A stretch of DNA of 64,000 nucleotides from Skermanella pratensis (GTDB lineage: Bacteria; Pseudomonadota; Alphaproteobacteria; Azospirillales; Azospirillaceae), in the NCBI RefSeq assembly GCF_008843145.1, contig NZ_CP030265.1, positions 3,588,501 through 3,652,500 of the forward strand. The letters run 5' to 3'. A program made the translations under genes and the position numbers. The notes beneath the pieces were generated by a model that saw only the letters and a program-made list of their open reading frames with translations, ran no database searches and was not told the DNA's origin. Shown piece by piece: positions 1-64,000 of the stretch. How positions within the stretch are numbered: the first letter of the stretch is position 1; each line of letters opens with the position of its first letter.

Positions 1-3
1 ACG

Positions 4-32
4 GCCCCGCGGCGCAAGCACCGCCGCGGGGC
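4..32 (-). terminator. GC-rich hairpin after the Crp/Fnr gene
   Basis: Perfect 11-bp inverted repeat (4-14 with 22-32, arm GCCCCGCGGCG) with a 7-nt loop, lying 4 bases beyond the stop codon of the minus-strand regulator. No T-run follows the stem on the minus strand, so it may act as a weak terminator or 3'-end stabiliser rather than a classic intrinsic terminator. Confidence 0.45.
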
Positions 33-36
33 GGGA

Positions 37-765
37 TCAGGCCTCCGCCTCGTCCTCGTCGTAGAAGTCGGCAAGCTCCCGCAGGCCGTCGAGATCGCGG
101 ATCGTGATCGATCCCGCCGAGACCGTGATCAGCCCGTCGCGCTGCCACTCGTTCAGGTGCTTGTTGGTGCTTTCCCGGGTGATGCCGACCAGGGTGCCCA
201 ATTGCTGCTGGGAGAGCTTGACGTCGATCCGGGTCCCTCCGCCCCGCTCCTCCACCCCGAAGGCCGTCGCCAGTCGGACGAGGCAGCGGGCGAGCCGGAT
301 CGGCACTTCCAGGAACAGGGTGTCCTCCAACTGGGTGCTGGTTCGGCGCAGCCGGTCGCACAGCACGTTGAACATGCGCAGGCAGACGGTGGGATGGCTC
401 TCCAGCCATGGCAGGAAGTGCCGCCGCTCCAGCACCAGCAGGCCGGTGTCCTCGATCGCCACCGCCTCGGCCGTCCGGGACTTGCCGTCGAGCAGGGCGA
501 TCTCGCCGAAATACTCGCCCTTGCGGACGATGTTCAGCGTCACCTCCTTGCCTTCGGCCGAGTAGCTGCAGATCCGGACGCGGCCGGAAAGCACGGCCAT
601 CATGCTGGAACCGGGATCGCCCTGGCGGAAGATGATGGCCCGCGGCCGGTGTTGCGCGACGGTGGCATAGGCCGCCAGCTGCGACAGCTCGCCGGGATCG
701 ACATGCTTGAGCAAGGAGTGCTCCGCCAGGACGGCAAGCTTCTCCTCCAGTCCCATAGTGGCCAT
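37..765 (-). CDS. Crp/Fnr-family transcriptional regulator
   Basis: 242-residue DNA-binding regulator of the CRP/FNR superfamily, cytoplasmic. Residues about 15-135 form a cyclic-nucleotide-binding-type barrel with the phosphate-cassette-like motif FGEIALLDGKSRTA (86-99). A winged helix-turn-helix follows (about 150-225), with the recognition helix around TRESTNKHLNEW (197-207). The N-terminal cysteine cluster of Fnr is absent, so it is not an oxygen-sensing Fe-S Fnr; the cassette resembles that of cAMP-responsive or effector-free members. It is transcribed away from the neighbouring lipoprotein gene. The target regulon cannot be told from the sequence. The acidic tail (DEDEAEA) is unremarkable. 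Confidence 0.9.
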   Translation of the reverse strand: MATMGLEEKLAVLAEHSLLKHVDPGELSQLAAYATVAQHRPRAIIFRQGDPGSSMMAVLSGRVRICSYSAEGKEVTLNIVRKGEYFGEIALLDGKSRTAEAVAIEDTGLLVLERRHFLPWLESHPTVCLRMFNVLCDRLRRTSTQLEDTLFLEVPIRLARCLVRLATAFGVEERGGGTRIDVKLSQQQLGTLVGITRESTNKHLNEWQRDGLITVSAGSITIRDLDGLRELADFYDEDEAEA

Positions 766-989
766 CGGCGATGCCCTCCAGACTATGCCTCGTCATGGAC
801 CAGGACACACCAAGGATTGTGCCATTCCATGATTTGAGAAACATTATGGTCACGCAGGTTCGAGACTGTCCACTTCTCCCTGGATGGTGGAAAGCTAAAC
901 GAAATAGCGATTGCCCCCTCCAGTCTTTCAGATAGAGACTAATCCTCCTCAAGTTCTCAGACAGCATCGATCAGGAAAGGAGTCCCGTC

Positions 990-2585
990 ATGTCCAAGAT
1001 CCGCCTTCGCCGCCCTGGACCGGCCCGCCGTGGCTGGGCCGGGCGCGCCGGGTGGCTGGCGGGCGGGTGCCTCATGCTTGCCGGATGCCTGTCGGACCCG
1101 GCGATCGCCCCCGTCGTGGTGGAGCCGAAGACGCCGACCACCAAGACCATCAGCAGCTTCACCAGCAGCCTGCAATGCATGGACACCTTGCTGTGGCAGC
1201 ATGGCAAGAGCGACATCTACATCATGACCTCGGGCATTCCCGACGCCACCGGCAAGGTTGCGGCGGGGACCAAGGAGATGCTGATCACCGCGATCTCGCG
1301 CATGTCGGCGCGCAGCAACGCCTTTCGCTTCGTGGATTTCGAGCCCAACCCGAACAGCGACGTCACAGCCCTGTCCGCCCTGATCGGCGTCCAGCCCGAC
1401 TTCGTGGTGCCGAGCTACTACATCCGGGGCGCCATCACCCAGCTGGACGAGAACGTGCTGAGCGAGTTGCAGGGCGGCTCCGTGTCCCTGCCCTTCCTCG
1501 ACATCGGCGCGTCGCGCGATCGGATCGTCTCGGTCGTGTCGGTGGACCTGAACGTCGGCGAGGTGGTGACCCGCCAGATCCTGCCGGGCATGTCGGCCAG
1601 CAATTCGATCGCCGTGGTGCGATCGGGCATCAGCGGCGATGCCGGCGGGAGGATCGACAAGGCCGGCTTCGCCTTCAACGTCGCCTTCAACAAGTCGGAA
1701 GGGTTCCATCAGGCCGTCCGGACGCTGGTCGACCTGAGCGTGGTCGAGACGCTGGGCAAGCTGACGCGGGTGCCCTATTGGCAATGCCTCGGCCTGGACC
1801 AGACCAATCCGACCTTCCGAGCCCAGGCCCGCGAATGGTTCGACACCACCCTGCCCGACGAGCAGGTCCGCTTCGCCCAGCAGATCCTGTCCAGCGGCGG
1901 CTATTACGAGGGACCGATCACCGGCATCTACGACATCGAGACCAAGGAGGCGGCGGCGCGCTACCAGACCGACAACGACCTGATCGCCACCGGCAGGATC
2001 GATTTCGACCTGTATTACTCGATGCTGGGCAAGCCCGGGGTGACCGCCCGCGCGCCCGGACGCACCGGCGCCATAGCCAATGCCGGCGGCCCCGGCATTC
2101 CGCTGATCCCGATGGATGCGGGCGGCGAGCGCCGCCTGGACCTGTTCCTCAACACCGACCGCGGCCCGGCGCCCCGGTTCAAGCAGGGGGAGGCCCTGGT
2201 GGTGAAGGCGCAGGCGACCGCCGACGCGTTCCTCTATTGCTATTACCAGGACAGCGACGGGACCGTGGCGCGGGTCTTCCCGAACCGCTTCCAGCCCGAC
2301 GCCTTCGTGACCGCGAACCAGCAGGTCGAGATCCCGCCCGGCTACGAGAAGCCGTTCAACATCCGACTGGACAGCGTCGGCGACAGCGAGGCGGTCGCTT
2401 GCTTCGCCTCGGCCCGGGAGGTCGGCCTGTCGCTGCCCGACGCGATGAAGATAGAGGATCTGAGGCCTATCCCGCAGGCGACCCTGCGGAGCGTCACCCA
2501 GGCTTTCGACGAAGTCCCCGGCGGGAACGTCCGGACCAAGCGCCTGAACCTTTGGGTCGTCCCGGCCAACACGGTCGATTTCTGA
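990..2585 (+). CDS. Lipoprotein with peptidoglycan-binding-like and DUF4384 regions
   Basis: 531-residue predicted lipoprotein. An Arg-rich N-terminus and hydrophobic stretch end in the lipobox LAGC with lipidation at Cys33. Residues about 50-270 resemble the CsgG/HfaB-like outer-membrane assembly fold (a segment with alternating hydrophobics and a conserved-looking glycine-rich strand region). Residues about 290-345 (from EQVRFAQQIL to YYSML) look like a PG_binding_1 helical repeat, and about 375-460 resemble DUF4384, often found in surface or secretion-linked lipoproteins. A Shine-Dalgarno-like AGGAG (974-978) precedes the ATG. The convergent neighbour ends 15 bases away. The function is inferred as envelope-associated; no substrate can be named. 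Confidence 0.75.
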   Translation: MSKIRLRRPGPARRGWAGRAGWLAGGCLMLAGCLSDPAIAPVVVEPKTPTTKTISSFTSSLQCMDTLLWQHGKSDIYIMTSGIPDATGKVAAGTKEMLITAISRMSARSNAFRFVDFEPNPNSDVTALSALIGVQPDFVVPSYYIRGAITQLDENVLSELQGGSVSLPFLDIGASRDRIVSVVSVDLNVGEVVTRQILPGMSASNSIAVVRSGISGDAGGRIDKAGFAFNVAFNKSEGFHQAVRTLVDLSVVETLGKLTRVPYWQCLGLDQTNPTFRAQAREWFDTTLPDEQVRFAQQILSSGGYYEGPITGIYDIETKEAAARYQTDNDLIATGRIDFDLYYSMLGKPGVTARAPGRTGAIANAGGPGIPLIPMDAGGERRLDLFLNTDRGPAPRFKQGEALVVKAQATADAFLYCYYQDSDGTVARVFPNRFQPDAFVTANQQVEIPPGYEKPFNIRLDSVGDSEAVACFASAREVGLSLPDAMKIEDLRPIPQATLRSVTQAFDEVPGGNVRTKRLNLWVVPANTVDF

Positions 2586-2600
2586 ACAGCGGCCGCCGCC

Positions 2601-3680
2601 CTATGCCACCGCCAGGCTGGACGGCGAGGCCGACCGCAGCTCCGACCAGTGGACGCGGCCGGACAGGGTATCCAGCACGGCATCGGCGAGCGCCAGCGCT
2701 GCCCGGGTTTCCGACCGGGCATCGACGCCGAACAGGTTGATCAGCCCGGCTATACCGTGCTCCGCCGGTCCCTGGATGCGGAAATCGTGCGGCCGCGAGT
2801 CTTCCGTATTCTGGTCACCCATATCGCGGCCGACCAGGTCCCGCGGCTCGGACAGGACATCCATCCAGCTTTCGCCCAGAAAACCGGAGAAGAACAGCGC
2901 CGCCGACTTGGCCCCGCGGCAGCCCGGAACCACGAGCCGGTCGAAGGGCGCCGTCCCTTCCAGCTTGTACCGCTTGGACCCCGGTCCGGACAGTTCGGGC
3001 GGAACATGGTTCCGCATGCCCTCGACCCGGGCAGCGATCTGGACCGCCTCGTAATCCTCCGTCGCATTGATCAGGCTGTCGCAGCGAACCGTCTCCAGCT
3101 CGCCCGGCATCCCGCCGAGATCCACCTCGAATCCGCGCCGCATGGGATAGGCCGCGACCAGCCGGCAATCCTCGGTGACGAAGGCGCCGGCGTTCTCCGC
3201 CTCGATCCGCAGGGCAAGGCGAAGCGATTCGCCATCGACGATGCCCGCATCGGGAGCGAACAGTCCGCCGATGCATCTCAGTCCCCGCTCGTGGGCGGTG
3301 ACATCGGCGACCGACAGCAGCTCCACCGAGGGATCGCGCTGTTTCATGTCATCGAGCAACGCCATCTCGGCGTCATCGCGCGCGATCAGGAGTTGCCCGG
3401 TGCGCCGGAACGGGACTTCCTGGCGGGCACAGTAGGATTCCAGCGCCTTCGCCCCGAGGGCCGAGAAGCCGGCGCGGAGGGTCCGGGAACGGTCCACGAC
3501 CGGGGCCTCGACAGGCTCCGGCCAGCCGCCGGCCGCCAGGGCATGCCCGCCGTCGTCCTGCTGGCGGTCGCGCCGGGCGATCAGCATCACCTCCCGCCCG
3601 TCGAGGGCGAGACGGCGCGCAACGGCGGCCCCCAAGGTTCCGCTCCCGATCACGACACATTCTATCCTGTCGGCAGACAT
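2601..3680 (-). CDS. FAD-dependent oxidoreductase (DAO family, LhgO-like)
   Basis: About 359-residue flavoprotein of the D-amino-acid oxidase fold. The N-terminal dinucleotide motif VVIGSGTLGAAVARRLAL binds FAD. The motif around GLFAPDAGIVDGESL and a later LINATEDYEAVQIAARVEG segment are arranged as in L-2-hydroxyglutarate dehydrogenase/oxidase (LhgO), but the usual 'NAAG' is changed to 'NATE', so substrate identity is uncertain. The start at 3680 is chosen because a GAGAGG ribosome site lies 8 bases upstream, followed by an unusual run of eight T; the longer reading frame upstream has no such signal. It is convergent with the lipoprotein gene and looks monocistronic. Confidence 0.75.
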   Translation of the reverse strand: MSADRIECVVIGSGTLGAAVARRLALDGREVMLIARRDRQQDDGGHALAAGGWPEPVEAPVVDRSRTLRAGFSALGAKALESYCARQEVPFRRTGQLLIARDDAEMALLDDMKQRDPSVELLSVADVTAHERGLRCIGGLFAPDAGIVDGESLRLALRIEAENAGAFVTEDCRLVAAYPMRRGFEVDLGGMPGELETVRCDSLINATEDYEAVQIAARVEGMRNHVPPELSGPGSKRYKLEGTAPFDRLVVPGCRGAKSAALFFSGFLGESWMDVLSEPRDLVGRDMGDQNTEDSRPHDFRIQGPAEHGIAGLINLFGVDARSETRAALALADAVLDTLSGRVHWSELRSASPSSLAVA

Positions 3681-4133
3681 AAAAAAAACCTCTCGCCGTG
3701 AATAACCCTCGCGTATGCCGAAAGACGCTGTCAGCGGCAGTTGCTGCGGACAAATCGCGGCCAAGTTCGTTTCGCTTCTCGAAATCTACGTCTCTAACAC
3801 CGCGTCCCACTGTGAGGGCTTCCATTAATAAATTTAAGTCGCCTTTTGTTCATAGAACGATATGGCATCAAAGTATTGAACGGTAGGATCCCGCACCTTC
3901 GTTCGGCCGATACCGCACTTCGCTGTTCGATCTACCGTCGGATGCCGGCACAGAATGGCCCGGAACAAGATGGCCCGGAACAAGATGAAAGGTGGCGTGT
4001 TTCGCTCCTCGCCGTCGGAACCGGAACTTGCGGTGCCGGAGGCATCCAGAGCCGTGACGGCAGCCATGTCGGAACCAGGGACGGTACAGGCGGTTGCTCC
4101 CATTCCGCCTGGTGCGGATCATCATAACGGAGC
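3681..4133. promoter_or_regulatory. 453-bp gene-free spacer with promoter region of the inositol operon
   Basis: No convincing gene in any frame. The middle (about 3820-3880) is distinctly AT-rich for this genome and is the likely promoter area for the plus-strand inositol operon. A perfect 15-bp tandem duplication (ATGGCCCGGAACAAG, 3955-3969 and 3970-3984) lies downstream. A Shine-Dalgarno-like ACGGAG (4127-4132) sits just before the first gene. Confidence 0.5.
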
Positions 4134-5219
4134 ATGCTCGTGAACGGAAAAAAGGTTCGCCTCGCGATCGTCGGCGTCGGAAATTGTGCTTCATCGCTTG
4201 TGCAGGGCCTGGAATACTACAAGAACGCTGCCGAAGACGATCAGGTGCCCGGCCTGATGCATGTCACGCTGGGCGGCTACCATATCCGCGACATAGAGGT
4301 GGTGGCCGCCTTCGACGTGTCCGACGCCAAGGTCGGACACGACTTGGCCGACGCGATCCACGCCCAGCCGAACAACACCGTCCGCTTCGCCGAGGTTCCC
4401 AGATCCGGCGTTACGGTCGAGCGCGGGCCGACCCTGGACGGCCTCGGCAAGTACCTGGGGCAGGTGGTCACGGAGTCGGAGCGCCCGGTCGCCGACGTCG
4501 CGGAGGTGCTGCGCCGCAGCGGCGCCGAGATCCTGGTTTCCTACCTGCCGGTCGGATCGGAACAGGCGACGGAGTTCTATGCCGAGCAGGCGCTGGATGC
4601 CGGTTGCGCGCTGGTCAACTGCATACCGTCCTTCATCGCGTCGCGCGACGCGTGGCGCCGCCGATTCGAGGAGAAGCGCCTGCCGATCATCGGCGACGAC
4701 ATCAAGTCCCAGGTCGGCGCCACCATCGTCCACCGCGTGCTGACCAACCTGTTCCGCGAGCGCGGGGTCCGCCTGGACCGGACCTACCAGCTCAACTTCG
4801 GCGGCAACGCCGATTTCGAGAACATGCTGGAGCGCGAGCGGCTGGAATCGAAGAAGATCTCCAAGACGAACGCGGTGACCAGCCAGCTCGACGTGCCCCT
4901 GTCGAACGAAAACGCCCATGTCGGTCCGAGCGACTACGTGCCGTGGCTGGCCGACCGCAAATGGTGCTACATCCGGATGGAAGGCACGACCTTCGGCAAT
5001 GTCCCGCTGAATTGCGAGCTGAAGCTTGAAGTCTGGGACTCCCCCAACTCGGCCGGTGTGGTGATCGATGCCGTGCGTTGCGCCAAGCTGGCGCTGGACC
5101 GCGGCATCGGCGGGGCGCTGATAGGCCCGAGCAGCTACTTCATGAAGACGCCGCCGCAGCAGTTCACCGATGCCGAAGCCCGCATGCGGACCCTGCGCTT
5201 CATCGATGGCGAAGCCTGA
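4134..5219 (+). CDS. ino1: Inositol-3-phosphate synthase
   Basis: 361-residue NAD-dependent enzyme converting glucose 6-phosphate to 1D-myo-inositol 3-phosphate. The N-terminal Rossmann motif is VGVGNCASS (13-21); motifs shared with the actinobacterial Ino1 type follow: [25 protein letters not shown] and GPSDYVPWL. Length matches that type (about 360) rather than the longer eukaryotic enzyme. The best Shine-Dalgarno (4127-4132) is only one base from the ATG at 4134 but seven bases from an in-frame GTG at 4140, which may be the true start. It heads a four-gene operon with overlaps or gaps of a few bases, suggesting inositol phosphate is the precursor for the downstream enzymes. Such synthases are uncommon in proteobacteria. 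Confidence 0.92.
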
Positions 5220-5225
5220 CGGCAC

Positions 5226-5831
5226 GTGAGCCAGGACGTTTCGACAATCCACCTCGTACGGCACGGCGAGCATGACCTTTCCCCGGGGTTGCTCGCCGGC
5301 CGCACGCCCGGCGTTCCGCTGTCGGGGCGCGGGATCGAACAGGCGCGGCGCACGGCGGAGCGGCTGGCCCAGGCCGGCGGCATCGCCGCGGTCTATTCCA
5401 GCCCGCTGGAACGCACCTCCCGGACGGCCGGCATCATCGCCGACCGCCTGGGACTTCCCGCCGAGATTTCCGTTGCTTTGATAGAGATCGACTTCGGCGA
5501 CTGGACCGGCCGCCCGTTCGCCGAACTGAACACGCGGGAGGACTGGCGCCGCTGGAATCATTTCCGAAGCGGAACGCGCCCGCCCGGCGGCGAGACCATG
5601 GCGGAGGTGCAGGCGCGGGTCCTGGGCTTCATCGAAAAGCTGGTCGCCCGCGGCCCGCGGAGTTCCGCCGTGCTGGTCAGCCACTGCGACGTGATCCGGG
5701 CCGTCCTGGCCCATTGTCTCGGCATGCCGCTGGACCTTCTCCTGCGGCTGGAGGTGGCGACAGCCTCCGTCAGCACCGTCGAGATCGGCCCTTGGGGGCC
5801 CCGCATCCTGCGGATCAACGAGGAACCATGA
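5226..5831 (+). CDS. Histidine phosphatase family protein
   Basis: 201-residue phosphatase of the phosphoglycerate-mutase-like branch. The catalytic signature LVRHGEHD places Arg12 and the phospho-accepting His13; Arg63 (SSPLERT), Glu87 region (EIDFGDWTG) and His153 (VSHCDVIRAV) complete the family's phosphate pocket. It starts with GTG, six bases after the inositol-phosphate synthase stop, and its stop overlaps the next start (ATGA). Given the neighbour, it may dephosphorylate inositol phosphate or a phospho-sugar intermediate; this is inference, since the family is broad. Confidence 0.85.
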   Translation: MSQDVSTIHLVRHGEHDLSPGLLAGRTPGVPLSGRGIEQARRTAERLAQAGGIAAVYSSPLERTSRTAGIIADRLGLPAEISVALIEIDFGDWTGRPFAELNTREDWRRWNHFRSGTRPPGGETMAEVQARVLGFIEKLVARGPRSSAVLVSHCDVIRAVLAHCLGMPLDLLLRLEVATASVSTVEIGPWGPRILRINEEP

Positions 5832-6586
5832 TGAGCGAGCAGGACGAAATCCGGCGCCGGATCGATGATCTGGGCCAGTGGTTTCATAATATCAAGTTGA
5901 AGGGCGTGCGGACGGCGCCCGACCATTTCCTGGGCGACTATCCCAATGTCAAATGGCAGCGCTTCGCCCATGCGGTGCCGGAAGACCTGCGCGGCATGAC
6001 CGTGCTGGATATTGGCTGCAACGGCGGCTTCTACTCGATCGAGATGAAGCGCCGGGGGGCCGACCGGGTGGTCGCCATCGACAGTGAGCCGATGTATCTG
6101 GGTCAAGCCCGTTTCGCAGCCGAAATGAGCGGCGCCGAGATCGAGTTCCGCGAGATGTCGGTCTATGACCTGGGCCGGCTCGGCGAACGTTTCGACCTCG
6201 TGATCTTCATGGGCGTGCTTTACCACCTGCGCCATCCCCTGCTTGCGCTCGACCTGATCCACGAGCATGCGGCGCGCGACCTGCTGCTGTTCCAGTCGAT
6301 GATGCGCGGCAGCCAGGAAGTCGAGCCGCTGGAAGAGAATTATCCCATCACCGAGACCGGCATCTTCGCCAAGCCCGGTTACCCGAAGATGCATTTCGTC
6401 GAGCGGCGCTATTCCAACGACGACAGCAACTGGTGGATCCCGAACCGGGCCTGCGTCGAGGCCATGCTCCGCGACAGCGGATTCGAGATCGAGCAGCGGG
6501 CGGAGGAGGAGGTCTATCTCTGCCGCCGCACCGAACGCCGGACGCCCGGGGTGGCCGCCGTTTATCCAGCGAGGGGACAGCAATGA
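5828..6586 (+). CDS. SAM-dependent methyltransferase, CmoB-like (TIGR04290-type)
   Basis: 252-residue class I methyltransferase. The SAM loop is VLDIGCNGGFYS (59-70), with the acidic residue after strand 2 in VVAIDSEP. The N-terminal pattern DLGQWFHNIKL and the post-core FDLVIFMGVLYHLRHP motif match the CmoB-related group that includes small-molecule methyltransferases outside tRNA modification. The start overlaps the phosphatase stop by four bases (ATGA) and its own stop overlaps the hydrolase start the same way, so translation is coupled. The substrate is unknown; operon logic suggests an inositol- or sugar-derived product. Confidence 0.8.
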   Translation: MMSEQDEIRRRIDDLGQWFHNIKLKGVRTAPDHFLGDYPNVKWQRFAHAVPEDLRGMTVLDIGCNGGFYSIEMKRRGADRVVAIDSEPMYLGQARFAAEMSGAEIEFREMSVYDLGRLGERFDLVIFMGVLYHLRHPLLALDLIHEHAARDLLLFQSMMRGSQEVEPLEENYPITETGIFAKPGYPKMHFVERRYSNDDSNWWIPNRACVEAMLRDSGFEIEQRAEEEVYLCRRTERRTPGVAAVYPARGQQ

Positions 6587-7470
6587 TCGAAGCGGCGATG
6601 ATCTGGAACGAGCCCAACAACAAGTCCCACTGGGACCCCGAGCTTGATCCGGACTGGATTGCGTTCGGCCGGATGGCGTCGCTGGCGGGCCAGGCGATCA
6701 AGGCGGAAGCCCCCGGCCTGCTGCGCGTTTTGGGCGGCATCTCGCCGATCGACCCGGTGTTCATCTCCAAGCTCCGGTCGCGCGGAGTGCTCGATGATGT
6801 GGACGTGGTGGCGGTCCACGGCTTTCCGCTGGACTGGAACCTGTGGCCGATCCACGAATGGCCCGAACGGCTGAAGGAGATCCAGGCGGTCACCGACCTG
6901 CCGGTCTGGGTCAGCGAGGTCGGCGTCTCGACCTTCGGCGCGGAGGAGGTCCAGGAGTTCGGGCTTCAGCGCACGGCCGACCTGCTGATCGGCCGGGTGC
7001 CGCGCATCCACTGGTACAGCCTGTACGACCTGCCCCGCTCGTGGGAAGCGACGACACGCCATCGCGAGGCGGAAGGATCGTCGTATTACCGGCACTTCTA
7101 CATGGGCCTGCTGCGCGAGGACGGCTCGCCGAAGCTGGCGATGAGCCACTTCAACCGCTACACGCCCGACATGGGCATCTGCCAATGGTTCCACTACGAG
7201 GATCACCGGCTGGACGATGCCGTGCGCTGGCTGCGCGACCTGGGCGTGCGGCACCTGCGCACGGGCCTGAGCTGGGCCGACAGCTTCCGCCCGAACGCCC
7301 TGGACTGGTTCGACCGCCAGATGAAGGCGCTGGAGGAGTTCGACGTGACGGTGACCTTCTGCTTCACGCCGGAGCACCGCGGGCTGGCTCCCCACCACAC
7401 CAGCCCGCCCCAGGTGCCGGAGGAGTTCGCGGAGTTCTGCGCCACGATGGTCCGGCGCTACGCGGCGTGA
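6583..7470 (+). CDS. Glycoside hydrolase-like TIM barrel (GH39/clan A type), apparently circularly permuted
   Basis: 295 residues. Two clan-A type acids are visible: Glu10 in WNEPNN (acid/base position, end of strand 4) and Glu112 in VWVSEVG (nucleophile position, strand 7). The unusual point is the order. The protein begins at strand 4 (MIWNEP, 6-11), runs through strands 5-8 (VLGGIS, VDVVAVHGFP, VWVSEVG, IHWYSLYD), and only then shows segments that look like strands 1-3 (GICQWFHYED about 198-207, HLRTGLSW 224-231, VTVTFCFTP 255-263), ending at RRYAA, which normally leads into the NEP strand. The ATG overlaps the methyltransferase stop, so no missing N-terminus is hidden upstream. No signal peptide: cytoplasmic. 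Confidence 0.75.
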   Translation: MIEAAMIWNEPNNKSHWDPELDPDWIAFGRMASLAGQAIKAEAPGLLRVLGGISPIDPVFISKLRSRGVLDDVDVVAVHGFPLDWNLWPIHEWPERLKEIQAVTDLPVWVSEVGVSTFGAEEVQEFGLQRTADLLIGRVPRIHWYSLYDLPRSWEATTRHREAEGSSYYRHFYMGLLREDGSPKLAMSHFNRYTPDMGICQWFHYEDHRLDDAVRWLRDLGVRHLRTGLSWADSFRPNALDWFDRQMKALEEFDVTVTFCFTPEHRGLAPHHTSPPQVPEEFAEFCATMVRRYAA

Positions 7471-7588
7471 TGCGGCACCCATGGTTCGCCGCTTTGGAAC
7501 GCCTCGGACTTCGGCGTCGAAATGCGTGCCGTTGGTTTGGCCACAGTTGAACGCAGATGGGCGCAGATACGTACTCTGCTCCTCGGCC

Positions 7589-7977
7589 TCAATGCTCGGC
7601 GTCGGCGCCCGGCGGCCAGCCCATGCGGGGCGTGCCGCGAGTCAGCAGGTGGGAGATGCGGGGCTCGGCGGGGTCGACCTCGTACTCGACCGTCACCGCG
7701 CCGGAGCCGGCGTCCAGGCCGGGCGCGATGTTTTCCGGCAGGCGGAAGCGCAGGCCCAGGATCAGGCTGAGCGCCAGGGACAGGCCGGCGGCGGTGAGCG
7801 CCTGCCCCGTGCCGATCGCCACGGCGTCACGGCCCCCGCCCCTTCCAGCACGGCGATCAGGGTGGCGAGCCAGATCGCCCGGAACATCGGGTAGCGGAAG
7901 GGCGCCGGCGCCGAGGGCGGTTTCGGCATGCTCCCGGCTGCCGGGGTCGTCTTGATGTCTTCTTCTCGTGCCGGCAT
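7589..7977 (-). pseudogene. Remnant of an MFS exporter gene (MFS_3 type)
   Basis: The reading frame starting at 7977 gives a typical N-terminus of enterobactin-exporter-like MFS proteins (FRYPMFRAIWLATLIAV), then collapses. A different frame continues with what looks like the last helix and tail of the same family (LSLALSLILGLRFRLPE, then VTVEYEVDPAE). The twelve-helix core is missing: only about 130 codons remain where about 500 would be expected. This is best explained by a large internal deletion plus frameshift. There is no intact transporter here. Confidence 0.6.
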
Positions 7978-8167
7978 GACTCAGCGGAGTCGGGGTTCGG
8001 CGGATGGCGGGAACGGCACCTGCTTCAACACGCCAGCGCGGCAACCGGCCCATGGGGGAGCGTGGGCGGGGCGGAACGGAAGACATATGTCCGACGGCGG
8101 TATTGCCCTTTACGAACCGGTAATACCGGTCTACTCTCCCCGGTCGCAACGCACTCGGTTGGCAATC

Positions 8168-8644
8168 ATGTCATTCGAAATCGAAAGAAGATTCCTGGTC
8201 TGCCAGGATGTCGGCAGACTATGCCGGAACGGCGACAGAATAGTTCAGGGATATTTTTCTTTTGATCGGCAGTCGCGCATCCGTATCAGAATCCGGAATG
8301 ACAGCGCTTTCCTGACCATCAAAGGACCGCGACAGGGAATTATCCGGTCCGAGTTCGAAAGTAATGTTCCATTGCCGCTCGCGGCTGCCATGCTGTCGCG
8401 ACTGCCGCCTGAAACGCTGATCGAAAAGGTCAGGTACACGTTGCCTTACGCCGGCCTGGCGTGGGAAATCGACGTGTTCGGCGGCCTGAACGCCGGGCTG
8501 GTCGTGGCCGAAGTGGAGCTTTCCCACCCGGAGCAGGAAATCATCCTGCCCCACTGGGTCGGCCGCGAGATCACCTACGACGCGCGCTACGGAAATTCCA
8601 GCCTTTCCGTCGAACCCGTTTCCAGTTGGACGCAAGCCGCCTGA
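8168..8644 (+). CDS. CYTH domain protein
   Basis: 158-residue single-domain member of the CYTH (adenylate cyclase CyaB/thiamine triphosphatase) superfamily, which acts on triphosphate compounds with divalent metal in an eight-stranded tunnel. The hallmark N-terminal EIERRFLV corresponds to ExExK with Arg in place of the usual Lys; basic/acidic strand motifs RIRIRN, LTIKGP and EIDVF, and VVAEVEL follow in order. Stand-alone bacterial CYTH proteins of this size usually have tripolyphosphatase or unknown activity. No CHAD domain or cyclase partner is nearby. Codon use appears slightly less G+C-rich than the neighbours. Confidence 0.88.
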   Translation: MSFEIERRFLVCQDVGRLCRNGDRIVQGYFSFDRQSRIRIRIRNDSAFLTIKGPRQGIIRSEFESNVPLPLAAAMLSRLPPETLIEKVRYTLPYAGLAWEIDVFGGLNAGLVVAEVELSHPEQEIILPHWVGREITYDARYGNSSLSVEPVSSWTQAA

Positions 8645-8663
8645 GCTTCCTGCGCAGGTACTT

Positions 8664-9071
8664 TCAAACGGCTTTGCGCACCAGGACCGGTTCTTCGACG
8701 ACGGATAGCCTGTCGGCGCTCTTCGGAAGCTTCTCGGCGATCCCGAGCGCCGTTTCGCGCCGCCGCATCTCTTCCCAGATATCGTCTGGGGTGATCCCCA
8801 TGTCCGCCCACAGAACCGTCAGGTTGTAGATCAGGTCGACGCTCTCCGCGACGACGCCGTCGTGGTTGTCCTGGACGGCTTCGATCACGATCTCGACCGC
8901 CTCCTCCCCGACTTTCTGGGCCATTTTCGCCCGGCCGGCCTGTTGGAGCTTGGCCGTGCGCGACTTCTTCGGGTCGAGTTCCCGGTGCTCAAGGATGGAT
9001 TCGTATAGACGTCTCAACGAGTCATGCATGATATGGGTACCAATGGCCGGCGAAGCGGGACTGCGGCTCAC
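8664..9071 (-). CDS. hisE: Phosphoribosyl-ATP pyrophosphohydrolase-like protein (HisE family)
   Basis: 135 residues with the MazG/HisE all-alpha pyrophosphohydrolase core: the metal-binding pattern KVGEEAVEIVIEA and a later ESVDLIYNLTVLWAD helix. HisE hydrolyses phosphoribosyl-ATP in histidine biosynthesis. No other his gene is in the window, so this may be a detached hisE or a paralogue. The start could also be Met at 9029 (MHDSLRRLYES), which begins at the usual HisE N-terminus; neither start has a strong ribosome site. Convergent with the CYTH gene. Confidence 0.8.
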   Translation of the reverse strand: MSRSPASPAIGTHIMHDSLRRLYESILEHRELDPKKSRTAKLQQAGRAKMAQKVGEEAVEIVIEAVQDNHDGVVAESVDLIYNLTVLWADMGITPDDIWEEMRRRETALGIAEKLPKSADRLSVVEEPVLVRKAV

Positions 9072-9193
9072 TATGCCTGAGTCGCCCCTATCCTGGAAAT
9101 GTAATGACAGACCTTACAAGTGGTAAGCTGACGCAGTCTTGTCAGCCGTTTTCTATCCCTCTTTCGGACAGAATGCCCAGGCCAAAGTGACGC

Positions 9194-9970
9194 TCAGGCG
9201 AAATCCCGGAAGCTGTCGGCCGCCGCCCGGTCGTAGCCCTGGCTGGCCCGCAGGAGCTGGCGCGTATACTCCTGCGCGGCCTTGCCCCGCCGCAGATCCG
9301 CGACGGACATCTCCTCCACCACGCGGCCCCGGTTCATCACGGCCAGCCGGTCGCACATGTATGCGACCACCGCAAGATTGTGGCTGACCAGGATGTAGGT
9401 CAGGGCCCGCTCGGCCCGGAGCCGCTTCAGCAGGTTGAGGATTTCGGCCTGGACGGAGACGTCCAGGGCGGAGGTCGGCTCGTCCAGCAGCAGCACGCGC
9501 GGCTCCAGGATCAGGGCGCGCGCGATGGCGACCCGCTGGCGCTGCCCGCCCGAAAGCTGGTGGGGAAAGCGGAATCGGAACCGGGGGCCGAGCCCGACTT
9601 CGCCAAGGACGCGCTCGATGCGCCGGTCGGCATCGCCAAGCCCGTGGATCGAGACGGGTTCCGCCAGGATGCGGTCGATGGTGTGGCGCGGGTGAAGCGA
9701 GCCATAGGGGTCCTGGAACACCATCTGGCAGCGCTTGAAGAACGCCTTGTCCCGGCGCTGCCGCTGCGGCTGCCCGTCGACCGACACGATCCCCGTCCAG
9801 TCCGGGTTGAGTCCGCTGATCGCGCGCAGCACGGTGGATTTGCCGGAGCCGGACTCGCCGACCAGCCCGAAGCTTTCGCCCTCGCCGACCCGGAAGGTGA
9901 CGCCCTGGACCGCGTGGATGGCGCTCTCGCCATGGCCGAAGGTGACGTTCAGGTCCTCGACCTCGATCAT
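9194..9970 (-). CDS. Oligopeptide/dipeptide ABC transporter ATP-binding protein (DppF-like)
   Basis: 258-residue ATPase of the peptide/nickel importer group. Walker A GESGSGKS (38-45), Q-loop VFQDPYGSLHPR, signature LSGGQRQRVAIARAL, Walker [12 protein letters not shown] and the switch His in LVSHNLAVV are all intact. The ATG overlaps the last codon of the preceding ATPase gene by four bases. It is the last gene of the importer operon. Unlike many DppF proteins it has only a short C-terminal extension. Confidence 0.92.
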   Translation of the reverse strand: MIEVEDLNVTFGHGESAIHAVQGVTFRVGEGESFGLVGESGSGKSTVLRAISGLNPDWTGIVSVDGQPQRQRRDKAFFKRCQMVFQDPYGSLHPRHTIDRILAEPVSIHGLGDADRRIERVLGEVGLGPRFRFRFPHQLSGGQRQRVAIARALILEPRVLLLDEPTSALDVSVQAEILNLLKRLRAERALTYILVSHNLAVVAYMCDRLAVMNRGRVVEEMSVADLRRGKAAQEYTRQLLRASQGYDRAAADSFRDFA

Positions 9971-10869
9971 CGGCCGCCGCCCGTTCCGCCGCCCGTTCCG
10001 CTGCCCGTTCCGCTGCCCGCTCCGTTGTCCGCCCAGGCGGGGTCGCGGGCCAGGACCGGCAGCTCGGGCCGCGTCTCGTCCAGCCTGGGCAGGCTGTCGA
10101 GCAGGCCGCGGGTGTAGGGGTGCTTCGCGTCGTGCAGCTCGTCGGCCCGGCAGGTCTCGACCACCCGGCCGGCATACATGATCAGGATCCGGTCGCAGAA
10201 CGACGCGACGAGGTTCAGATCGTGACTGATGAAGATCAGCCCCATGCCCCGCCTGCCGCACAACTCGTCCATGATCGCCAGCACCTGCATCTGGACCGTC
10301 ACGTCCAGGGCCGATGTCGGCTCGTCCGCGATCAGCAGGTCGGGGTCGGGGATCAGCATCATCGCGATCATGATGCGCTGCCCCATCCCGCCGGAGACCT
10401 CGTGCGGGTACAGGTCGAACACCCGCTCCGGATCGCGGATGCGGACGGAGTCCAGCATCTCCAGCGCGCGCCGCCTGGCTTCGCGCCGGCCGGCGCCGCT
10501 GTGGACCTGGTAAGCCTCCGCGATCTGGCGGCCCACCGTCATCACCGGGTTGAGCGAGAACTTGGGGTCCTGCATGACCATGGAGATACGGCGTCCCCGG
10601 ATGCCGCGCAGCGTGCGCTCGGACGCGGTGCGCAGGTCGGTGCCGTCGAACTCGATCCGGTCGGCGGCGACCTCGCCCGGCGGCGGCACCAGCCGCAGGA
10701 CGGCGCGCCCGGTCATGGACTTGCCCGAGCCGGACTCGCCGACGATGCCCAGCTTCTCCCGTCCGACGGTGAAGGAGACGCCGCGGACGGCCTCGGTGAA
10801 GCCGTCGCGCGCCGGGAAGCGGACGCGCAGGTTCTCGACGGTGAGGAGCGGGGGTGTCAGGGAAGTCAT
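9967..10869 (-). CDS. Oligopeptide/dipeptide ABC transporter ATP-binding protein (DppD-like)
   Basis: 300-residue ATPase partner. Walker A GESGSGKS (44-51), signature [15 protein letters not shown], Walker [13 protein letters not shown] and switch [11 protein letters not shown] are present, with the family's C-terminal [15 protein letters not shown] motif. The extreme C-terminus is a Gly/Ser/Thr repeat tail encoded by a 12-bp tandem repeat (9977-10024). The start overlaps the upstream permease stop by four bases. It energises substrate import together with the DppF-like subunit. Confidence 0.92.
9977..10024. repeat. 12-bp minisatellite, four copies, in the dppD-like 3' end
   Basis: Four tandem 12-bp units (CCGCCCGTTCCG twice, then two variants with one or two changes). 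They encode the GSGT/GGGT tail of the DppD-like ATPase and end 7 bases before the start of the DppF-like gene, so copy-number change in 12-bp steps would preserve the frame. Confidence 0.85.
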
Positions 10870-11795
10870 CCGTTCTTGGGGTCCAGCACGTCGCGCAGCC
10901 CGTCGCCCAGCAGGTTGAAGCCCAGGCTGACGACGAAGATCGCGAGGCCCGGCAAGGTGGCGACCCACCACTGTTCGAGCAGGTACTGCCGGCCGGTCGA
11001 GATCATGGCGCCCCATTCCGGCAGCGGCGGCTGGGCGCCCAACCCCAGGAAGCCCAGCCCCGCGGCGGTCAGGATGATGCCGGCCATGTCGAGCGTCACC
11101 CGGACGATCAGGGAGGAAGTGCAGAGCGGGACCACATGCCCCGCGATGATCCGCACGGGCGAGGCGCCCTGAAGGCGGACCGCGCTGATGAAGTCGCTGT
11201 GGCGGATCGTCATGGTCTCCGCGCGGGCGATGCGGGCATAGGGAGGCCAGGAGGTGATCGCGATGGCGATGACCGCGTTCTCGATTCCGGGTCCCAGCGC
11301 CGCGACGAAGGCCAGTGCCAGGATCAGCTTGGGGAAGGCCAGGAAGATGTCGGTGACCCGCATCAGCACGATGTCGGTCCAGCCGCCCAGATAGCCGGAC
11401 ACGGTGCCGATCAGCAACCCGACTACCGGGGCGGTGACCGCCACCAGGAGCACGATGTAGAGCGTCAGCCGCGAGCCGTGGACGACGCGCGAGAAGATGT
11501 CGCGACCGAACTGGTCGGTACCGAACCAGTGGGCGAAGCTCGGCGGCTGCAGCCGGTTCGCGAGGTCCTGGTCGTAGGGCGACTGGGTCGCGATCAGCGG
11601 CGCGAACAAGGCGACGAGGACCAGGGCCGCGATGATGAAGAAGCCTACCATCGCCAGCCGATTGCGCGAGAAGGTCAGCCAGCCGGCATAGAGCCGGCCC
11701 AGCCGGGCCTGCCCGCGCGAGCGCGGCGTGTCGGTCAGCAGCCAGTCGCGCAGGCTGTTGCTCGTTCGGGTGCCGTCCATCGGGGCGCCGGTCAT
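10866..11795 (-). CDS. Peptide ABC transporter permease (DppC-like)
   Basis: 309-residue inner-membrane permease. A cytoplasmic N-terminus leads to a first helix ([20 protein letters not shown]), the family [16 protein letters not shown] motif, then the BPD_transp_1 domain with the EAA loop around [16 protein letters not shown]. It overlaps the partner permease and the ATPase gene by four bases each. It forms a heterodimer channel with the DppB-like protein. Start 11795 is chosen for the ATGA overlap; Met at 11780 is an alternative. Confidence 0.92.
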
Positions 11796-12862
11796 CGCCG
11801 GGCCCTCGGGTCGAGCAGCCGGTACAGCAGGTCCGACAGCAGGTTCAGGCCGATGAAGACGGCTCCCACCACCAGCGTTCCGCCCAGCACGGCGTTCATG
11901 TCGGCGCTCAGCAGGCTGTTGGTGATGTACTGGCCGAGCCCCGGCCAGGCGAACACGGTCTCGGTCAGGACGGAGCCTTCCAGCAGGGTGGCGTAGGACA
12001 GCGCCACCACCGTGATGAGCGGCACGGCGATGTTGCCCAGCGCATGGCGCCAGATCACCCGCGTTTCGGAAAGGCCCTTGACCCGGGCGGTCGTGATGTA
12101 TTCCTGCCTGAGTTGGTCCAGCATGAAGCTGCGGGTCATGCGGCTGATATAGGCGATGCTGAAATAGCCCAGGATCGAGGCGGGCAGCACCAGATGGGAC
12201 AGGGCGTTCCAGAAGATCTCGGTCTCGCCGGCCAGCAGCGCGTCCACGGTCAGGATGCCGGTCACCGGATCGACCAGCCCGTCGTAGAACACGTCGAGCC
12301 TGCCCGGCCCCGGCGCCCAGTCCAGCTTGGCGTAGAACAGCAGCAGCCCGACCAGCCCCAGCCAGAACACCGGCACCGAATAGCCCACCAGTCCCAGCAC
12401 GCGCACCAGATGGTCCGGCCAGCGTCCGCGATGGACGGCGGCCATCACGCCTGCGGGAATGCCCAGCACCACGCCGATGATGACGGCGGCGGTGGCCAGT
12501 TCCAGGGTGGCGGGGAAGACCCGGGCGACATCCTCCAGCACCGGGCGCGAGGTCAGCACCGATGTGCCGAGGTCGCCGCGCGCCACGTCGGCGACGTAGA
12601 GGCCGAACTGCTGCCACAGCGGCAGGTCCAGACCCAGCTCCTGCCGCATCCGTTCGTAGGTCTCGGCGTTGGCGCGGTCGCCGACGGCGGCCAACACCGG
12701 ATCGATCGGCACGACGCGGCCGATCAGGAAGGTCACGAGCAGCAGTCCGAGCAGCGTGAGCGCCACGGAGGCCAGCAGCCCGGCGACCCGCCGCAGCGGC
12801 CCCGCGGGGCGCCGGGGCCGCCGGGCGGCGGTATTGCCGCCCGCTTTGATGATGTCGGTCAA
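11792..12862 (-). CDS. Peptide ABC transporter permease (DppB-like)
   Basis: 356-residue inner-membrane permease with an N-terminal helix (LLASVALTLLGLLLVTFLIG), the family's external loop (QELGLDLPLWQQFG), and a BPD_transp_1 domain whose EAA motif is EYITTARVKGLSETRVI. It starts six bases after the binding-protein gene and overlaps the DppC-like gene. A basic N-terminal stretch of about 25 residues is longer than usual. Confidence 0.92.
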   Translation of the reverse strand: MTDIIKAGGNTAARRPRRPAGPLRRVAGLLASVALTLLGLLLVTFLIGRVVPIDPVLAAVGDRANAETYERMRQELGLDLPLWQQFGLYVADVARGDLGTSVLTSRPVLEDVARVFPATLELATAAVIIGVVLGIPAGVMAAVHRGRWPDHLVRVLGLVGYSVPVFWLGLVGLLLFYAKLDWAPGPGRLDVFYDGLVDPVTGILTVDALLAGETEIFWNALSHLVLPASILGYFSIAYISRMTRSFMLDQLRQEYITTARVKGLSETRVIWRHALGNIAVPLITVVALSYATLLEGSVLTETVFAWPGLGQYITNSLLSADMNAVLGGTLVVGAVFIGLNLLSDLLYRLLDPRARR

Positions 12863-12868
12863 GACCCG

Positions 12869-14482
12869 CTACTTCTTGGTCGCGAGCCGGTACAGGTTGG
12901 TGTCGAAGCTGGGCCCCCAGACCAGCCCTTCCACATTGGTGCGAACCGCCGGGACCTCGACCTGCTGGAACATGACGACGAAGGGGCTGTCCTCCATCAC
13001 CGTCTTCTGCAGTTCCTGGTATGTGGCGGCCCGCTTGCCGGCGTCCCGCTCCAGCACGGCCGAGGCGGTCTTCCCGGTCAGCTCGGGAATGTCCCAGGCG
13101 TTCCGCCAGGCGAGCGTCTTGGACGTGCCGTCGTCCGCGTTGTTCGGGTTGGACGCGAAGGTCTCGGCGTTGGTGTGAGGGTCCTGGTAGTCGGGACCCC
13201 ACTGGCCGATATAGATGTCCTGATTGCGGGCGCGATACTTGGTCAGCGCCTGCTTGCCGTCCATGGGCAGCAGCTCGATCTTCACGCCGGCCGCCGCGGC
13301 GCTGGCCTGGATCGTCTGCGCCATGTCCATGGTCGGCGAGGTGTTGCGCACGTCCATGGTGACGGTGAAGCCGTCCGGGTAGCCGGCGGCGGCCAGCAGC
13401 TCTCGCGCCTTCGCCGGGTCGTACTTGAACGGCTTGTCCTCCACGGCGCCCAGGAAGCCCTTGGGCAGGAAAGCCTGGTGGACGGTGCCGAGGCCGTTCA
13501 TGATGCTGCCGCGCATGGCGTCGTAATCGACCAGGTAGCGCATCGCCTTGCGCACCTCTGGCTTGGCGAGGATCTCGTTCTTCTGGTTGAGGCTGATGTA
13601 CCAGAGGGTGCCCTTGGGCGCCTCGACCAGCCTGATGTCCTTGGATGCCCGAAGCGGCTCGAACTGCTCGGGCTTGAGGTTGCGCGCGACGTCCACGTCG
13701 CCCTTCTCCAGCAGGAGCCGCTGGGTGGCGGGCTCCGGAATGTGGCGGATGATCACCCGCTTCATGGACGGGCCGCCCTGCCAGTAGCCGGGGAAGGCGT
13801 CCAGCATCAGCATCTCGCTGGCCTTCCACTGGCGCAGCTTGAACGGGCCGGAGCCGGCGGAGTTGGTCTTCAGCCAGGTGGTCCCGAAATCGCCGTCCTT
13901 CTCGTTCTCCTGGACCAGCTTGGCATCGACGATCGAGGCGACCCCGGCGGTCAGGCAGTACAGGACGAAAGTGGGGGCGTAGGCCTGGTCGGTCTCCATC
14001 ACCAGCGTGCCGGAGTCGGTGGCCCGGACCTTCTGGTCCACATTGTCCTTGGTGAAGCCGAACTGGGTCAGGATGAAGGCCGGCGACTTGTTCAGCTTGA
14101 CCGCGCGGCGCAGCGAATAGGCCGCGTCCTCGGCGGTGAGGGCATTGCCGGAGTGGAACTTGACGCCGTCTCGGATCTTGAAGGTGTAGGTCTTGCCGTC
14201 GTCCGAGACCTCCCAGCTTTCCGCCAGCCCGGGCAGGATCCTGCTGACGTCGTTCACGTCGTAGGAGATCAGCCGCTCATAGACCTGGGCGCCGTATTCG
14301 GCGCCCGACAGCTCGAAGATCTCGGCCGGATCGAGGCTGATGATGTCGTCGAACTGCCAAGCCATGACCAGCGCGTCCTTCGGCGTGTCCGCCAGGGCCG
14401 GCGTTGCGGTCCCGACGCCGGTTCCCACGACCGCGAGCGCCACGAAGGCGGCTCCCATCAGACTCCGGGCGAACTTATCCAT
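12869..14482 (-). CDS. Peptide/nickel ABC transporter substrate-binding protein
   Basis: 537-residue periplasmic binding protein (SBP_bac_5 family). A Sec signal peptide ends at ALA-DT (about residue 32). The mature protein opens with DALVMAWQFDDIISLDPAEIF and contains the family hallmark GVKFHSGNALTAEDAAYSLRR in two parts, typical for dipeptide/oligopeptide binders. An AGGAGAGAGG ribosome site is 7-10 bases upstream of the ATG at 14482, which decides the start over longer readings. It is first in the five-gene importer operon. The transported substrate cannot be read from sequence. Confidence 0.93.
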   Translation of the reverse strand: MDKFARSLMGAAFVALAVVGTGVGTATPALADTPKDALVMAWQFDDIISLDPAEIFELSGAEYGAQVYERLISYDVNDVSRILPGLAESWEVSDDGKTYTFKIRDGVKFHSGNALTAEDAAYSLRRAVKLNKSPAFILTQFGFTKDNVDQKVRATDSGTLVMETDQAYAPTFVLYCLTAGVASIVDAKLVQENEKDGDFGTTWLKTNSAGSGPFKLRQWKASEMLMLDAFPGYWQGGPSMKRVIIRHIPEPATQRLLLEKGDVDVARNLKPEQFEPLRASKDIRLVEAPKGTLWYISLNQKNEILAKPEVRKAMRYLVDYDAMRGSIMNGLGTVHQAFLPKGFLGAVEDKPFKYDPAKARELLAAAGYPDGFTVTMDVRNTSPTMDMAQTIQASAAAAGVKIELLPMDGKQALTKYRARNQDIYIGQWGPDYQDPHTNAETFASNPNNADDGTSKTLAWRNAWDIPELTGKTASAVLERDAGKRAATYQELQKTVMEDSPFVVMFQQVEVPAVRTNVEGLVWGPSFDTNLYRLATKK

Positions 14483-14721
14483 GAAGCGGCCTCTCTCCTG
14501 CTGTCCTGGCATCTTGTTGATTCATTTGCCCTGTCCGCTCCCGGCGGCAGGCAGCGATGCACCTGCGAAGGATTGACCGTCCGGTCAGGTCCTGTCAAGC
14601 GACGCACCCGGAGAAGCGGCGCGTCGGAATTGCTGCCCTCCGGCTTTTGGGGGTCGCGCCGGCCGCGTCCGCGGGGCAGGATGCGGCCGCCTTGCTCCCT
14701 CTGGAAAGCACCCCATCCATC

Positions 14722-16011
14722 ATGCTGCCGATCGTCCGTTCCATCTCCTCCCTGCTGACCGCCGTGGCCCTGCTGATGCTGGGCAGCGGAATGCTCAGCA
14801 CGCTGGTCGGCGTCCGGCTGACGGCGACCGGGGTCGGGCCGGTGGCGATCGGGTTCGTGATGGCGGCCTATTACGCCGGGCTGACGGCGGGGTCGCTGTT
14901 CGGCTACCGGGTCATCGCCAAGGTCGGGCATATCCGGGCCTTCGCGGCTTTCGCGTCGGTATTCTCCGCCGCGACCCTCGGGCATGCGCTCTATCTCAGC
15001 CTGCCGCTGTGGGCGGTGTTGAGGCTGGCCGAGGGCTTCTGCATGGCCGGCCTGTTCATGTGCATCGAGAGCTGGCTGAACGACCGGGCGACCAGCCGGA
15101 CGCGCGGGCAGATGCTGTCGCTCTACATGATCACGCTGTACGGCGCCATGGCGGTCGGGCAGCAGCTGCTCAACCTGGACGACCCGACGGGCATGCTGCG
15201 CTTCATCGCGATCTCGATGCTGACCTCGCTGGCGCTGGTGCCGGTCGCGCTGACCCGCAAGGCGCCGCCCCTGCTGCCCGACATCGCCTCCTTCGGCATC
15301 CGGCGGCTCTACGAGGCGTCGCCGCTGGGGATCTTCGGGACCTTCGTCAGCGGCATCGTGACCGGCGCCATCTACGGCCTGGCGCCGGTCTACGGCACCC
15401 AGCAGGGATTCGGGACCGCCGGCACCGCGCTGTTCATGACCGTGATCATCCTGGGCGGCGTCGCGCTGCAATGGCCGCTGGGCAAGCTGTCGGACGTGTT
15501 CGACCGCCGCTCCGTGATCATCGCCCTGTCGGCGGCCACGGCGGCGGCCAGCGTGGGCATGATCACGGCGTCGGAAATGGGCGGCGACCTGATGCTGATG
15601 CTGGTGGCGGCCCTGTTCGGCGGGCTGTCCTTCACGCTGTATCCCGTCTGCGTCGCCCACACCAACGACCATATCGACAAGGCGGAGCTGGTGCAGGCCA
15701 GCGGCGGCCTGATCCTGTCCTATTCGGTCGGCGCCACGCTTGGACCGCTGGCCGGCTCCGCGGCCATGTCTGTGCTGGGCGGGCCGGGTCTGTTCGCCTT
15801 CACGGGTGCCGGCGCCGCGGCGGCCGTGGTGTTCGGCCTCTACCGGACCGTCAAGCGCGCCGCTCCGCCGTCGGAGGCGCAGGGGCCGTTCCGAAGCCTG
15901 CCGCGGACCACGCCGGTGGCGGCACCCCTGGACCCGCGGGGCGAGGACGAACCGCAGCTCTCCCTGGACCTGCCGGAGAGCCCGCCGGGCGGGCGGCATG
16001 CCGCGGAATGA
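14722..16011 (+). CDS. MFS transporter (YcaD-like)
   Basis: 429-residue inner-membrane carrier with about twelve hydrophobic helices; residues 1-390 carry the MFS fold, with GYRVIAKVGHIRAF (loop 2-3 type motif) and GKLSDVFDRRSV (loop 8-9 repeat of it). The pattern CIESWLNDRATSRTRGQ after helix 4 is characteristic of the YcaD-like group. A hydrophilic, Pro-rich tail of about 45 residues follows. It is divergent from the peptide-importer operon; the substrate is unknown. Confidence 0.85.
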   Translation: MLPIVRSISSLLTAVALLMLGSGMLSTLVGVRLTATGVGPVAIGFVMAAYYAGLTAGSLFGYRVIAKVGHIRAFAAFASVFSAATLGHALYLSLPLWAVLRLAEGFCMAGLFMCIESWLNDRATSRTRGQMLSLYMITLYGAMAVGQQLLNLDDPTGMLRFIAISMLTSLALVPVALTRKAPPLLPDIASFGIRRLYEASPLGIFGTFVSGIVTGAIYGLAPVYGTQQGFGTAGTALFMTVIILGGVALQWPLGKLSDVFDRRSVIIALSAATAAASVGMITASEMGGDLMLMLVAALFGGLSFTLYPVCVAHTNDHIDKAELVQASGGLILSYSVGATLGPLAGSAAMSVLGGPGLFAFTGAGAAAAVVFGLYRTVKRAAPPSEAQGPFRSLPRTTPVAAPLDPRGEDEPQLSLDLPESPPGGRHAAE

Positions 16012-16145
16012 GGCAGTCCCGGCCTCCACAGGCACGCTTGCCATTGGCTCCTCAGCCGACTGGAGATATGTTGTAGGCAAATCGGTCGACCAACCAGTCG
16101 GGGCAATCCGGCCCCGGCGCAGAGCAATAAAGTGGAGTATGATTG

Positions 16146-16985
16146 ATGGCGGGCAGCGCGCTCACCTTTTTCAAGGGACAGTGGCTCGAAGGCAACCCGG
16201 GGATCATCGGTCCGATGAGCCACTGCATGTGGCTGTCGTCGGTGGTGTTCGACGGCGCCCGCGCGTTCGAGGGCGTGGCGCCCGACCTGGACCGCCACTG
16301 CGAGCGGCTGATCGCCTCCGGGCACGCCCTGGGACTGGCGCCCATGCTGACGGCCGGCGAGATCCAGGAACTGGCGATCGACGGCATCGGCCGGTTCCCG
16401 CCCGGCATCGCGCTCTATATCCGACCGATGTTCTTCGCCGAGGAAGGCTGGGTGATGCCCGACCCGGCGAGCACCGCCTTCGCGCTGACCATCCATGAGT
16501 CGCCGATGCCCCCGGTCGCCGGGTTCACCGCCTGCCTGTCGACCAAGCGGCGCCCCCTGCCCGGCACCGCCCCGACCGATGCCAAGGCATCCGCCCTCTA
16601 TCCCAACGCCGGCCTGGCGCTTCGCGAGGCTCAGGGCCGCGGCTTCGACAACGCGATCCTGCTGGACCCGCTGGGCAACGTGGCGGAGTTCGCGACCGCC
16701 AACCTGTTCATCGCCAAGGACGGAGCCGCCCACACGCCGGTGTGCAACGGCACTTTCCTGAACGGCATCACGCGCCAGCGGGTGGCGCAGCTGCTGCGCG
16801 ACGCCGGCGTCGCGGTGTACGAGCGCACGATCACCTGGACCGAGCTGATGGACGCCGACGAGGTGTTCTCCACCGGCAACTATTCCAAGGTCGTCCCGGT
16901 CACCCGGGTCGAGGACAGGCATTTCGAGCCCGGCGCGGTGTTCAAGCGCGCCCGCGGCCTCTACTGGGACTTCGCGCACCGGTGA
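16146..16985 (+). CDS. Class IV PLP-dependent aminotransferase
   Basis: 279 residues, fold-type IV (branched-chain aminotransferase, D-amino-acid aminotransferase, ADC lyase group). The PLP lysine is Lys147 in TDAKASALYPN; Glu181 in VAEFATANLF and the LNGITR phosphate-binding motif are in family order. The SSVVFDGARAFEG segment near the N-terminus resembles branched-chain aminotransferases. ATG 16146 is preferred over TTG 16143. The next gene overlaps by four bases (GTGA), so the two are probably cotranslated. Sequence alone does not separate branched-chain from D-amino-acid specificity. Confidence 0.85.
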   Translation: MAGSALTFFKGQWLEGNPGIIGPMSHCMWLSSVVFDGARAFEGVAPDLDRHCERLIASGHALGLAPMLTAGEIQELAIDGIGRFPPGIALYIRPMFFAEEGWVMPDPASTAFALTIHESPMPPVAGFTACLSTKRRPLPGTAPTDAKASALYPNAGLALREAQGRGFDNAILLDPLGNVAEFATANLFIAKDGAAHTPVCNGTFLNGITRQRVAQLLRDAGVAVYERTITWTELMDADEVFSTGNYSKVVPVTRVEDRHFEPGAVFKRARGLYWDFAHR

Positions 16986-18145
16986 GCGGCACCGACACGG
17001 CCCCCATGGTGCGCGACGGCCGGGACGGCGACGCGGAACAGCTGATCCGGCTGATGCGCGACGTGTTCTCCGAGTATCCCGGCTGCGTGCTCGACGTCGA
17101 CGGGGAGGAGCCCGACCTGCGCGCCATCGCGACGGCCTATGCCGGGTACGGCGGCCGGTTCTGGATCGCCGAGGACCCTTCGGACGGCCGCATCGTCGGC
17201 ATGGTCGGCGGCCGGCCGCTGGGCTCGGCCGGCGGGCATTGGGAGCTGAAGAAGCTCTATGTCGATCGCGGTGCCCGGGGCACCGGTCTGGGCACCCGCC
17301 TGGTGAAGCTGGTGGAAGCCGAGGCCGCGCGCCGGGGCGCGCCCATGCTGGAGCTGTGGAGCGATACGCGCTTCCATGACGCCCATCGCCTCTACCAGCG
17401 CCTGGGATACCGGCGCGGGACGGAGCTGCGCGAGCTGCACGACCTCAGCAACAGCGTCGAGTATCATTTTTCCAAGCCGGTCGCCGTGAGCAAGGAGACC
17501 CGATCGCTGGTCCGCATCCTGGAGCACCACGGGATCACCGTGGTGCTGGACGTCGGGGCCAATGTCGGCCAGTACGCGACGCGGCTTCGGCACGGCGGCT
17601 ATGACGGCAGGATCGTCTCGTTCGAGCCGCTGCCGGAGGCGAGGACCGCCCTCGCCCGGGCCGCCGCGGGAGACCCGTCGTGGCAGATAGCGCCGCAGGA
17701 TGCGCTCGGCGCCACGGAGGCAGAGGTCACGCTCAACGTCTCGGCGGAGTCGGACATGAGCTCGACCCTGCCGTTCCGGCCGGAGATGGGCGCCCTGCTC
17801 GACAGCGCCGCCTATACCGGGTCGGTCACCGTTCCGCTCACGCGGCTCGACCGGGTGTTCGACGAGCATGTGGCGTCCGGCGACCGCTGCTTCCTGAAGA
17901 TCGACACACAGGGCACTGAATCGGCCGTCCTGGAGGGTGCGGCCGGCCGGCTGGACCGGATATCCTGCATCCAGCTGGAGCTGTCGGTCGTGCCGGTCTA
18001 TCAGGGAGAACGGGGCTATCTGGAGATGATCGACGCCCTGGCCGGGCTGGGGTTCCAGCCGGCGCTCTTCATCCCTGGCTATTTCAACCGCCGCACGGCA
18101 CGAATGATATCCATGGACGGGGTGTTTGTACGTATATCCGAGTAA
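16982..18145 (+). CDS. GNAT acetyltransferase-FkbM methyltransferase fusion
   Basis: 387 residues with two enzymatic domains. Residues about 8-165 are a GNAT N-acetyltransferase: VDRGARGTGLGTRLV (94-108) holds the acetyl-CoA pyrophosphate loop and ARRLYQRLGY-like 'HRLYQRLGYRRG' closes the fold. Residues about 172-387 are an FkbM-family SAM methyltransferase with VLDVGANVGQYA (188-199), VSFEPLPEA (212-220) and KIDTQGTE (306-313). The domains abut almost without linker near residues 165-172. The GTG start overlaps the aminotransferase stop. The combination of aminotransferase, N-acetyltransferase and O-methyltransferase is the toolkit for a modified amino sugar or amino-acid decoration; that role is inference. 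Confidence 0.82.
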   Translation: MSGTDTAPMVRDGRDGDAEQLIRLMRDVFSEYPGCVLDVDGEEPDLRAIATAYAGYGGRFWIAEDPSDGRIVGMVGGRPLGSAGGHWELKKLYVDRGARGTGLGTRLVKLVEAEAARRGAPMLELWSDTRFHDAHRLYQRLGYRRGTELRELHDLSNSVEYHFSKPVAVSKETRSLVRILEHHGITVVLDVGANVGQYATRLRHGGYDGRIVSFEPLPEARTALARAAAGDPSWQIAPQDALGATEAEVTLNVSAESDMSSTLPFRPEMGALLDSAAYTGSVTVPLTRLDRVFDEHVASGDRCFLKIDTQGTESAVLEGAAGRLDRISCIQLELSVVPVYQGERGYLEMIDALAGLGFQPALFIPGYFNRRTARMISMDGVFVRISE

Positions 18146-18267
18146 TTTTCATTTAAGCATCTGTAAATGACTCGTCGGCCATACCTGTATGCGCCATCCG
18201 GGGCGTTCCGACGGCACGTTCGACATGGTCCGGACAGCAGCATTTCTAAGTTTCTGAAAGTGACTTC

Positions 18268-18624
18268 ATGACCACGATCCTGATCATCGACGACAGCCAG
18301 CTTGCCCGCAACATGGTATCGGGCATGGTCCGCGGCGCGCGGCCGGAATGGCAGATCGTCACCGCGAAGAACGCGGACGACGCCTTGGAGAAGGTCAACG
18401 AAGTCACGCCGGATGTCGCGATCGTCGACTTCAACATGCCCGGCATGGACGGGCTTAACCTGTCCTGCGAATTGCACAGCCGCTTTCCCGAGCTGGACAT
18501 CAGCATCCTGACCGCCAATGTCCAGGACAGCATCCGCCGCAAGGTGACCGACAAGGGGTTCCGCTTCGTCGAGAAGCCGATCACGCCGGACAAGATGCGC
18601 GACCTCCTGGCATCGATTCCGTGA
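18268..18624 (+). CDS. Single-domain response regulator (CheY-like)
   Basis: 118-residue receiver domain without output domain. Acid pocket Asp8/Asp9 (ILIIDDSQ), phospho-acceptor Asp54 ([11 protein letters not shown]), Thr82 and Lys103 (VEKPI) are all present, so it should be phosphorylatable. Its stop overlaps the start of a CheC-like phosphatase gene (GTGA), and a histidine kinase gene follows, so the three likely form one phospho-signalling unit. Whether it contacts the flagellar motor or another target is not visible. Confidence 0.9.
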
Positions 18625-19247
18625 GGACCGTCATGCAGCTGACGGAAGCGGAAAGCGACGCGATCATCGAATTGTTCAATCTCGGCATGGGCAGGGCCGC
18701 CGGCGCGCTGGGGCAGATGGTCGATGCCGAGGTGGCCCTCTCCGTGCCGAGCCTGGACATCGTCCGCCGCACCGATGCCCCCGACCAGCTCGGCTGCCCC
18801 GCCGGGCAACGGATCTGCGCGGTCCGGCAGACGTTCGCCGGGCCGTTCGACGGCCAGGCCATGCTGATCTTCCCCGAAGGCAGCAGCCTGGAGCTGGTCC
18901 GCCGCCTGCTGCCCGACAGCCCGCCGCTGGGCGACATGACCGACCTGGAGGAGGAAGCGCTGACCGAGGTCGGGAACGTGATCCTCAACCACTGCCTCGC
19001 CAGCTTCGCCAACCTGCTGCATTCGGAGATCAGGACAGAGATCCCGGTCTATCAGATCGGCCGGCCGGAGGAGATCATCGGGACGGCGACCGGCACGACG
19101 GCCAGCACCTATGTGCTGATCATCCGCGTCGATTTCGGCCTGTTCGCCAAACGGATCGAGGGGCATGTCCTTTTCCTCCAGGATATCGCGTCGATCCAGG
19201 CATTCCAGGCCGCCATCCGCGCCTTCCTGGCCAGCATGGACGCCTGA
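18621..19247 (+). CDS. cheC: CheC-like CheY-P phosphatase
   Basis: 208 residues with the CheC/CheX/FliY phosphatase signature twice. The first copy is Asp13-x3-Glu17-x2-Asn20-x22-Pro43; the second is Glu112-x3-Glu116-x2-Asn119-x22-Pro142, where only the first, less critical position differs from Asp/Ser. Both Glu/Asn catalytic pairs are thus present. Such proteins dephosphorylate CheY-type receivers. The GTG start overlaps the receiver gene; ATG at 18633 is an alternative. No CheD partner gene is adjacent. Confidence 0.88.
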
Positions 19248-19267
19248 CGGGCGGAATCGAAGGCGCC

Positions 19268-20506
<1,239 letters not shown>

Positions 20507-20542
20507 ATGCCGGGGGCGACTTCCCGAGGTCGGCTGGCGCCA

Positions 20543-20958
20543 TCAGTCGCTCCGCCAGGGATTGAGCAGCCTGACACCCATCGGCTCGAAATCCCGCTGA
20601 TTGCGGGTGACCACGATCAAACGGTGAACCAACGCGGTCGCGGCGAGGAGGCTGTCGCGCTGTGGCTGCGGATCGGGCACGTGCAACGCGGCGCAACACC
20701 GAGCGACGGCGGCTTCGACAGGAAGGATGCGGCCGTCGAACGCCGGCATCACTGGGAATCGATCCAGGTACGAAGCACCTTCCCCTTGGCGCTATCTCTC
20801 CGGGCCGCCTGCTCGGTGCCCAGTTCCAGTTCGAAAACCGTGATGACCGAAATGAACAGCTCCGCCGGCACGACGGACTCGACCCAGGTGATCAGCCCAC
20901 GGTTCGCCTTTTCCGGCCGGCGCAGTTCCGTCAGTAGGGTGGTATCGAGGAGAAACAT
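20543..20958 (-). pseudogene. vapC: VapC-type PIN-domain toxin, interrupted by a one-base frameshift
   Basis: Two abutting minus-strand frames make one VapC of about 139 residues. The 5' part (20749-20958) has the PIN start MFLLDTTLLTELRRPE and the acidic FELELG; the 3' part (20543-20752) has VPDPQPQRDSLLAATA and VVTRNQRDFEPMGV with the later active-site acids. At the join the sequence reads CAGTGATG where CAGGTGATG would keep the frame (Gln-Val-Met): one G is missing. The toxin is therefore split, or this is a sequence error. A TGATG arrangement could also allow re-initiation. The start overlaps the antitoxin stop (ATGA). Confidence 0.8.
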
Positions 20959-21212
20959 CAGTCGAGTTCGAGCGGGCGCGCGACATCGCCTGTGAGGCTC
21001 GGCGGTTCGAAATCGAAATCGCCGTCTTCCTGACGGAGCAGATCAACAAGCGACGGGTTGACGTCCCCGGACAGCCGGCGAAATGCCTCATATGTCAGCA
21101 GCACGAATGCCGGTTCGCCACGGTCGGTGACGATCACGGGGCCTTCCTCTGCCGCCTTCTTGGCACTGCCGGGGTGCCGATCGGACTCCCGGCTGGTGAT
21201 CATCCGGCCCAT
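20958..21212 (-). CDS. vapB: Prevent-host-death family antitoxin (Phd/YefM type)
   Basis: 84-residue antitoxin. The Phd/YefM N-terminal DNA-binding fold is recognised by MITSRESDRHPGSAKKAAEE followed by GPVIVTDRGEPAFVLLTYEAF; the acidic C-terminal part (about 55-84) would bind the toxin. It overlaps the VapC reading frame by four bases as in typical toxin-antitoxin operons, and probably represses its own promoter. Met at 21203 is an alternative start. With the toxin frameshifted, the antitoxin may be maintained alone. Confidence 0.85.
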   Translation of the reverse strand: MGRMITSRESDRHPGSAKKAAEEGPVIVTDRGEPAFVLLTYEAFRRLSGDVNPSLVDLLRQEDGDFDFEPPSLTGDVARPLELD

Positions 21213-21375
21213 AGTCCAGCCCCCTTCGGCAATGATGCTACAATACGACATCATCGCCCGTCGAAGAAGGTCGATGCACGGATCCGACCGGAAGCGGACG
21301 CCGGCGCCGATCATCTTCGCCACCCCCCTGAACGGAAATGCGGTTTCCCCTGTTAAGGTTGGTATACGCAACCAA

Positions 21376-21540
21376 GTGGAGGCCGATTTGCTCCCCCCGC
21401 AGCCACTCCCGCCGCAGCCGCTCCCGCCGGGTGGCTCGCCGCTTCCCAACGAGGATCTGCCCAATCCGGGTCCCGCCGAAGTGCCGCCGGCTCCGCAGCC
21501 GGACTTGCCGCCCAGCCAAGTCCCTCCTTCGATGGGTTGA
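21376..21540 (+). CDS. Possible proline-rich small protein
   Basis: GTG-initiated frame of 54 codons giving a strikingly Pro-rich product with PPQPLPPQPLPPGG and a PAPQPDLPPSQVPP tail. No strong ribosome site is visible (an AAGG lies about 20 bases upstream), and no family is recognised. It ends six bases before the start of a small membrane protein gene, which supports a shared transcript. It could equally be a composition artefact of G+C-rich DNA. Confidence 0.35.
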   Translation: MEADLLPPQPLPPQPLPPGGSPLPNEDLPNPGPAEVPPAPQPDLPPSQVPPSMG

Positions 21541-21546
21541 ACCACC

Positions 21547-21678
21547 ATGGCAGAAAAGAAACTGAACTCGGTAGACGCCAAGCAGGGGACGAAGGAGGGG
21601 GTCGGACGCTACGTTCTCACCATCTCCTTCGTGCTCGCGGCGATCGCGCTGTTGATCGCCTACTTCGTCGTCATCTGA
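21547..21678 (+). CDS. Small single-pass membrane protein
   Basis: 43 residues. A hydrophilic, lysine-rich start ([18 protein letters not shown]) precedes one strong transmembrane helix ([19 protein letters not shown]) ending at the C-terminus. The codon pattern (third-position G/C) looks coding. No family is recognised. It may be coexpressed with the proline-rich frame just upstream. Confidence 0.55.
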
Positions 21679-21723
21679 ACGCCGGTTTCCGGCGATCAGC
21701 GGGGGTGGGCATGATGCCCACCC

Positions 21724-23907
21724 TTACACGTTCATATCGCGGGTGAACGGCAGGTTCCGGATGCGCCGGCCCGTGGCGGCGAACACGGCGTTGGCGACGG
21801 CCGGGCCGACGGGTGGCACACCCGGCTCGCCGACGCCGGTGGGTGCCGCGGCCGATGGGACGATGTGGACCTCCACGGCCGGCATCTCCTCGATGCGGAG
21901 CACCCGGTAGTCGTGGAAGTTGGACTGCTCCACCCTGCCCTTGTCCAGCGTCACCTCCCCGTACATCACGCCGCCCAGGCCGAAGCCGATGCCCCCTTCC
22001 ATCTGAGCCCGGATCACGTCGGGATTGATGGCGAGGCCGCAGTCCACCGCGCAGACCACCCGGTCCACCTTGACCGACCCGTCCGGCTGCATGGTGACTT
22101 CGGCCACCTGAGCGACATATGTCGAGAAGGATTCGTGGACCGCGACGCCGCGCGCCTTGCCCTGCGGCAGCGGCGTGCCCCAGCCGGCCTTCTCCGCCGC
22201 CAGGTTGAGCACGCCCATGTGCCGAGGGTGCTTGGCCAGCAGCGCGCGGCGGAAATCGACGGGGTCCTTGCCGGCGGCACTCGCCAGTTCGTCGATGAAG
22301 ACCTCCGTCGAATAGGCGGTGTGGGTGCTGCCGACGGCCCGCCACCACAGAACCGGCACGCCGACCTCCGTCGTGTGCAGGTCCACCAGCATGTTGGGGA
22401 TGTCGTAGGGCAGGTTCGAGGCACCCTCGACCGATGTCCCGTCCACGCCGTCCTTGATCAGCACCGGGGCGAAGGGCGTGCCGCCGATGATGGACTGGCC
22501 GACGATCCGGTGCCGCCACGCGACGGGCGTTCCGCTCGCATCCAGGCCGGCGGTCAGGGTGTGGTAATACATGGGCCGGTACCGGCCGCCGCGGATGTCG
22601 TCCTCCCGCGTCCAGACCAGCTTGACCGGCGTTCCCCGGTCCAGCGCCTTGGCCACATGGACCGCCTCCACGATGTAGTCCGAGGCGGCGTTGGCCCGGC
22701 GTCCGAAGCTGCCGCCGGCCACCAGCGTGTTTATCCTGACCTGCTCGGGCTTGAGCCCGGCCGCCGCCGCGGCGTTGCCCTGATCGATCGTCTGGAACTG
22801 GTCGCCTGCCCAGATCTCGCATCCGGACGCGTCAAGCCGGACGACGCAGTCCAGCGGCTCCATCGGGGCATGGGCCAGGTAAGGGAATTCGAAGGAGGCC
22901 GTCACCGTCTTCGCGGCGCCCGCGAGCGCCTTGGCGGCGTCGCCTTCGACGCGGGCCGGGGCGCCCGGCTTCCCGGCCCGCGCCTTGTACTCCGCCATCA
23001 GTTCGGCCGTGCCGCGGGTCTCGGCCCGGGACTCGTCCCATTCGATCGCCAGGGCCTCGCGGCCCTTGGAGGCGGCCCAGAAATTCGTGGCTACGACCGC
23101 CACGCCGGAAGGGACCCGTACGACCTTGACCACGCCGGGGATCGCCAGCGCCTTCGCGTCGTCCACGGACTTGACGTTGGCGCCGAACACCGGCGGGCGG
23201 GCGATCACGGCGGTTACCATGCCGGGCAGAACCACGTCCAGGGCGAACTGCGCCGTGCCGTTCGACTTCGACCGGGTATCGACGCGCGGTACCGACGTGC
23301 CGATCAGGGTGAACCTGGACGGGTCCTTCAGCGGCGCGTCGGCCGGTACCGGCAGGCCCGCCGCCTTGGCCGCCAGATCGCCGAAGGTCGCCGACCTGCT
23401 CGACGCGGCGTGGGAGACGACGCCCTTCTCGACCGTGACCTCGGCGCGTTCCACCTTCCACTCCCGCGCAGCCGCCTCGACCAGCAGGGCGCGGGCGGTG
23501 GCGCCGGCCCTGCGAAGCTGTTCGTATGAGTTGGCGATGGACGAACTGCCGCCGGTGCCCTGGACCGGGCCGAACGCCAGGTTGTTGTAGAGCGAGGCAT
23601 CGGCCGGCGCGCCTTCGACGCGGACCTGCGACCAGTCGGCGTCAAGCTCCTCGGCGACGAGGGTTGCCAAGCCGGTATAGACGCCCTGCCCCATCTCCAG
23701 ATGCTTGGACAGCACGGTGACGGTGTTGTCGGTGCCGATGCGCACGAAAGCGTTGGGGGCGAAGCTCCCGCCGTTCGAGGCCGCGGACGCGACTCTCGGC
23801 CCGACGCTCCAGTGGAAGCCGATGGTCAGGCCGGCCGCCGCGGCGGCGCTGCCCTGAAGGAACCGGCGCCGGCTGGTTCTCGGGTCGATCGCGAAATTCC
23901 TGAGCAT
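21724..23907 (-). CDS. Molybdopterin-binding hydroxylase large subunit (IorB-like, xanthine dehydrogenase family)
   Basis: 727-residue molybdenum hydroxylase subunit carrying the Mo-molybdopterin-cytosine-dinucleotide active site. A twin-arginine signal ([17 protein letters not shown], about residues 11-27) indicates export of the folded enzyme to the periplasm. Recognisable motifs are [20 protein letters not shown] and, near the C-terminus, the catalytic glutamate in GVGEPGVPP. It is preceded by the 2Fe-2S subunit gene with a 3-base gap. No FAD subunit is present, as in the isoquinoline 1-oxidoreductase/aldehyde dehydrogenase subgroup that passes electrons to cytochrome c. The substrate is unknown. 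Confidence 0.88.
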
Positions 23908-23910
23908 GGA

Positions 23911-24372
23911 TCAGCCCTCCATCTTGCCGGAAGCGTCATGGATCGCGGCGCGGATGCGCACATATGTCGCGCAGCGACAGATGTTGCCGCTCATCGCGGC
24001 ATTGATGTCGTCGTCGCTCGGCTTGGGCGTCTGCTCCAGCAGGGCCACCGCAGACATGATCTGGCCGGACTGGCAATAGCCGCATTGCGGCACCTCGAAC
24101 CGTTCCCAGGCGGCTTGGACCGCGGTCGCCGCCTTGCCCGAGATGCCTTCTATGGTGGTAACCGACTGGCCGCCGACATCGCCGGCCGCCAGGGAGCACG
24201 ACCGGGCCGGCTGGCCTTCCACATGCACCGTGCAGGCGCCGCACTGGGCCATGCCGCAGCCGAACTTGGTTCCCGTCAGGCCGGCGAAATCCCGGATCGC
24301 CCATAGCAGGGGCATCTCCGGATCGACGTCCAAGGTGACCGGCTTGCCATTCAAAGTAAACGAAACCGCCAT
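23911..24372 (-). CDS. 2Fe-2S subunit of molybdenum hydroxylase (IorA-like)
   Basis: 153 residues with the two [2Fe-2S] clusters of the family: plant-ferredoxin-type Cys39, Cys44, Cys47 and Cys59 (CGMAQCGAC...C), and the helical-domain cluster Cys97, Cys100, Cys132 and Cys134 (CGYC...CRC). It shuttles electrons from the molybdenum centre of the partner subunit. It lacks a signal peptide and would be co-exported with the Tat-bearing subunit. AGGGAGAG about six bases upstream of the ATG at 24372 fixes the start. Confidence 0.92.
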
Positions 24373-24488
24373 CACTCTCTCCCTGAACCGCGTTCCGTGC
24401 GACACCCATCGCAAACCGCCGGGCGGCAGGCAGTGCGCACCATCACAAGGTTAAGGAATTGTCATGACGTTCAAGTGACGGTCAGGCC

Positions 24489-25817
24489 TCACTCCCCGGC
24501 GCGGCGGCGGCTGTGGCTGTAGCTCAGGAAGTCCGCGCTTTCGTGGGGCGGGCACAGCAGGTCCTTGATCGGGATGCAAAGCAGGTCCTTCTCCGCCTCG
24601 TCCGCCGCCTCCAGCAGCTTGGCGCACCGCTCCTGCCAGGGAGCGTCCAGGGCGCCGACGCCCCGGACCGTTCCGCGCAGACCGATGCCAAGCCCCTTCA
24701 GCAGGTCGTGCAGGGTCGAGGAACTGAGGTCGCGGGTGGTCACCCAGGCGCCCTGGCTGGTCCGGGCGACCCAATGGCTCTGCCGGAGCTGCTCCAGCAT
24801 GCCGTCGATCACGGCGGCGCCGACCGGCACCCGGCCGATCAGGGTACGGCGGCGCATGCCGACCCCCAAATGGCTGGCGCGCAGCAGTTCGGCCAGCACG
24901 GCCAGCGCCACCGCGACCCGCTGCGCCGGCAGCAGCCCCTCGGGACCGATCTTGGTGATCTTGCCGGCCCGCCATTCCGGCAGGGCTGCCGCGACCTCCG
25001 CGCCGATCAGAACGGTGGACCAGGCGATATAGAGCCAGAGCAGGAAGATCGGGATGCTCGACAGGGCGCCGTAGATGGTGCGGTAGGCCGGGAACTGGGT
25101 GATGTACCAGCCGAACAGGCCTTTGGAGACTTCCAGCAGGACCGCCGCGATGAAGGCTCCCAGGACGGCGTCCTGCCAGCGGACCGCGCGGTTGGGGATC
25201 AGCAGGTAGATCAGCGTGAACCCGATCCACTCGAACAGTCCCGGCAGCATCAGCCGCCATGTCCGGATGATCTCGGCCTCGGTGTTGAACTGGAACGTCG
25301 CCAGCAGGTAGCTGGAGAACGACAGGCTGGCGCCGAACAGCAGGGGCGTCAGCGTCAGGATCGCCCAGAAGGCCAGAAGGCGCGTGATCAGCGAGCGCGG
25401 CTCCGACACCCGCCAGATCGCGCTGAAGGAACCCTCGATCGTCCAGAACAGCATCACGGAAGTGATCGCCAGGCCGACGATGCCGAAGGCCGTGAGCTGT
25501 CCGGCGTTGCCGGCGAACTGGATGATCGTGTCCTGGATGGCGTCGCCGACCTCCGGCACCAGGTTGCGCAGGATCAGGGTCTGCGCCTGCTGCTGGAGCA
25601 TCTCGTAGGCGGGAAAGGCCCGGAAGATCGCGAAGCCGATGGTCATCAGCGGCACCACGGCCAGCAGCGACGTATAGGTCAGCGCCGCCGAGGTTGTCAG
25701 GCAGTCGTCCTCGAAATAGCGCTTGAACAGGTGCTGCATGAAGCTGGCGAAGTCGCGCAGCCTTGACGGCAACGCCTTGACCCTTTCCGAAGTCCGGCCG
25801 AGCTGGAACTGCATCAC
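24489..25817 (-). CDS. YihY/BrkB family inner-membrane protein
   Basis: 442 residues. The first 290 residues carry the YihY_inner_membrane pattern: FEDDCLTTSAALTYTSLLAVVPL near the start (in two parts), several hydrophobic helices, and the conserved YGALSSIPIFLLWLYIAW. A cytoplasmic C-terminal region of about 150 residues resembles the winged-helix-like extension seen in long family members. GTG at 25817 and ATG at 25814 are both possible starts. The exact role of the family (formerly RNase BN) is not established. It is divergent from fabI. Confidence 0.85.
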   Translation of the reverse strand: MMQFQLGRTSERVKALPSRLRDFASFMQHLFKRYFEDDCLTTSAALTYTSLLAVVPLMTIGFAIFRAFPAYEMLQQQAQTLILRNLVPEVGDAIQDTIIQFAGNAGQLTAFGIVGLAITSVMLFWTIEGSFSAIWRVSEPRSLITRLLAFWAILTLTPLLFGASLSFSSYLLATFQFNTEAEIIRTWRLMLPGLFEWIGFTLIYLLIPNRAVRWQDAVLGAFIAAVLLEVSKGLFGWYITQFPAYRTIYGALSSIPIFLLWLYIAWSTVLIGAEVAAALPEWRAGKITKIGPEGLLPAQRVAVALAVLAELLRASHLGVGMRRRTLIGRVPVGAAVIDGMLEQLRQSHWVARTSQGAWVTTRDLSSSTLHDLLKGLGIGLRGTVRGVGALDAPWQERCAKLLEAADEAEKDLLCIPIKDLLCPPHESADFLSYSHSRRRAGE

Positions 25818-25981
25818 CGACGCTCCCGCGGCTGGCGGAACGGGGGCGATGTGGTTGCCGTCATATGCAATGCGCTTTTCCTGTCCGGCCCGCCCCGACC
25901 CATCCCACCTTTGACCCGCATTTTCTTTGGTGTACGATGCCGGCCGCTTTCAAGCGCCGACAGCAAAAACACGAGGCCTCG

Positions 25982-26842
25982 ATGTCTACTTCTTCCCAAC
26001 TCATGGCCGGCAAGCGTGGCCTGGTCATGGGCGTGGCCAACGAACGGTCGATCGCCTGGGGTATTGCCAGCGCGCTCGCCGCGCACGGCGCCGAACTCGC
26101 GTTCACCTATCAGGGCGACGCCCTGGGCAAGCGCGTCAAGCCGCTGGCCGAATCGGTCAAGTCCCCGATCGTGGTGCCGTGCGACGTGACCGACGAAGCG
26201 AGCCTCGACGCCACCTTCAAGGCCATTCAGGACCAGTGGGGCAAGCTCGACTTTCTGGTGCATGCGATCGCCTTCTCGGATAAGAACGAATTGGACGGCA
26301 AGTATCTCAACACCTCGCGCTCCAACTTCGCGCGTACGATGGATATTTCCTGTTATTCGTTCACCGCGTGCTGCCAGCGCGCCGTTCCCCTGATGACCGA
26401 CGGTGGCAGCCTGCTGACCCTGTCCTACTATGGGGCCGAACGGGTCATGCCGCACTACAATGTCATGGGCGTGGCGAAGGCGGCGCTGGAAGCGAGCGTA
26501 AGGTATCTCGCCGTCGATCTAGGCGGCCACAACATTCGTGTCAACGCGATCTCCGCCGGACCGATCAAGACCCTGGCGGCCAGCGGCATCGGCGATTTCC
26601 GCTATATCCTGAAGTGGAACGAGCTGAACGCCCCGCTGAAGCGCAACGTCACCATCTCTGAAGTGGGCGGCTCGGCGCTCTACCTGCTGAGCGACCTGGC
26701 TTCCGGCGTTACCGGCGAGGTCCATCACGTGGATGCCGGTTACCATACGGTCGGCATGGTCGCCGTCGACTCGGCGGCGGAGACGGCGCAGCTCCTGCAG
26801 GGGCTGACCGGACAGGGATCTTCCGGCGCGGCCAAGGGCTGA
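25982..26842 (+). CDS. fabI: Enoyl-[acyl-carrier-protein] reductase (NADH)
   Basis: 286-residue short-chain dehydrogenase catalysing the last reduction in each fatty-acid elongation cycle. The dinucleotide motif [11 protein letters not shown] (17-27), then Tyr149, Tyr159 and Lys166 in the FabI-type spacing ([20 protein letters not shown]) mark it as FabI rather than another SDR. ATG 25982 is chosen over 25937 because the protein then begins as other FabI proteins do. aroC starts four bases after its stop, so the two are probably cotranscribed. Confidence 0.95.
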
Positions 26843-26846
26843 GACC

Positions 26847-27923
26847 ATGGCGGGAAACAGCTTCGGCACGGCCTTCCGATTCACCACCTGGGGCGAGAGC
26901 CACGGGATCGCCATCGGTGCCGTCGTGGACGGGGTGCCGCCGAGGCTGCCGCTCAGCGAGGCCGACATCCAGCACTTCCTGGACCGGCGCAAGCCGGGAC
27001 AAAGCCGGTTCACCACCCAGCGGCGTGAACCGGACACGGTACGCATCCTGTCCGGCGTGTTCGAGGGGCTGACCACCGGCACGCCCGTGTCGCTGATGAT
27101 CGAGAACCAGGACCAGCGGTCCAAGGACTACGGCGACATCGCGCGCAAGTTCCGGCCCGGCCATGCCGACTATACGTATCAGGAAAAGTACGGCATTCGC
27201 GACTATCGCGGCGGCGGCAGGTCGTCCGCGCGGGAGACGGCCTGCCGCGTCGCCGCCGGGGCCATCGCGCGTAAGGCGTTGGGAGACGGCGTCACGATCC
27301 GCGGGGCGCTGGTCCAGGTCGGCCCGCACCGGATCGACCGCGAGCGCTGGGATTGGAGTCAGGTGGACGCCAACCCGTTCTTCTGCCCCGATGCCGAAGC
27401 GGCCGCCCACTGGGAAACCTACCTGGACGAGATCCGAAAGAGCGGCTCCAGCGTCGGCGCGGTCATCGAGGTGGTGGCGTCCGGCGTGCCGGTCGGCTGG
27501 GGCGACCCGCTGTACGACAAGCTGGACAGCGACCTCGCCCGCGCCATGATGACCATAAACGCGGTCAAGGGGGTCGAGATCGGCGAAGGCTTCGGCGCCG
27601 CCGAACTGTCCGGGGAGGCCAATGCCGACGAGATGCGCCGCAACCCGGACGGTTCGGTCCAGTTTCTGTCCAACCATGCGGGCGGCATCCTGGGCGGCAT
27701 ATCGACCGGGCAGGACATCGTCGTGCGTTTCGCCGTCAAGCCGACCAGTTCGATCCTGACGCCGCGGAGGACCATCGACCTGGACGGCAACGAGACCGAG
27801 ATCCTGACCAAGGGGCGGCACGACCCCTGCGTCGGCATAAGGGCGGTGCCCGTCGGCGAGGCGATGGTGGCCTGCGTCCTGGCCGACCACATGATGCGCC
27901 ACCGCGCACAGTGCGGGGGATGA
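26847..27923 (+). CDS. aroC: Chorismate synthase
   Basis: 358 residues, catalysing 5-enolpyruvylshikimate 3-phosphate to chorismate with reduced FMN, the last shikimate step. The protein opens with the signature [18 protein letters not shown] and includes [19 protein letters not shown] and [11 protein letters not shown], and later the [15 protein letters not shown] motif; length is normal. It follows fabI by four bases, an arrangement often seen in alphaproteobacteria as far as I recall. Confidence 0.97.
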
Positions 27924-28047
27924 ACAATAGACCGGAATCGGCGCCCGCGTCCCGAAGCATTCTTTTCAAATCCCGATTGGGCCGATTCAATCCCTGGTCT
28001 GTTTCAGTTCGTTAGTTAAGGGAACGGTTCAGGGTGGTGTTCGCACG

Positions 28048-29772
28048 ATGCCTGCCGAAACGGACAACCAGACCGGGACGGGCGATAGCGCGAAGGAAAT
28101 GGAGGATGTGAATCTGAGCCATTTCCTTCAGGCCTTCTTCGACCAGGTTCCGGCAATCCTTTACATCAAGGATGAAGCCGGGCGCTACGTGAAGATCAAC
28201 CCGCACTGCGAGCGGATCTTCCACGTCAGCGACGCGGAGGCGCGGGGACAGACGGACGACAAGTTCTTCCCACCGGAAATGTGCGCGCAGTTCCGGGCCA
28301 ACGACCGCACGATCCTCGAAACCGGAGAGCCGCGGACCTTCGAGGAGACGGCGGTCATCGGCGAGGAGGTGCATACATACCTCGCCCGCAAGTTCCGCGT
28401 CAGCGACGAACGCAACGGCAAGCACTATGTCTGCGGGATATCGACCGACGTCACGTCGCTGAAGAACTCGGAGAACAAGCTCGCCGCCGCCACGGCGGAA
28501 GCGGAGCGCGCCAGCCGGGCGAAATCGCAGTTCCTGGCCGCGATCAGCCACGATATGCGCCAGCCGATCCAGGCGGCGTCGCTGTTCCTCGGCGTGCTGG
28601 ACGGCAGGATCACGGAACCGAAGGCGCGCGAGGTCCTGGAGCGGGTGCGGTCCTCGATCGACGCCGTCCATGGAATGCTGGGGGACCTGCTCGATCTGTC
28701 GCGTCTTGACGCGGAACTTATCGAAACGACGCCCAGGCCCGTTCCGATCGGCGAGATCCTGTCGCGCCTGCACGCCGAGTTCTCGCCGCAGGCGGAATTG
28801 AAGGGCATCACCCTGCGGACCGTGCCCTGCGCCGCCAACGTCGCCACCGACCCGGACCTTCTGATCCGCATCCTACGCAACCTGCTGGCCAACGCCGTGG
28901 CGCATACCGCCTCGGGCCGGATCCTGCTGGGTTGCCGCCGATGCGGCGATAATCTGAGAATCGAGATCGCCGATACCGGCCCCGGCATTCCGGAGGGGCA
29001 GCAACACAGGATCTTCGAGGAGTTCTACCAGATCGCCAACCCGGAGCGGGACCGCAGCCGCGGGTTCGGGCTCGGCCTTGCGATCGTCAGCCGGATCGCC
29101 AGAATGCTCGGCCATCCCGTGGCCCTGCGCTCCAGCGTCGGAAAGGGATCGGTCTTCTCGGTGACCCTCCCGGTCGCGGCACCGGCATCCCTGCCGGCCC
29201 CGGAGCCCCGAGCCCGCGACGACGCCGTCGAGGGCACCTTCGCCTGCCGGCCCGTGCTCCTGATCGAGGACGATCCCGCCGTCATGGGTGCCTTGGAGAT
29301 GCTGCTCGAGGAATGGGGGCTGCCGGTCGTCACTGCCCAGGCGATCGAGGAGCTGGCCGACAGCCTCGACAGGCTGGAAGCGACGCCGGCACTCATCATC
29401 GCCGACTATCGCCTGCCTGGCGGCGCCACGGGCGCCGACGCCGTGGCTCTGGCGCGATCCCGCCTGTCGCCCGACCTGCCCGCCATCATCATGACCGGGG
29501 ATACAGCACCGGAACGGCTGCGCGAGGCCAGGGCCAACGGCAGCCATCTGCTGCACAAGCCCGTGCAGGCCGACCAGCTCCGTCACGTGGTCGGGGCTAT
29601 CCTGGGGCGGCAGGCCGCCGCGGACCCTTCCCTAAAGCCCGAGGATAGGGACCAGCGCCTCGCCCGCCTGGACCACACCGGCCAAGATCGCCGCGGAAAC
29701 GAACACCGTCGCGACGCTCAGGCCGAACCCGGCCATCAGCATCACGCCGTCGCGCTCGGCAAGCCCCAGTGA
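28048..29772 (+). CDS. PAS-histidine kinase-receiver hybrid protein
   Basis: 574 residues, soluble. PAS domain about 24-138; HisKA with His168 in the variant box SHDMRQPIQAASLF; HATPase with RNLLANAVAHT, DTGPGIP and GFGLGLAIV; C-terminal receiver about 402-523 with Asp408/Asp409, Asp453 (IIADYRLPGG) and Lys504. The HDMRQP variety is common among hybrid kinases of this kind. The receiver should end near residue 525; the last 46 residues (529-574) are read antisense to the 3' end of exoD and look non-globular, suggesting the original stop was lost. Confidence 0.88.
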   Translation: MPAETDNQTGTGDSAKEMEDVNLSHFLQAFFDQVPAILYIKDEAGRYVKINPHCERIFHVSDAEARGQTDDKFFPPEMCAQFRANDRTILETGEPRTFEETAVIGEEVHTYLARKFRVSDERNGKHYVCGISTDVTSLKNSENKLAAATAEAERASRAKSQFLAAISHDMRQPIQAASLFLGVLDGRITEPKAREVLERVRSSIDAVHGMLGDLLDLSRLDAELIETTPRPVPIGEILSRLHAEFSPQAELKGITLRTVPCAANVATDPDLLIRILRNLLANAVAHTASGRILLGCRRCGDNLRIEIADTGPGIPEGQQHRIFEEFYQIANPERDRSRGFGLGLAIVSRIARMLGHPVALRSSVGKGSVFSVTLPVAAPASLPAPEPRARDDAVEGTFACRPVLLIEDDPAVMGALEMLLEEWGLPVVTAQAIEELADSLDRLEATPALIIADYRLPGGATGADAVALARSRLSPDLPAIIMTGDTAPERLREARANGSHLLHKPVQADQLRHVVGAILGRQAAADPSLKPEDRDQRLARLDHTGQDRRGNEHRRDAQAEPGHQHHAVALGKPQ

Positions 29773-30270
29773 GATCACGCACAGCGCGATCGCCGGGAAC
29801 CAGCCCAGCAGCGGAATGGGCGTCATCAGGACGACGCACAGGGCCACGCACAGCGCGCCGATCAGACGTTCGCCGAGGGGCGAGGTAAGCCATAGCATGC
29901 GCGGCCTGAGCACGCCTTCGAGCCGGCGCATCAACGGGATGAGCCTGTCGAGCATGCGCGCCGCCTGATCCCGCTTGATGCTGCCCCTGAGCAGCCCGCG
30001 CGGCAGCCAGACCGATTGCCTCCCGACCATCAGTTGGACCGACAGCAGCACGAGCGGAAGGTCGAACACGATCGCCATTCCGATCGGGAGCGGCAGCAGC
30101 GTCGGCAACGCCATCGCCAGCATGAATCCACCGAAGGCGCGGTGACGCAAGGCGTCCACGAGGTCGGCGAGGCTGACGCGCTCGGCCGGAAGGTTCTCCC
30201 GGAACTCGGTCAGGAGGTCGGTGATGCGGCGTGTGTCGCAGGCCGTTTCGGCACCGATAACGGCAGTCAT
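29632..30270 (-). CDS. exoD: ExoD-family exopolysaccharide synthesis protein
   Basis: 212-residue inner-membrane protein of the ExoD family. It has the characteristic SLADLVDALRHRAFGGFMLA region followed by LPTLLPLPIGMAIVFDLPLV, then three to four more hydrophobic segments. ExoD influences exopolysaccharide production and alkaline tolerance in rhizobia; the mechanism is unknown. Its last 141 bases are overlapped on the other strand by the hybrid kinase gene. A run of A/G before the ATG (AGGGAG-like on the complementary side) is not clear enough to call a ribosome site. Confidence 0.88.
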   Translation of the reverse strand: MTAVIGAETACDTRRITDLLTEFRENLPAERVSLADLVDALRHRAFGGFMLAMALPTLLPLPIGMAIVFDLPLVLLSVQLMVGRQSVWLPRGLLRGSIKRDQAARMLDRLIPLMRRLEGVLRPRMLWLTSPLGERLIGALCVALCVVLMTPIPLLGWFPAIALCVISLGLAERDGVMLMAGFGLSVATVFVSAAILAGVVQAGEALVPILGL

Positions 30271-30448
30271 GGGAGAGCAACCATCAACAAAAAAGGGAGC
30301 CCGCGGGCTTTACGCGGAGGACGTACGGGGTGGATGGCGTCCGACACCGTACCGGGCTTGAATCCGTACCGCCTACATAGGACAGTGTATGGGCCGCACA
30401 ATAGACGGGTCAAAACAGATCCGCCACTACCCAGGAGGAAACACACGG

Positions 30449-31021
30449 ATGCCACAGCCGGATCACCCGATGGCCCTGCCCGTACCCGACGCGGACACCC
30501 TGGACGACGATCTTCAGGCGTATTTCACCAAATGCGTGGACAAGCTCGGCCTGGTCCCGAACGTGCTGCGAGCCTACAGCGCGCGGCCGGAAAAGCTGCG
30601 TACATTCATCAAGCTTTACAACGAGCTGATGCTGGGCGGCAGCGGCCTGGACAAGCTGGAGCGGGAGATGATCGCGGTCGTCGTGTCCTCCGCCAACCGG
30701 TGCTACTATTGCCTGGTCGCCCACGGGCAGGCGGTGCGCAGGCTTTCGGGCGACCCCCAGCTGGGCGAGATGCTGGTGATGAACTATCGCGTGGCGCCGC
30801 TGCAAGGGCGCCACCGCGCCATGCTGGATTTCGCCTGGAAGCTCACCGTGACGCCGCATCTGATGGGCGAGGAGGATCGCCAGGCGCTACGCGACGCCGG
30901 CTTCGCCGAGGCCGACATCTTCGACATCGCCGACGTCGCCGGCTTCTACAACATGTCCAACCGGGTCGCTTCGGCAGTTGATATGATGCCCAACCCCGAG
31001 TACCACGGAATGGACCGGTAG
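30449..31021 (+). CDS. Peroxidase-related (AhpD-like, carboxymuconolactone decarboxylase family) enzyme
   Basis: 190 residues. The AhpD active-site pattern NRCYYCLVAHG places Cys85, Cys88 and His92, the redox pair and proton relay of alkylhydroperoxidase-type proteins. The C-terminal half contains the second helical repeat found in 'uncharacterised peroxidase-related' members of about 190 residues. AGGAGG at 30433-30438 lies ten bases upstream of the ATG, a strong ribosome site. It probably detoxifies peroxides in the cytoplasm; the reductant is unknown. Confidence 0.88.
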   Translation: MPQPDHPMALPVPDADTLDDDLQAYFTKCVDKLGLVPNVLRAYSARPEKLRTFIKLYNELMLGGSGLDKLEREMIAVVVSSANRCYYCLVAHGQAVRRLSGDPQLGEMLVMNYRVAPLQGRHRAMLDFAWKLTVTPHLMGEEDRQALRDAGFAEADIFDIADVAGFYNMSNRVASAVDMMPNPEYHGMDR

Positions 31022-31068
31022 GCCGTCCAACACTCGGGCAGCAGCCGGCACGGTCCAATTCGGGAGAC

Positions 31069-32829
31069 ATGATGTTCCGCTTCATCAAGGGCCTTTTCGC
31101 GCTGATCGGCCTGATCACCGTGCTGCTGGCCGCCGGCGGGGGCTATCTCGCCTATCGCGCCATCGAGCGGGAGGAGCCCGTTCCCGAGACCATCGTACTC
31201 GACCTGGACCTGGACCAGCCGCTGGCGGAGTACGTGCCCGACGACGCGCTTGCGGGCGCGCTGTTCGCGCGTACGGAAAGCCTGCGCGACATGGTCGACG
31301 CGCTCGACCGCGCGCGGAGCGACCCCAGGGTGAAGGGCGTCGTGGCGCGGCTCGGCGGAGACCGGATCGGTACGGGCAAGGTCCAGGAGCTGCGGGCAGC
31401 GATCCAGCGGTTCCGCGACAGCGGGCGCTTCGCGTTCGCGTTCGCCGAGACGTTCGGCGAACTGGGACCGGGCGACCGCGCGTACTATCTGGCCAGCGCG
31501 TTCGACCGGATCTGGCTTCAGCCCGTCGGGATGGTGGGTTTGACCGGCATCGGCGCCACGGTCCCGTTCGCCCGCGAAGCGCTGGACGAGCTGCGGGTCC
31601 AGCCCGAACTGCGGCACCGTGAAGAATACAAGAGCTTCATGAACACCTTCACCGAACGGGGCTTCACCGAACCGCACCGGGAGATGATGGAGGCCCTGGT
31701 CGGCGACCTGCACGAGCAGCTCGTCTCCGGCATCGCAAAGGGACGGGACATGGATCCCGCCAGCCTGCGCCAGCTGGTCGACCGGGGACCGTTCCTGGAC
31801 CGGGAAGCCCTGGAGGCGAAGCTGGTGGACCAACTGGGATATTTCGACGAGATCAGGGACGCCGCGCTGGACCGCGCAGGGGCCGGCGCCGAACTGGTCG
31901 AGGGCGGCGACTATCTGAACGCCGCCGGTCGACCCCATGAGGCCGGGCCGACGATCGCGCTGATCTACGGTACCGGCTCGATCCAGCGGGGAGAGAGCGG
32001 CGTCGATCCGCTGATGGGCGCGGCGTCGATGGGGTCGGACGACGTGGCCGGCGCCTTCGAGGAAGCAGCCGGCGATCCAAGGGTGCGAGCCATCCTCTTC
32101 CGGATCGACAGCGGCGGCGGTTCCGCCGTCGCGTCGGAGACGATCCGCCGGGCGCTGGTCAAGGCACGGGAAGCGGGCAAGCCCGTGGTCGTCTCCATGG
32201 GCGAGGCTGCGGCCTCGGGAGGCTACTGGATCGCCATGAACGCCGACCGGATCGTCGCGCAGCCCGGCACCCTGACCGGGTCCATCGGCGTCGTCGGCGG
32301 CAAGGTGGTGACATCAGGGCTCTGGGACAGGCTCGGCATCGACTGGGAGCAGGTGACCCGCGGCCGCAACGCCACCATGTGGTCTCCCCTGTCACCCTAT
32401 AGCGAGAGCGAATCCCAGCGGCTCGACACCCTGCTGGACGACATCTACGGCGCCTTCGTGCGGAACGTTGCCGAGGCGCGCAAGCTTCCGGCCACCGCCG
32501 TGCGGGACATCGCCAAGGGCCGTGTCTGGACAGGCTCCCAGGCCAAGGCGCTGGGCCTGGTCGACGAACTGGGAGACATGGACGCGGCGGTGGGCTTCGC
32601 CCGGGAGGCGGCCGGCATCGCCCGTGACGCCGGCGTGACGCTGCGGCTCTTCCCGGAACCGAAATCACCCTGGCGGCAGGCGCTCGACCTGGTCTCCGGA
32701 CGGTCGGAGGCGGCCGCGACATCGGCGGTGATGACGCGGCTGCAGCCGCTGCTTCGGGAACTCGCCCCTCTGGTCCGCGATCCGGCGGCGGAGACCCTGT
32801 CCATGCCGCCGACCGGCCTGCTCCGCTAA
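31069..32829 (+). CDS. sppA: Signal peptide peptidase SppA, 67K type
   Basis: 586-residue membrane-anchored serine protease that degrades cleaved signal peptides in the periplasm. One N-terminal helix (about 5-28) is followed by two Peptidase_S49 repeats. The catalytic dyad is split between repeats as in E. coli SppA: Lys188 (EEYKSFMNTF) and Ser383 (GEAAASGGYWIA). The DSGGGSAVASE motif (about 347-357) precedes the serine. Length is close to the E. coli type. Its stop codon overlaps, on the opposite strand, the stop of the next gene. Confidence 0.93.
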   Translation: MMFRFIKGLFALIGLITVLLAAGGGYLAYRAIEREEPVPETIVLDLDLDQPLAEYVPDDALAGALFARTESLRDMVDALDRARSDPRVKGVVARLGGDRIGTGKVQELRAAIQRFRDSGRFAFAFAETFGELGPGDRAYYLASAFDRIWLQPVGMVGLTGIGATVPFAREALDELRVQPELRHREEYKSFMNTFTERGFTEPHREMMEALVGDLHEQLVSGIAKGRDMDPASLRQLVDRGPFLDREALEAKLVDQLGYFDEIRDAALDRAGAGAELVEGGDYLNAAGRPHEAGPTIALIYGTGSIQRGESGVDPLMGAASMGSDDVAGAFEEAAGDPRVRAILFRIDSGGGSAVASETIRRALVKAREAGKPVVVSMGEAAASGGYWIAMNADRIVAQPGTLTGSIGVVGGKVVTSGLWDRLGIDWEQVTRGRNATMWSPLSPYSESESQRLDTLLDDIYGAFVRNVAEARKLPATAVRDIAKGRVWTGSQAKALGLVDELGDMDAAVGFAREAAGIARDAGVTLRLFPEPKSPWRQALDLVSGRSEAAATSAVMTRLQPLLRELAPLVRDPAAETLSMPPTGLLR

Positions 32830-34538
32830 CCCGAGCCGAGAGGCGCGAGCCGGCACAGGAATGTCGGCTCGGGTGGGCGGACGCTCGACTCCACCTTGGC
32901 GCAGCTGGCGTCCTGGATGGCGAAGCCGAAGGACCGAAACGTCGACTCCACGCCCTGTCCGCGCCGGTCACGGCGGAACATGCCGAAAACCGGCCCTTCG
33001 TGCCCCGAAACGATCGCCGCCGCCTGGCGGGTGAAGGGATTGCCGGCGCGGTAGACATAGTCGAAGCCGTCGAGCCGGATGAAGCGATTCGATGGATCGA
33101 AGGCTGGGATGAAGTGCGCGTCGGCGCTGCGCCCCGCCATCAGGATCACGGCGTCCCGCAGGCCGCGGTACTGCGTGGGTACCGAAGCTCCGACGAACGG
33201 GTCGTCGCCCCAGTCCCTGCGGGCGAAGTCCGCCTTGCTGGTGGTCATCACCAGGAGCAGACAGCACGCACCCGTGGCATACACGCCGGCGCGGGTGCCG
33301 AACAGCGCTACCAGCATCACGCAGAGCAGCAGCGGCACCAGCATTTCCAGCGGCACCGCGTAGCGGTAGATCGAGAACAGGACCAGCCAGCCGGCATAGC
33401 CGACCAGCGCCGTCCACAACAGCATCCGGGCGTTAGGCCCGGTGAAGGTCCCCCCGTTCAACCGCCAACGGACCATGCGGTTCGTCAAGGCGGCGGCGAG
33501 CAGGGCGATCGCCACGGCGAAGGCCGCCAGAAGCCGGAAGTCCCGCCAGGGCGCTTCGGAGATCCGATCGCCGTCGAAACTGAAGAGGACGGGATAGACC
33601 AGGTATTCCAGCACGTCCGCCGGAAGGTAGCGCAGGTCCCGACCTTCCCCCGCGCCGGCGAAGGGCGATTCGAACAGGCGGTTGAAGAACGGGAAAAAGG
33701 GATTGCCGAACTCGGCTTGCATCCGCGCCATCCAGAAGCCCGCCGACAGCATCAGGCCCATTCCCGCAGCGGCTCCGGCCGCGACGCAGGCCAGCATCCG
33801 GTCGCGAACCCGGCCGGCTGCCGCCAGGGGAGCCGCGACGATCGCGAGCACAAAGGGCGCCAAGGTCAGCTTCAACCCCAAGCCGATCCCGACCACCAGC
33901 CCGGCGCAAGCCGGACGCAGCAGTTTCGGCGCCCGCGGGACGCCGGCGGCGGGCCTGGCCAGGAGGATCAGGAGCGCCCCCAGGAAGAACAGGCTGGCGA
34001 TCAGGTCGTGATGCCAGGACCCCAGCGTGCCCATGGCCGCCGCCGTTCCGAAGCCGGCGACCGCCAGGAAGCCCGGCAGCAGGTTGGGCATCGCGGCAAA
34101 TCCCCTCACCCGCGGTCCGAGCACGAGGCGGGCGCAGTGGAACAGCATGATCACGTTGACGCCATGGATGGCGCCGAGGATGAACCCGACGGCACGCGCC
34201 GGCAATGCTTCCACCCCGGCATAGAAGGCGATGTCGAGCGCCGGGTTGAGGAAGGTATGGAAGACCGCGGGCACGATGTCGTAGCCCAGTCGGTCGTTCA
34301 GGAAGGCATAGCCGTTGTAATAATGATAGTGGAGCAGGTCCCAGGCCATGCTCTTGCCCATGTGCAGGGACAGGAGCCCGGAGCCCAGGGGCGTCAGCCA
34401 GACGAACACCGGAATGGCGGCATTGAAGTACCGGAGGAGTGCCAAGCCATCGCTCTTGCCGCGGTTGGTCCCGCTTGTGGTCGTTTGTGCCGTCATGGAG
34501 GTTTCCGGTTTGCTGGCGCTGATTCGATGGCGCGTCAT
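32826..34538 (-). CDS. Polytopic membrane protein, GT-C glycosyltransferase-like
   Basis: 570 residues with about eleven hydrophobic helices. An early luminal-type loop contains MGKSMAWDLLHYHYYNGYAF, whose acidic residue after helix 1 is reminiscent of the Asp found in GT-C glycosyltransferases using lipid-linked sugars. A soluble C-terminal domain of about 110 residues follows the last helix. No family name is certain. Met at 34496 (MTAQTTTSG) is a plausible shorter start; neither has a clear ribosome site. It may take part in polysaccharide or glycolipid assembly, an inference from topology only. Confidence 0.65.
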   Translation of the reverse strand: MTRHRISASKPETSMTAQTTTSGTNRGKSDGLALLRYFNAAIPVFVWLTPLGSGLLSLHMGKSMAWDLLHYHYYNGYAFLNDRLGYDIVPAVFHTFLNPALDIAFYAGVEALPARAVGFILGAIHGVNVIMLFHCARLVLGPRVRGFAAMPNLLPGFLAVAGFGTAAAMGTLGSWHHDLIASLFFLGALLILLARPAAGVPRAPKLLRPACAGLVVGIGLGLKLTLAPFVLAIVAAPLAAAGRVRDRMLACVAAGAAAGMGLMLSAGFWMARMQAEFGNPFFPFFNRLFESPFAGAGEGRDLRYLPADVLEYLVYPVLFSFDGDRISEAPWRDFRLLAAFAVAIALLAAALTNRMVRWRLNGGTFTGPNARMLLWTALVGYAGWLVLFSIYRYAVPLEMLVPLLLCVMLVALFGTRAGVYATGACCLLLVMTTSKADFARRDWGDDPFVGASVPTQYRGLRDAVILMAGRSADAHFIPAFDPSNRFIRLDGFDYVYRAGNPFTRQAAAIVSGHEGPVFGMFRRDRRGQGVESTFRSFGFAIQDASCAKVESSVRPPEPTFLCRLAPLGSG

Positions 34539-34552
34539 TTACCGGCAAGGGA

Positions 34553-35347
34553 TCAGGGGTCGGCCGTGTTCATTCTGTGACGCGCCTCTTTCAAGCGGGG
34601 TGACCCGTCAGCCTTCCCGAACACCCCGACGAGGAATTCCCGGTTTCCTTCCGGTCCCAGGATCGGGCTTTCGGCAATGCCCAGGAGGCGCCATCCGGGT
34701 AACCCGGACAGCCAAGCGGAGACGTTATCGCAGACTTCGGTGTGGAGTACGGGATCGCGCACCACTCCCCCCTTGCCCACCCGGCCCTTGCCCACCTCGA
34801 ACTGGGGCTTGATCAGCGCCACCAGCCTGGCGCCCGGCCGCGTCAGGGCGAGCGGCGCGGGAAGCACCGTCATCAGGCTGATGAAGCTGGCGTCGCAGAC
34901 TACCAGATCGACCGGATCGGGGATTTCCGCCGCTGTCAGATGGCGCGCGTTGGTCCGTTCCAGAACCACGACGCGCGGGTCCTGCCGCAGCTTCCAGGCA
35001 AGCTGTCCATGCCCGACATCGACCGCATAGACCTTGGCGGCTCCACGGGACAGCAGGACGTCGGTGAAGCCACCGGTCGAGGCGCCGACATCGAGGCAGG
35101 CCAGCCCCTCCACGTCGATGGCGAAACGGTCCAGCCCCTCGACCAGCTTCAGCCCGCCGCGCGATACCCAGGGATGATCCTGTCCCTTGACCGAGAGGGG
35201 GGCATCGGCCATCAGCATCTGGCCCGCCTTGTCGATGCGTAGCGTGTCGGTATAGACAAGGCCCGCCATGATCAGCGCCTGTGCCTTCGACCGGCTTTCG
35301 ACGAGGCCGCGTTCGACCAGCAGATTGTCCACGCGCAAGCGCGTCAT
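34553..35347 (-). CDS. tlyA: TlyA family rRNA methyltransferase/putative hemolysin
   Basis: 264 residues: an N-terminal S4 RNA-binding domain (RVDNLLVERGLVESRSKAQ) and an FtsJ-like SAM methyltransferase with LDVGASTGGFTDVLL, and the KPQFEVG motif typical of TlyA. TlyA 2'-O-methylates rRNA (C1409/C1920 in mycobacteria). The start at 35347 gives the standard N-terminus. In related bacteria it commonly follows dxs directly; here a 1.1-kb spacer separates them. Confidence 0.92.
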   Translation of the reverse strand: MTRLRVDNLLVERGLVESRSKAQALIMAGLVYTDTLRIDKAGQMLMADAPLSVKGQDHPWVSRGGLKLVEGLDRFAIDVEGLACLDVGASTGGFTDVLLSRGAAKVYAVDVGHGQLAWKLRQDPRVVVLERTNARHLTAAEIPDPVDLVVCDASFISLMTVLPAPLALTRPGARLVALIKPQFEVGKGRVGKGGVVRDPVLHTEVCDNVSAWLSGLPGWRLLGIAESPILGPEGNREFLVGVFGKADGSPRLKEARHRMNTADP

Positions 35348-35797
35348 GTCCGGATTTTCCTTTTTAACCAGCAAGAGCACCGGAACCAGCGCGTGACGCC
35401 GTACCAACATCAAACCTTGGATGCATATGTCTCTGCCTGTCTTCCCGGTAAAGGGCAAAGCCACCATACGGAGAAGTGTGTAAAAGGCCAAAGATCACGC
35501 GGTGCAGAAAGCGGGAAGCAGCCATGCCGCATACGACATGAAGGCTGCGCTTCCCCAACCCAGTGCCGTCGTTAGGTTGTCCGTGACCAGAGCGGATAGC
35601 GCGCACCATCAACCATACGAACAGATGCGCTGCTCTAACGATAAGGTCAGAACTTGCGCATGTCCGGATTGCAGAACCGTATCCGAACTGACGATAAAGA
35701 GAACCGCCGTTGGTAGAGACCAGCCGAAATCCAATCGCAATACCTGCCGCGACAGTGTATGCGTTGCCGAAAATCCAATAATGCGAAAAGCATAGTC

Positions 35798-35824
35798 TTC
35801 CTAGTATTCCTAGTAGTCCTAGTA
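35798..35824. repeat. 9-bp tandem repeat, three copies
   Basis: Units TTCCTAGTA, TTCCTAGTA and GTCCTAGTA follow one another directly, with a partial fourth (GTCCT). It lies in the gene-free spacer and has no visible coding role. Confidence 0.8.
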
Positions 35825-36121
35825 GTCCTGAACAGTGGTGTCGATGAACTGTCCGCTGAGTGAAAATGCGAGGGCCAATCAGCCGAATCCGGCATATCCG
35901 ATCAGACCACCGAGGGCGACTCTGTTGGCTCCGGTCGACCAGCCAAGTACTGACAAGAAGGCTCCGGCTTCCTGCGTCCCATACACTTGGCAGAGTGGAA
36001 GATGAGGCGCTTAACACGGCAACGTATCGAAGCGACGTGCAGCCGCTGGTCGTGCCTTGGCTTTCCTATGCCATCCCAGTGCCCAAATCCACCACCGACG
36101 AAGCTCGGACACTGCTAGAGC

Positions 36122-36310
36122 TGTGCCCGATCAGGTCGATCCGCCCAGAGCAACCGAACCGATGCGTTGGGCCATGGGCACAACCTACGATCGACGGCCC
36201 GTATCACCTCCGCCCTGCATCGAACCGTAGGTTGGGCCCATGGCCTAACGCAACGCGGCGAGTGGAACGGCAGGCCGCGTGGACCGGAGCGGTTCAACCT
36301 GATCGGACAC
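36122..36310. repeat. MITE-like composite inverted-repeat element
   Basis: Outer imperfect inverted repeats of 24 bp (36122-36145 TGTGCCCGATCAGGTCGATC... against 36287-36310) enclose an inner palindrome (36164-36191 with about 36225-36252) built on GTAGGTTGGGCC/GGCCCAACCTAC-type arms. A CTAG occurs at 36115-36118, just outside the left arm. No transposase is encoded, so it would be mobilised, if at all, in trans. Confidence 0.6.
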
Positions 36311-36477
36311 CACCCTAACCTTGATTTTCTCCAACCGCTTGCCGCCCGTTCCCGGAGATGCCCGGATGGTCGATCAATCAAGTTCGGGGCATCGGCAGGG
36401 TCCGTCGCCCGATACGGTAAACCATGCCCCGTCACCGTTTTTCCCAGTGTAATCCCGAGCGAATCCAGCCAGACAGA

Positions 36478-38415
36478 TTACGCCCGCGCGATGCCGTGGC
36501 CGGGAAGTACGACCCCATCGACGCCCATCGCGTTCAGCGCGGTCGCGACGATGTGACGGGCGGCAAGGCCGGCCTCCTCGTACTGCTTCGCCGGATTGTC
36601 ATGGTCCAGGAACCGGTCGGGCAGCACCATCGACCGGATCTTCAGCCCATGGTCCAGCAGCCCGGCGCCGGCCAGGAAATGCAGGACGAAGCTGCCGAAC
36701 CCGCCGACCGAGCCCTCCTCGATGGTGATCACCACCTCGTGCGAGGCGACGATCCGCCGGATCAGATCCTCGTCCAGAGGCTTGGCGAAGCGCGCATCCA
36801 CGACGGTGGTGGACAGGCCGCGGGCGGCCAGATCCTGGGCGGCGACCATGCATTCCTGGAGGCGGGCGCCGAAGCTGAGCAGCGCAACCTTGCTGCCCTC
36901 CTGGACCACGCGCCCCTTGCCGATCTCCAACACCCTGCCCCGCTCCGGCATGTCGCGGCCGACGCCTTCGCCGCGGGGATAGCGGAAGGCGCTGGGCCGG
37001 TCGTCGATCGCCGCGGCGGTCGCGACCATGTCCATCAGCTCGACCTCGTCCGAAGCGGCCATCAGCACCATGTTCGGCAGGCAACCGAGATAGGCGATGT
37101 CGAACGACCCGGCATGGGTGGCGCCGTCCGCGCCGACCAGCCCGGCGCGGTCGATCGCGAAGCGGACCGGCAAGCACTGCAGCGCCACGTCATGGACAAC
37201 CTGGTCGTAGCCGCGCTGCAGGAAGGTCGAATAGATCGCGGCGAAGGGTTTGTAGCCCTCGGTCGCCAACCCGGCGCAGAAGGTAACCGCGTGCTGCTCG
37301 GCAATGCCGACGTCGAACAGGCGGTCGGGGAAGCGCTTGTCGAACAGGTCGAGCCCGGTGCCGGACGGCATCGCGGCGGTCACCGCGACGATCTTGTCGT
37401 CGACCTCCGCTTCCTTGATCAGCGCCTGGGCGAAGACGCGGGTGTATGTGGGCGCGTTGGACTTGGCCTTGGCCTGGGCGCCGGTCACGACGTCGAACTT
37501 GGAGACGGCGTGGAGCTTGTCGGCCGAAGCCTCCGCCGGTGCGAAGCCCTTGCCCTTCTGGGTCACCACATGGACCAGGACCGGTCCCGTGTCCTCGGTG
37601 TCGCGCAGGTTCTGCAGCACCGGAAGCAGGTGGTCCAGGTTGTGGCCGTCGATCGGGCCCACATAGTAGAAGCCCATCTCCTCGAACAGGGTGCCGCCGG
37701 TCACCATGCCGCGGGCGTACTCCTCCGCCCGCCGAGCCGCCTGCTTGAGCGGCCGGGGGAAATGCTCCGCGATGTCCTTGGCGAGGTGGCGCAGGCTCAG
37801 GTACGGCTTGGACGAGATCAGCCGCGACAGGTAGGCGCTCATGGCGCCGACCGGCGGGGCGATCGACATGTCGTTGTCGTTGAGGATGACGATCAGCCGG
37901 GACTTGTCATCGCTGCCGGCGTTGTTCATCGCCTCGTAGGCCATGCCGGCGCTCATGGCGCCGTCGCCGATCACGCAGATCACGTGGTTGCGCTTGCCGG
38001 ACAGCCGGTTCGCGACCGCCATGCCGTACCCGGCCGAGATCGAGGTCGAGCTGTGGGCGGTACCGAACGGGTCGTACTCGCTCTCCGACCGCTTGGTGAA
38101 GCCGGACAGTCCTCCCCCCTGGCGCAGCGTGCGGATACGGTCGCGCCGCCCGGTCAGGATCTTGTGCGGATAGGCCTGGTGGCCGACATCCCAGATCAGC
38201 CGGTCGTCCGGCGTGTCGAAGACATGGTGGAGGGCCACCGTCAACTCGACCACGCCCAGGCCGGCGCCGAGATGGCCGCCGGTCACCGAAACCGCGTCGA
38301 TCGTCTCCGTCCGCAGTTCGTCCGCCAGTTGCCGGAGCTGGTCGGGCTTGAACTTGCGGATCTGGGCCGGAACGGTGCAGCGATCGAGCATCGGGGTCTT
38401 GCTGGGTGCGGTCAA
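36478..38415 (-). CDS. dxs: 1-Deoxy-D-xylulose-5-phosphate synthase
   Basis: 645-residue thiamine-diphosphate enzyme condensing pyruvate and glyceraldehyde 3-phosphate, first step of the MEP isoprenoid pathway. Transketolase-like order: [20 protein letters not shown] near the N-terminus, the ThDP motif [18 protein letters not shown], the [15 protein letters not shown] pyrimidine-binding segment, and a C-terminal domain. It begins 29 bases after ispA ends, so the pair likely forms one transcription unit feeding and using isoprenoid precursors. Length is normal. Confidence 0.96.
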
Positions 38416-38443
38416 TACAACCTCCTCTGGTCAGGCGCGCCGC

Positions 38444-39334
38444 TCAATGACGCCGCTCAACGACATAGGTTGCGACAGATTTCAGGATATCCGCCCTGCC
38501 GTCGAAAACCTCGAGATGACGGGCGGCCTGGTCGGCCAGCAGGCGCGCTTGGTCGCGCGCCCGCTCGACTCCCAGGATCGAGACAAAGGTCGCCTTGCCG
38601 GCAGCCGCGTCCTGGCGCGCCGGCTTGCCTGTGACGGACGGGTCGCCGTCGATGTCGAGCAGATCGTCGGCGATCTGGAAAGCAAGGCCCAGATCGTGGG
38701 CGTAATTTTGCAGTGCATGCATCTGGGGCGGCGACGCGCGCCCCAGGATGGCGCCGGCGCAGCACGAGAAAGCGATCATCTCGCCGGTCTTCAGCCGCTG
38801 CAACCGGGTCGTGGCCCCCATGTCGAACCGCGTCGTCTCCGCGATCAGGTCGAGCATCTGGCCGCCGACCATGCCGTGCATGCCGGCCGCCTTGGCCAGC
38901 GCCGCCACCAGCGAGCAGCGGACCTTGGGGTCCTCGTGCGTCGCCGGGTCGGCCAGCACCTCGAACGCGAGGGTCAGCAGGGCATCGCCGGCCAGGATGG
39001 CGGTCGCGTCGTCGAAGCGCTTGTGGACGGTGGGGCGGCCGCGCCGCAGGTCCGAATTGTCCATCGCCGGCAGGTCGTCGTGGACCAGCGAATAGCAGTG
39101 GACGAATTCCACGGCCGCCGCCACGCGCACCGCGCAGTCGCGGGCGACGCCGAACAGCCCGGCGCTGGTCATGACCAGGAAGGGCCGCAGCCGCTTGCCG
39201 CCACCCAGGCATGCGTAGCGCATCGCCTCGAACAGCTTGGCTTCGGTGGTGTCGGACATCGGCAGGAGATGGTCGATTTCCTGTTCGACCAGCTCGGCCG
39301 CTTCGCCCATGGCGGAGGAGAGCTCGTTCACCAC
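38444..39334 (-). CDS. ispA: Farnesyl diphosphate synthase (short-chain polyprenyl synthase)
   Basis: 296-residue all-helical prenyltransferase extending DMAPP with IPP to farnesyl diphosphate. First aspartate-rich motif SLVHDDLPAMDNSDLRRG, second QIADDLLDIDGD; GGKRLRPFLV binds diphosphate. The GTG start shares one base with the xseB stop, indicating translational coupling; a downstream Met (MGEAAELVEQ) is an alternative start nearer to the usual N-terminus. Confidence 0.94.
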   Translation of the reverse strand: MVNELSSAMGEAAELVEQEIDHLLPMSDTTEAKLFEAMRYACLGGGKRLRPFLVMTSAGLFGVARDCAVRVAAAVEFVHCYSLVHDDLPAMDNSDLRRGRPTVHKRFDDATAILAGDALLTLAFEVLADPATHEDPKVRCSLVAALAKAAGMHGMVGGQMLDLIAETTRFDMGATTRLQRLKTGEMIAFSCCAGAILGRASPPQMHALQNYAHDLGLAFQIADDLLDIDGDPSVTGKPARQDAAAGKATFVSILGVERARDQARLLADQAARHLEVFDGRADILKSVATYVVERRH

Positions 39335-39588
39335 TATTCGATCCGCGCGGGTTCTGCGCCGATCGAACCGTCGGCGGCCACGGTGATCCGGTCGACCTTC
39401 GCCTGGGCTTCGCGAAGCTTGGCCTCGCAGTGGCGGCGAAGCGCCGTGCCGCGCTCGTAGGACGAGATCGCGTCGTCGAGCTTGGCGCGGCCCTCCTCGA
39501 GCTGGCGCACGATACGCTCCAGCTCGCCCAGGGCGTCTTCGAAACTCAGCGCTGCGACATCGGGGGGTATTGCGGGGTCAGCCATCAT
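39334..39588 (-). CDS. xseB: Exodeoxyribonuclease VII small subunit
   Basis: 84 residues. The helical-hairpin motif SFEDALGELERIVRQLEEGR and ALRRHCEAKLREAQAKVD are characteristic of XseB, which assembles in several copies on the XseA large subunit to degrade single-stranded DNA. The stop overlaps the ispA start; the xseB-ispA-dxs order is a widely conserved bacterial cluster. Confidence 0.94.
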   Translation of the reverse strand: MMADPAIPPDVAALSFEDALGELERIVRQLEEGRAKLDDAISSYERGTALRRHCEAKLREAQAKVDRITVAADGSIGAEPARIE

Positions 39589-39706
39589 CCTACCGTCACC
39601 AGGGTACCTTGGCGACTTTAGGGCTGTCGCCGGCCTGTCCGCAAGTCCGGCTTGGCTGCCGGACTGCGAAGGCGGACCGATCCCCCTGACGTGGGAGTCC
39701 GGCGGA

Positions 39707-40636
39707 TCACGCCGCCATCAATTCCTGTACGTGCGCGGCGCAACTGGAGGCAAGTGCGCGAATGTCGTACCCCCCTTCCAAGGTGGATACGATGCGTGCA
39801 CCGCAATATTCGCGCGCGAACTCGCCGAGCTTGCGGGTCACCCAGACATAGTCGTCATCGACCAGGTGCAGGCTGGCGAGCGGATCGCGGGTGTGGGCGT
39901 CGAAACCGGCCGAGATCATGATCAGCTCCGGCTGGAAATGCTCCAGCGCCGGGAAGATCCGGGTCATCATGGCATGGCGGAACTCGGGGCTGCCCGCCAT
40001 CTCCGGCAGCGGCACGTTCACGATGTTGTCGGCCACGCCGCGCTCCTCCAGGAGCCCCGTGTTCGGGTAGAGGTGGGCTTGGTGCGTCGAGGCGTAGAAC
40101 AGCCCGGGATCGTTCTGGAAGATGTCCTGGGTGCCGTTGCCGTGGTGGACGTCGAAATCGATCACGGCGACCCGGCTGATGCCGTGGACCTTGCGCGCGT
40201 GCTCGGCGCCGACCGCGACGTTGTTGAACAGGCAGAAGCCCATCGCCCGGGCGGCTTCGGCATGGTGGCCCGGCGGGCGGGTGGCGCAGAACGCGTTGCG
40301 CGCCTCCCCGCTCATCACCGCGTCGACGGCGGCGCACACGGCGCCGGCGGCACGGAGCGCCGCCTCCCCCGAGCTGGGGCAAAGCACGGTGTCGTTGTCC
40401 AGCTCCACATGGCCCTCGGCCGGAATCGCGGCCAGCACACGCTCGATGTAGGAGATCGGATGGACCCGGGCGAGTTGCTCTATCTCCGCGCGCGGCGCGA
40501 TGCGGCGGTCGAGGAAATGGAATGCCTCGCCCTCCAGCGCCGCCAGGACGGCCTTCAGACGCTCCGGGCATTCCGGATGCCCGATGCCGGTGTCATGGTC
40601 GATGCAGGAGGGATGGCTGAAAAGGGAGGTGTACAT
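39707..40636 (-). CDS. Histone deacetylase family protein (acetylpolyamine/acetoin-utilisation type)
   Basis: 309-residue zinc amidohydrolase. Active-site motifs RPPGHHAEAARAMGFCLFNN, DFDVHHGNGTQD (zinc ligands Asp and His) and SAGFDAHTRDPLA (zinc Asp) are intact. Bacterial members deacetylate acetylpolyamines, acetylated lysine or related amides. AGGGAGGT-like sequence is on the other strand here; the start at 40636 is chosen because the protein then begins at the family's normal N-terminus (MYTSLFSHPSC). It precedes xseB by 118 bases in the same direction. Confidence 0.9.
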   Translation of the reverse strand: MYTSLFSHPSCIDHDTGIGHPECPERLKAVLAALEGEAFHFLDRRIAPRAEIEQLARVHPISYIERVLAAIPAEGHVELDNDTVLCPSSGEAALRAAGAVCAAVDAVMSGEARNAFCATRPPGHHAEAARAMGFCLFNNVAVGAEHARKVHGISRVAVIDFDVHHGNGTQDIFQNDPGLFYASTHQAHLYPNTGLLEERGVADNIVNVPLPEMAGSPEFRHAMMTRIFPALEHFQPELIMISAGFDAHTRDPLASLHLVDDDYVWVTRKLGEFAREYCGARIVSTLEGGYDIRALASSCAAHVQELMAA

Positions 40637-40808
40637 GGATCTTCTTCTTTTTCTGAGCGTTTCCCCGCGTGACAAGCATGGTCCCAGATCGCTCCCCGGT
40701 TTGCATCGGGAATTTTCCGATTCCAGCCTCACGGCATACCGCGCTTCACCCCTTGCCGGGTCGGCACCTCCCGGCGGCGAAGGCGCGGCTCTCCCGAGTA
40801 TCCGCGAA

Positions 40809-40825
40809 CGGCGGGCTTCCCGCCG
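40809..40825 (-). terminator. Hairpin downstream of the TusA-like gene
   Basis: Seven-bp GC stem (CGGCGGG with CCCGCCG) and a 3-nt loop, about 45 bases after the stop of the minus-strand TusA-like gene. No T-run follows, so termination is uncertain. Confidence 0.3.
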
Positions 40826-40868
40826 CAACTATTCCTGGGAAAAGGCAGCGCCATCTTGCCGCGCCCGC

Positions 40869-41096
40869 TCAGCCCGCCTTCCGGATCCTGAAAGTGTAGA
40901 CGGCGCCGTCCTGGTCGACCGACAGGAGTTCGTGGCCCGTCGCGTCGCAGAACGCGGGGAAATCCTTCGTGGCGGCCGGGTCGGTGGCCTCGATCACCAG
41001 AACGTCGTCGGGAACCAGGTGCTTGATCGCCTTGCGGGCGCGCAGCACGGGTAGCGGACAGGTCAGATCCTTCGCGTCGAGGGTGTGGATTGCCAT
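40869..41096 (-). CDS. TusA-family sulfurtransferase
   Basis: 75-residue sulfur carrier. The hallmark DLTCPLPVLRARKAIKHL carries the persulfide-accepting cysteine (Cys13) in the CPxP motif; a split beta-alpha-beta sandwich of normal length follows. TusA proteins relay sulfane sulfur in tRNA thiolation, cofactor synthesis or sulfur oxidation. It is divergent from a SqrR/BigR-like regulator with a 212-base shared upstream region, so it is probably the regulator's target. Confidence 0.9.
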   Translation of the reverse strand: MAIHTLDAKDLTCPLPVLRARKAIKHLVPDDVLVIEATDPAATKDFPAFCDATGHELLSVDQDGAVYTFRIRKAG

Positions 41097-41308
41097 GGCG
41101 GTATTCCTTGAATGATGGTGGCGAAAGCTGATAGGAGCGGACCGGCTTGCGCCGCATCCGGCCGGGTGACGGACGGGACGGCGAATTGGCTTTACGGCGC
41201 CGGCCGGATCGCCGATATGTAAGCCTGGGTTTGGAACTATCTGTCTATACCTGCCCTTTACCGTGCCGGTTCCGGGGCGACCGGCGGCAGTGAGAGAACC
41301 GCGTCGGT

Positions 41309-41656
41309 ATGACCATAGAGGATCTTCAGGAAAGCGCCCGCGAAGCGAGCAAACTGCTGAAGGCAATGAGCAATGAACGCCGCCTGCTCATTCTCTGCCA
41401 TCTCGCCCTGGGGGAAAAGTCGGTCGGCGAACTGGAGACGCTGGTGGACCTCAGCCAGTCTGCCCTTTCCCAACATCTGGCCCGGCTGCGCCGGGACAAC
41501 CTGGTGCGGACGCGCCGGTCGGCGCAGACGATCTACTATTCCCTCCAGGGCGGCGAAGCGGCGGCCGTGATGAAGGTGCTTCACGACCTTTACTGCGCGC
41601 AGCGGCAGGACCGGGCGAATGCACCGGCGTCCCGGGACAGCGCCGCCATCGCCTGA
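41309..41656 (+). CDS. ArsR-family regulator, SqrR/BigR-type persulfide sensor
   Basis: 115-residue winged-helix repressor. The recognition region is LSQSALSQHLARLRRDNLV. Metal-site motifs of ArsR/SmtB (ELCVCDL) are absent. Instead it has Cys30 (LLILCHLALGE) and Cys96 (LHDLYCAQ), 66 residues apart, the same spacing as Cys41/Cys107 of Rhodobacter SqrR, which form a polysulfide bridge when reactive sulfur rises and then release DNA. The divergent TusA gene fits sulfur control. An ATTC-CTT-GAAT palindrome at 41103-41113 near the tusA start is a candidate operator. Confidence 0.88.
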   Translation: MTIEDLQESAREASKLLKAMSNERRLLILCHLALGEKSVGELETLVDLSQSALSQHLARLRRDNLVRTRRSAQTIYYSLQGGEAAAVMKVLHDLYCAQRQDRANAPASRDSAAIA

Positions 41657-41672
41657 GTCACTCGCTCCGGCC

Positions 41673-42089
41673 TCAGGGCGCGGTGTCTCCCCCTGCGCTG
41701 GACGTCATCCAGCGCACCCCCACGCCGGCCAGGGCCAGCCAGCCCACCATGAAGGCGATCCCGCCGACCGGTGCCACGGCACCCAGCGGGCCGGGTCCCT
41801 GCACCGCCAGGAGGTAGAGCGCCCCGCAGAACAGCAGGGTCCCGGTCAGGAAGCCCCAGCCTGCAACGCCGAGCAGCCAGCCCGCCCGGCGCGTCGCCCC
41901 GGCCCGGGCCAGCGCCGCGACCCCGGCCAGGGCCAGGGCGTGCCACATCTGGTACTGCCCGGCGATCCGGAACAGCTCGACCGAGCGTGCGTCCGACAGC
42001 CCGTGCGAGGCGTATGCGCCGGTCGCCACCGCGATGCCCCCGCTCAAGGCCGCCAGCACGAGCCAAAGTCCGGTGATGCGTTGCGACAT
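41673..42089 (-). CDS. DUF423 family membrane protein
   Basis: 138 residues with four hydrophobic helices. The N-terminal GLWLVLAALSGGIAVATGAYASHGL and the later GTLLFCGALYLLA and PVGGIAFMVGWLAL segments match DUF423 (YgdD-like) inner-membrane proteins. The function is unknown. It is convergent with the ArsR-type gene (16-base gap) and divergent from the hybrid kinase. Confidence 0.88.
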   Translation of the reverse strand: MSQRITGLWLVLAALSGGIAVATGAYASHGLSDARSVELFRIAGQYQMWHALALAGVAALARAGATRRAGWLLGVAGWGFLTGTLLFCGALYLLAVQGPGPLGAVAPVGGIAFMVGWLALAGVGVRWMTSSAGGDTAP

Positions 42090-42273
42090 GGATCGGTTCT
42101 CCTGCTTTCCGCCGCCTGATGCCCTTTTTCGTCCTCACAGGCCAGCTCGGCGCGGGCGGGTATGGCCCGACGCTTGCTATGACCATAAGGGTGAGCAGCG
42201 GCGACCAGCTATATCCTTTGGTTTATGCAAGCTGCTTCGCATTTTGCAATTCGAGACGCCGAGCCGAGGGACC

Positions 42274-43977
42274 ATGCCTCATCTTTCGCGCATTACGCCA
42301 GTCCTCAAGCAAAGCATCGGCGACCGGTCCGGGAAGATCAAGGGCGGGCGCCGTCCGCCGAAGTCCGGGCCCCAGTGGAGCGACGGGGTGCTGGGCGCCT
42401 TCATGGCATCCACCTTCGACGGAATGGCCCTGCTCAGGGCGGTCGGCGACGCGGATGGCCGCATCAGCGACTTCCGCTGGGTGCTGATCAACGAGGAAGG
42501 CGGACGCCTGATGACGCGTTGCTCGGCGGACCTGATCGGCCGACGGCTGACGGCGACGTTGCCCGACCTGGTTCCGGGCGGCCTGCTCGACCGGCTGGCC
42601 GCCGTCGCGGGATCGGGGAAATGCGCACGCTTCGAGGCCCCCTCCTGCGGCACCGGCGGCGGCTGGTTCGAGTATTCAGCCGTCCCGGCCGAGGGCGGCA
42701 TCGCCTTGAGCTTCCGCCCTGCCCGATCCTGCCGCGGCAGGGTGCCGTCCGAGGATGCCGTGCATGCCGAGCGCGCCAAGGCCACCTTCCTGTCACTGAT
42801 GAGCCATGAGATTCGGACGCCGTTGAACGGCGTGGTCTGCGCGCTCGATCTGCTCGCGGAAGGCATCGCGCGGGAGGACCGGGACGCCTTCATGGAGACG
42901 GCCCGCAAGTCCGGCAGGGATCTCGCCCGGGTGATCGACGAGATCCTGGATTTCGCGAAGCTGGAGGGCGAACCCGTCGAACTGATGGACTGCCCGTTCC
43001 GCCTCTCGGACCTGGTCGCGATTGAGGTCGATGCGGTGATCCGTGCGGCAGAGGCCAAGGGACTGACCATCGCCTGCCGCATCGACGCGGCGCTGTCCCG
43101 GACCGTGCGGGGCGACCGCCAGAAGCTGGCAAGGATCCTTCGGAACCTGCTGTCGAACGCGATCAAGTTCACCGAAGCCGGGGGACTGACCGTGGCGCTG
43201 GAGAGCACCGATGCGTCCGCCGACGATCTCGCGGCAGGGCGGAGCGGCGATCTCGTGCCGTTCGTGCTCTCGGTCACCGATTCCGGCATCGGGATCGACC
43301 CCGGCTACCGGGCAAGCCTGTTCGAAGCCTTTTCGCAGGCCGACTGGTCGATCAAGCGGCGCTACGGCGGCTGCGGCCTGGGACTCGCCGTCGCGAGCCG
43401 GCTCGCCGCCGCGATGGGAGGATGCCTGACGGTACTCAGCGAGCCGGGGCACGGCAGCAGCTTCCGCCTGCACCTGACGATGCGGGCCGCCGACGGCCCG
43501 AAACCGTCACCGGGCTGCACGTCCAACACGGTTCGGCCCCATATGCCGGCGCGTCAGGCCGCGGCACCCGGTCCGGTCGGCGGGGGCTCGCGCCCGCGGG
43601 TGCTGCTGGCCGACGCCAGCGAGGCCAGCCGCATGGTGACCGGACTGATGCTGATGCGCGCGGGCTTCCTGGTGCATACCGTGACCACCGGTCGGAGCGC
43701 GGTCGAAACGGCGCGCAGAACGCGGTTCGAGGCCGTCCTGCTGGACATAACGATGCCCGATATGGGCGGCCTGTCCATGGTTTCGGCCATCAGGGCCCCC
43801 GGCGAAGTCAATGAGGGCGTACCGATGATCGGCATGACGGCGCATGCCGATTCCGCGGAGGCCGCCCGCTGGCGCGCCGCCGGGCTCGGAAGTCTGCTCG
43901 TGAAGCCGTTTCAAAAACGGGACCTGCTCGGAATGCTTGAAATCCGGATCGGCGCCTCGGCCCTTGCGGCCGAATGA
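42274..43977 (+). CDS. Hybrid histidine kinase-receiver protein
   Basis: 567 residues, soluble. A PAS-like sensory segment about 38-150, HisKA with His178 (SHEIRTPLNGVV), N-box RNLLSNAIKFT, DSGIG and CGLGLAVASR of the HATPase, a low-complexity linker (about 405-438), then a receiver with Asp491 (LLDITMPDMGG), Thr522 and Lys544. In the receiver's acid pocket the usual second acidic residue is Ala448 (LLADASEAS), which may weaken metal binding. It ends 18 bases from the convergent cheZ gene, hinting at a chemotaxis link only by position. Confidence 0.86.
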   Translation: MPHLSRITPVLKQSIGDRSGKIKGGRRPPKSGPQWSDGVLGAFMASTFDGMALLRAVGDADGRISDFRWVLINEEGGRLMTRCSADLIGRRLTATLPDLVPGGLLDRLAAVAGSGKCARFEAPSCGTGGGWFEYSAVPAEGGIALSFRPARSCRGRVPSEDAVHAERAKATFLSLMSHEIRTPLNGVVCALDLLAEGIAREDRDAFMETARKSGRDLARVIDEILDFAKLEGEPVELMDCPFRLSDLVAIEVDAVIRAAEAKGLTIACRIDAALSRTVRGDRQKLARILRNLLSNAIKFTEAGGLTVALESTDASADDLAAGRSGDLVPFVLSVTDSGIGIDPGYRASLFEAFSQADWSIKRRYGGCGLGLAVASRLAAAMGGCLTVLSEPGHGSSFRLHLTMRAADGPKPSPGCTSNTVRPHMPARQAAAPGPVGGGSRPRVLLADASEASRMVTGLMLMRAGFLVHTVTTGRSAVETARRTRFEAVLLDITMPDMGGLSMVSAIRAPGEVNEGVPMIGMTAHADSAEAARWRAAGLGSLLVKPFQKRDLLGMLEIRIGASALAAE

Positions 43978-43995
43978 AACCGCCGACGGGACGGA

Positions 43996-44751
43996 TCAGC
44001 CGAACAGGGCGTCGATCTCCGCCTGGCTGATCGCCTTTCCCTGAAGCTGCGGCCCGTTCAGCAGCTTCGCCTCTTCCGCGACCGGGACCTCGACCGAGGT
44101 CGGCAGGTTGGCGAAGGCCTCGGCGCCCCAGGTCTGGATCATGTTGACGACACGCTCCTCGATGAAGTCGAGCGTCCGCACGACCTTGCCGATCCGCTGG
44201 CCGGTAATGTCCTGGAAGTTGCACGCCTCGAAGATGCTGATGACAGCGTCCATGATGCCGTCGAGGTCGGCCTTGCCCTCGGGATCGTCGGTCCTGGCCT
44301 TGAGCTTGACCGCCGTCTTCTCGATCAACTCGGCGGCGCTCAGCACCCCGTTGGTCGCGTGTTCGGTCGCGCTGACGATGGCGGCCAGTTCCTCGCCGGC
44401 GACCACGAGCCTGTCCTGCTCCGCCTTCGGATGGCGGAGCGCCGCGATCTCGATGTGGGTCGCCTGGATACGATGCTGGAGGTCGGCGACGTCGGGTCCG
44501 GGGGCAGGCAACGGTCCGGGCGGCGGTCCGGGCGTGGGGGCCGGCTCCATGACCGGCTGAAGTGCCGCCAGTTCGTCGAGCCGCCGTTCGATCCGGTCGA
44601 TCGCGGCCATCAGCTCCGCCGGCGTGGCCGTCGGAACGGGAGCGGGAGCCGGATTTTCCGACTTGGCGACGGTTTCCAGGTCGGTTGACGCCCCGTGCCG
44701 GAAAGGCAGGCCTCGACGTTGCAGTTCTGCGGTGAATGGCTTGGCCGACAT
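43996..44751 (-). CDS. cheZ: CheZ-like CheY-P phosphatase
   Basis: 251 residues. A variable Pro-rich N-terminal part (about 35-88) precedes a long helical hairpin. The catalytic motif NFQDITGQRIGKVVRTLDFIE has Asp181 and Gln185, spaced like Asp143 and Gln147 of E. coli CheZ. The last residues, KAISQAEIDALFG, resemble the N-terminal CheY-binding motif of the flagellar switch protein FliM. Start 44751 is preferred over a TTG at 44784. It would terminate signalling by a phosphorylated receiver such as CheY. Confidence 0.85.
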   Translation of the reverse strand: MSAKPFTAELQRRGLPFRHGASTDLETVAKSENPAPAPVPTATPAELMAAIDRIERRLDELAALQPVMEPAPTPGPPPGPLPAPGPDVADLQHRIQATHIEIAALRHPKAEQDRLVVAGEELAAIVSATEHATNGVLSAAELIEKTAVKLKARTDDPEGKADLDGIMDAVISIFEACNFQDITGQRIGKVVRTLDFIEERVVNMIQTWGAEAFANLPTSVEVPVAEEAKLLNGPQLQGKAISQAEIDALFG

Positions 44752-44913
44752 GCCGTCGATCTCTGCGAAGCTGGTACGGGACAACAGGGGCAGAGTATCG
44801 ACGTATACACTTTATCGAAGGTTAACGGGTCGCATGCGAATTGTCGCATTTCGGTTGAAACGGAGAACTCGGCGCCCGCCCGCCCGCGACCGCCGCGATC
44901 CCCGGCACCGGCT

Positions 44914-45861
44914 TCAGAACCGGCCGCGGTCGTGGGGGGCGCCATGGTCCAGCGCCGGACCCTTCGGCACGATGCCGGTCGGGTTGATGGTCTTGTGGCT
45001 GCCGTAATAGTGCCGCTTGATATGATCGAAGCTGACCGTCTCGGCGACGCCGTCCACCTGGTACAGCTCACGCAGGTAGTTGGACAGGTTCGGGTAATCC
45101 TCGATCCGGCGCAGGTTGCACTTGAAATGGCCGACATAGACCGCGTCGAATCGGATCAGGGTGGTGAACAGCCGCCAGTCGGCCTCGGTCTGGCGATCGC
45201 CGGCCAGATAGCGCCGACGGCCCAGCCGATCCTCCAGCGTGTCGAGCGCCTCGAACAACTGGTCGAAGGCCCGCTCGTAGACCGCCTGATCCGTCGCGAA
45301 GCCGGCCTTGTAGACGCCGTTGTTGACCCGGTCGTAGACATAGGCGTTGATCTCGTCGATCTCGCCACGCAGATCGGCCGGGTAGTAGTCGACCGAGGGG
45401 TCGCCGAAGGCGTTGAACTCGGTATTGAGCATCCGGATGATCTCTGCCGATTCGTTGTTGACGATCGTCCGCTTCTGCTTGTCCCACAGCACGGGCACGG
45501 TCACCCGGCCGTTCATGTCGGGCTTGACCTCGGTATAGACCTCGTAGAGGAATCGCTTGCCGTTGACCGGGTCGGCGCCGGGCGCCAGCTCCCAGCCGTT
45601 CTCCAGCATCAGCGGCTCGACGACGGAGACGGAGACCGCCTCGTCCAGCTTCTTCAGCTTGCGGAAGATCAGGGTCCGGTGCGCCCACGGACAAGCCAGC
45701 GAGACATAGAGGTGATAGCGCCCTGGTTCGGCCTTGAAGCCCGACGCGCCGTCGGCCGTGACCTGGTTCCGGAACGCGCTCTCCTGCCGCTTGAAGGCGC
45801 CGCCGGTCGATTTCGTGTCGTACCACTGGTCGTGCCAGCGCCCGTCGATCAGCAAACCCAT
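44914..45861 (-). CDS. Glutathionyl-hydroquinone reductase (YqjG/ECM4 type glutathione transferase)
   Basis: 315 residues of the Xi-class glutathione transferase family. Catalytic Cys57 lies in the SLACPWAHRTLI motif; VTVPVLWDKQ and IVNNESAEIIRML bind glutathione. Xi enzymes reduce glutathionyl-hydroquinones produced by quinone conjugation. A GGAGG site is 8 bases before the ATG at 45861, which decides the start. A WrbA quinone reductase gene lies just upstream in the same direction, so both may serve quinone detoxification. Confidence 0.92.
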   Translation of the reverse strand: MGLLIDGRWHDQWYDTKSTGGAFKRQESAFRNQVTADGASGFKAEPGRYHLYVSLACPWAHRTLIFRKLKKLDEAVSVSVVEPLMLENGWELAPGADPVNGKRFLYEVYTEVKPDMNGRVTVPVLWDKQKRTIVNNESAEIIRMLNTEFNAFGDPSVDYYPADLRGEIDEINAYVYDRVNNGVYKAGFATDQAVYERAFDQLFEALDTLEDRLGRRRYLAGDRQTEADWRLFTTLIRFDAVYVGHFKCNLRRIEDYPNLSNYLRELYQVDGVAETVSFDHIKRHYYGSHKTINPTGIVPKGPALDHGAPHDRGRF

Positions 45862-45960
45862 GGTCGTTTCCTCCAGCGTTGCGTTGCAATCCCGCGCCGT
45901 GCCTCCGATCGAACCGGAGGCACGGGTCTTCAACATCCGTCACGCAGCTTTGCTGCGGGA

Positions 45961-46563
45961 TCAACCGTGCAGCTTTGCTGCGATCTCCGCGACATGGCGG
46001 CCCTGGAAACGGGCACCATCGAGTTCCACGGCGCTGGGCTGGCGCGAGCCGTCGCCGCCGGCGATCGTCGTGGCACCGTAAGGCGAGCCGCCGGCGATCT
46101 CGTCCAGGGTCGTCTGGCCGGCGAAGCTGTAGGGAAGGCCCGCGATCACCATGCCGTGGTGGAGCAGCGTGGTATGGAAGGAGAGGATGGTGCTCTCCTG
46201 CCCGCCGTGCTGCGTCGCGGTCGAAGCGAAGACGCTGCCGACCTTGCCGATCAGCTTGCCCTGCGCCCACAGGCCGCCGGTCTGGTCGAGGAAATTGCGC
46301 ATCTGGGACGCCATGTTCCCGAAACGGGTCGGCGTTCCGAAGATGATGGCGTCGTAATCGGCGAGTTCCGCCGGAGTCGCGACCGGGGCGGCCTGATCCA
46401 GCTTGACGCCGGCCTTGGCCGCGACTTCCGGCGGCATCAGCTCGGGTACGCGCTTGACCGTCACTTCGGTGCCGGGAACCGAACGGGCTCCTTCGGCGAC
46501 CGCTCCGGCCATGGTTTCGATGTGACCATAGGTGCTGTAGTAGAGGACCAGGACCTTCGCCAT
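45961..46563 (-). CDS. wrbA: NAD(P)H:quinone oxidoreductase WrbA
   Basis: 200-residue flavodoxin-like FMN protein performing two-electron quinone reduction. The FMN phosphate loop is [12 protein letters not shown] near the N-terminus; [20 protein letters not shown] and [17 protein letters not shown] are typical WrbA segments. It is 99 bases upstream of the glutathionyl-hydroquinone reductase gene and divergent from a LysR regulator that likely controls it. Confidence 0.93.
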
Positions 46564-46669
46564 GTCTCGTCTCCCGTCTGGATGGATCCGTCGGCACCGG
46601 ATGATCGCGCCGACGCCCTGACAGATATTGCGTTGCGTTGATCCTGATAATCTCCGACAATCTCACTTC

Positions 46670-46692
46670 ATTGTTCTGCTGCACGCAACAAT
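46670..46692. promoter_or_regulatory. LysR-type operator between wrbA and the LysR gene
   Basis: Perfect inverted repeat ATTGTT-N11-AACAAT, which fits the T-N11-A box bound by LysR-type regulators. It is 17 bases before the LysR start and about 107 bases upstream of wrbA, as expected for a regulator controlling both itself and the divergent gene. Confidence 0.7.
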
Positions 46693-46708
46693 AGGGCGGG
46701 GAGGACGC

Positions 46709-47635
46709 ATGGACCGGCTTGACGACATGTGCGTTTTCATCCGGGTGGTGGATGCCCGCAGCTTCACGCGCGCGGCGGAGCGGCTGGGCCTGTCCAAGTC
46801 GGCGGTCAGCCGGCGCATGGCCGACCTGGAGAACCGCCTGGGCGCCCGGCTGCTCAACCGGACCACCCGCAGCCTCAGCCTGACCGAGGTGGGACAGGCC
46901 TTCTACGAGCGTTGCACGCGGATCGTTGCCGACGTGGAGGAGGCCGAGCGCGCCGTCGCCGACCTGCACGCGCAGCCGCGCGGCACCCTTCGGATCAATG
47001 CGCCGATGTCGTTCGGCATGATGCACATCGCGCCGGCCATTGCCGAGTTCCTGCGCCGCCACCCCGGGCTGGAGATCGACATGGACCTGAACGACCGGTA
47101 CATCGACCTGATCGAGGAGGGGTACGACGTCGCGGTGCGGATCGGCAGGTTGCGCGACAGCAGCCTGGTCGCCCGGCGCCTCGCCCCGAGCCGGCGGGTG
47201 GTCGTGGCCAGTCCCGCCTATTTCAAGGCCCACGGTCGGCCGGTCGATCCCGAAGAATTGAGCGGCCACAACTGCCTGATCTACACCAATGCGCCGCTGG
47301 CCGACCAGTGGCAGTTCCGGATCGGCGGCGAAGTCCGCTCGGTGAAGGTTTCCGGCACCCTGCGGGTCAACAACGGCGAAGTCTTGCGGGAGGCGGCCGT
47401 CGCCGGCCACGGCATCGCCATCCTGCCGACCTTCATCATCGGCGAGCAGATCGCCAGCGGCCGGTTGGACGTCGTGCTGATGGACTTCGTCGCCGGGGAC
47501 AGCGCCGTCCACGCGGTTTATCCGCACGGCCGCCATTTGTCGCCCAAGGTAAGGGTGTTCGTCGATTTCCTGGCCGGGCGGTTCGGTCCGGTGCCTTACT
47601 GGGACGCCTCGCTGCACGTGCTGACCGGGGGGTGA
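46709..47635 (+). CDS. LysR-family transcriptional regulator
   Basis: 308 residues. N-terminal winged helix-turn-helix (FTRAAERLGLSKSAVSRRMADLE) and a C-terminal periplasmic-binding-fold effector domain with PMSFGMMHIAPAIAEFL. The CFIRVVDARSF start and DLAVRIG-like 'DVAVRIGRLRDSSL' are typical of regulators controlling quinone/oxidoreductase genes. A GGGGAGGA ribosome site precedes the ATG at 46709. Divergent from wrbA, with a good operator between. Confidence 0.9.
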   Translation: MDRLDDMCVFIRVVDARSFTRAAERLGLSKSAVSRRMADLENRLGARLLNRTTRSLSLTEVGQAFYERCTRIVADVEEAERAVADLHAQPRGTLRINAPMSFGMMHIAPAIAEFLRRHPGLEIDMDLNDRYIDLIEEGYDVAVRIGRLRDSSLVARRLAPSRRVVVASPAYFKAHGRPVDPEELSGHNCLIYTNAPLADQWQFRIGGEVRSVKVSGTLRVNNGEVLREAAVAGHGIAILPTFIIGEQIASGRLDVVLMDFVAGDSAVHAVYPHGRHLSPKVRVFVDFLAGRFGPVPYWDASLHVLTGG

Positions 47636-47729
47636 ACGGCACTCACCCGGGAACCCTCCGCTCCACTCCCTGTTGTAACCGTCAACAAGCCGGTGCTTGT
47701 CAAGAGACAAAACGCGGAGGATGAGGATA

Positions 47730-48986
47730 ATGAACAGGCTGATGTTCGGCGCGGCTGTCATCGCGCTTACCGCAGGGACGATGGGATCGGTTCAGGCCCA
47801 GACCTCCAATGGCAGTACCGAGAATTTACAACCGGCTTCCTGCACGCAGCTCGAAATCGGCCAGGTCGGAAACCGGGTGGACCAGCTCCAGGGCCAGCAG
47901 AAGGCCGAGGCCGAGCTGATGCTCCAACAGGCCCGCGATGCCCAGAACGACGGTGACCTGAACCAGTGCCGCCAGATCCTCGCGGACCTCGAGCAGACGC
48001 TCCCGGGCGGCCAGCAGGTCACCAGGACGACTCCGCTTCCCGCCATCCTCGGCGGCGAGGGCGGCCAGCAGGGTACCGCTCGGAACGGCGCCGACCCGCA
48101 GCAGTCGCCAATCCAGGCCGACAACGTCGTCGCGGCGCTGCGCGAGAATCGCCAGTTCAGCACCCTGGCAGGTTTGATCGAGAGCGCCGGCATGGTCGAG
48201 ACGCTGAGCCAGTCGGGTCCCTACACTATCTTCGCGCCGACCAACGCGGCCTTCGAGAAGCTGCCGCAGAACGTCCGCGACCAGCTGGCCCAGGAGCAGA
48301 ACCGCGATCAGCTCCGCGCCGTGCTGTCCCAGCACGTGGTCCAGAACCAGAGCATCGCCTCCAACCAGATCCCCGAGGAGATCAAGGCGATGGGCGGCGG
48401 GCCGATCGACGTGTCGATGACCAACGGGCGTCCGCGTCTCAACATCGGCGCTCCGCAGCCGCCGGTCCAGAACCAGACCGGGGCCAATGCCGGCCAGACC
48501 ATGGCCTCCCAGCCGGCGGCCGTGACCGACCTTCGCGACGCCCGCACCGCGCTGGAGAACGCGAACCAGACCCTGGGCGGTCAGGACCAGGAGATGGAGG
48601 CCGTCCAGGACCAGATCACCACCGCGCGCCAAGCGATCGACCGCGGCCTGACCGGGGCACAGGCGCCGAACCGCGCTCCTCTCGAGCAGGCGAGTTCCGC
48701 CCTTGCCCGCGCCGATCAGGCCGTGCAGGCCAACGATCGGAATGCGGCCCGCCAGGCGGTCGACGACGCGCTGCTTCAGGTCCGCCAGGCAGAGACCGCG
48801 ATGACCGAAGGCGCGGAGACCGCGACCGCCGGCCAGACTTCCAACGGGACGCAGCGCACGGCGGACCGTTCGGACCAGACCCCCGCATCCATCACGGTCG
48901 GCGACATCCGCACCGGCAATGGTTTCGTCCACGGCATCGACCAGGTGCTGGTGCCCGAAAGCGTGCAGGAGGCGCTTGTCCAGTAA
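47730..48986 (+). CDS. Secreted fasciclin-domain protein with a large internal insertion
   Basis: 418 residues with a Sec signal peptide (cleavage after VQAQ, about residue 24). Residues 132-238 match the first four-fifths of a fasciclin (FAS1) domain, including FSTLAGLIESAGMVETL and GPYTIFAPTNAAFEKLP. The closing FAS1 strand, normally soon after, appears only at 387-408 (SITVGDIRTGNGFVHGIDQV). The roughly 145 residues between are Ala/Gln-rich, helical and repeat-like (DARTALENANQTL, QASSALARADQAV). The N-terminal 40-95 region has two cysteines (38, 80). ATG 47730 has GGAGG at a good distance. An intrinsic terminator follows. Confidence 0.8.
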   Translation: MNRLMFGAAVIALTAGTMGSVQAQTSNGSTENLQPASCTQLEIGQVGNRVDQLQGQQKAEAELMLQQARDAQNDGDLNQCRQILADLEQTLPGGQQVTRTTPLPAILGGEGGQQGTARNGADPQQSPIQADNVVAALRENRQFSTLAGLIESAGMVETLSQSGPYTIFAPTNAAFEKLPQNVRDQLAQEQNRDQLRAVLSQHVVQNQSIASNQIPEEIKAMGGGPIDVSMTNGRPRLNIGAPQPPVQNQTGANAGQTMASQPAAVTDLRDARTALENANQTLGGQDQEMEAVQDQITTARQAIDRGLTGAQAPNRAPLEQASSALARADQAVQANDRNAARQAVDDALLQVRQAETAMTEGAETATAGQTSNGTQRTADRSDQTPASITVGDIRTGNGFVHGIDQVLVPESVQEALVQ

Positions 48987-49019
48987 CCGCGACAGCCTAA
49001 CCCCAAGCTACCTCTCGAA

Positions 49020-49048
49020 GGCCGGCGCTCTCAGCGCCGGCCCTTTTT
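49020..49048 (+). terminator. Rho-independent terminator of the fasciclin gene
   Basis: A 10-bp perfect GC stem (GGCCGGCGCT with AGCGCCGGCC) with a 3-nt loop is followed by CTTTTT. It lies 33 bases after the stop codon and insulates the fasciclin gene from the efflux operon. Confidence 0.9.
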
Positions 49049-49098
49049 CGTTTGCATTTGTCCTACTTGACGCACGTGCCTGATCGGCGTAGATCACT

Positions 49099-49118
49099 GA
49101 GTGAATGAACGTTCACTC
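49099..49118. promoter_or_regulatory. TetR-type operator palindrome
   Basis: GAGTGAA-N6-TTCACTC is a perfect inverted repeat, and the centre (TGAACG) extends the TGAATGAACGTTCA pattern found at AcrR/TetR-type operators. It is 26 bases upstream of the likely regulator start at 49144, so the regulator probably represses the whole efflux operon. Confidence 0.75.
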
Positions 49119-49143
49119 TCAGCACAGACGGCAGCACGGCGGC

Positions 49144-49797
49144 ATGGCACCAAGCGTCAAGGAAGACTCGACCGCAACGACGACGGCGGACCCGCGGGAG
49201 GCGCAGCAGCAGCGCATCCTCGGCGCCGCCATGACCTGCTTCGCGCGCTCGGGCTTCCACAAGGCCAGCATGCAGGACATCTGCGCCGAGGCCGGCATGA
49301 GCGCCGGCAACCTGTACCGCTATTTCCGCAGCAAGGAAGCCATCATCGCCGCCATCGCGGAAGCCGACCGCGTCCGCAACGCCGAGATCTTCGAGATCCT
49401 GGACCGCACGGACGACCCGGTGCGCGGGCTTTCCGCGCTGGCCCGCGCCTTCCTGCGCGAGATGCACGGCCGCGAGGCGCCGGCGCTCTGCACCGAGATT
49501 ATCGCCGAGGCGTTGCGCAACCCCGAAATCCGCGCCATGTTCGAGCGCAACATCAACGAGGCCCATGCCGCCTGCGCCAAGGCGCTGCGCCGGGGGATCG
49601 ACAAAGGAACCGTCGATCCCGGAATCGACGTGGACGTCACGGTCCGGCTGCTGATGGCGCTGGGTGACGGCATCATCGCCCACCGGCCCATGGCCGACTT
49701 CATGACCGACGACAGGATCGACGCCGTGCTCGACACCCTGCTGGAACGGTTCCTGCGGCCAACATCCGCACCCTCCTCGGCTCCCCTTTCCGAATAA
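49144..49797 (+). CDS. TetR-family regulator of the adjacent RND efflux pump
   Basis: 217 residues. The N-terminal TetR helix-turn-helix (about 20-65) includes RILGAAMTCFARSGFHKASM and ICAEAGMSAGNLYRYFRSKE; the rest is the helical ligand/dimer domain. An upstream ATG at 49105 lies within the operator palindrome, so 49144 is favoured. The pump genes follow 10 bases later in the same direction, so the regulator is part of the operon it controls. Confidence 0.9.
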   Translation: MAPSVKEDSTATTTADPREAQQQRILGAAMTCFARSGFHKASMQDICAEAGMSAGNLYRYFRSKEAIIAAIAEADRVRNAEIFEILDRTDDPVRGLSALARAFLREMHGREAPALCTEIIAEALRNPEIRAMFERNINEAHAACAKALRRGIDKGTVDPGIDVDVTVRLLMALGDGIIAHRPMADFMTDDRIDAVLDTLLERFLRPTSAPSSAPLSE

Positions 49798-49807
49798 GGC
49801 CAAGACC

Positions 49808-51043
49808 ATGTCCCGAGCACCCGATCGCCTCTCGTCCATAGGCAAGCTGCTGCTTGGCGCGGCGCTGCTCGGCTGGTCCGCAGCCGTTTTCCCCGCCGCC
49901 TCGCCGGCCCGCGCCGAGGAACCCGCCGTCAGCGTTCCCAAGCCGCCCAGCGTCAGCGTGGTCAAGGCCCGGACCGGCACCCTGGCCGAGACGATCCTGA
50001 TGACCGGCACCCTGGTCGCCCGCGACGAGGTGCTGGTCGGGGCGGAGATCGACGGCCTCGCCATCACCGAGCTGCTCGCCGAGGAAGGCGACCGGGTGGA
50101 TCGCGGCCAGGTCCTCGCCCGCCTGTCGCGCGACATGCTGGATGCCCAGGCGGCGCAGAACACAGCGTCGATCACCCGCGCCGTCGCCGCCATCGCCCAG
50201 GCGCGCAACCAGATCGCCGAAGCCAACGCCAACGCCCGGCAGGCGGGCGCCGCCTTCGACCGCGTCCGCACCCTGCAGGACCGCGGCAACGCGTCCCAGG
50301 AATCGCTGGAGCAGCGCGAGGCCGCCGCCCTGGTGGCCCGCGCCCGCGTCGCCGTCGCCGAGGACGCCCTGCGGCTGGCCCAGGCCGACAGGGACCTGGC
50401 CGAGGCCCAGCAGCGCGAGATCGAGGTCCGCATCGGCCGCACCCAGATCAAGGCCCCCGCCGCGGGCATCATCAGCCGGCGCGAGGCCAAGCTGGGAGCC
50501 CTGGTCTCCTCCGGCGGCGAGCCGCTGTTCCGGATCATCGGCAACGGCACGATCGAGGTCGAGGCCGCCGTGCCCGAGACCTCGCTGGCCCGGCTGCGCG
50601 TCGGCCAGCCGGCGCAGGTCCGTCCCGCCGGCATAACCGAACCGGTTCCGGCCCAGGTCCGGCTCGTCTCGCCCGAGGTCGACCGCGCGTCCCGCCTCGG
50701 CCGCGTCCGCCTGACGGTGGACAGCGTCCCCGGACTGGCGGTCGGCGCCTTCGCCCGCGGCGCCGTCGAGGTGGACCGGCGGGAGGGCACACTGGTGCCC
50801 CTGTCGGCCGTGCTCAACCGGCCGGAGGGACCCGTGATCCAGGTCGTGCACGACGGCATCGTCGAGACCCGGCCGGTCACCGTCGGATTGAAGGCCGAAG
50901 GCACGGCCGAGATCCGGAACGGCCTGACCCCGGGGGAGGACGTGATCGCCGTGTCCGGCACCTTCGTGCGCGACGGGGACCGGGTGACCCCGGTGCCGCA
51001 TACGCCGGCCGCCTCGCCGATCCAGACCAGCAGCGTTCCCTAA
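49808..51043 (+). CDS. RND efflux periplasmic adaptor (membrane fusion protein)
   Basis: 411 residues with an N-terminal export signal (cleavage near ARAEE, about residue 38). HlyD-type order: barrel-sandwich half (LVARDEVLVGAEIDGLAITELL), a long Ala/Gln-rich helical hairpin (about 105-215), the second lipoyl half (GIISRREAKLGALVSSG) and beta-barrel. It couples the inner-membrane RND pump to an outer-membrane channel. No outer-membrane factor gene is in the operon, so a TolC-like partner encoded elsewhere would be needed. Confidence 0.92.
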   Translation: MSRAPDRLSSIGKLLLGAALLGWSAAVFPAASPARAEEPAVSVPKPPSVSVVKARTGTLAETILMTGTLVARDEVLVGAEIDGLAITELLAEEGDRVDRGQVLARLSRDMLDAQAAQNTASITRAVAAIAQARNQIAEANANARQAGAAFDRVRTLQDRGNASQESLEQREAAALVARARVAVAEDALRLAQADRDLAEAQQREIEVRIGRTQIKAPAAGIISRREAKLGALVSSGGEPLFRIIGNGTIEVEAAVPETSLARLRVGQPAQVRPAGITEPVPAQVRLVSPEVDRASRLGRVRLTVDSVPGLAVGAFARGAVEVDRREGTLVPLSAVLNRPEGPVIQVVHDGIVETRPVTVGLKAEGTAEIRNGLTPGEDVIAVSGTFVRDGDRVTPVPHTPAASPIQTSSVP

Positions 51044-51077
51044 GCGCCGTCACGAGAGAGAAGCGGGAGCCCGCCCC

Positions 51078-54000
51078 ATGTCGCTCAATGTATCCGCCTG
51101 GTCGATCCGGAGCCCCGTCCCCGCCCTGGTGTTCTTCACGGTGGTCATGCTGCTGGGCATCGTGTCGTTCCAGTCGCTGCCGATCACGCGGTTCCCCAAC
51201 ATCGACGTGCCGGTCGTCTCGATCACCGTGACGCAGTCGGGTGCGGCACCGTCCGAGTTGGAATCCCAGGTGACCAAGCAGGTCGAGGACGCGGTCGCCA
51301 ATATCACGGGCGTCAAGCACGTCACCTCGACCATCACCGACGGCACCTCCACCACCGCGATCGAATTCCGGCTGGAGGTGGACACCGACCGGGCGGTCAA
51401 CGATGTCAAGGACGCGATCGCCAAGATCCGCGCCGATCTGCCGCGTACCATCGACGAACCCATCATCGAGCGGATCGACGTGGAGGGCCAGGCGATCCAG
51501 AGCTACGCCGCCTCCGCCCCGGGGATGACCCTGGAGCAGCTGTCCTGGTTCGTCGACGACGTGGTCAAGCGCAAGCTGCAGGGCCTCAAGGGCGTCGGAC
51601 GGATCGACCGGATCGGCGGCGTCGAGCGCGAGATCCAGATCCAGCTGGACCCCGACCGGTTGATGTCGCTGGGCATCACCGCGGCCGACGTCAACCGCCA
51701 GCTCCGCGCCACCAACATCGACCTGGGCGGCGGGCGCGGCGAGCTGGGCGGCCAGGAACAGGCGATCCGCACGCTGGCCGGCGCCCGCACGCTGGACGAC
51801 CTGCGCCAGACCCGCATCGTGCTGCCCGGCGGGCGCGAGGTGCGCCTGTCCGACCTGGGGGAGGTGGTGGATTCGTACGAGGAGCCCCGGTCCTTCGCCA
51901 AGCTGAACGGCGAGCAGCAGGTCGTCTCGTTCAGCGTGTTCCGCTCCAAGGGGGCCAGCAACGTCGATGTCGCCAGGGTGGTCGAGGCCGAGCTCGCCAG
52001 GCTGTCGGAGGCCAATCCCGATGTCGGCTACACCCTGATCGACGACACGGTCGACTATATCGAGGGCAACTACGAAGCCGCGATGATGACCCTGCTCGAG
52101 GGCGCCGCCCTGGCGATCATCGTGGTACTGGTGTTTCTGCGCGACTGGCGGGCGACCCTGATCGCCGCCGTCGCGATGCCGCTGTCCATCATTCCGGCCT
52201 TCTGGGTCATGAGCATGATGGACTTCTCGCTCAACCTGGTCAGCCTGCTGGCGATCACGCTGGTGACCGGCATCCTGGTGGACGACGCGATCGTGGAGAT
52301 CGAGAACATCGTCCGCCACATGCGGATGGGCAAGTCGCCCTACCGCGCCGCGATGGAAGCCGCGGACGAGATCGGCCTGGCGGTCATCGCGATCACGCTG
52401 ACCATCGTCGCCGTGTTCGCGCCGGTCAGCTTCATGGGTGGCATTCCCGGCCAGTACTTCAAGCAGTTCGGCTTGACGGTCGCGGTCGCCGTGCTGTTCT
52501 CCCTGCTGGTCGCCCGGCTGATCACGCCGATGATGGCGGCGTACCTGATGCGGCCCCACCCGCCCCGGCCGGAGCGCGACGGCGCGCTGATGCGGGCCTA
52601 CACCGGGTTCCTGGCGGTCACGCTGCGCTGGCGGTGGCTGACCCTGCTGGCCGGCATCGGGCTGTTCGCCGTGTCGATCTGGAGCACGTCGCTGCTGCCC
52701 ACCGGCTTCATCCCGGCGGAGGACGCGGCCCGCTCCGTCGTCTCGGTCGAGCTGCCGCCCGGCGCCACGCTCGATGACACCGCCCGGACCACCGACCGGA
52801 TCGCCGCGACCCTGCGCGAGATGCCGGAGGTCCGGTCGGTCTTCGTGATGGGCGGCACGACCCCGACCGGAGCCGGCCGCGAGGTGCGCAAGGCGGCGCT
52901 GTTCATCATGCTGACCCCGAAGGGCGAGCGGGAGCTGACCCAGAAGCAGGTGGAGGGCGAAATCTCCCGCCGCTTGGCCGAGGTGCCCGACATCCGCGCC
53001 TGGTACGTCAACGAACGCGGCGAGCGCGAACTGTCGATCACGGTGATGGGCAACGACGGCGAGGCCCTGGGCGAAGCGGTCGCCTCGATCGAGGCCGCCA
53101 TGCGGCGCGAGCCGGGCTTCTCCAACGCCGCCGCCAGCGCCGGGCTGGACCGGCCGGAGATCCGCGTCCTGCCGCGCCTGGACGAGGCCGCCCGCCACGG
53201 CGTCTCGCCGGAGACCATCTCGGAGACGGTGCGGGTCGCCACGATCGGCGACATCGGCGCCAACCTGGCCAAGTTCAACGCGGGCGACCGCCAGATCCCC
53301 ATCCGCGTCCAGCTCGACACCCAGGCCCGCCACGACCTGCGGCTGATCGAGACGCTTGCGGTGCCCAACACCGCGGGGATCGCCGTGCCGCTGATGTCGC
53401 TGGCCGACATCTCGTTCGGCCAGGGGCCCTCGTCGATCGAGCGCTACGACCGGGAGCGCCGCGTGCTGATCGGCGCCGACCTGACCGGCGGCCTGACGCT
53501 GGGCGACGCGCTGGCCCGGGTGAAGGCGCTGCCGGAAGTCGGGAACATGCCGGCCGGCACCCGTATCCAGGAGAGCGGCGACGCCGAGATCATGGGCGAG
53601 GTCTTCTCGGGCTTCGCCGCGGCCATGGGTGCGGGCTTGCTGATGGTGCTGGGCGTGCTGGTGCTGCTGTTCCACAACGTGTTCCAGCCGATCACCATCC
53701 TGCTGTCGCTCCCCCTGTCGATCGGCGGCGTGATCATAGCCCTGCTGCTGACCGGCAACCCGATCAGCATGCCGGTCGTGATCGGCATCCTGATGCTGAT
53801 GGGAATCGTCACCAAGAACGCGATCATGCTGGTCGATTTCGCGGTGGAGCAGGAACGGAGGGGCATGCCCCGGATCGAGGCGATCATCGACGCCGGCCGC
53901 AAGCGCGCCCAGCCGATCATCATGACCACCATCGCGATGGCCGCCGGCATGCTGCCCAGCGCCATGGGAGCCGGCGACGGAGGCGAGTTCCGAGCCCCCA

Positions 54001-54203
54001 TGGCGATCGCGGTGATCGGCGGCCTGCTGGTCTCCACCGTGCTGTCGCTGATTTTCGTGCCCAGCTTCTACACGATCATGGAAGGGCTGTCGGAACGGGT
54101 CGGCCGCGTCCTGGGCCGCTTCGTCGGCCCCAAGGAGGACGACGATCCGCACGGCGCGCCTCGCCCGGCACCGGCCCTGCCGGTCCGCCACGCGGCGGAG
54201 TAG
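51078..54203 (+). CDS. RND efflux pump permease (HAE1/AcrB-like)
   Basis: 1041-residue proton-driven inner-membrane transporter. Twelve helices in two homologous halves with two large periplasmic loops; family motifs include AAPSELESQVTKQVEDA in the first loop, GILVDDAIVEIENIVRHM (helix 4 acidic residues for proton relay) and GIVTKNAIMLVDFA in helix 10-11. Length is typical. It starts 34 bases after the adaptor. Substrates cannot be predicted; the TetR context suggests induction by a toxic ligand. Confidence 0.95.
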   Translation: MSLNVSAWSIRSPVPALVFFTVVMLLGIVSFQSLPITRFPNIDVPVVSITVTQSGAAPSELESQVTKQVEDAVANITGVKHVTSTITDGTSTTAIEFRLEVDTDRAVNDVKDAIAKIRADLPRTIDEPIIERIDVEGQAIQSYAASAPGMTLEQLSWFVDDVVKRKLQGLKGVGRIDRIGGVEREIQIQLDPDRLMSLGITAADVNRQLRATNIDLGGGRGELGGQEQAIRTLAGARTLDDLRQTRIVLPGGREVRLSDLGEVVDSYEEPRSFAKLNGEQQVVSFSVFRSKGASNVDVARVVEAELARLSEANPDVGYTLIDDTVDYIEGNYEAAMMTLLEGAALAIIVVLVFLRDWRATLIAAVAMPLSIIPAFWVMSMMDFSLNLVSLLAITLVTGILVDDAIVEIENIVRHMRMGKSPYRAAMEAADEIGLAVIAITLTIVAVFAPVSFMGGIPGQYFKQFGLTVAVAVLFSLLVARLITPMMAAYLMRPHPPRPERDGALMRAYTGFLAVTLRWRWLTLLAGIGLFAVSIWSTSLLPTGFIPAEDAARSVVSVELPPGATLDDTARTTDRIAATLREMPEVRSVFVMGGTTPTGAGREVRKAALFIMLTPKGERELTQKQVEGEISRRLAEVPDIRAWYVNERGERELSITVMGNDGEALGEAVASIEAAMRREPGFSNAAASAGLDRPEIRVLPRLDEAARHGVSPETISETVRVATIGDIGANLAKFNAGDRQIPIRVQLDTQARHDLRLIETLAVPNTAGIAVPLMSLADISFGQGPSSIERYDRERRVLIGADLTGGLTLGDALARVKALPEVGNMPAGTRIQESGDAEIMGEVFSGFAAAMGAGLLMVLGVLVLLFHNVFQPITILLSLPLSIGGVIIALLLTGNPISMPVVIGILMLMGIVTKNAIMLVDFAVEQERRGMPRIEAIIDAGRKRAQPIIMTTIAMAAGMLPSAMGAGDGGEFRAPMAIAVIGGLLVSTVLSLIFVPSFYTIMEGLSERVGRVLGRFVGPKEDDDPHGAPRPAPALPVRHAAE

Positions 54204-54262
54204 GCAGGGGGAAGAGCCGGGGAAAAGCCGGGGACCAGCCATGACGAAGGGTGCGTTGACCG

Positions 54263-55567
54263 ATGTCGGCGCACCCGTCATCGTTTGGCATCAAACTTTC
54301 ATGCGCAAGCCCCCGTCACTCCGCCGGTCCCCTCCCCTTGAGCTATATCGCCTTCATCGCCGCCCATGGGCGGATGCTCGCCTTCGGCTTCCTGCTGACC
54401 CTGTTCTCCAGCTTCGGCCAGACCTTCTTCATTTCGCTGTCCGGCGGCCACATCCGCGAGGAATTCGGCCTGACCAACGCCGAGTTCGGCCTGCTCTACT
54501 CGATCGCCACCCTGGGCAGCGCCACCGCGCTGATCTGGGCGGGCCGCCGGATCGACACCACCGACCTGCGGCGCTACGTGACCGCCGTCTGCCTGGCGCT
54601 CGCCGCCGCCTGCATCGGGATGGCGACCGCCGGCCACGCGGTCCTGCTGGTGCTGGCGTTGTTCGGCCTGCGCCTGGCCGGACAGGGGCTGATGCCGCAT
54701 ACCGCCTTCACCACCATGGCACGCCGATTCGACACCGGCCGGGGCACGGCCCTGAGCCTTGCGGCGCTGGGCCACCCGACCGGCGAGGCCCTGCTGCCCA
54801 CGGTGATGGTGACCGCCCTGGCGCTTCTGGGCTGGCGCAGCGCCTGGGCGGTCTGCGCCGTCGTGCTGCTGGCCGTGGTGCTGCCGGTGCTGCTCTGGCT
54901 GCCCCGCGCGGAACCCGCCGCCCCCGGCGCGGCCCTCCCGGCCGGAACCTCGCCGTCGGCCCGTCCGTTGGCGGTCCGGGACTGGACGCGGGGGGAGGTT
55001 CTGCGGGACCCGCGCTTCTATATGGTGCTGCCGGCCTTGCTCGCCCCCGGCTTCATCAACACCGGCGTGTTCTTCCACCAGATCGCCCTGGTCGAGTCGA
55101 AGGGGTGGCCGCTGTCCCTCTTCGCCGCCAGCTTCGCGCTCTATGCCGGGACCACCATCGTAACCTCGCTGACCGTCGGGCCCCTGATCGACCGGCTGGG
55201 CGCCGTGCGCCTGATGCCCTTCTACCTGCTGCCGCTGGCGGCCGCCCTGCTCGTACTTTCCTCCACCGCCGACCCGCTGGCCGCCGCAGGCTTCATGGCA
55301 CTGGCCGGAATCACCGCCGGGATCAGCGCGATCATCGTCGCGGCCGTCTGGGCGGAGCTGTACGGAACCCGCCACCTGGGAGCGATCCGCTCGCTGTCGG
55401 TGTCGGTCACCGTGCTGGCGACGGCCCTGTCGCCGGGGCTGTTCGGCTGGCTGCTGGACCGGCAGGGCAGCTTCGACGGCATCGCGCTGGGAAGTGCGGC
55501 CGGCGTGCTGGCGGCGGCGGCGCTGACGGTGCCGGCGGTGCGGCGCCGAGCCGGAGCCGAGAGATGA
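54263..55567 (+). CDS. MFS transporter
   Basis: 434 residues, about twelve helices. FGLLYSIATLGSATALIWAGRRIDTTDLRR contains the helix 2-3 loop motif in the form GRRIDTTDLR; GLRLAGQGLMPHTAFTTMARRF marks helix 4-5. The first 25 residues look unlike a membrane-protein start, and a TTG at about 54341 (LSYIAFIAAHGRM) may be the true start. It follows the RND gene by 59 bases, which contain short repeated AGCCGGGGA units. Substrate unknown. Confidence 0.82.
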   Translation: MSAHPSSFGIKLSCASPRHSAGPLPLSYIAFIAAHGRMLAFGFLLTLFSSFGQTFFISLSGGHIREEFGLTNAEFGLLYSIATLGSATALIWAGRRIDTTDLRRYVTAVCLALAAACIGMATAGHAVLLVLALFGLRLAGQGLMPHTAFTTMARRFDTGRGTALSLAALGHPTGEALLPTVMVTALALLGWRSAWAVCAVVLLAVVLPVLLWLPRAEPAAPGAALPAGTSPSARPLAVRDWTRGEVLRDPRFYMVLPALLAPGFINTGVFFHQIALVESKGWPLSLFAASFALYAGTTIVTSLTVGPLIDRLGAVRLMPFYLLPLAAALLVLSSTADPLAAAGFMALAGITAGISAIIVAAVWAELYGTRHLGAIRSLSVSVTVLATALSPGLFGWLLDRQGSFDGIALGSAAGVLAAAALTVPAVRRRAGAER

Positions 55568-55664
55568 AAAACAGAAAGCTCGAAGCGTCACGGCGGCGGC
55601 TATCGTGCCGATTGCGTGCACTGCAGCGGACTGTTAGACAGCTCCGCGGATACCGGACGCCGCC

Positions 55665-56282
55665 ATGCGGGCCGGCAAACTGCTATGGGGTGGCTTTTCC
55701 GTGATCAGACCGCTGTACGACTGGACGATGCGCCTTGCGGGTCATCGCCATGCCATGTGGGCGATGGGGTTCATCTCCTTCATCGAAAGCTCGGTCTTTC
55801 CGGTGCCGCCGGACGCCCTGCTGATGCCGATGGTGCTGGCGCGCCGCGACCGGGCCTGGGCGATCGCCGCCGTCTGCACGATCGCCTCCGTCGTGGGCGG
55901 AGCCTTCGGCTACATGATCGGTTATTTCCTGTGGGACGCGATCGGCCAGCAGGTGATGAACCTGTACGGCTACACCGACAAGATGGACCAGTTCGCGGCG
56001 CTCTACAACGAGTGGGGTTTCTGGATCGTCGCCGGCGCCGGCTTCACGCCATTCCCCTACAAGGTCATCACGATCGCCAGCGGGGTCACCCATCTGGACT
56101 TCGCCGTCTTCATGATCGCGTCGGCCGTGTCGCGCGGCGCGCGGTTCTTCCTGGTGGCCGGCTTGCTATGGTATTTCGGTCCGCCGATCCGCACCTTCAT
56201 CGAGAAGAACCTGGGCATCCTCGCCACGGCGTTCTTCCTGCTGCTGCTGGGCGGTTTCGTGGCCGTGCGGTACATGGTCTGA
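55665..56282 (+). CDS. YqaA family (DedA/SNARE-associated superfamily) membrane protein
   Basis: 205 residues with four to five helices. The conserved FIESSVFPVPPDALLMPMVLARR and GFTPFPYKVITIASG motifs define the YqaA branch of the DedA superfamily, thought to handle lipid carriers or membrane homeostasis. It precedes dsbB by 31 bases. An alternative start at 55704 region (VIRPLYDW) would remove ten residues. Confidence 0.88.
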   Translation: MRAGKLLWGGFSVIRPLYDWTMRLAGHRHAMWAMGFISFIESSVFPVPPDALLMPMVLARRDRAWAIAAVCTIASVVGGAFGYMIGYFLWDAIGQQVMNLYGYTDKMDQFAALYNEWGFWIVAGAGFTPFPYKVITIASGVTHLDFAVFMIASAVSRGARFFLVAGLLWYFGPPIRTFIEKNLGILATAFFLLLLGGFVAVRYMV

Positions 56283-56313
56283 TCACTTCGGCCCGCATTT
56301 CCCTTCGGAGACC

Positions 56314-56820
56314 ATGAACACGTCAGACGCCCTGTCCGCTCCCCGCCTGCCCGCGCTCTTCCTGCTGGGAGCCAGCATCGGATCGCTGCTGGCCGCTTTC
56401 TTCTTCCAGTACGTGGTCGGACTGCAGCCCTGCGTGCTGTGCATCTGGCAGCGCTGGCCCTACGCCGCCGTGATCGCCCTGGCGGCAGTGGCGCTGCTGA
56501 TGGCGCGGGCGCCGCGGATCCGGGCGGCGATGCTCGCCCTGTGCGGCATGGCCCTGCTGATCGGCGGCGGCATCGCGGTTTTCCATGTCGGCGTCGAACA
56601 GCACTGGTGGACCGGAACGCCGGGATGCGGCGTCACGGGAACCGCCGATTCGGTCGAGGCGCTCCGGGCGCAGATCATGGCGACTCCCGTCGTCCGGTGT
56701 GACAAGGTCGCCTGGTCGCTGTTTGGCATTTCCATGGCTGGATACAATATCCTGATCTCACTCGTGCTGGCGGCGGTGGCATTGGTCGCCGCCGGCCGGG
56801 CCGCCTCGGCGGCGCGGTGA
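56314..56820 (+). CDS. dsbB: Disulfide bond formation protein B
   Basis: 168 residues, four transmembrane helices. The quinone-side pair Cys40-Cys43 (CVLC) and the periplasmic-loop pair Cys105 and Cys129 are all present, as needed to reoxidise DsbA and pass electrons to ubiquinone. QRWPY after CVLC is the typical quinone-contacting segment. It lies 18 bases upstream of coq7, so an electron donor to ubiquinone and a ubiquinone biosynthesis enzyme are coexpressed. Confidence 0.93.
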   Translation: MNTSDALSAPRLPALFLLGASIGSLLAAFFFQYVVGLQPCVLCIWQRWPYAAVIALAAVALLMARAPRIRAAMLALCGMALLIGGGIAVFHVGVEQHWWTGTPGCGVTGTADSVEALRAQIMATPVVRCDKVAWSLFGISMAGYNILISLVLAAVALVAAGRAASAAR

Positions 56821-56838
56821 GAGGAAGAGGAGCGACCC

Positions 56839-57483
56839 ATGACCCTGACCAACGAACGTCCGCAACTGACGGGCCCCGAAGAACACCTGCTGATCGAAGC
56901 GTCTCCCAGCCCAGGTCCCGAGGCCGAGGCGCCGAAGCCGGCCCGTCCCCGTTACCTGCCGGGAGACCCCGAGACCCGCGAGCAGCTTGCCCGCATGATC
57001 CGGGTGAACCATGCCGGCGAGTACGGCGCCAAGCGGATCTACGAGGGGCAACTCGCCGTGCTGCGGAACTCTCCCGCCGCCAAGACCATCCGCCACATGC
57101 AGGAGCAGGAACAGGAACACCTGGACACCTTCAGCCGGCTGATCGTCGAGCGCCGGGTCCGGCCCACGGTGCTGCATCCGCTGTGGCACGTCGCCGGCTT
57201 CGCCCTGGGCGCCGCCACGGCGCTGATGGGCCAGCGCGCCGCCATGGCCTGCACTGTCGCGGTCGAGGAGGTCATCGACGAGCACTACGCCCAGCAGGCC
57301 GAGCAGCTCGGCGACACCGAGCCGGAACTGAAGGGCTTCATCGAGAAGTTCCGCGCCGAGGAGTTGGAGCACCGGGACATCGGGCTGGCCCACGAGGCCG
57401 AGCAGGCTCCGGCCTATCAGGTGCTGACCGGCCTGATCAAGGCGGGGTCGCGCGCCGCGATCTGGGCGGCACAGCGCTTCTGA
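56839..57483 (+). CDS. coq7: Demethoxyubiquinone hydroxylase Coq7
   Basis: 214 residues. The ferritin-like four-helix core (about 45-214) carries diiron ligands Glu61 (HAGEYGAKRIY), Glu91 and His94 (EQEHLDTF), a glutamate in VAVEEVIDEHY (143-149), and Glu175 and His178 (EELEHRDIG). It hydroxylates C6 of the ubiquinone ring precursor with oxygen. A hydrophilic Pro-rich N-terminal extension of about 40 residues is present. It belongs to a YqaA-dsbB-coq7 transcription unit. Confidence 0.95.
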   Translation: MTLTNERPQLTGPEEHLLIEASPSPGPEAEAPKPARPRYLPGDPETREQLARMIRVNHAGEYGAKRIYEGQLAVLRNSPAAKTIRHMQEQEQEHLDTFSRLIVERRVRPTVLHPLWHVAGFALGAATALMGQRAAMACTVAVEEVIDEHYAQQAEQLGDTEPELKGFIEKFRAEELEHRDIGLAHEAEQAPAYQVLTGLIKAGSRAAIWAAQRF

Positions 57484-57540
57484 GGATGGCGCCGGTCGAT
57501 CCTGGCCGGCGGTCCGCCAGGACGTCCGTATGGACGCCGG

Positions 57541-58110
57541 TCAGAACGGGTCGAGTTCGGTATCCCAGTAAAGAAAATCCCGCCAACTTTCGTGCAAGAA
57601 GTTTGGCGGGAATGATCGTCCGTTTTCCTGAAGCTGATGGGCCGTCGGTTGGAAGGGCGGCATTAACGGGACCATGCCGCACTGGTTGGGCAGCCTGTTC
57701 CCTTTCCTCAGGTTGCACGCCGAGCAGGACGTGACGACGTTCTCCCACGTCGTTCGCCCGCCTTTCGAGCGCGGAATCACATGGTCGAACGTCAGTTCCT
57801 GGGTCGGGAACGGGTCGTTGCAGTACTGGCACGAGAACCGGTCGCGCAGGAAGACGTTGAACCGGGTGAAAGCGGGACGGCGGGCCGCCGGGATGTATTC
57901 CTTCAACGAGATGACGCTTGGCAGCTTGATCTCGAAGTTGGGGGACCGGACGACCCGGTCATATTCGGAAATGATGTTCACGCGGTCGAGGAAGACGGCT
58001 TTCACCGCTTCCTGCCAGGACCACAGGGACAAGGGGAAGTAGCTCAGCGGACGGAAATCCGCATTCAATACCAGCGCCGGACAGTGATCGGGTGGTGGTG
58101 CCAAGCCCAC
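57541..58110 (-). CDS. HNH endonuclease family protein
   Basis: 189 residues. The HNH core has two zinc CxxC knuckles: CQYCND and CSACNLRKG, with the catalytic FDHVIPRSKGGRTTWENVV between. The N-terminal ALVLNADFRPLSYFPLSLWSW is typical of a widespread stand-alone alphaproteobacterial HNH family of unclear role. Starts with GTG. It is convergent with coq7 and shows no phage or restriction genes nearby, so a housekeeping nuclease is likelier than a mobile one. Confidence 0.9.
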   Translation of the reverse strand: MGLAPPPDHCPALVLNADFRPLSYFPLSLWSWQEAVKAVFLDRVNIISEYDRVVRSPNFEIKLPSVISLKEYIPAARRPAFTRFNVFLRDRFSCQYCNDPFPTQELTFDHVIPRSKGGRTTWENVVTSCSACNLRKGNRLPNQCGMVPLMPPFQPTAHQLQENGRSFPPNFLHESWRDFLYWDTELDPF

Positions 58111-58301
58111 GCCCTCCTCTGGTTCCCTTGCCTGTCAGGCCCAAGCGCCTGACTTGGATGCGCTTCTCTCATAGAGCATCCTCGACCCAAACTCAACAAG
58201 CTGGACCGCCGGACATTCCCAACTTCATGATGCTGTAACGGTATGCCGTCCCCAACATCCCATCCACGCGGGTGAATGGGTGTGGTTCTACGGCGTGCAG
58301 G

Positions 58302-58964
58302 TCATCCCAGAAGCGCCCGTTTCAGGAAGAAGCCGCCGCGGGTCAGGCCTTCCTGGTCGATTCCGTGCCCGAGACCGGGCCGGACCTCGACCTCCACGGG
58401 CACGCCGGCGGCTTGAAGGACCGCCTGCGCGGCCGGCAGGGCCTGCGGCGGGACCACCTGATCGGCATCGCCATGGACCAGCAGGACGGGCGGACGGGAC
58501 TTTATCTCCCCCGCCAGCAGCTCGGGAGCGAGCAGCGCGCCGGAATAGCCCAGGACGGCGCCAACCGAGTCGGGCCGGCGCAACGCCACGTAAAGCGATG
58601 TCATGGTGCCCTGCGAGAACCCGACGAGCGCCAGCTTGTCCGCCGTAAGGCTGCGTTCCGCCAGGGCCTGGTCGATGAAGGCATCGATCACCGGAGCGAC
58701 CCGCTTGACCCCCGCCGTCATGGCGGACATCGAACGGTCCAGCAGGCTGAACCACTGATAACCGTAGGGCGACATGTCGCACTGGTCCGGCGCGTTGGGG
58801 GAGATGAACTCGGCATCCGGAAGCAGGGCACTCCAATAATCCGCCAGCGAGATCAGGTCGTCGCCGTCGGCGCCGACTCCGTGCAGCAGGATGACAAGCT
58901 GGCGGGCGGGGCCGCCGGATGCGGGCGGGACGCTGGGTCCCGAGATTTTGGCAAGGTCGCTCAT
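58302..58964 (-). CDS. Alpha/beta hydrolase (phospholipase/carboxylesterase family)
   Basis: 220 residues. Catalytic Ser in GFSQGTMTSL, Asp in LLVHGDADQVVP and His in PGLGHGIDQEG form the triad; LVILLHGVGADGDDLISLA gives the oxyanion-hole region. This matches the small Abhydrolase_2 esterases. Start 58964 (MSDLAKISG) is favoured over 59000 for family length. Divergent from gluQ. Confidence 0.9.
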   Translation of the reverse strand: MSDLAKISGPSVPPASGGPARQLVILLHGVGADGDDLISLADYWSALLPDAEFISPNAPDQCDMSPYGYQWFSLLDRSMSAMTAGVKRVAPVIDAFIDQALAERSLTADKLALVGFSQGTMTSLYVALRRPDSVGAVLGYSGALLAPELLAGEIKSRPPVLLVHGDADQVVPPQALPAAQAVLQAAGVPVEVEVRPGLGHGIDQEGLTRGGFFLKRALLG

Positions 58965-59111
58965 GCGTGCTGTTTTGAACAACCCCATTCGTCCTGTCAA
59001 TCTCCCTACGGGTTACCAACGGGAGATTTGAACCGCCGGGCTCCTTCCCGGAAGGGCCCCTTCCGGGAAGTACTTGGCAAGGCGTGCGGCACAGTGCCAG
59101 ATGATGGAGCC

Positions 59112-59951
59112 ATGAGCATCATCACGCGCTTCGCCCCCAGCCCGACCGGGCATCTCCACCTGGGCCACGCCCATTCCGCCCTGTTCGGCTGGCACGCGGC
59201 CGTCGATCATGGCGGCCGCTTCCTGCTGCGGATCGAGGATATCGATCCGGCCCGCTGCCGGCCGGAGTTCGAGCGCGACCTGATCGAGGACCTGGATTGG
59301 CTCGGCCTGGACTGGCCCGGGCCGGTCCGGCGCCAGTCGGAGCATCTGGACGACTATCGCGCGGCGCTGGAGCGCCTGGACCGGATCGGGGTGACCTACC
59401 CCTGCTTCTGCACGCGCCGCGAGATCGAGGAGGAGATCGCGCGCGCCGGCCACGCCCCCCATGGACCGGACGGTCCGATCTACCCCGGCACCTGCCGCAC
59501 CCTGACGGCGGAAGAACGGGGGAACCGCCTCGCCCGCGGCATGCCGTTCGCGGTCAGGATCGACGTCGTCCATGCCTTGGAACTGGCGGGCCGGCTCACC
59601 TGGCATGACCGCGCCGCCGGAACGGTCCGGGCCACGCCCGAAATGCTGGGCGATGCCGTGCTGGCCCGGAAGGACGTGCCGACCAGCTATCATCTCAGCG
59701 TCACCGTGGACGACAATCTGCAAGGCGTGACGCTGGTGACCCGCGGAGAGGACCTGTTCTTCGCGACCCACCTACACCGCCTGCTCCAGGCCCTGCTGGG
59801 ATACGCCACGCCGGAGTATCACCACCACGGGCTGTTGACCGGCGAGCGCGGCGAACGGCTCGCCAAGCGCGACAAGGCGGTGTCGCTCCGCGCGCTCCGC
59901 GCCGCAGGCAGGACGCCGGCGGACGTCAGGGCGATGGCGGGCTTCCCGTAA
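59112..59951 (+). CDS. gluQ: Glutamyl-Q tRNA(Asp) synthetase
   Basis: 279 residues, a truncated glutamyl-tRNA synthetase paralogue that attaches glutamate to the queuosine base of tRNA(Asp). The catalytic-domain signatures are RFAPSPTGHLHLGHA (HIGH equivalent HLGH) and RLAKRDKAVSL (KMSKS equivalent). Zinc ligands are seen in YPCFCTRREIEEE and YPGTCR. The anticodon-binding domain is absent, as expected. An inverted-repeat element begins 15 bases after the stop. Confidence 0.95.
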   Translation: MSIITRFAPSPTGHLHLGHAHSALFGWHAAVDHGGRFLLRIEDIDPARCRPEFERDLIEDLDWLGLDWPGPVRRQSEHLDDYRAALERLDRIGVTYPCFCTRREIEEEIARAGHAPHGPDGPIYPGTCRTLTAEERGNRLARGMPFAVRIDVVHALELAGRLTWHDRAAGTVRATPEMLGDAVLARKDVPTSYHLSVTVDDNLQGVTLVTRGEDLFFATHLHRLLQALLGYATPEYHHHGLLTGERGERLAKRDKAVSLRALRAAGRTPADVRAMAGFP

Positions 59952-59965
59952 AGCGGGAACTTGTC

Positions 59966-60147
59966 CTAGTGGCTCGGCACAGTGATTTTGATTGATTTAT
60001 CGTAGGTCGGCCTCGGCCGAAGGCCGACGCCGACAGCGTGGCCGGAGCGTTGACGCAGGGTGTCGGCGTTCGCCCTGACGGGCGAAGGCCGACCTACGGC
60101 ACTCCGCTCCGCCGAACGTCATCAAAAACACTGTGCAGGACCACTAG
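59966..60147. repeat. 182-bp MITE-like element with terminal inverted repeats
   Basis: Terminal inverted repeats of 27 bp with four mismatches (59966-59992 and 60121-60147), each beginning CTAGTGG and containing GCACAGTG and TTTTGAT. Inside is a palindrome with CGTAGGTCGGCC (60001-60012) facing GGCCGACCTACG (60087-60098). It has no coding capacity. The CTAG tip of the right arm supplies the TAG stop (60144-60146) of the minus-strand NUDIX reading frame. Confidence 0.75.
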
Positions 60148-60997
60148 AGCGGACGGCGCAAACCCATCACCAAATCCAGGTAGTCGGGCTGCTCGGGCTT
60201 CAGATAGCCGTGGCGCACCAGGAAATCGATGATCACCAAGTTGACGTTGAACTTGAAGTCGTCGCTATCGCGGATCCGCGCGGCCACCTGGTCGAGCGGC
60301 CAGAGCATGAACTCCTCCACCTCTCCATCGGTGTTCCGGGGCTTGAAATCCTCGGCCACTTCGAGATCGTAGAGGAACAGGGTGTCGGGCTTCAACCCGG
60401 CCTCGTTCTCCATCAGGTAGGATACCGCGCCCACGGGAACGGCGCGCCGGGCGGCGTCCGCCGACAGGCCGGCCTCCTCCGCCGCCTCCTTCACCAGGTT
60501 CTCGTCCAGCGACAACCCATAGGGCTGCCCCCGGCGACCAGGTTGTCCAGCTTGCCCGGAGCGATCCGGCGATCGGTCGCGCGCTTGCCGATCCAGAGAT
60601 GAAGTCCATCGGGCCGCCGGACGAATCCGTTGATGTGGAGCCCGAACGAGCGGATGCCGAAGAAGGCGACCGCCGACCGGTCGATCTTGAGCAGCGGCTC
60701 CGCCCCCCAGGCCGTCACCACGGGATAGGCTTCGCGGCGGAGGCGCTGGATCGTGCCGTCGGCGACCAGGGCGTCGAGAACGCGGGCCATGGCTTCTGAC
60801 CGCGCGTCGAACGTATCGAGCGTCTCGCGCAACGAAACCACGTCCCGCCCGATGTCGAAAACGTCGCCGAAGCGGGCGAGATGGTCGGCCAGGGCATGGC
60901 GGACCCACCCCACCCGATCCCCCGCCACCCGGAAGGGACGGAAACCCGTGAGGTCATGGGTGTTGCAGGCGCGGATGTGATTCAGGTAACTCGTCAT
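60144..60997 (-). pseudogene. DUF4743/NUDIX hydrolase gene with a one-base frameshift
   Basis: The upstream frame (60491-60997) encodes a DUF4743 N-terminal domain and the start of a NUDIX domain (LHLWIGKRATDRR, LDNLVAGG) and then stops. The adjacent frame resumes exactly where expected (QPYGLSLDENLVKEAAEEAG, with the NUDIX-box EAAEEAG) and runs to 60144, through GAVSYLMENEAGLKPD. The break is at a run of five C on the plus strand (60528-60532); six would restore the frame. A full product would be about 285 residues. True mutation and sequence error cannot be told apart here. Confidence 0.85.
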
Positions 60998-61054
60998 GGG
61001 CGGATTAAACCCCCGCCCACGGAGTTCGTCACGTTGTTTTATCCGGTGCTGCGC

Positions 61055-61372
61055 CTATTCCGCGGCGGCGCGGAACCGCTCGGATGTCAGCACCGTATCC
61101 ACGTCGGGGATCTGGCGGAGGCAGGCAGCGACATATTCCGCCTCGCTCCGGACCATGCCGTGCATCTGCAGGTCGATGATCAGCTCGTCGTCCCGGACGC
61201 CGCCGACCCGGCTGTGCCAGGAGGTCGGCACCAGTCCGCGCTTGGCGAAAAGCTCGAGCACGCGCGGCATCACGCCGGGATCGGCCGATGCCTGTACCGA
61301 GAAGCAGGCGGTCGTGTCGGCATCGTAAAGGCGGGTTTCGGCACTGGGTGCCGACAAGGTGGGCATAGCCAT
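61055..61372 (-). CDS. ACT-domain small protein (acetolactate synthase small-subunit-like)
   Basis: 105 residues. The region from TTACFSVQASADPGVMPRVL to IPDVDTVLTSE has the beta-alpha-beta-beta-alpha-beta order of an ACT domain, closest in look to the short IlvM-type regulatory subunits of acetohydroxyacid synthase. A GAAGGA ribosome site lies nine bases before the ATG at 61372. Upstream, a 19-codon frame rich in Ile, Val and Leu with a hairpin suggests attenuation. No catalytic IlvB gene is adjacent, so it acts in trans or has another partner. Confidence 0.7.
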   Translation of the reverse strand: MAMPTLSAPSAETRLYDADTTACFSVQASADPGVMPRVLELFAKRGLVPTSWHSRVGGVRDDELIIDLQMHGMVRSEAEYVAACLRQIPDVDTVLTSERFRAAAE

Positions 61373-61424
61373 CGAGGGCTGTCCTTCAAGCAATATCGTC
61401 AGGTCGAGTCAGCGGTCGAGTACC

Positions 61425-61448
61425 CCCGGCCCTCAGAAGAGGACCGGG
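61425..61448 (-). promoter_or_regulatory. Stem-loop overlapping the leader-peptide stop (candidate attenuator)
   Basis: Ten-bp stem (CCCGGTCCTC with GAGGGCCGGG on the minus strand, one G-U pair) and TTCT loop. The leader stop codon (61433-61435) lies in the stem. No T-run follows, so it may work by translation or pausing rather than classic termination. Confidence 0.45.
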
Positions 61449-61492
61449 CCGCTAATTCGCGCGATGATCGCTATGAGGGCTGCCACTTGCAT
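61433..61492 (-). CDS. Candidate branched-chain amino acid leader peptide
   Basis: 19-residue frame MQVAALIAIIARISGPVLF followed by TGA. Nine of its residues are Ile, Val or Leu, including an ATA Ile codon and four Ile in eight positions. It sits 60 bases before the ACT-protein start and overlaps a hairpin, the layout of an ilv-type attenuator. A ribosome site is not obvious, which is the main weakness. Confidence 0.45.
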   Translation of the reverse strand: MQVAALIAIIARISGPVLF

Positions 61493-61569
61493 GGAGCGGA
61501 ACATACGGGGCTCTCCCGAGGCCGGTCAAGTGCCATGCTGACGCAGCCGACATGCGCCGCGGCAAGGGC

Positions 61570-62904
61570 TCAGTCGCCCCGGGTCCGCTCGACGCCGAGC
61601 AAGCCGGTCGGGCGCACCACCAGCACGGCGATGAGGGCGGCGAAGACGGCGATGTCCTTGTAGGCCATGGGAAACCAGGCTGCCCATCCGGTTTCCAGCG
61701 CAGCGATCAGCAGTCCGCCCAGGAAGGCGCCCGGAACGGACCCGATGCCGCCGACGATCGCCGCGGCCAACGCCTTGAATCCCAGCAGCGTCCCCATGTA
61801 CGCATTCACCCCGCCGTACTGCAATGCCACGATGAAGCCCGCGGAACCGGCGCAGGCAGCCCCCAGGGCGAAGGTGGCCCCGACCGTCCGGTCCGTGTCG
61901 ACCCCCAGCAGCTCGGCCATCGCCATGTCGTCGCTGCAGGCCCGGTTGTCGCGCCCGAACCTCGTGCGCCGGAGCATCCACCAGAGGCCGCCGGAGCACG
62001 CGACGGTCAGCGCCATGACCAGCACCTGCCCCACCGAAATCGTGACGGAGAAGCCGTCGGCACCGGCCAGGGTAAGCCGGCCCGTCAGCACCGGGGCCAG
62101 CCAGCGGTCGCGGCTGCCCTGGAGCAGGCGCACCGCCTCCTGGAGCGCGATGGACGTCCCGATGGCGGCGATCAGCGGAATTTGGGTCGGGGTCCGCCGC
62201 AGGGGCCGGAACACCAGCCGCTCGATCGACCAGCCCTGCCCCGCCGTGAGCGCTACCGCCGCCAGCAGCACCAGCGGCAGGATGCCCCAGCCGGCGCCGC
62301 CCAGCCCCATGAAGACGACTGCGGCGATGACGGTCTGATAGGCACCGAGCATCATCAGCTCGCCGAACGCGAAGTTGATCCGCCCGATGATGCCGTAGAC
62401 CAGCGAGAACCCGACCGCCAGCAGGGCGTAGATGCAGCCGAGCACGGCGCCGTTGACCGCCTGCTGAAGGGGGTAGAGCAAGGCCGGCGCCCGCGGCTCT
62501 ACCATGGGCGGCGCAGCGGCGGGCGGTGCGACGGCGGGCGGTGCGACGGCGGGCGCGCCCCTTTCCAGGGCGAGCCAGCGCTTCAGGAAGAACAGGCGCA
62601 GGCCGGTCACCTCACCGTCATGGCTGGTGGCGACGCGGGCCAGTTCCAGCGGAGCGTTCTCCACCCGTCGCGAAGAGAACCGGCAGGCGATCCAGCGTGC
62701 TTCCCCGGCGGCCGTCCTGTACCCGACGACTACGCCATCGGGATCGGAGGGGTCCGACTTCGGCGGTCCGACGAAGACCCGGTCCATGTCGGGCTCGAAG
62801 GCCCCGATCGCCCGGCGGCAGGTCTCGACCTCGCCCGGATCGGGTCCGCAGCCGGCGAGCAGCAGGATGAGGGCAAGCGACGGAAGCAGCGAGCGGACTG
62901 GCAT
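61570..62904 (-). CDS. Branched-chain amino acid ABC permease (LivH-like) fused to an N-terminal lipoprotein domain
   Basis: 444 residues. The first 117 form a lipoprotein module: signal peptide with lipobox LAGC (Cys19) and a small domain with Cys29 and Cys74. A Pro/Ala linker (APPAV repeats, about 118-136) leads to a LivH permease from about residue 142: AVNGAVLGCIYALLAVGFSL and RINFAFGELMMLGAYQ are family hallmarks, and FKALAAAIVGGIGSVPGAFLGG near the end completes the BPD_transp_2 domain. Partner LivM, ATPases and binding protein are not in the window. The fusion is unusual. Confidence 0.82.
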   Translation of the reverse strand: MPVRSLLPSLALILLLAGCGPDPGEVETCRRAIGAFEPDMDRVFVGPPKSDPSDPDGVVVGYRTAAGEARWIACRFSSRRVENAPLELARVATSHDGEVTGLRLFFLKRWLALERGAPAVAPPAVAPPAAAPPMVEPRAPALLYPLQQAVNGAVLGCIYALLAVGFSLVYGIIGRINFAFGELMMLGAYQTVIAAVVFMGLGGAGWGILPLVLLAAVALTAGQGWSIERLVFRPLRRTPTQIPLIAAIGTSIALQEAVRLLQGSRDRWLAPVLTGRLTLAGADGFSVTISVGQVLVMALTVACSGGLWWMLRRTRFGRDNRACSDDMAMAELLGVDTDRTVGATFALGAACAGSAGFIVALQYGGVNAYMGTLLGFKALAAAIVGGIGSVPGAFLGGLLIAALETGWAAWFPMAYKDIAVFAALIAVLVVRPTGLLGVERTRGD

Positions 62905-63004
62905 ACGGGCGGCATTCCACCAATGCGCTGGCCATGTCCGGATTGGCGGACCGGCGGAAAGTGTTCATATCAGAGGGGGAAGTTGTCCGACCAGGGGTTC
63001 CGAT

Positions 63005-63571
63005 ATGGCGCGTTCCGGATTGTCCTCGTGCGGGGTTATGGCGGCATTGCTCCTGCTGGCCGGGTGCGGCGGCAGCCGGGTGGTCTCCGACACCCCGAGC
63101 ACGGCCTATTCCCCGCTGGAGTTCAGCGCGGCGGCCGGCGGGCGCGACCTGGCGACCGAAGTCGTCGGCAATCCGTTCGGCATGGACCAGTCCGCCTTCG
63201 GCACGTCGGTGACGGACCTGATGCAGAACCAGCATTTCGGCCCGGCGACCCATTTCACCACCACTCCCGGCGACAGCGCCGACCCGCGGTACAAGGTGGT
63301 GCTGGTGTTCAACCCAGCGGAGAACGTGCCGAATCCGCAGATCTGCGGCGGTCGCCCGATCGCGACGGACACACGGCCCGGCCAGCCGATCCGCCTGCAG
63401 GCGGCCTTCTGCCGGGGCGGCACCCTGACGTCGACCAACGGCTGGGCGCCTGCCTTGTCCTCCCCGCAGGACCCGGCGTTCCGCAGCCTGATCTCGGACG
63501 CCACCTTCTCGCTGTTCCCGGTCCGGGACCCCAACCGTGGCGGCGACGACTGCCGACTCGCCGGTTGCTGA
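63005..63571 (+). CDS. Putative lipoprotein of unknown function
   Basis: 188 residues with a signal peptide and lipobox LAGC (Cys21 region: LLLLAGCGGS). The mature part has a paired-cysteine segment (ICGGRPIATD, AFCRGGTLTS) and ends DDCRLAGC. No named family is recognised; similar proteins are common conserved hypotheticals in Rhodospirillales as far as I recall. Divergent from the LivH fusion gene across about 100 bases. Confidence 0.75.
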   Translation: MARSGLSSCGVMAALLLLAGCGGSRVVSDTPSTAYSPLEFSAAAGGRDLATEVVGNPFGMDQSAFGTSVTDLMQNQHFGPATHFTTTPGDSADPRYKVVLVFNPAENVPNPQICGGRPIATDTRPGQPIRLQAAFCRGGTLTSTNGWAPALSSPQDPAFRSLISDATFSLFPVRDPNRGGDDCRLAGC

Positions 63572-63609
63572 CCCGCGCTCCGGTCCGACGCCGGCTTCAG
63601 GAGCGGGCT

Positions 63610-64000
63610 TCAGGAGTAGACAAGCCAGTCCCGCATCAGCGCCGTCGCGGCGAAGGGGCGCTCCAGGGTGGCCAGGTGGCCGCACTCCTCGATCACGGCG
63701 AGGCGGGCACGGGGGATCAGGCCGGCCATCTCGACATGCATCTCCAGAGTGCTCAGCGCGTCCTCCCGGCCGCACAGCACCAGGGTCGGACTGGTGATGC
63801 CGGGCAGGTCGCCGCGGCTGTCGGGGCGGCCCATGATCGCGGTCTGCTGGCGCAGGAAAGCATCCTTGCCGACCCGCTCCGCCATGCCCATGACAGTGCC
63901 GGTCAGTGCCTCTTCCCCCGTCCGGGAGGGGTGGATCAGCATCGGCAGCAGACGGGGCGTCACGCCGCGGAATTCGCCCTGGTTCGCCAGGGCCATGAGG
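63610..64000 (-). CDS. Alpha/beta hydrolase, partial (runs off the right edge)
   Basis: Only the C-terminal part (about 128 residues and a few upstream codons) is inside the window; the N-terminus with the nucleophile lies beyond base 64000. Visible: PTLVLCGREDALS (catalytic Asp strand) and IEECGHLATLERP (catalytic His), typical of Abhydrolase_6 hydrolases. The internal Met at 63996 is not the true start. Confidence 0.8.
   Translation of the reverse strand, partial: LMALANQGEFRGVTPRLLPMLIHPSRTGEEALTGTVMGMAERVGKDAFLRQQTAIMGRPDSRGDLPGITSPTLVLCGREDALSTLEMHVEMAGLIPRARLAVIEECGHLATLERPFAATALMRDWLVYS

Follow-up and report, generated by a model that had tools for sequence, protein, structure and literature searches.

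The 64,000-nucleotide stretch of the Skermanella pratensis genome analysed here (the window) encodes, at 6583..7470 on the plus strand, a clan GH-A-like glycoside hydrolase of 295 residues that appears to be circularly permuted: its chain would start at barrel strand 4, with the old termini joined between strands 8 and 1. This is supported by sequence rotation tests, by the conservation of the start codon, and by an AlphaFold2 model. We consider it highly probable that the protein is both a circularly permuted TIM barrel of the clan GH-A type and a retaining beta-glycosidase that would act in the cytoplasm, on an intermediate of a conserved oligosaccharide pathway.

The protein begins with MIEAAMIWNEPNN, which includes Glu10, carries an internal WVSEVG with Glu112, and ends in MVRRYAA. 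The motifs singled out by the first-pass annotation (WNEPNN with Glu10, SEVG with Glu112, and a terminal RRYAA) are thus all present as described. The codons of the two glutamates lie on the plus strand at 6610..6612 (Glu10, in the NEP motif, the putative acid/base) and 6916..6918 (Glu112, in the SEVG motif, the putative nucleophile), the roles being assigned by invariance and by alignment with PslG of Pseudomonas aeruginosa (GH39, PDB 4zn2 and 5bx9), the best solved relative by sequence. They align to positions 139 and 250 of the PslG chain, 111 apart, as are Glu165 and Glu276, the acid/base and the nucleophile of PslG according to PMC11912335. At least 595 contig stretches matched the search pattern, of which at least 578 encode a relative, and we kept the best 80 of these (76–91% identity). 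Four viral contigs also matched the pattern, and none encodes a relative. The alignment A3 comprises the window protein and 73 of the 80 kept homologues. Glu10 and Glu112 are invariant in its 74 rows, as in the 51-row alignment A2 of permuted homologues, and the motifs around them, WNEPNNKSHW and HGFP-DWN, are invariant in all 74 rows of A3. The gene is under purifying selection, with a whole-gene dN/dS of 0.04–0.09 in all four pairs computed and a low pN in both halves.

The 5' end of the reading frame overlaps the stop codon of the upstream methyltransferase gene as ATGA (4 bases), and a start codon is aligned with Met1 in 80/80 homologues (70 ATG and 10 GTG) among the best 80 of at least 578. 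The frame 5' of the start is often open in these homologues, inside the overlapping upstream gene. It is closed within 0–4 codons upstream of the start in four loci (L037, L053, L057, and L077), which leaves no space for a first half in these. The conserved starts and these closed frames rule out an upstream missing half, in agreement with what the first-pass annotation had argued from the overlap. In one genome (G636), a match 5' of the gene had suggested a remnant of the former N-terminal half. It was also rejected, since it ran through a stop codon and had been extended by chance into the upstream gene, whose frame overlaps.

Comparisons with canonical-order relatives give the order of the two parts of the chain. 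A phmmer search of the PDB sequences matched PslG in two swapped blocks (whole-sequence E 1.6e-3), residues 201–294 on chain positions 26–129 and residues 3–188 on 132–323, the first of these matches being weak by itself (i-Evalue 38). Once rotated, the protein gives a single colinear match (residues 6–285 on chain 26–320, E 1.7e-8). We built an HMM from 12 canonical-order relatives, nine fused to an epimerase and three PslG-like. It aligns the native protein as residues 2–190 on model positions 116–302 (111.6 bits) and residues 192–294 on positions 9–113 (59.4 bits), with the block order swapped, and the protein rotated at residue 195 as one domain (model 14–301, 188.1 bits). The rotated alignment that had been proposed as a check is therefore positive with both PslG and the HMM. 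Scoring all 295 rotations gave a best single-domain score of 188.6 bits at offsets 188–189, with a plateau at 184–197. Profiles of eight fused relatives alone and of the three PslG-like relatives alone rise from 100.5 to 159.5 bits and from 37.2 to 80.3 bits, respectively, upon rotation, and with all three profiles the top scores fall at offsets 188–196.

These alignments divide the protein into two blocks on the plus strand. Block B (residues 1–190, 6583..7152) holds strands 4–8 and both glutamates and is equivalent to the last two thirds of the canonical-order hydrolase domain, while block A (residues 198–295, 7174..7467) holds strands 1–3, the first of which begins at residue 197, and is N-terminal in canonical-order relatives. 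The point where the old C-terminus meets the old N-terminus is placed at residues about 184–197 (7132..7173, plus strand) by the rotation-score plateau and by the predicted structure, in which a helix at 185–193 is followed by a strand at 197–200. In the reciprocal test, an HMM of the permuted family aligned to 12/12 canonical proteins with the order swapped. In all 12, the two blocks adjoin within a single open frame with their order reversed, the block A match to the PslG-like proteins being weak (0.8–15.7 bits; 0.8 in L093 and 6.2 in L096).

The AlphaFold2 model computed on A3 (pLDDT 84.4, pTM 0.86) has eight strands, at residues 2–9 (NEP, strand 4), 47–50, 75–79, 108–113 (SEVG, strand 7), 142–144, 197–200, 224–230, and 254–261, of which the last three correspond to barrel strands 1–3. 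Residues 11–14, 82–84, and 164–166 have a pLDDT below 50. The model thus predicts a complete (beta/alpha)8 barrel whose strands follow one another along the chain as 4-5-6-7-8-1-2-3. Glu10 lies just past the strand at 2–9 and Glu112 within that at 108–113, which rotation makes strands 4 and 7. Of the features that define clan GH-A, the predicted barrel and the catalytic glutamates at the ends of barrel strands 4 and 7, with the NEP motif, would be present; the canonical order of strands 1–8 along the chain is replaced by 4–8 followed by 1–3. By barrel topology, the new termini would fall in the helix 3–strand 4 connection, and the old ones would be linked between helix 8 and strand 1. Both sites would then be on the barrel face opposite the active site, leaving Glu10 and Glu112 in place at the two strand ends. 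The circular permutation proposed by the first-pass annotation is upheld by the swapped two-block matches, their colinearity after rotation, and the eight-strand model, in which the strands do not run 1–8 along the sequence. Its junction at residues 180–197 was nearly right, and the rotation-score plateau narrows it to about 184–197.

No Pfam or NCBIfam family scores the window protein above its cut-off, and NCBIfam gives no match. PF11790 (Glyco_hydro_cc) reaches 13.7 bits (E 0.047), or 15.9 bits after rotation, below the gathering cut-off of 21; a more distant permuted homologue (L090) scores 22.3 bits with this family. No GH39 family is found among the Pfam matches of the window protein, and with the A3 profile GH39-type beta-xylosidases have E-values of 0.66–0.67 (1.6e-3 for PslG with the native protein and 1.7e-8 with the rotated one). 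The annotated records that we consulted for the gene call it a beta-xylosidase, a glycosyl hydrolase, or a hypothetical protein. The lack of a family model covering the gene is explained by linear profiles scoring a permuted protein in two halves. It might also be read as a sign of two unrelated half domains, or of a truncated or frameshifted gene with its first half lost or upstream, a reading left with practically no probability by the aligned starts, the closed frames, the purifying selection on both halves, the eight-strand model, and the contiguity of the swapped blocks in 12/12 canonical-order relatives (with a weak first block in L093 and L096).

TIM barrels are pseudo-symmetric, and an ordinary barrel could give a swapped match if its similar beta/alpha units were aligned out of register. 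Foldseek does find poor sequential alignments of the model with many barrels that are unrelated to it: matches in the PDB are generic TIM barrels (query TM 0.24–0.49), and PslG is absent from the 50 best matches listed, the aligner being sequential and unable to judge a permutant. A register shift would nevertheless have to account for the identity of the window protein to the nine fused relatives (29–35% in block B and 27–32% in block A), for the WNEPNN and TE-G motifs being in register with theirs, and for the agreement of the three profiles on the best rotation offsets. We therefore regard it as very improbable, and favour the circular permutation.

The permuted gene follows three others on the plus strand. 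They encode an inositol-3-phosphate synthase-like protein (INO1; 4134..5219; TIGR03450, 542.7 bits, below the cut-off of 638; PF01658), a histidine phosphatase (5226..5831; TIGR03848 best, 173 bits, below the cut-off of 203.85; PF00300), and a methyltransferase of the TIGR04290 family (5831..6586; 384.1 bits, cut-off 300), with homologues in 71, 74, and 72 of the 80 loci, respectively. Neighbours were counted with tblastn at E 1e-8, at any position within the locus (at most 16.9 kb), for the best 80 of at least 578 relatives. A nucleotidyltransferase is found in 39 of these loci, a Zn-dehydrogenase in 36, and a Gfo/Idh protein in 36; the epimerase and glycosyltransferase counts in this survey include distant relatives. 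Counted separately at 45% identity or more, the second epimerase is present in 50 of the 80. A second hydrolase of either order was found in none of the 80 loci at E 0.01. Annotated clusters with the permuted gene occur in Roseomonas mucosa, Sinorhizobium (S.) meliloti pSymB, and Paracoccus yeei, all three with an annotated or matched UDP-glucuronic acid decarboxylase. The dehydrogenase and the Gfo/Idh protein of P. yeei best match scyllo-inosose 3-dehydrogenase and inositol 2-dehydrogenase, far below the cut-offs. Our literature search found no paper joining inositol-3-phosphate synthase, UDP-glucuronic acid decarboxylase, S. meliloti, and two further terms, and the full-text search found none on TIGR04290 or TIGR04295. 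The latter, a B12-binding radical SAM family, is matched above its cut-off by a protein encoded next to the epimerases in a cluster of this kind (L066:1686-3047, minus strand). The INO1-like protein at 4134–5219, below the cut-off of the mycothiol INO1 model, is perhaps a separate, cluster-tied branch of the inositol-3-phosphate synthases. Elsewhere in the window, positions 990–2585 encode a protein with a peptidoglycan-binding domain (PF01471), a DUF4384, and a CsgG match too weak to reach the cut-off.

The nearest relatives by sequence (27–35% identical in the two blocks) are canonical-order domains fused to an epimerase, represented by Rhizobium (R.) etli IE4771_RS31645 and by loci L091, L099–L104, L117, L119, L120, L138, and L139. 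The epimerase shares an open frame with the hydrolase domain in 21/21 fused copies checked; L113 and the three PslG-like relatives have no epimerase in the same frame. Clusters of the fused form have epimerases and glycosyltransferases in common with those of the permuted form and, where read, the UDP-glucuronate decarboxylase, the Zn-dehydrogenase, and the Gfo/Idh protein. The fused-form stretches of R. etli and R. rhizoryzae lack the permuted gene, and at E 1e-15 contain no TIGR04290 methyltransferase, phosphatase, or INO1. Since the permuted-form loci carry genes absent from these two closely read linear-only clusters, the substrates may differ. We read 48 loci with the linear HMM, 25 of them permuted and 23 linear (nine are in the HMM, L082 and L105 are one locus, L095 and L142 match the same place, and L111 is the window gene). 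A tree built from 23 permuted rows (rotated), 17 fused rows, and 5 outgroup rows places the permuted rows in one group (99/96) and the fused rows in another (99/99). The outgroups separate with lower support (94/64), and the program flagged long branches and midpoint rooting. The simplest reading of these sequences is that a canonical-order ancestor was permuted once, because PslG and the other outgroups are canonical.

We surveyed the two forms with searches using the canonical domain (E 1e-8) in genome sets that overlap at least in the window genome (G000). In the class of the window, 12 of 289 genomes have matches (6 linear only, 4 permuted only, and 2 with both). In its order, matches occur in 39 of 82 (2 linear only, 5 with both, and 32 permuted only), where 13 of the permuted-only genomes were read directly and 19 assigned from the match pattern, as were the permuted copies of G638, G639, and G640. 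In the class of G190, 5 of 274 genomes have matches (2 linear only, 2 with both, and 1 PslG-like). The fused copy lacks the acid/base glutamate in 7/7 readable genomes with both forms, which belong to two lineages. In the five from the genus of the window it is replaced by Ala or Thr, the nucleophile being lost in four and kept in G637, and in G663 and G801 it is replaced by Asp (WLDP and WIDP) with the nucleophile kept. The fused copy of G484, which is cut by a contig end, is counted for the nucleophile, which it keeps, but not for the acid/base. Both glutamates are kept in 11/11 linear-only genomes (G265 and ten from the surveys). The fused paralogue of the window genome (L145:11835-13781; G000:C1 about 4041834–4043780) has lost both (EIAAAPG and TGTG) and lies, with its glycosyltransferases, ~446 kb from the permuted gene. 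In G801, the fused linear hydrolase (WIDP) and the permuted one are ~23 kb apart on one contig (L146/L147; G801:C3:124423-125307 and 147890-148435).

This pattern would fit a takeover of the role of the fused domain by the permuted enzyme, and is suggestive only, because the seven genomes represent two lineages. Against a takeover count the replacement by Asp in 2/7, the nucleophile kept in G637, G663, and G801, and the exception of G553, a genome counted as permuted only that also has a distant, unfused canonical-order relative (L113, 26% identical to the linear query) in which both glutamates are kept. We thus put forward tentatively, at somewhat less than even chances, that the permutant displaced its canonical cousin in one pathway at least twice, the fused domain being absent or without its acid/base glutamate, and that the permutation accompanied the release of the domain from the epimerase to new partners (methyltransferase, phosphatase, and inositol-phosphate synthase).

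Computation supports the fold, the strand order, and the catalytic pair; we infer the activity, the substrate, and the location. With Glu10 as acid/base and Glu112 as nucleophile, the protein would be a soluble retaining beta-glycosidase inside the cell. It may trim, edit, or transglycosylate an intermediate of a conserved oligosaccharide pathway, whose members would include the inositol-phosphate synthase, the UDP-glucuronate decarboxylase, two epimerases, several glycosyltransferases, the methyltransferase, and the inositol-dehydrogenase-like oxidoreductases. The oligosaccharide substrate would be built with inositol and UDP-sugars, perhaps UDP-xylose, and the permuted enzyme would be the functional counterpart of the canonical-order domain fused elsewhere to the second epimerase of the pathway. 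PslG has the canonical order in a chain of 416 residues, with which the window protein is colinear only once rotated. It is a glycosidase of an exopolysaccharide system, and according to PMC11912335 it is periplasmic with a signal peptide, unlike the presumably cytoplasmic window protein. The loss of catalytic glutamates from the fused domains of genomes with both forms means that non-catalytic versions of the fold exist in the pathway, and the window protein might likewise be an inactive scaffold or a sugar-binding pathway protein. We find this unlikely, given that neither glutamate varies across the 74 rows of A3, and nor do the motifs WNEPNNKSHW and HGFP-DWN around them. Somewhat less unlikely, with perhaps a modest chance, is a transglycosidase that would transfer sugars to an inositol or oligosaccharide acceptor in biosynthesis instead of hydrolysing them. 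The location of the gene in a biosynthetic cluster argues for it, as does the N-terminus, which leaves no room for a signal peptide because it is barrel strand 4; retaining glycosidases of clan GH-A are, on general knowledge, mostly hydrolases.

A permuted beta-glycosidase of the clan GH-A type would join a few natural cases in related settings. The GH70 glucansucrases and MalS (GH13_19) are also naturally permuted glycoside hydrolases, but belong to clan GH-H and act on alpha-glucans. Transaldolase and the class I aldolases are naturally occurring TIM barrels whose beta/alpha units are shifted relative to one another (PMC2213659); they are not glycosidases, and their shift is of two units rather than the three of the window protein. 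The deacetylase domain of PgaB (CE4) is, like the window protein, a circularly permuted enzyme, and also belongs to an exopolysaccharide system (PMC13366581); unlike the window hydrolase, it is a carbohydrate esterase with an (alpha/beta)7 barrel. A literature search whose coverage omits most subscription papers found no natural circular permutation in clan GH-A or GH39. Natural permutation of TIM-barrel glycosidases is thus known for clan GH-H (GH70 and MalS), and a case in clan GH-A would be new as far as this search goes. Clusters of one kind have retained both orders, sometimes in one genome and with the catalytic acid of the fused copy lost, which offers a natural experiment on how a permutant may originate, spread, and replace its parent.
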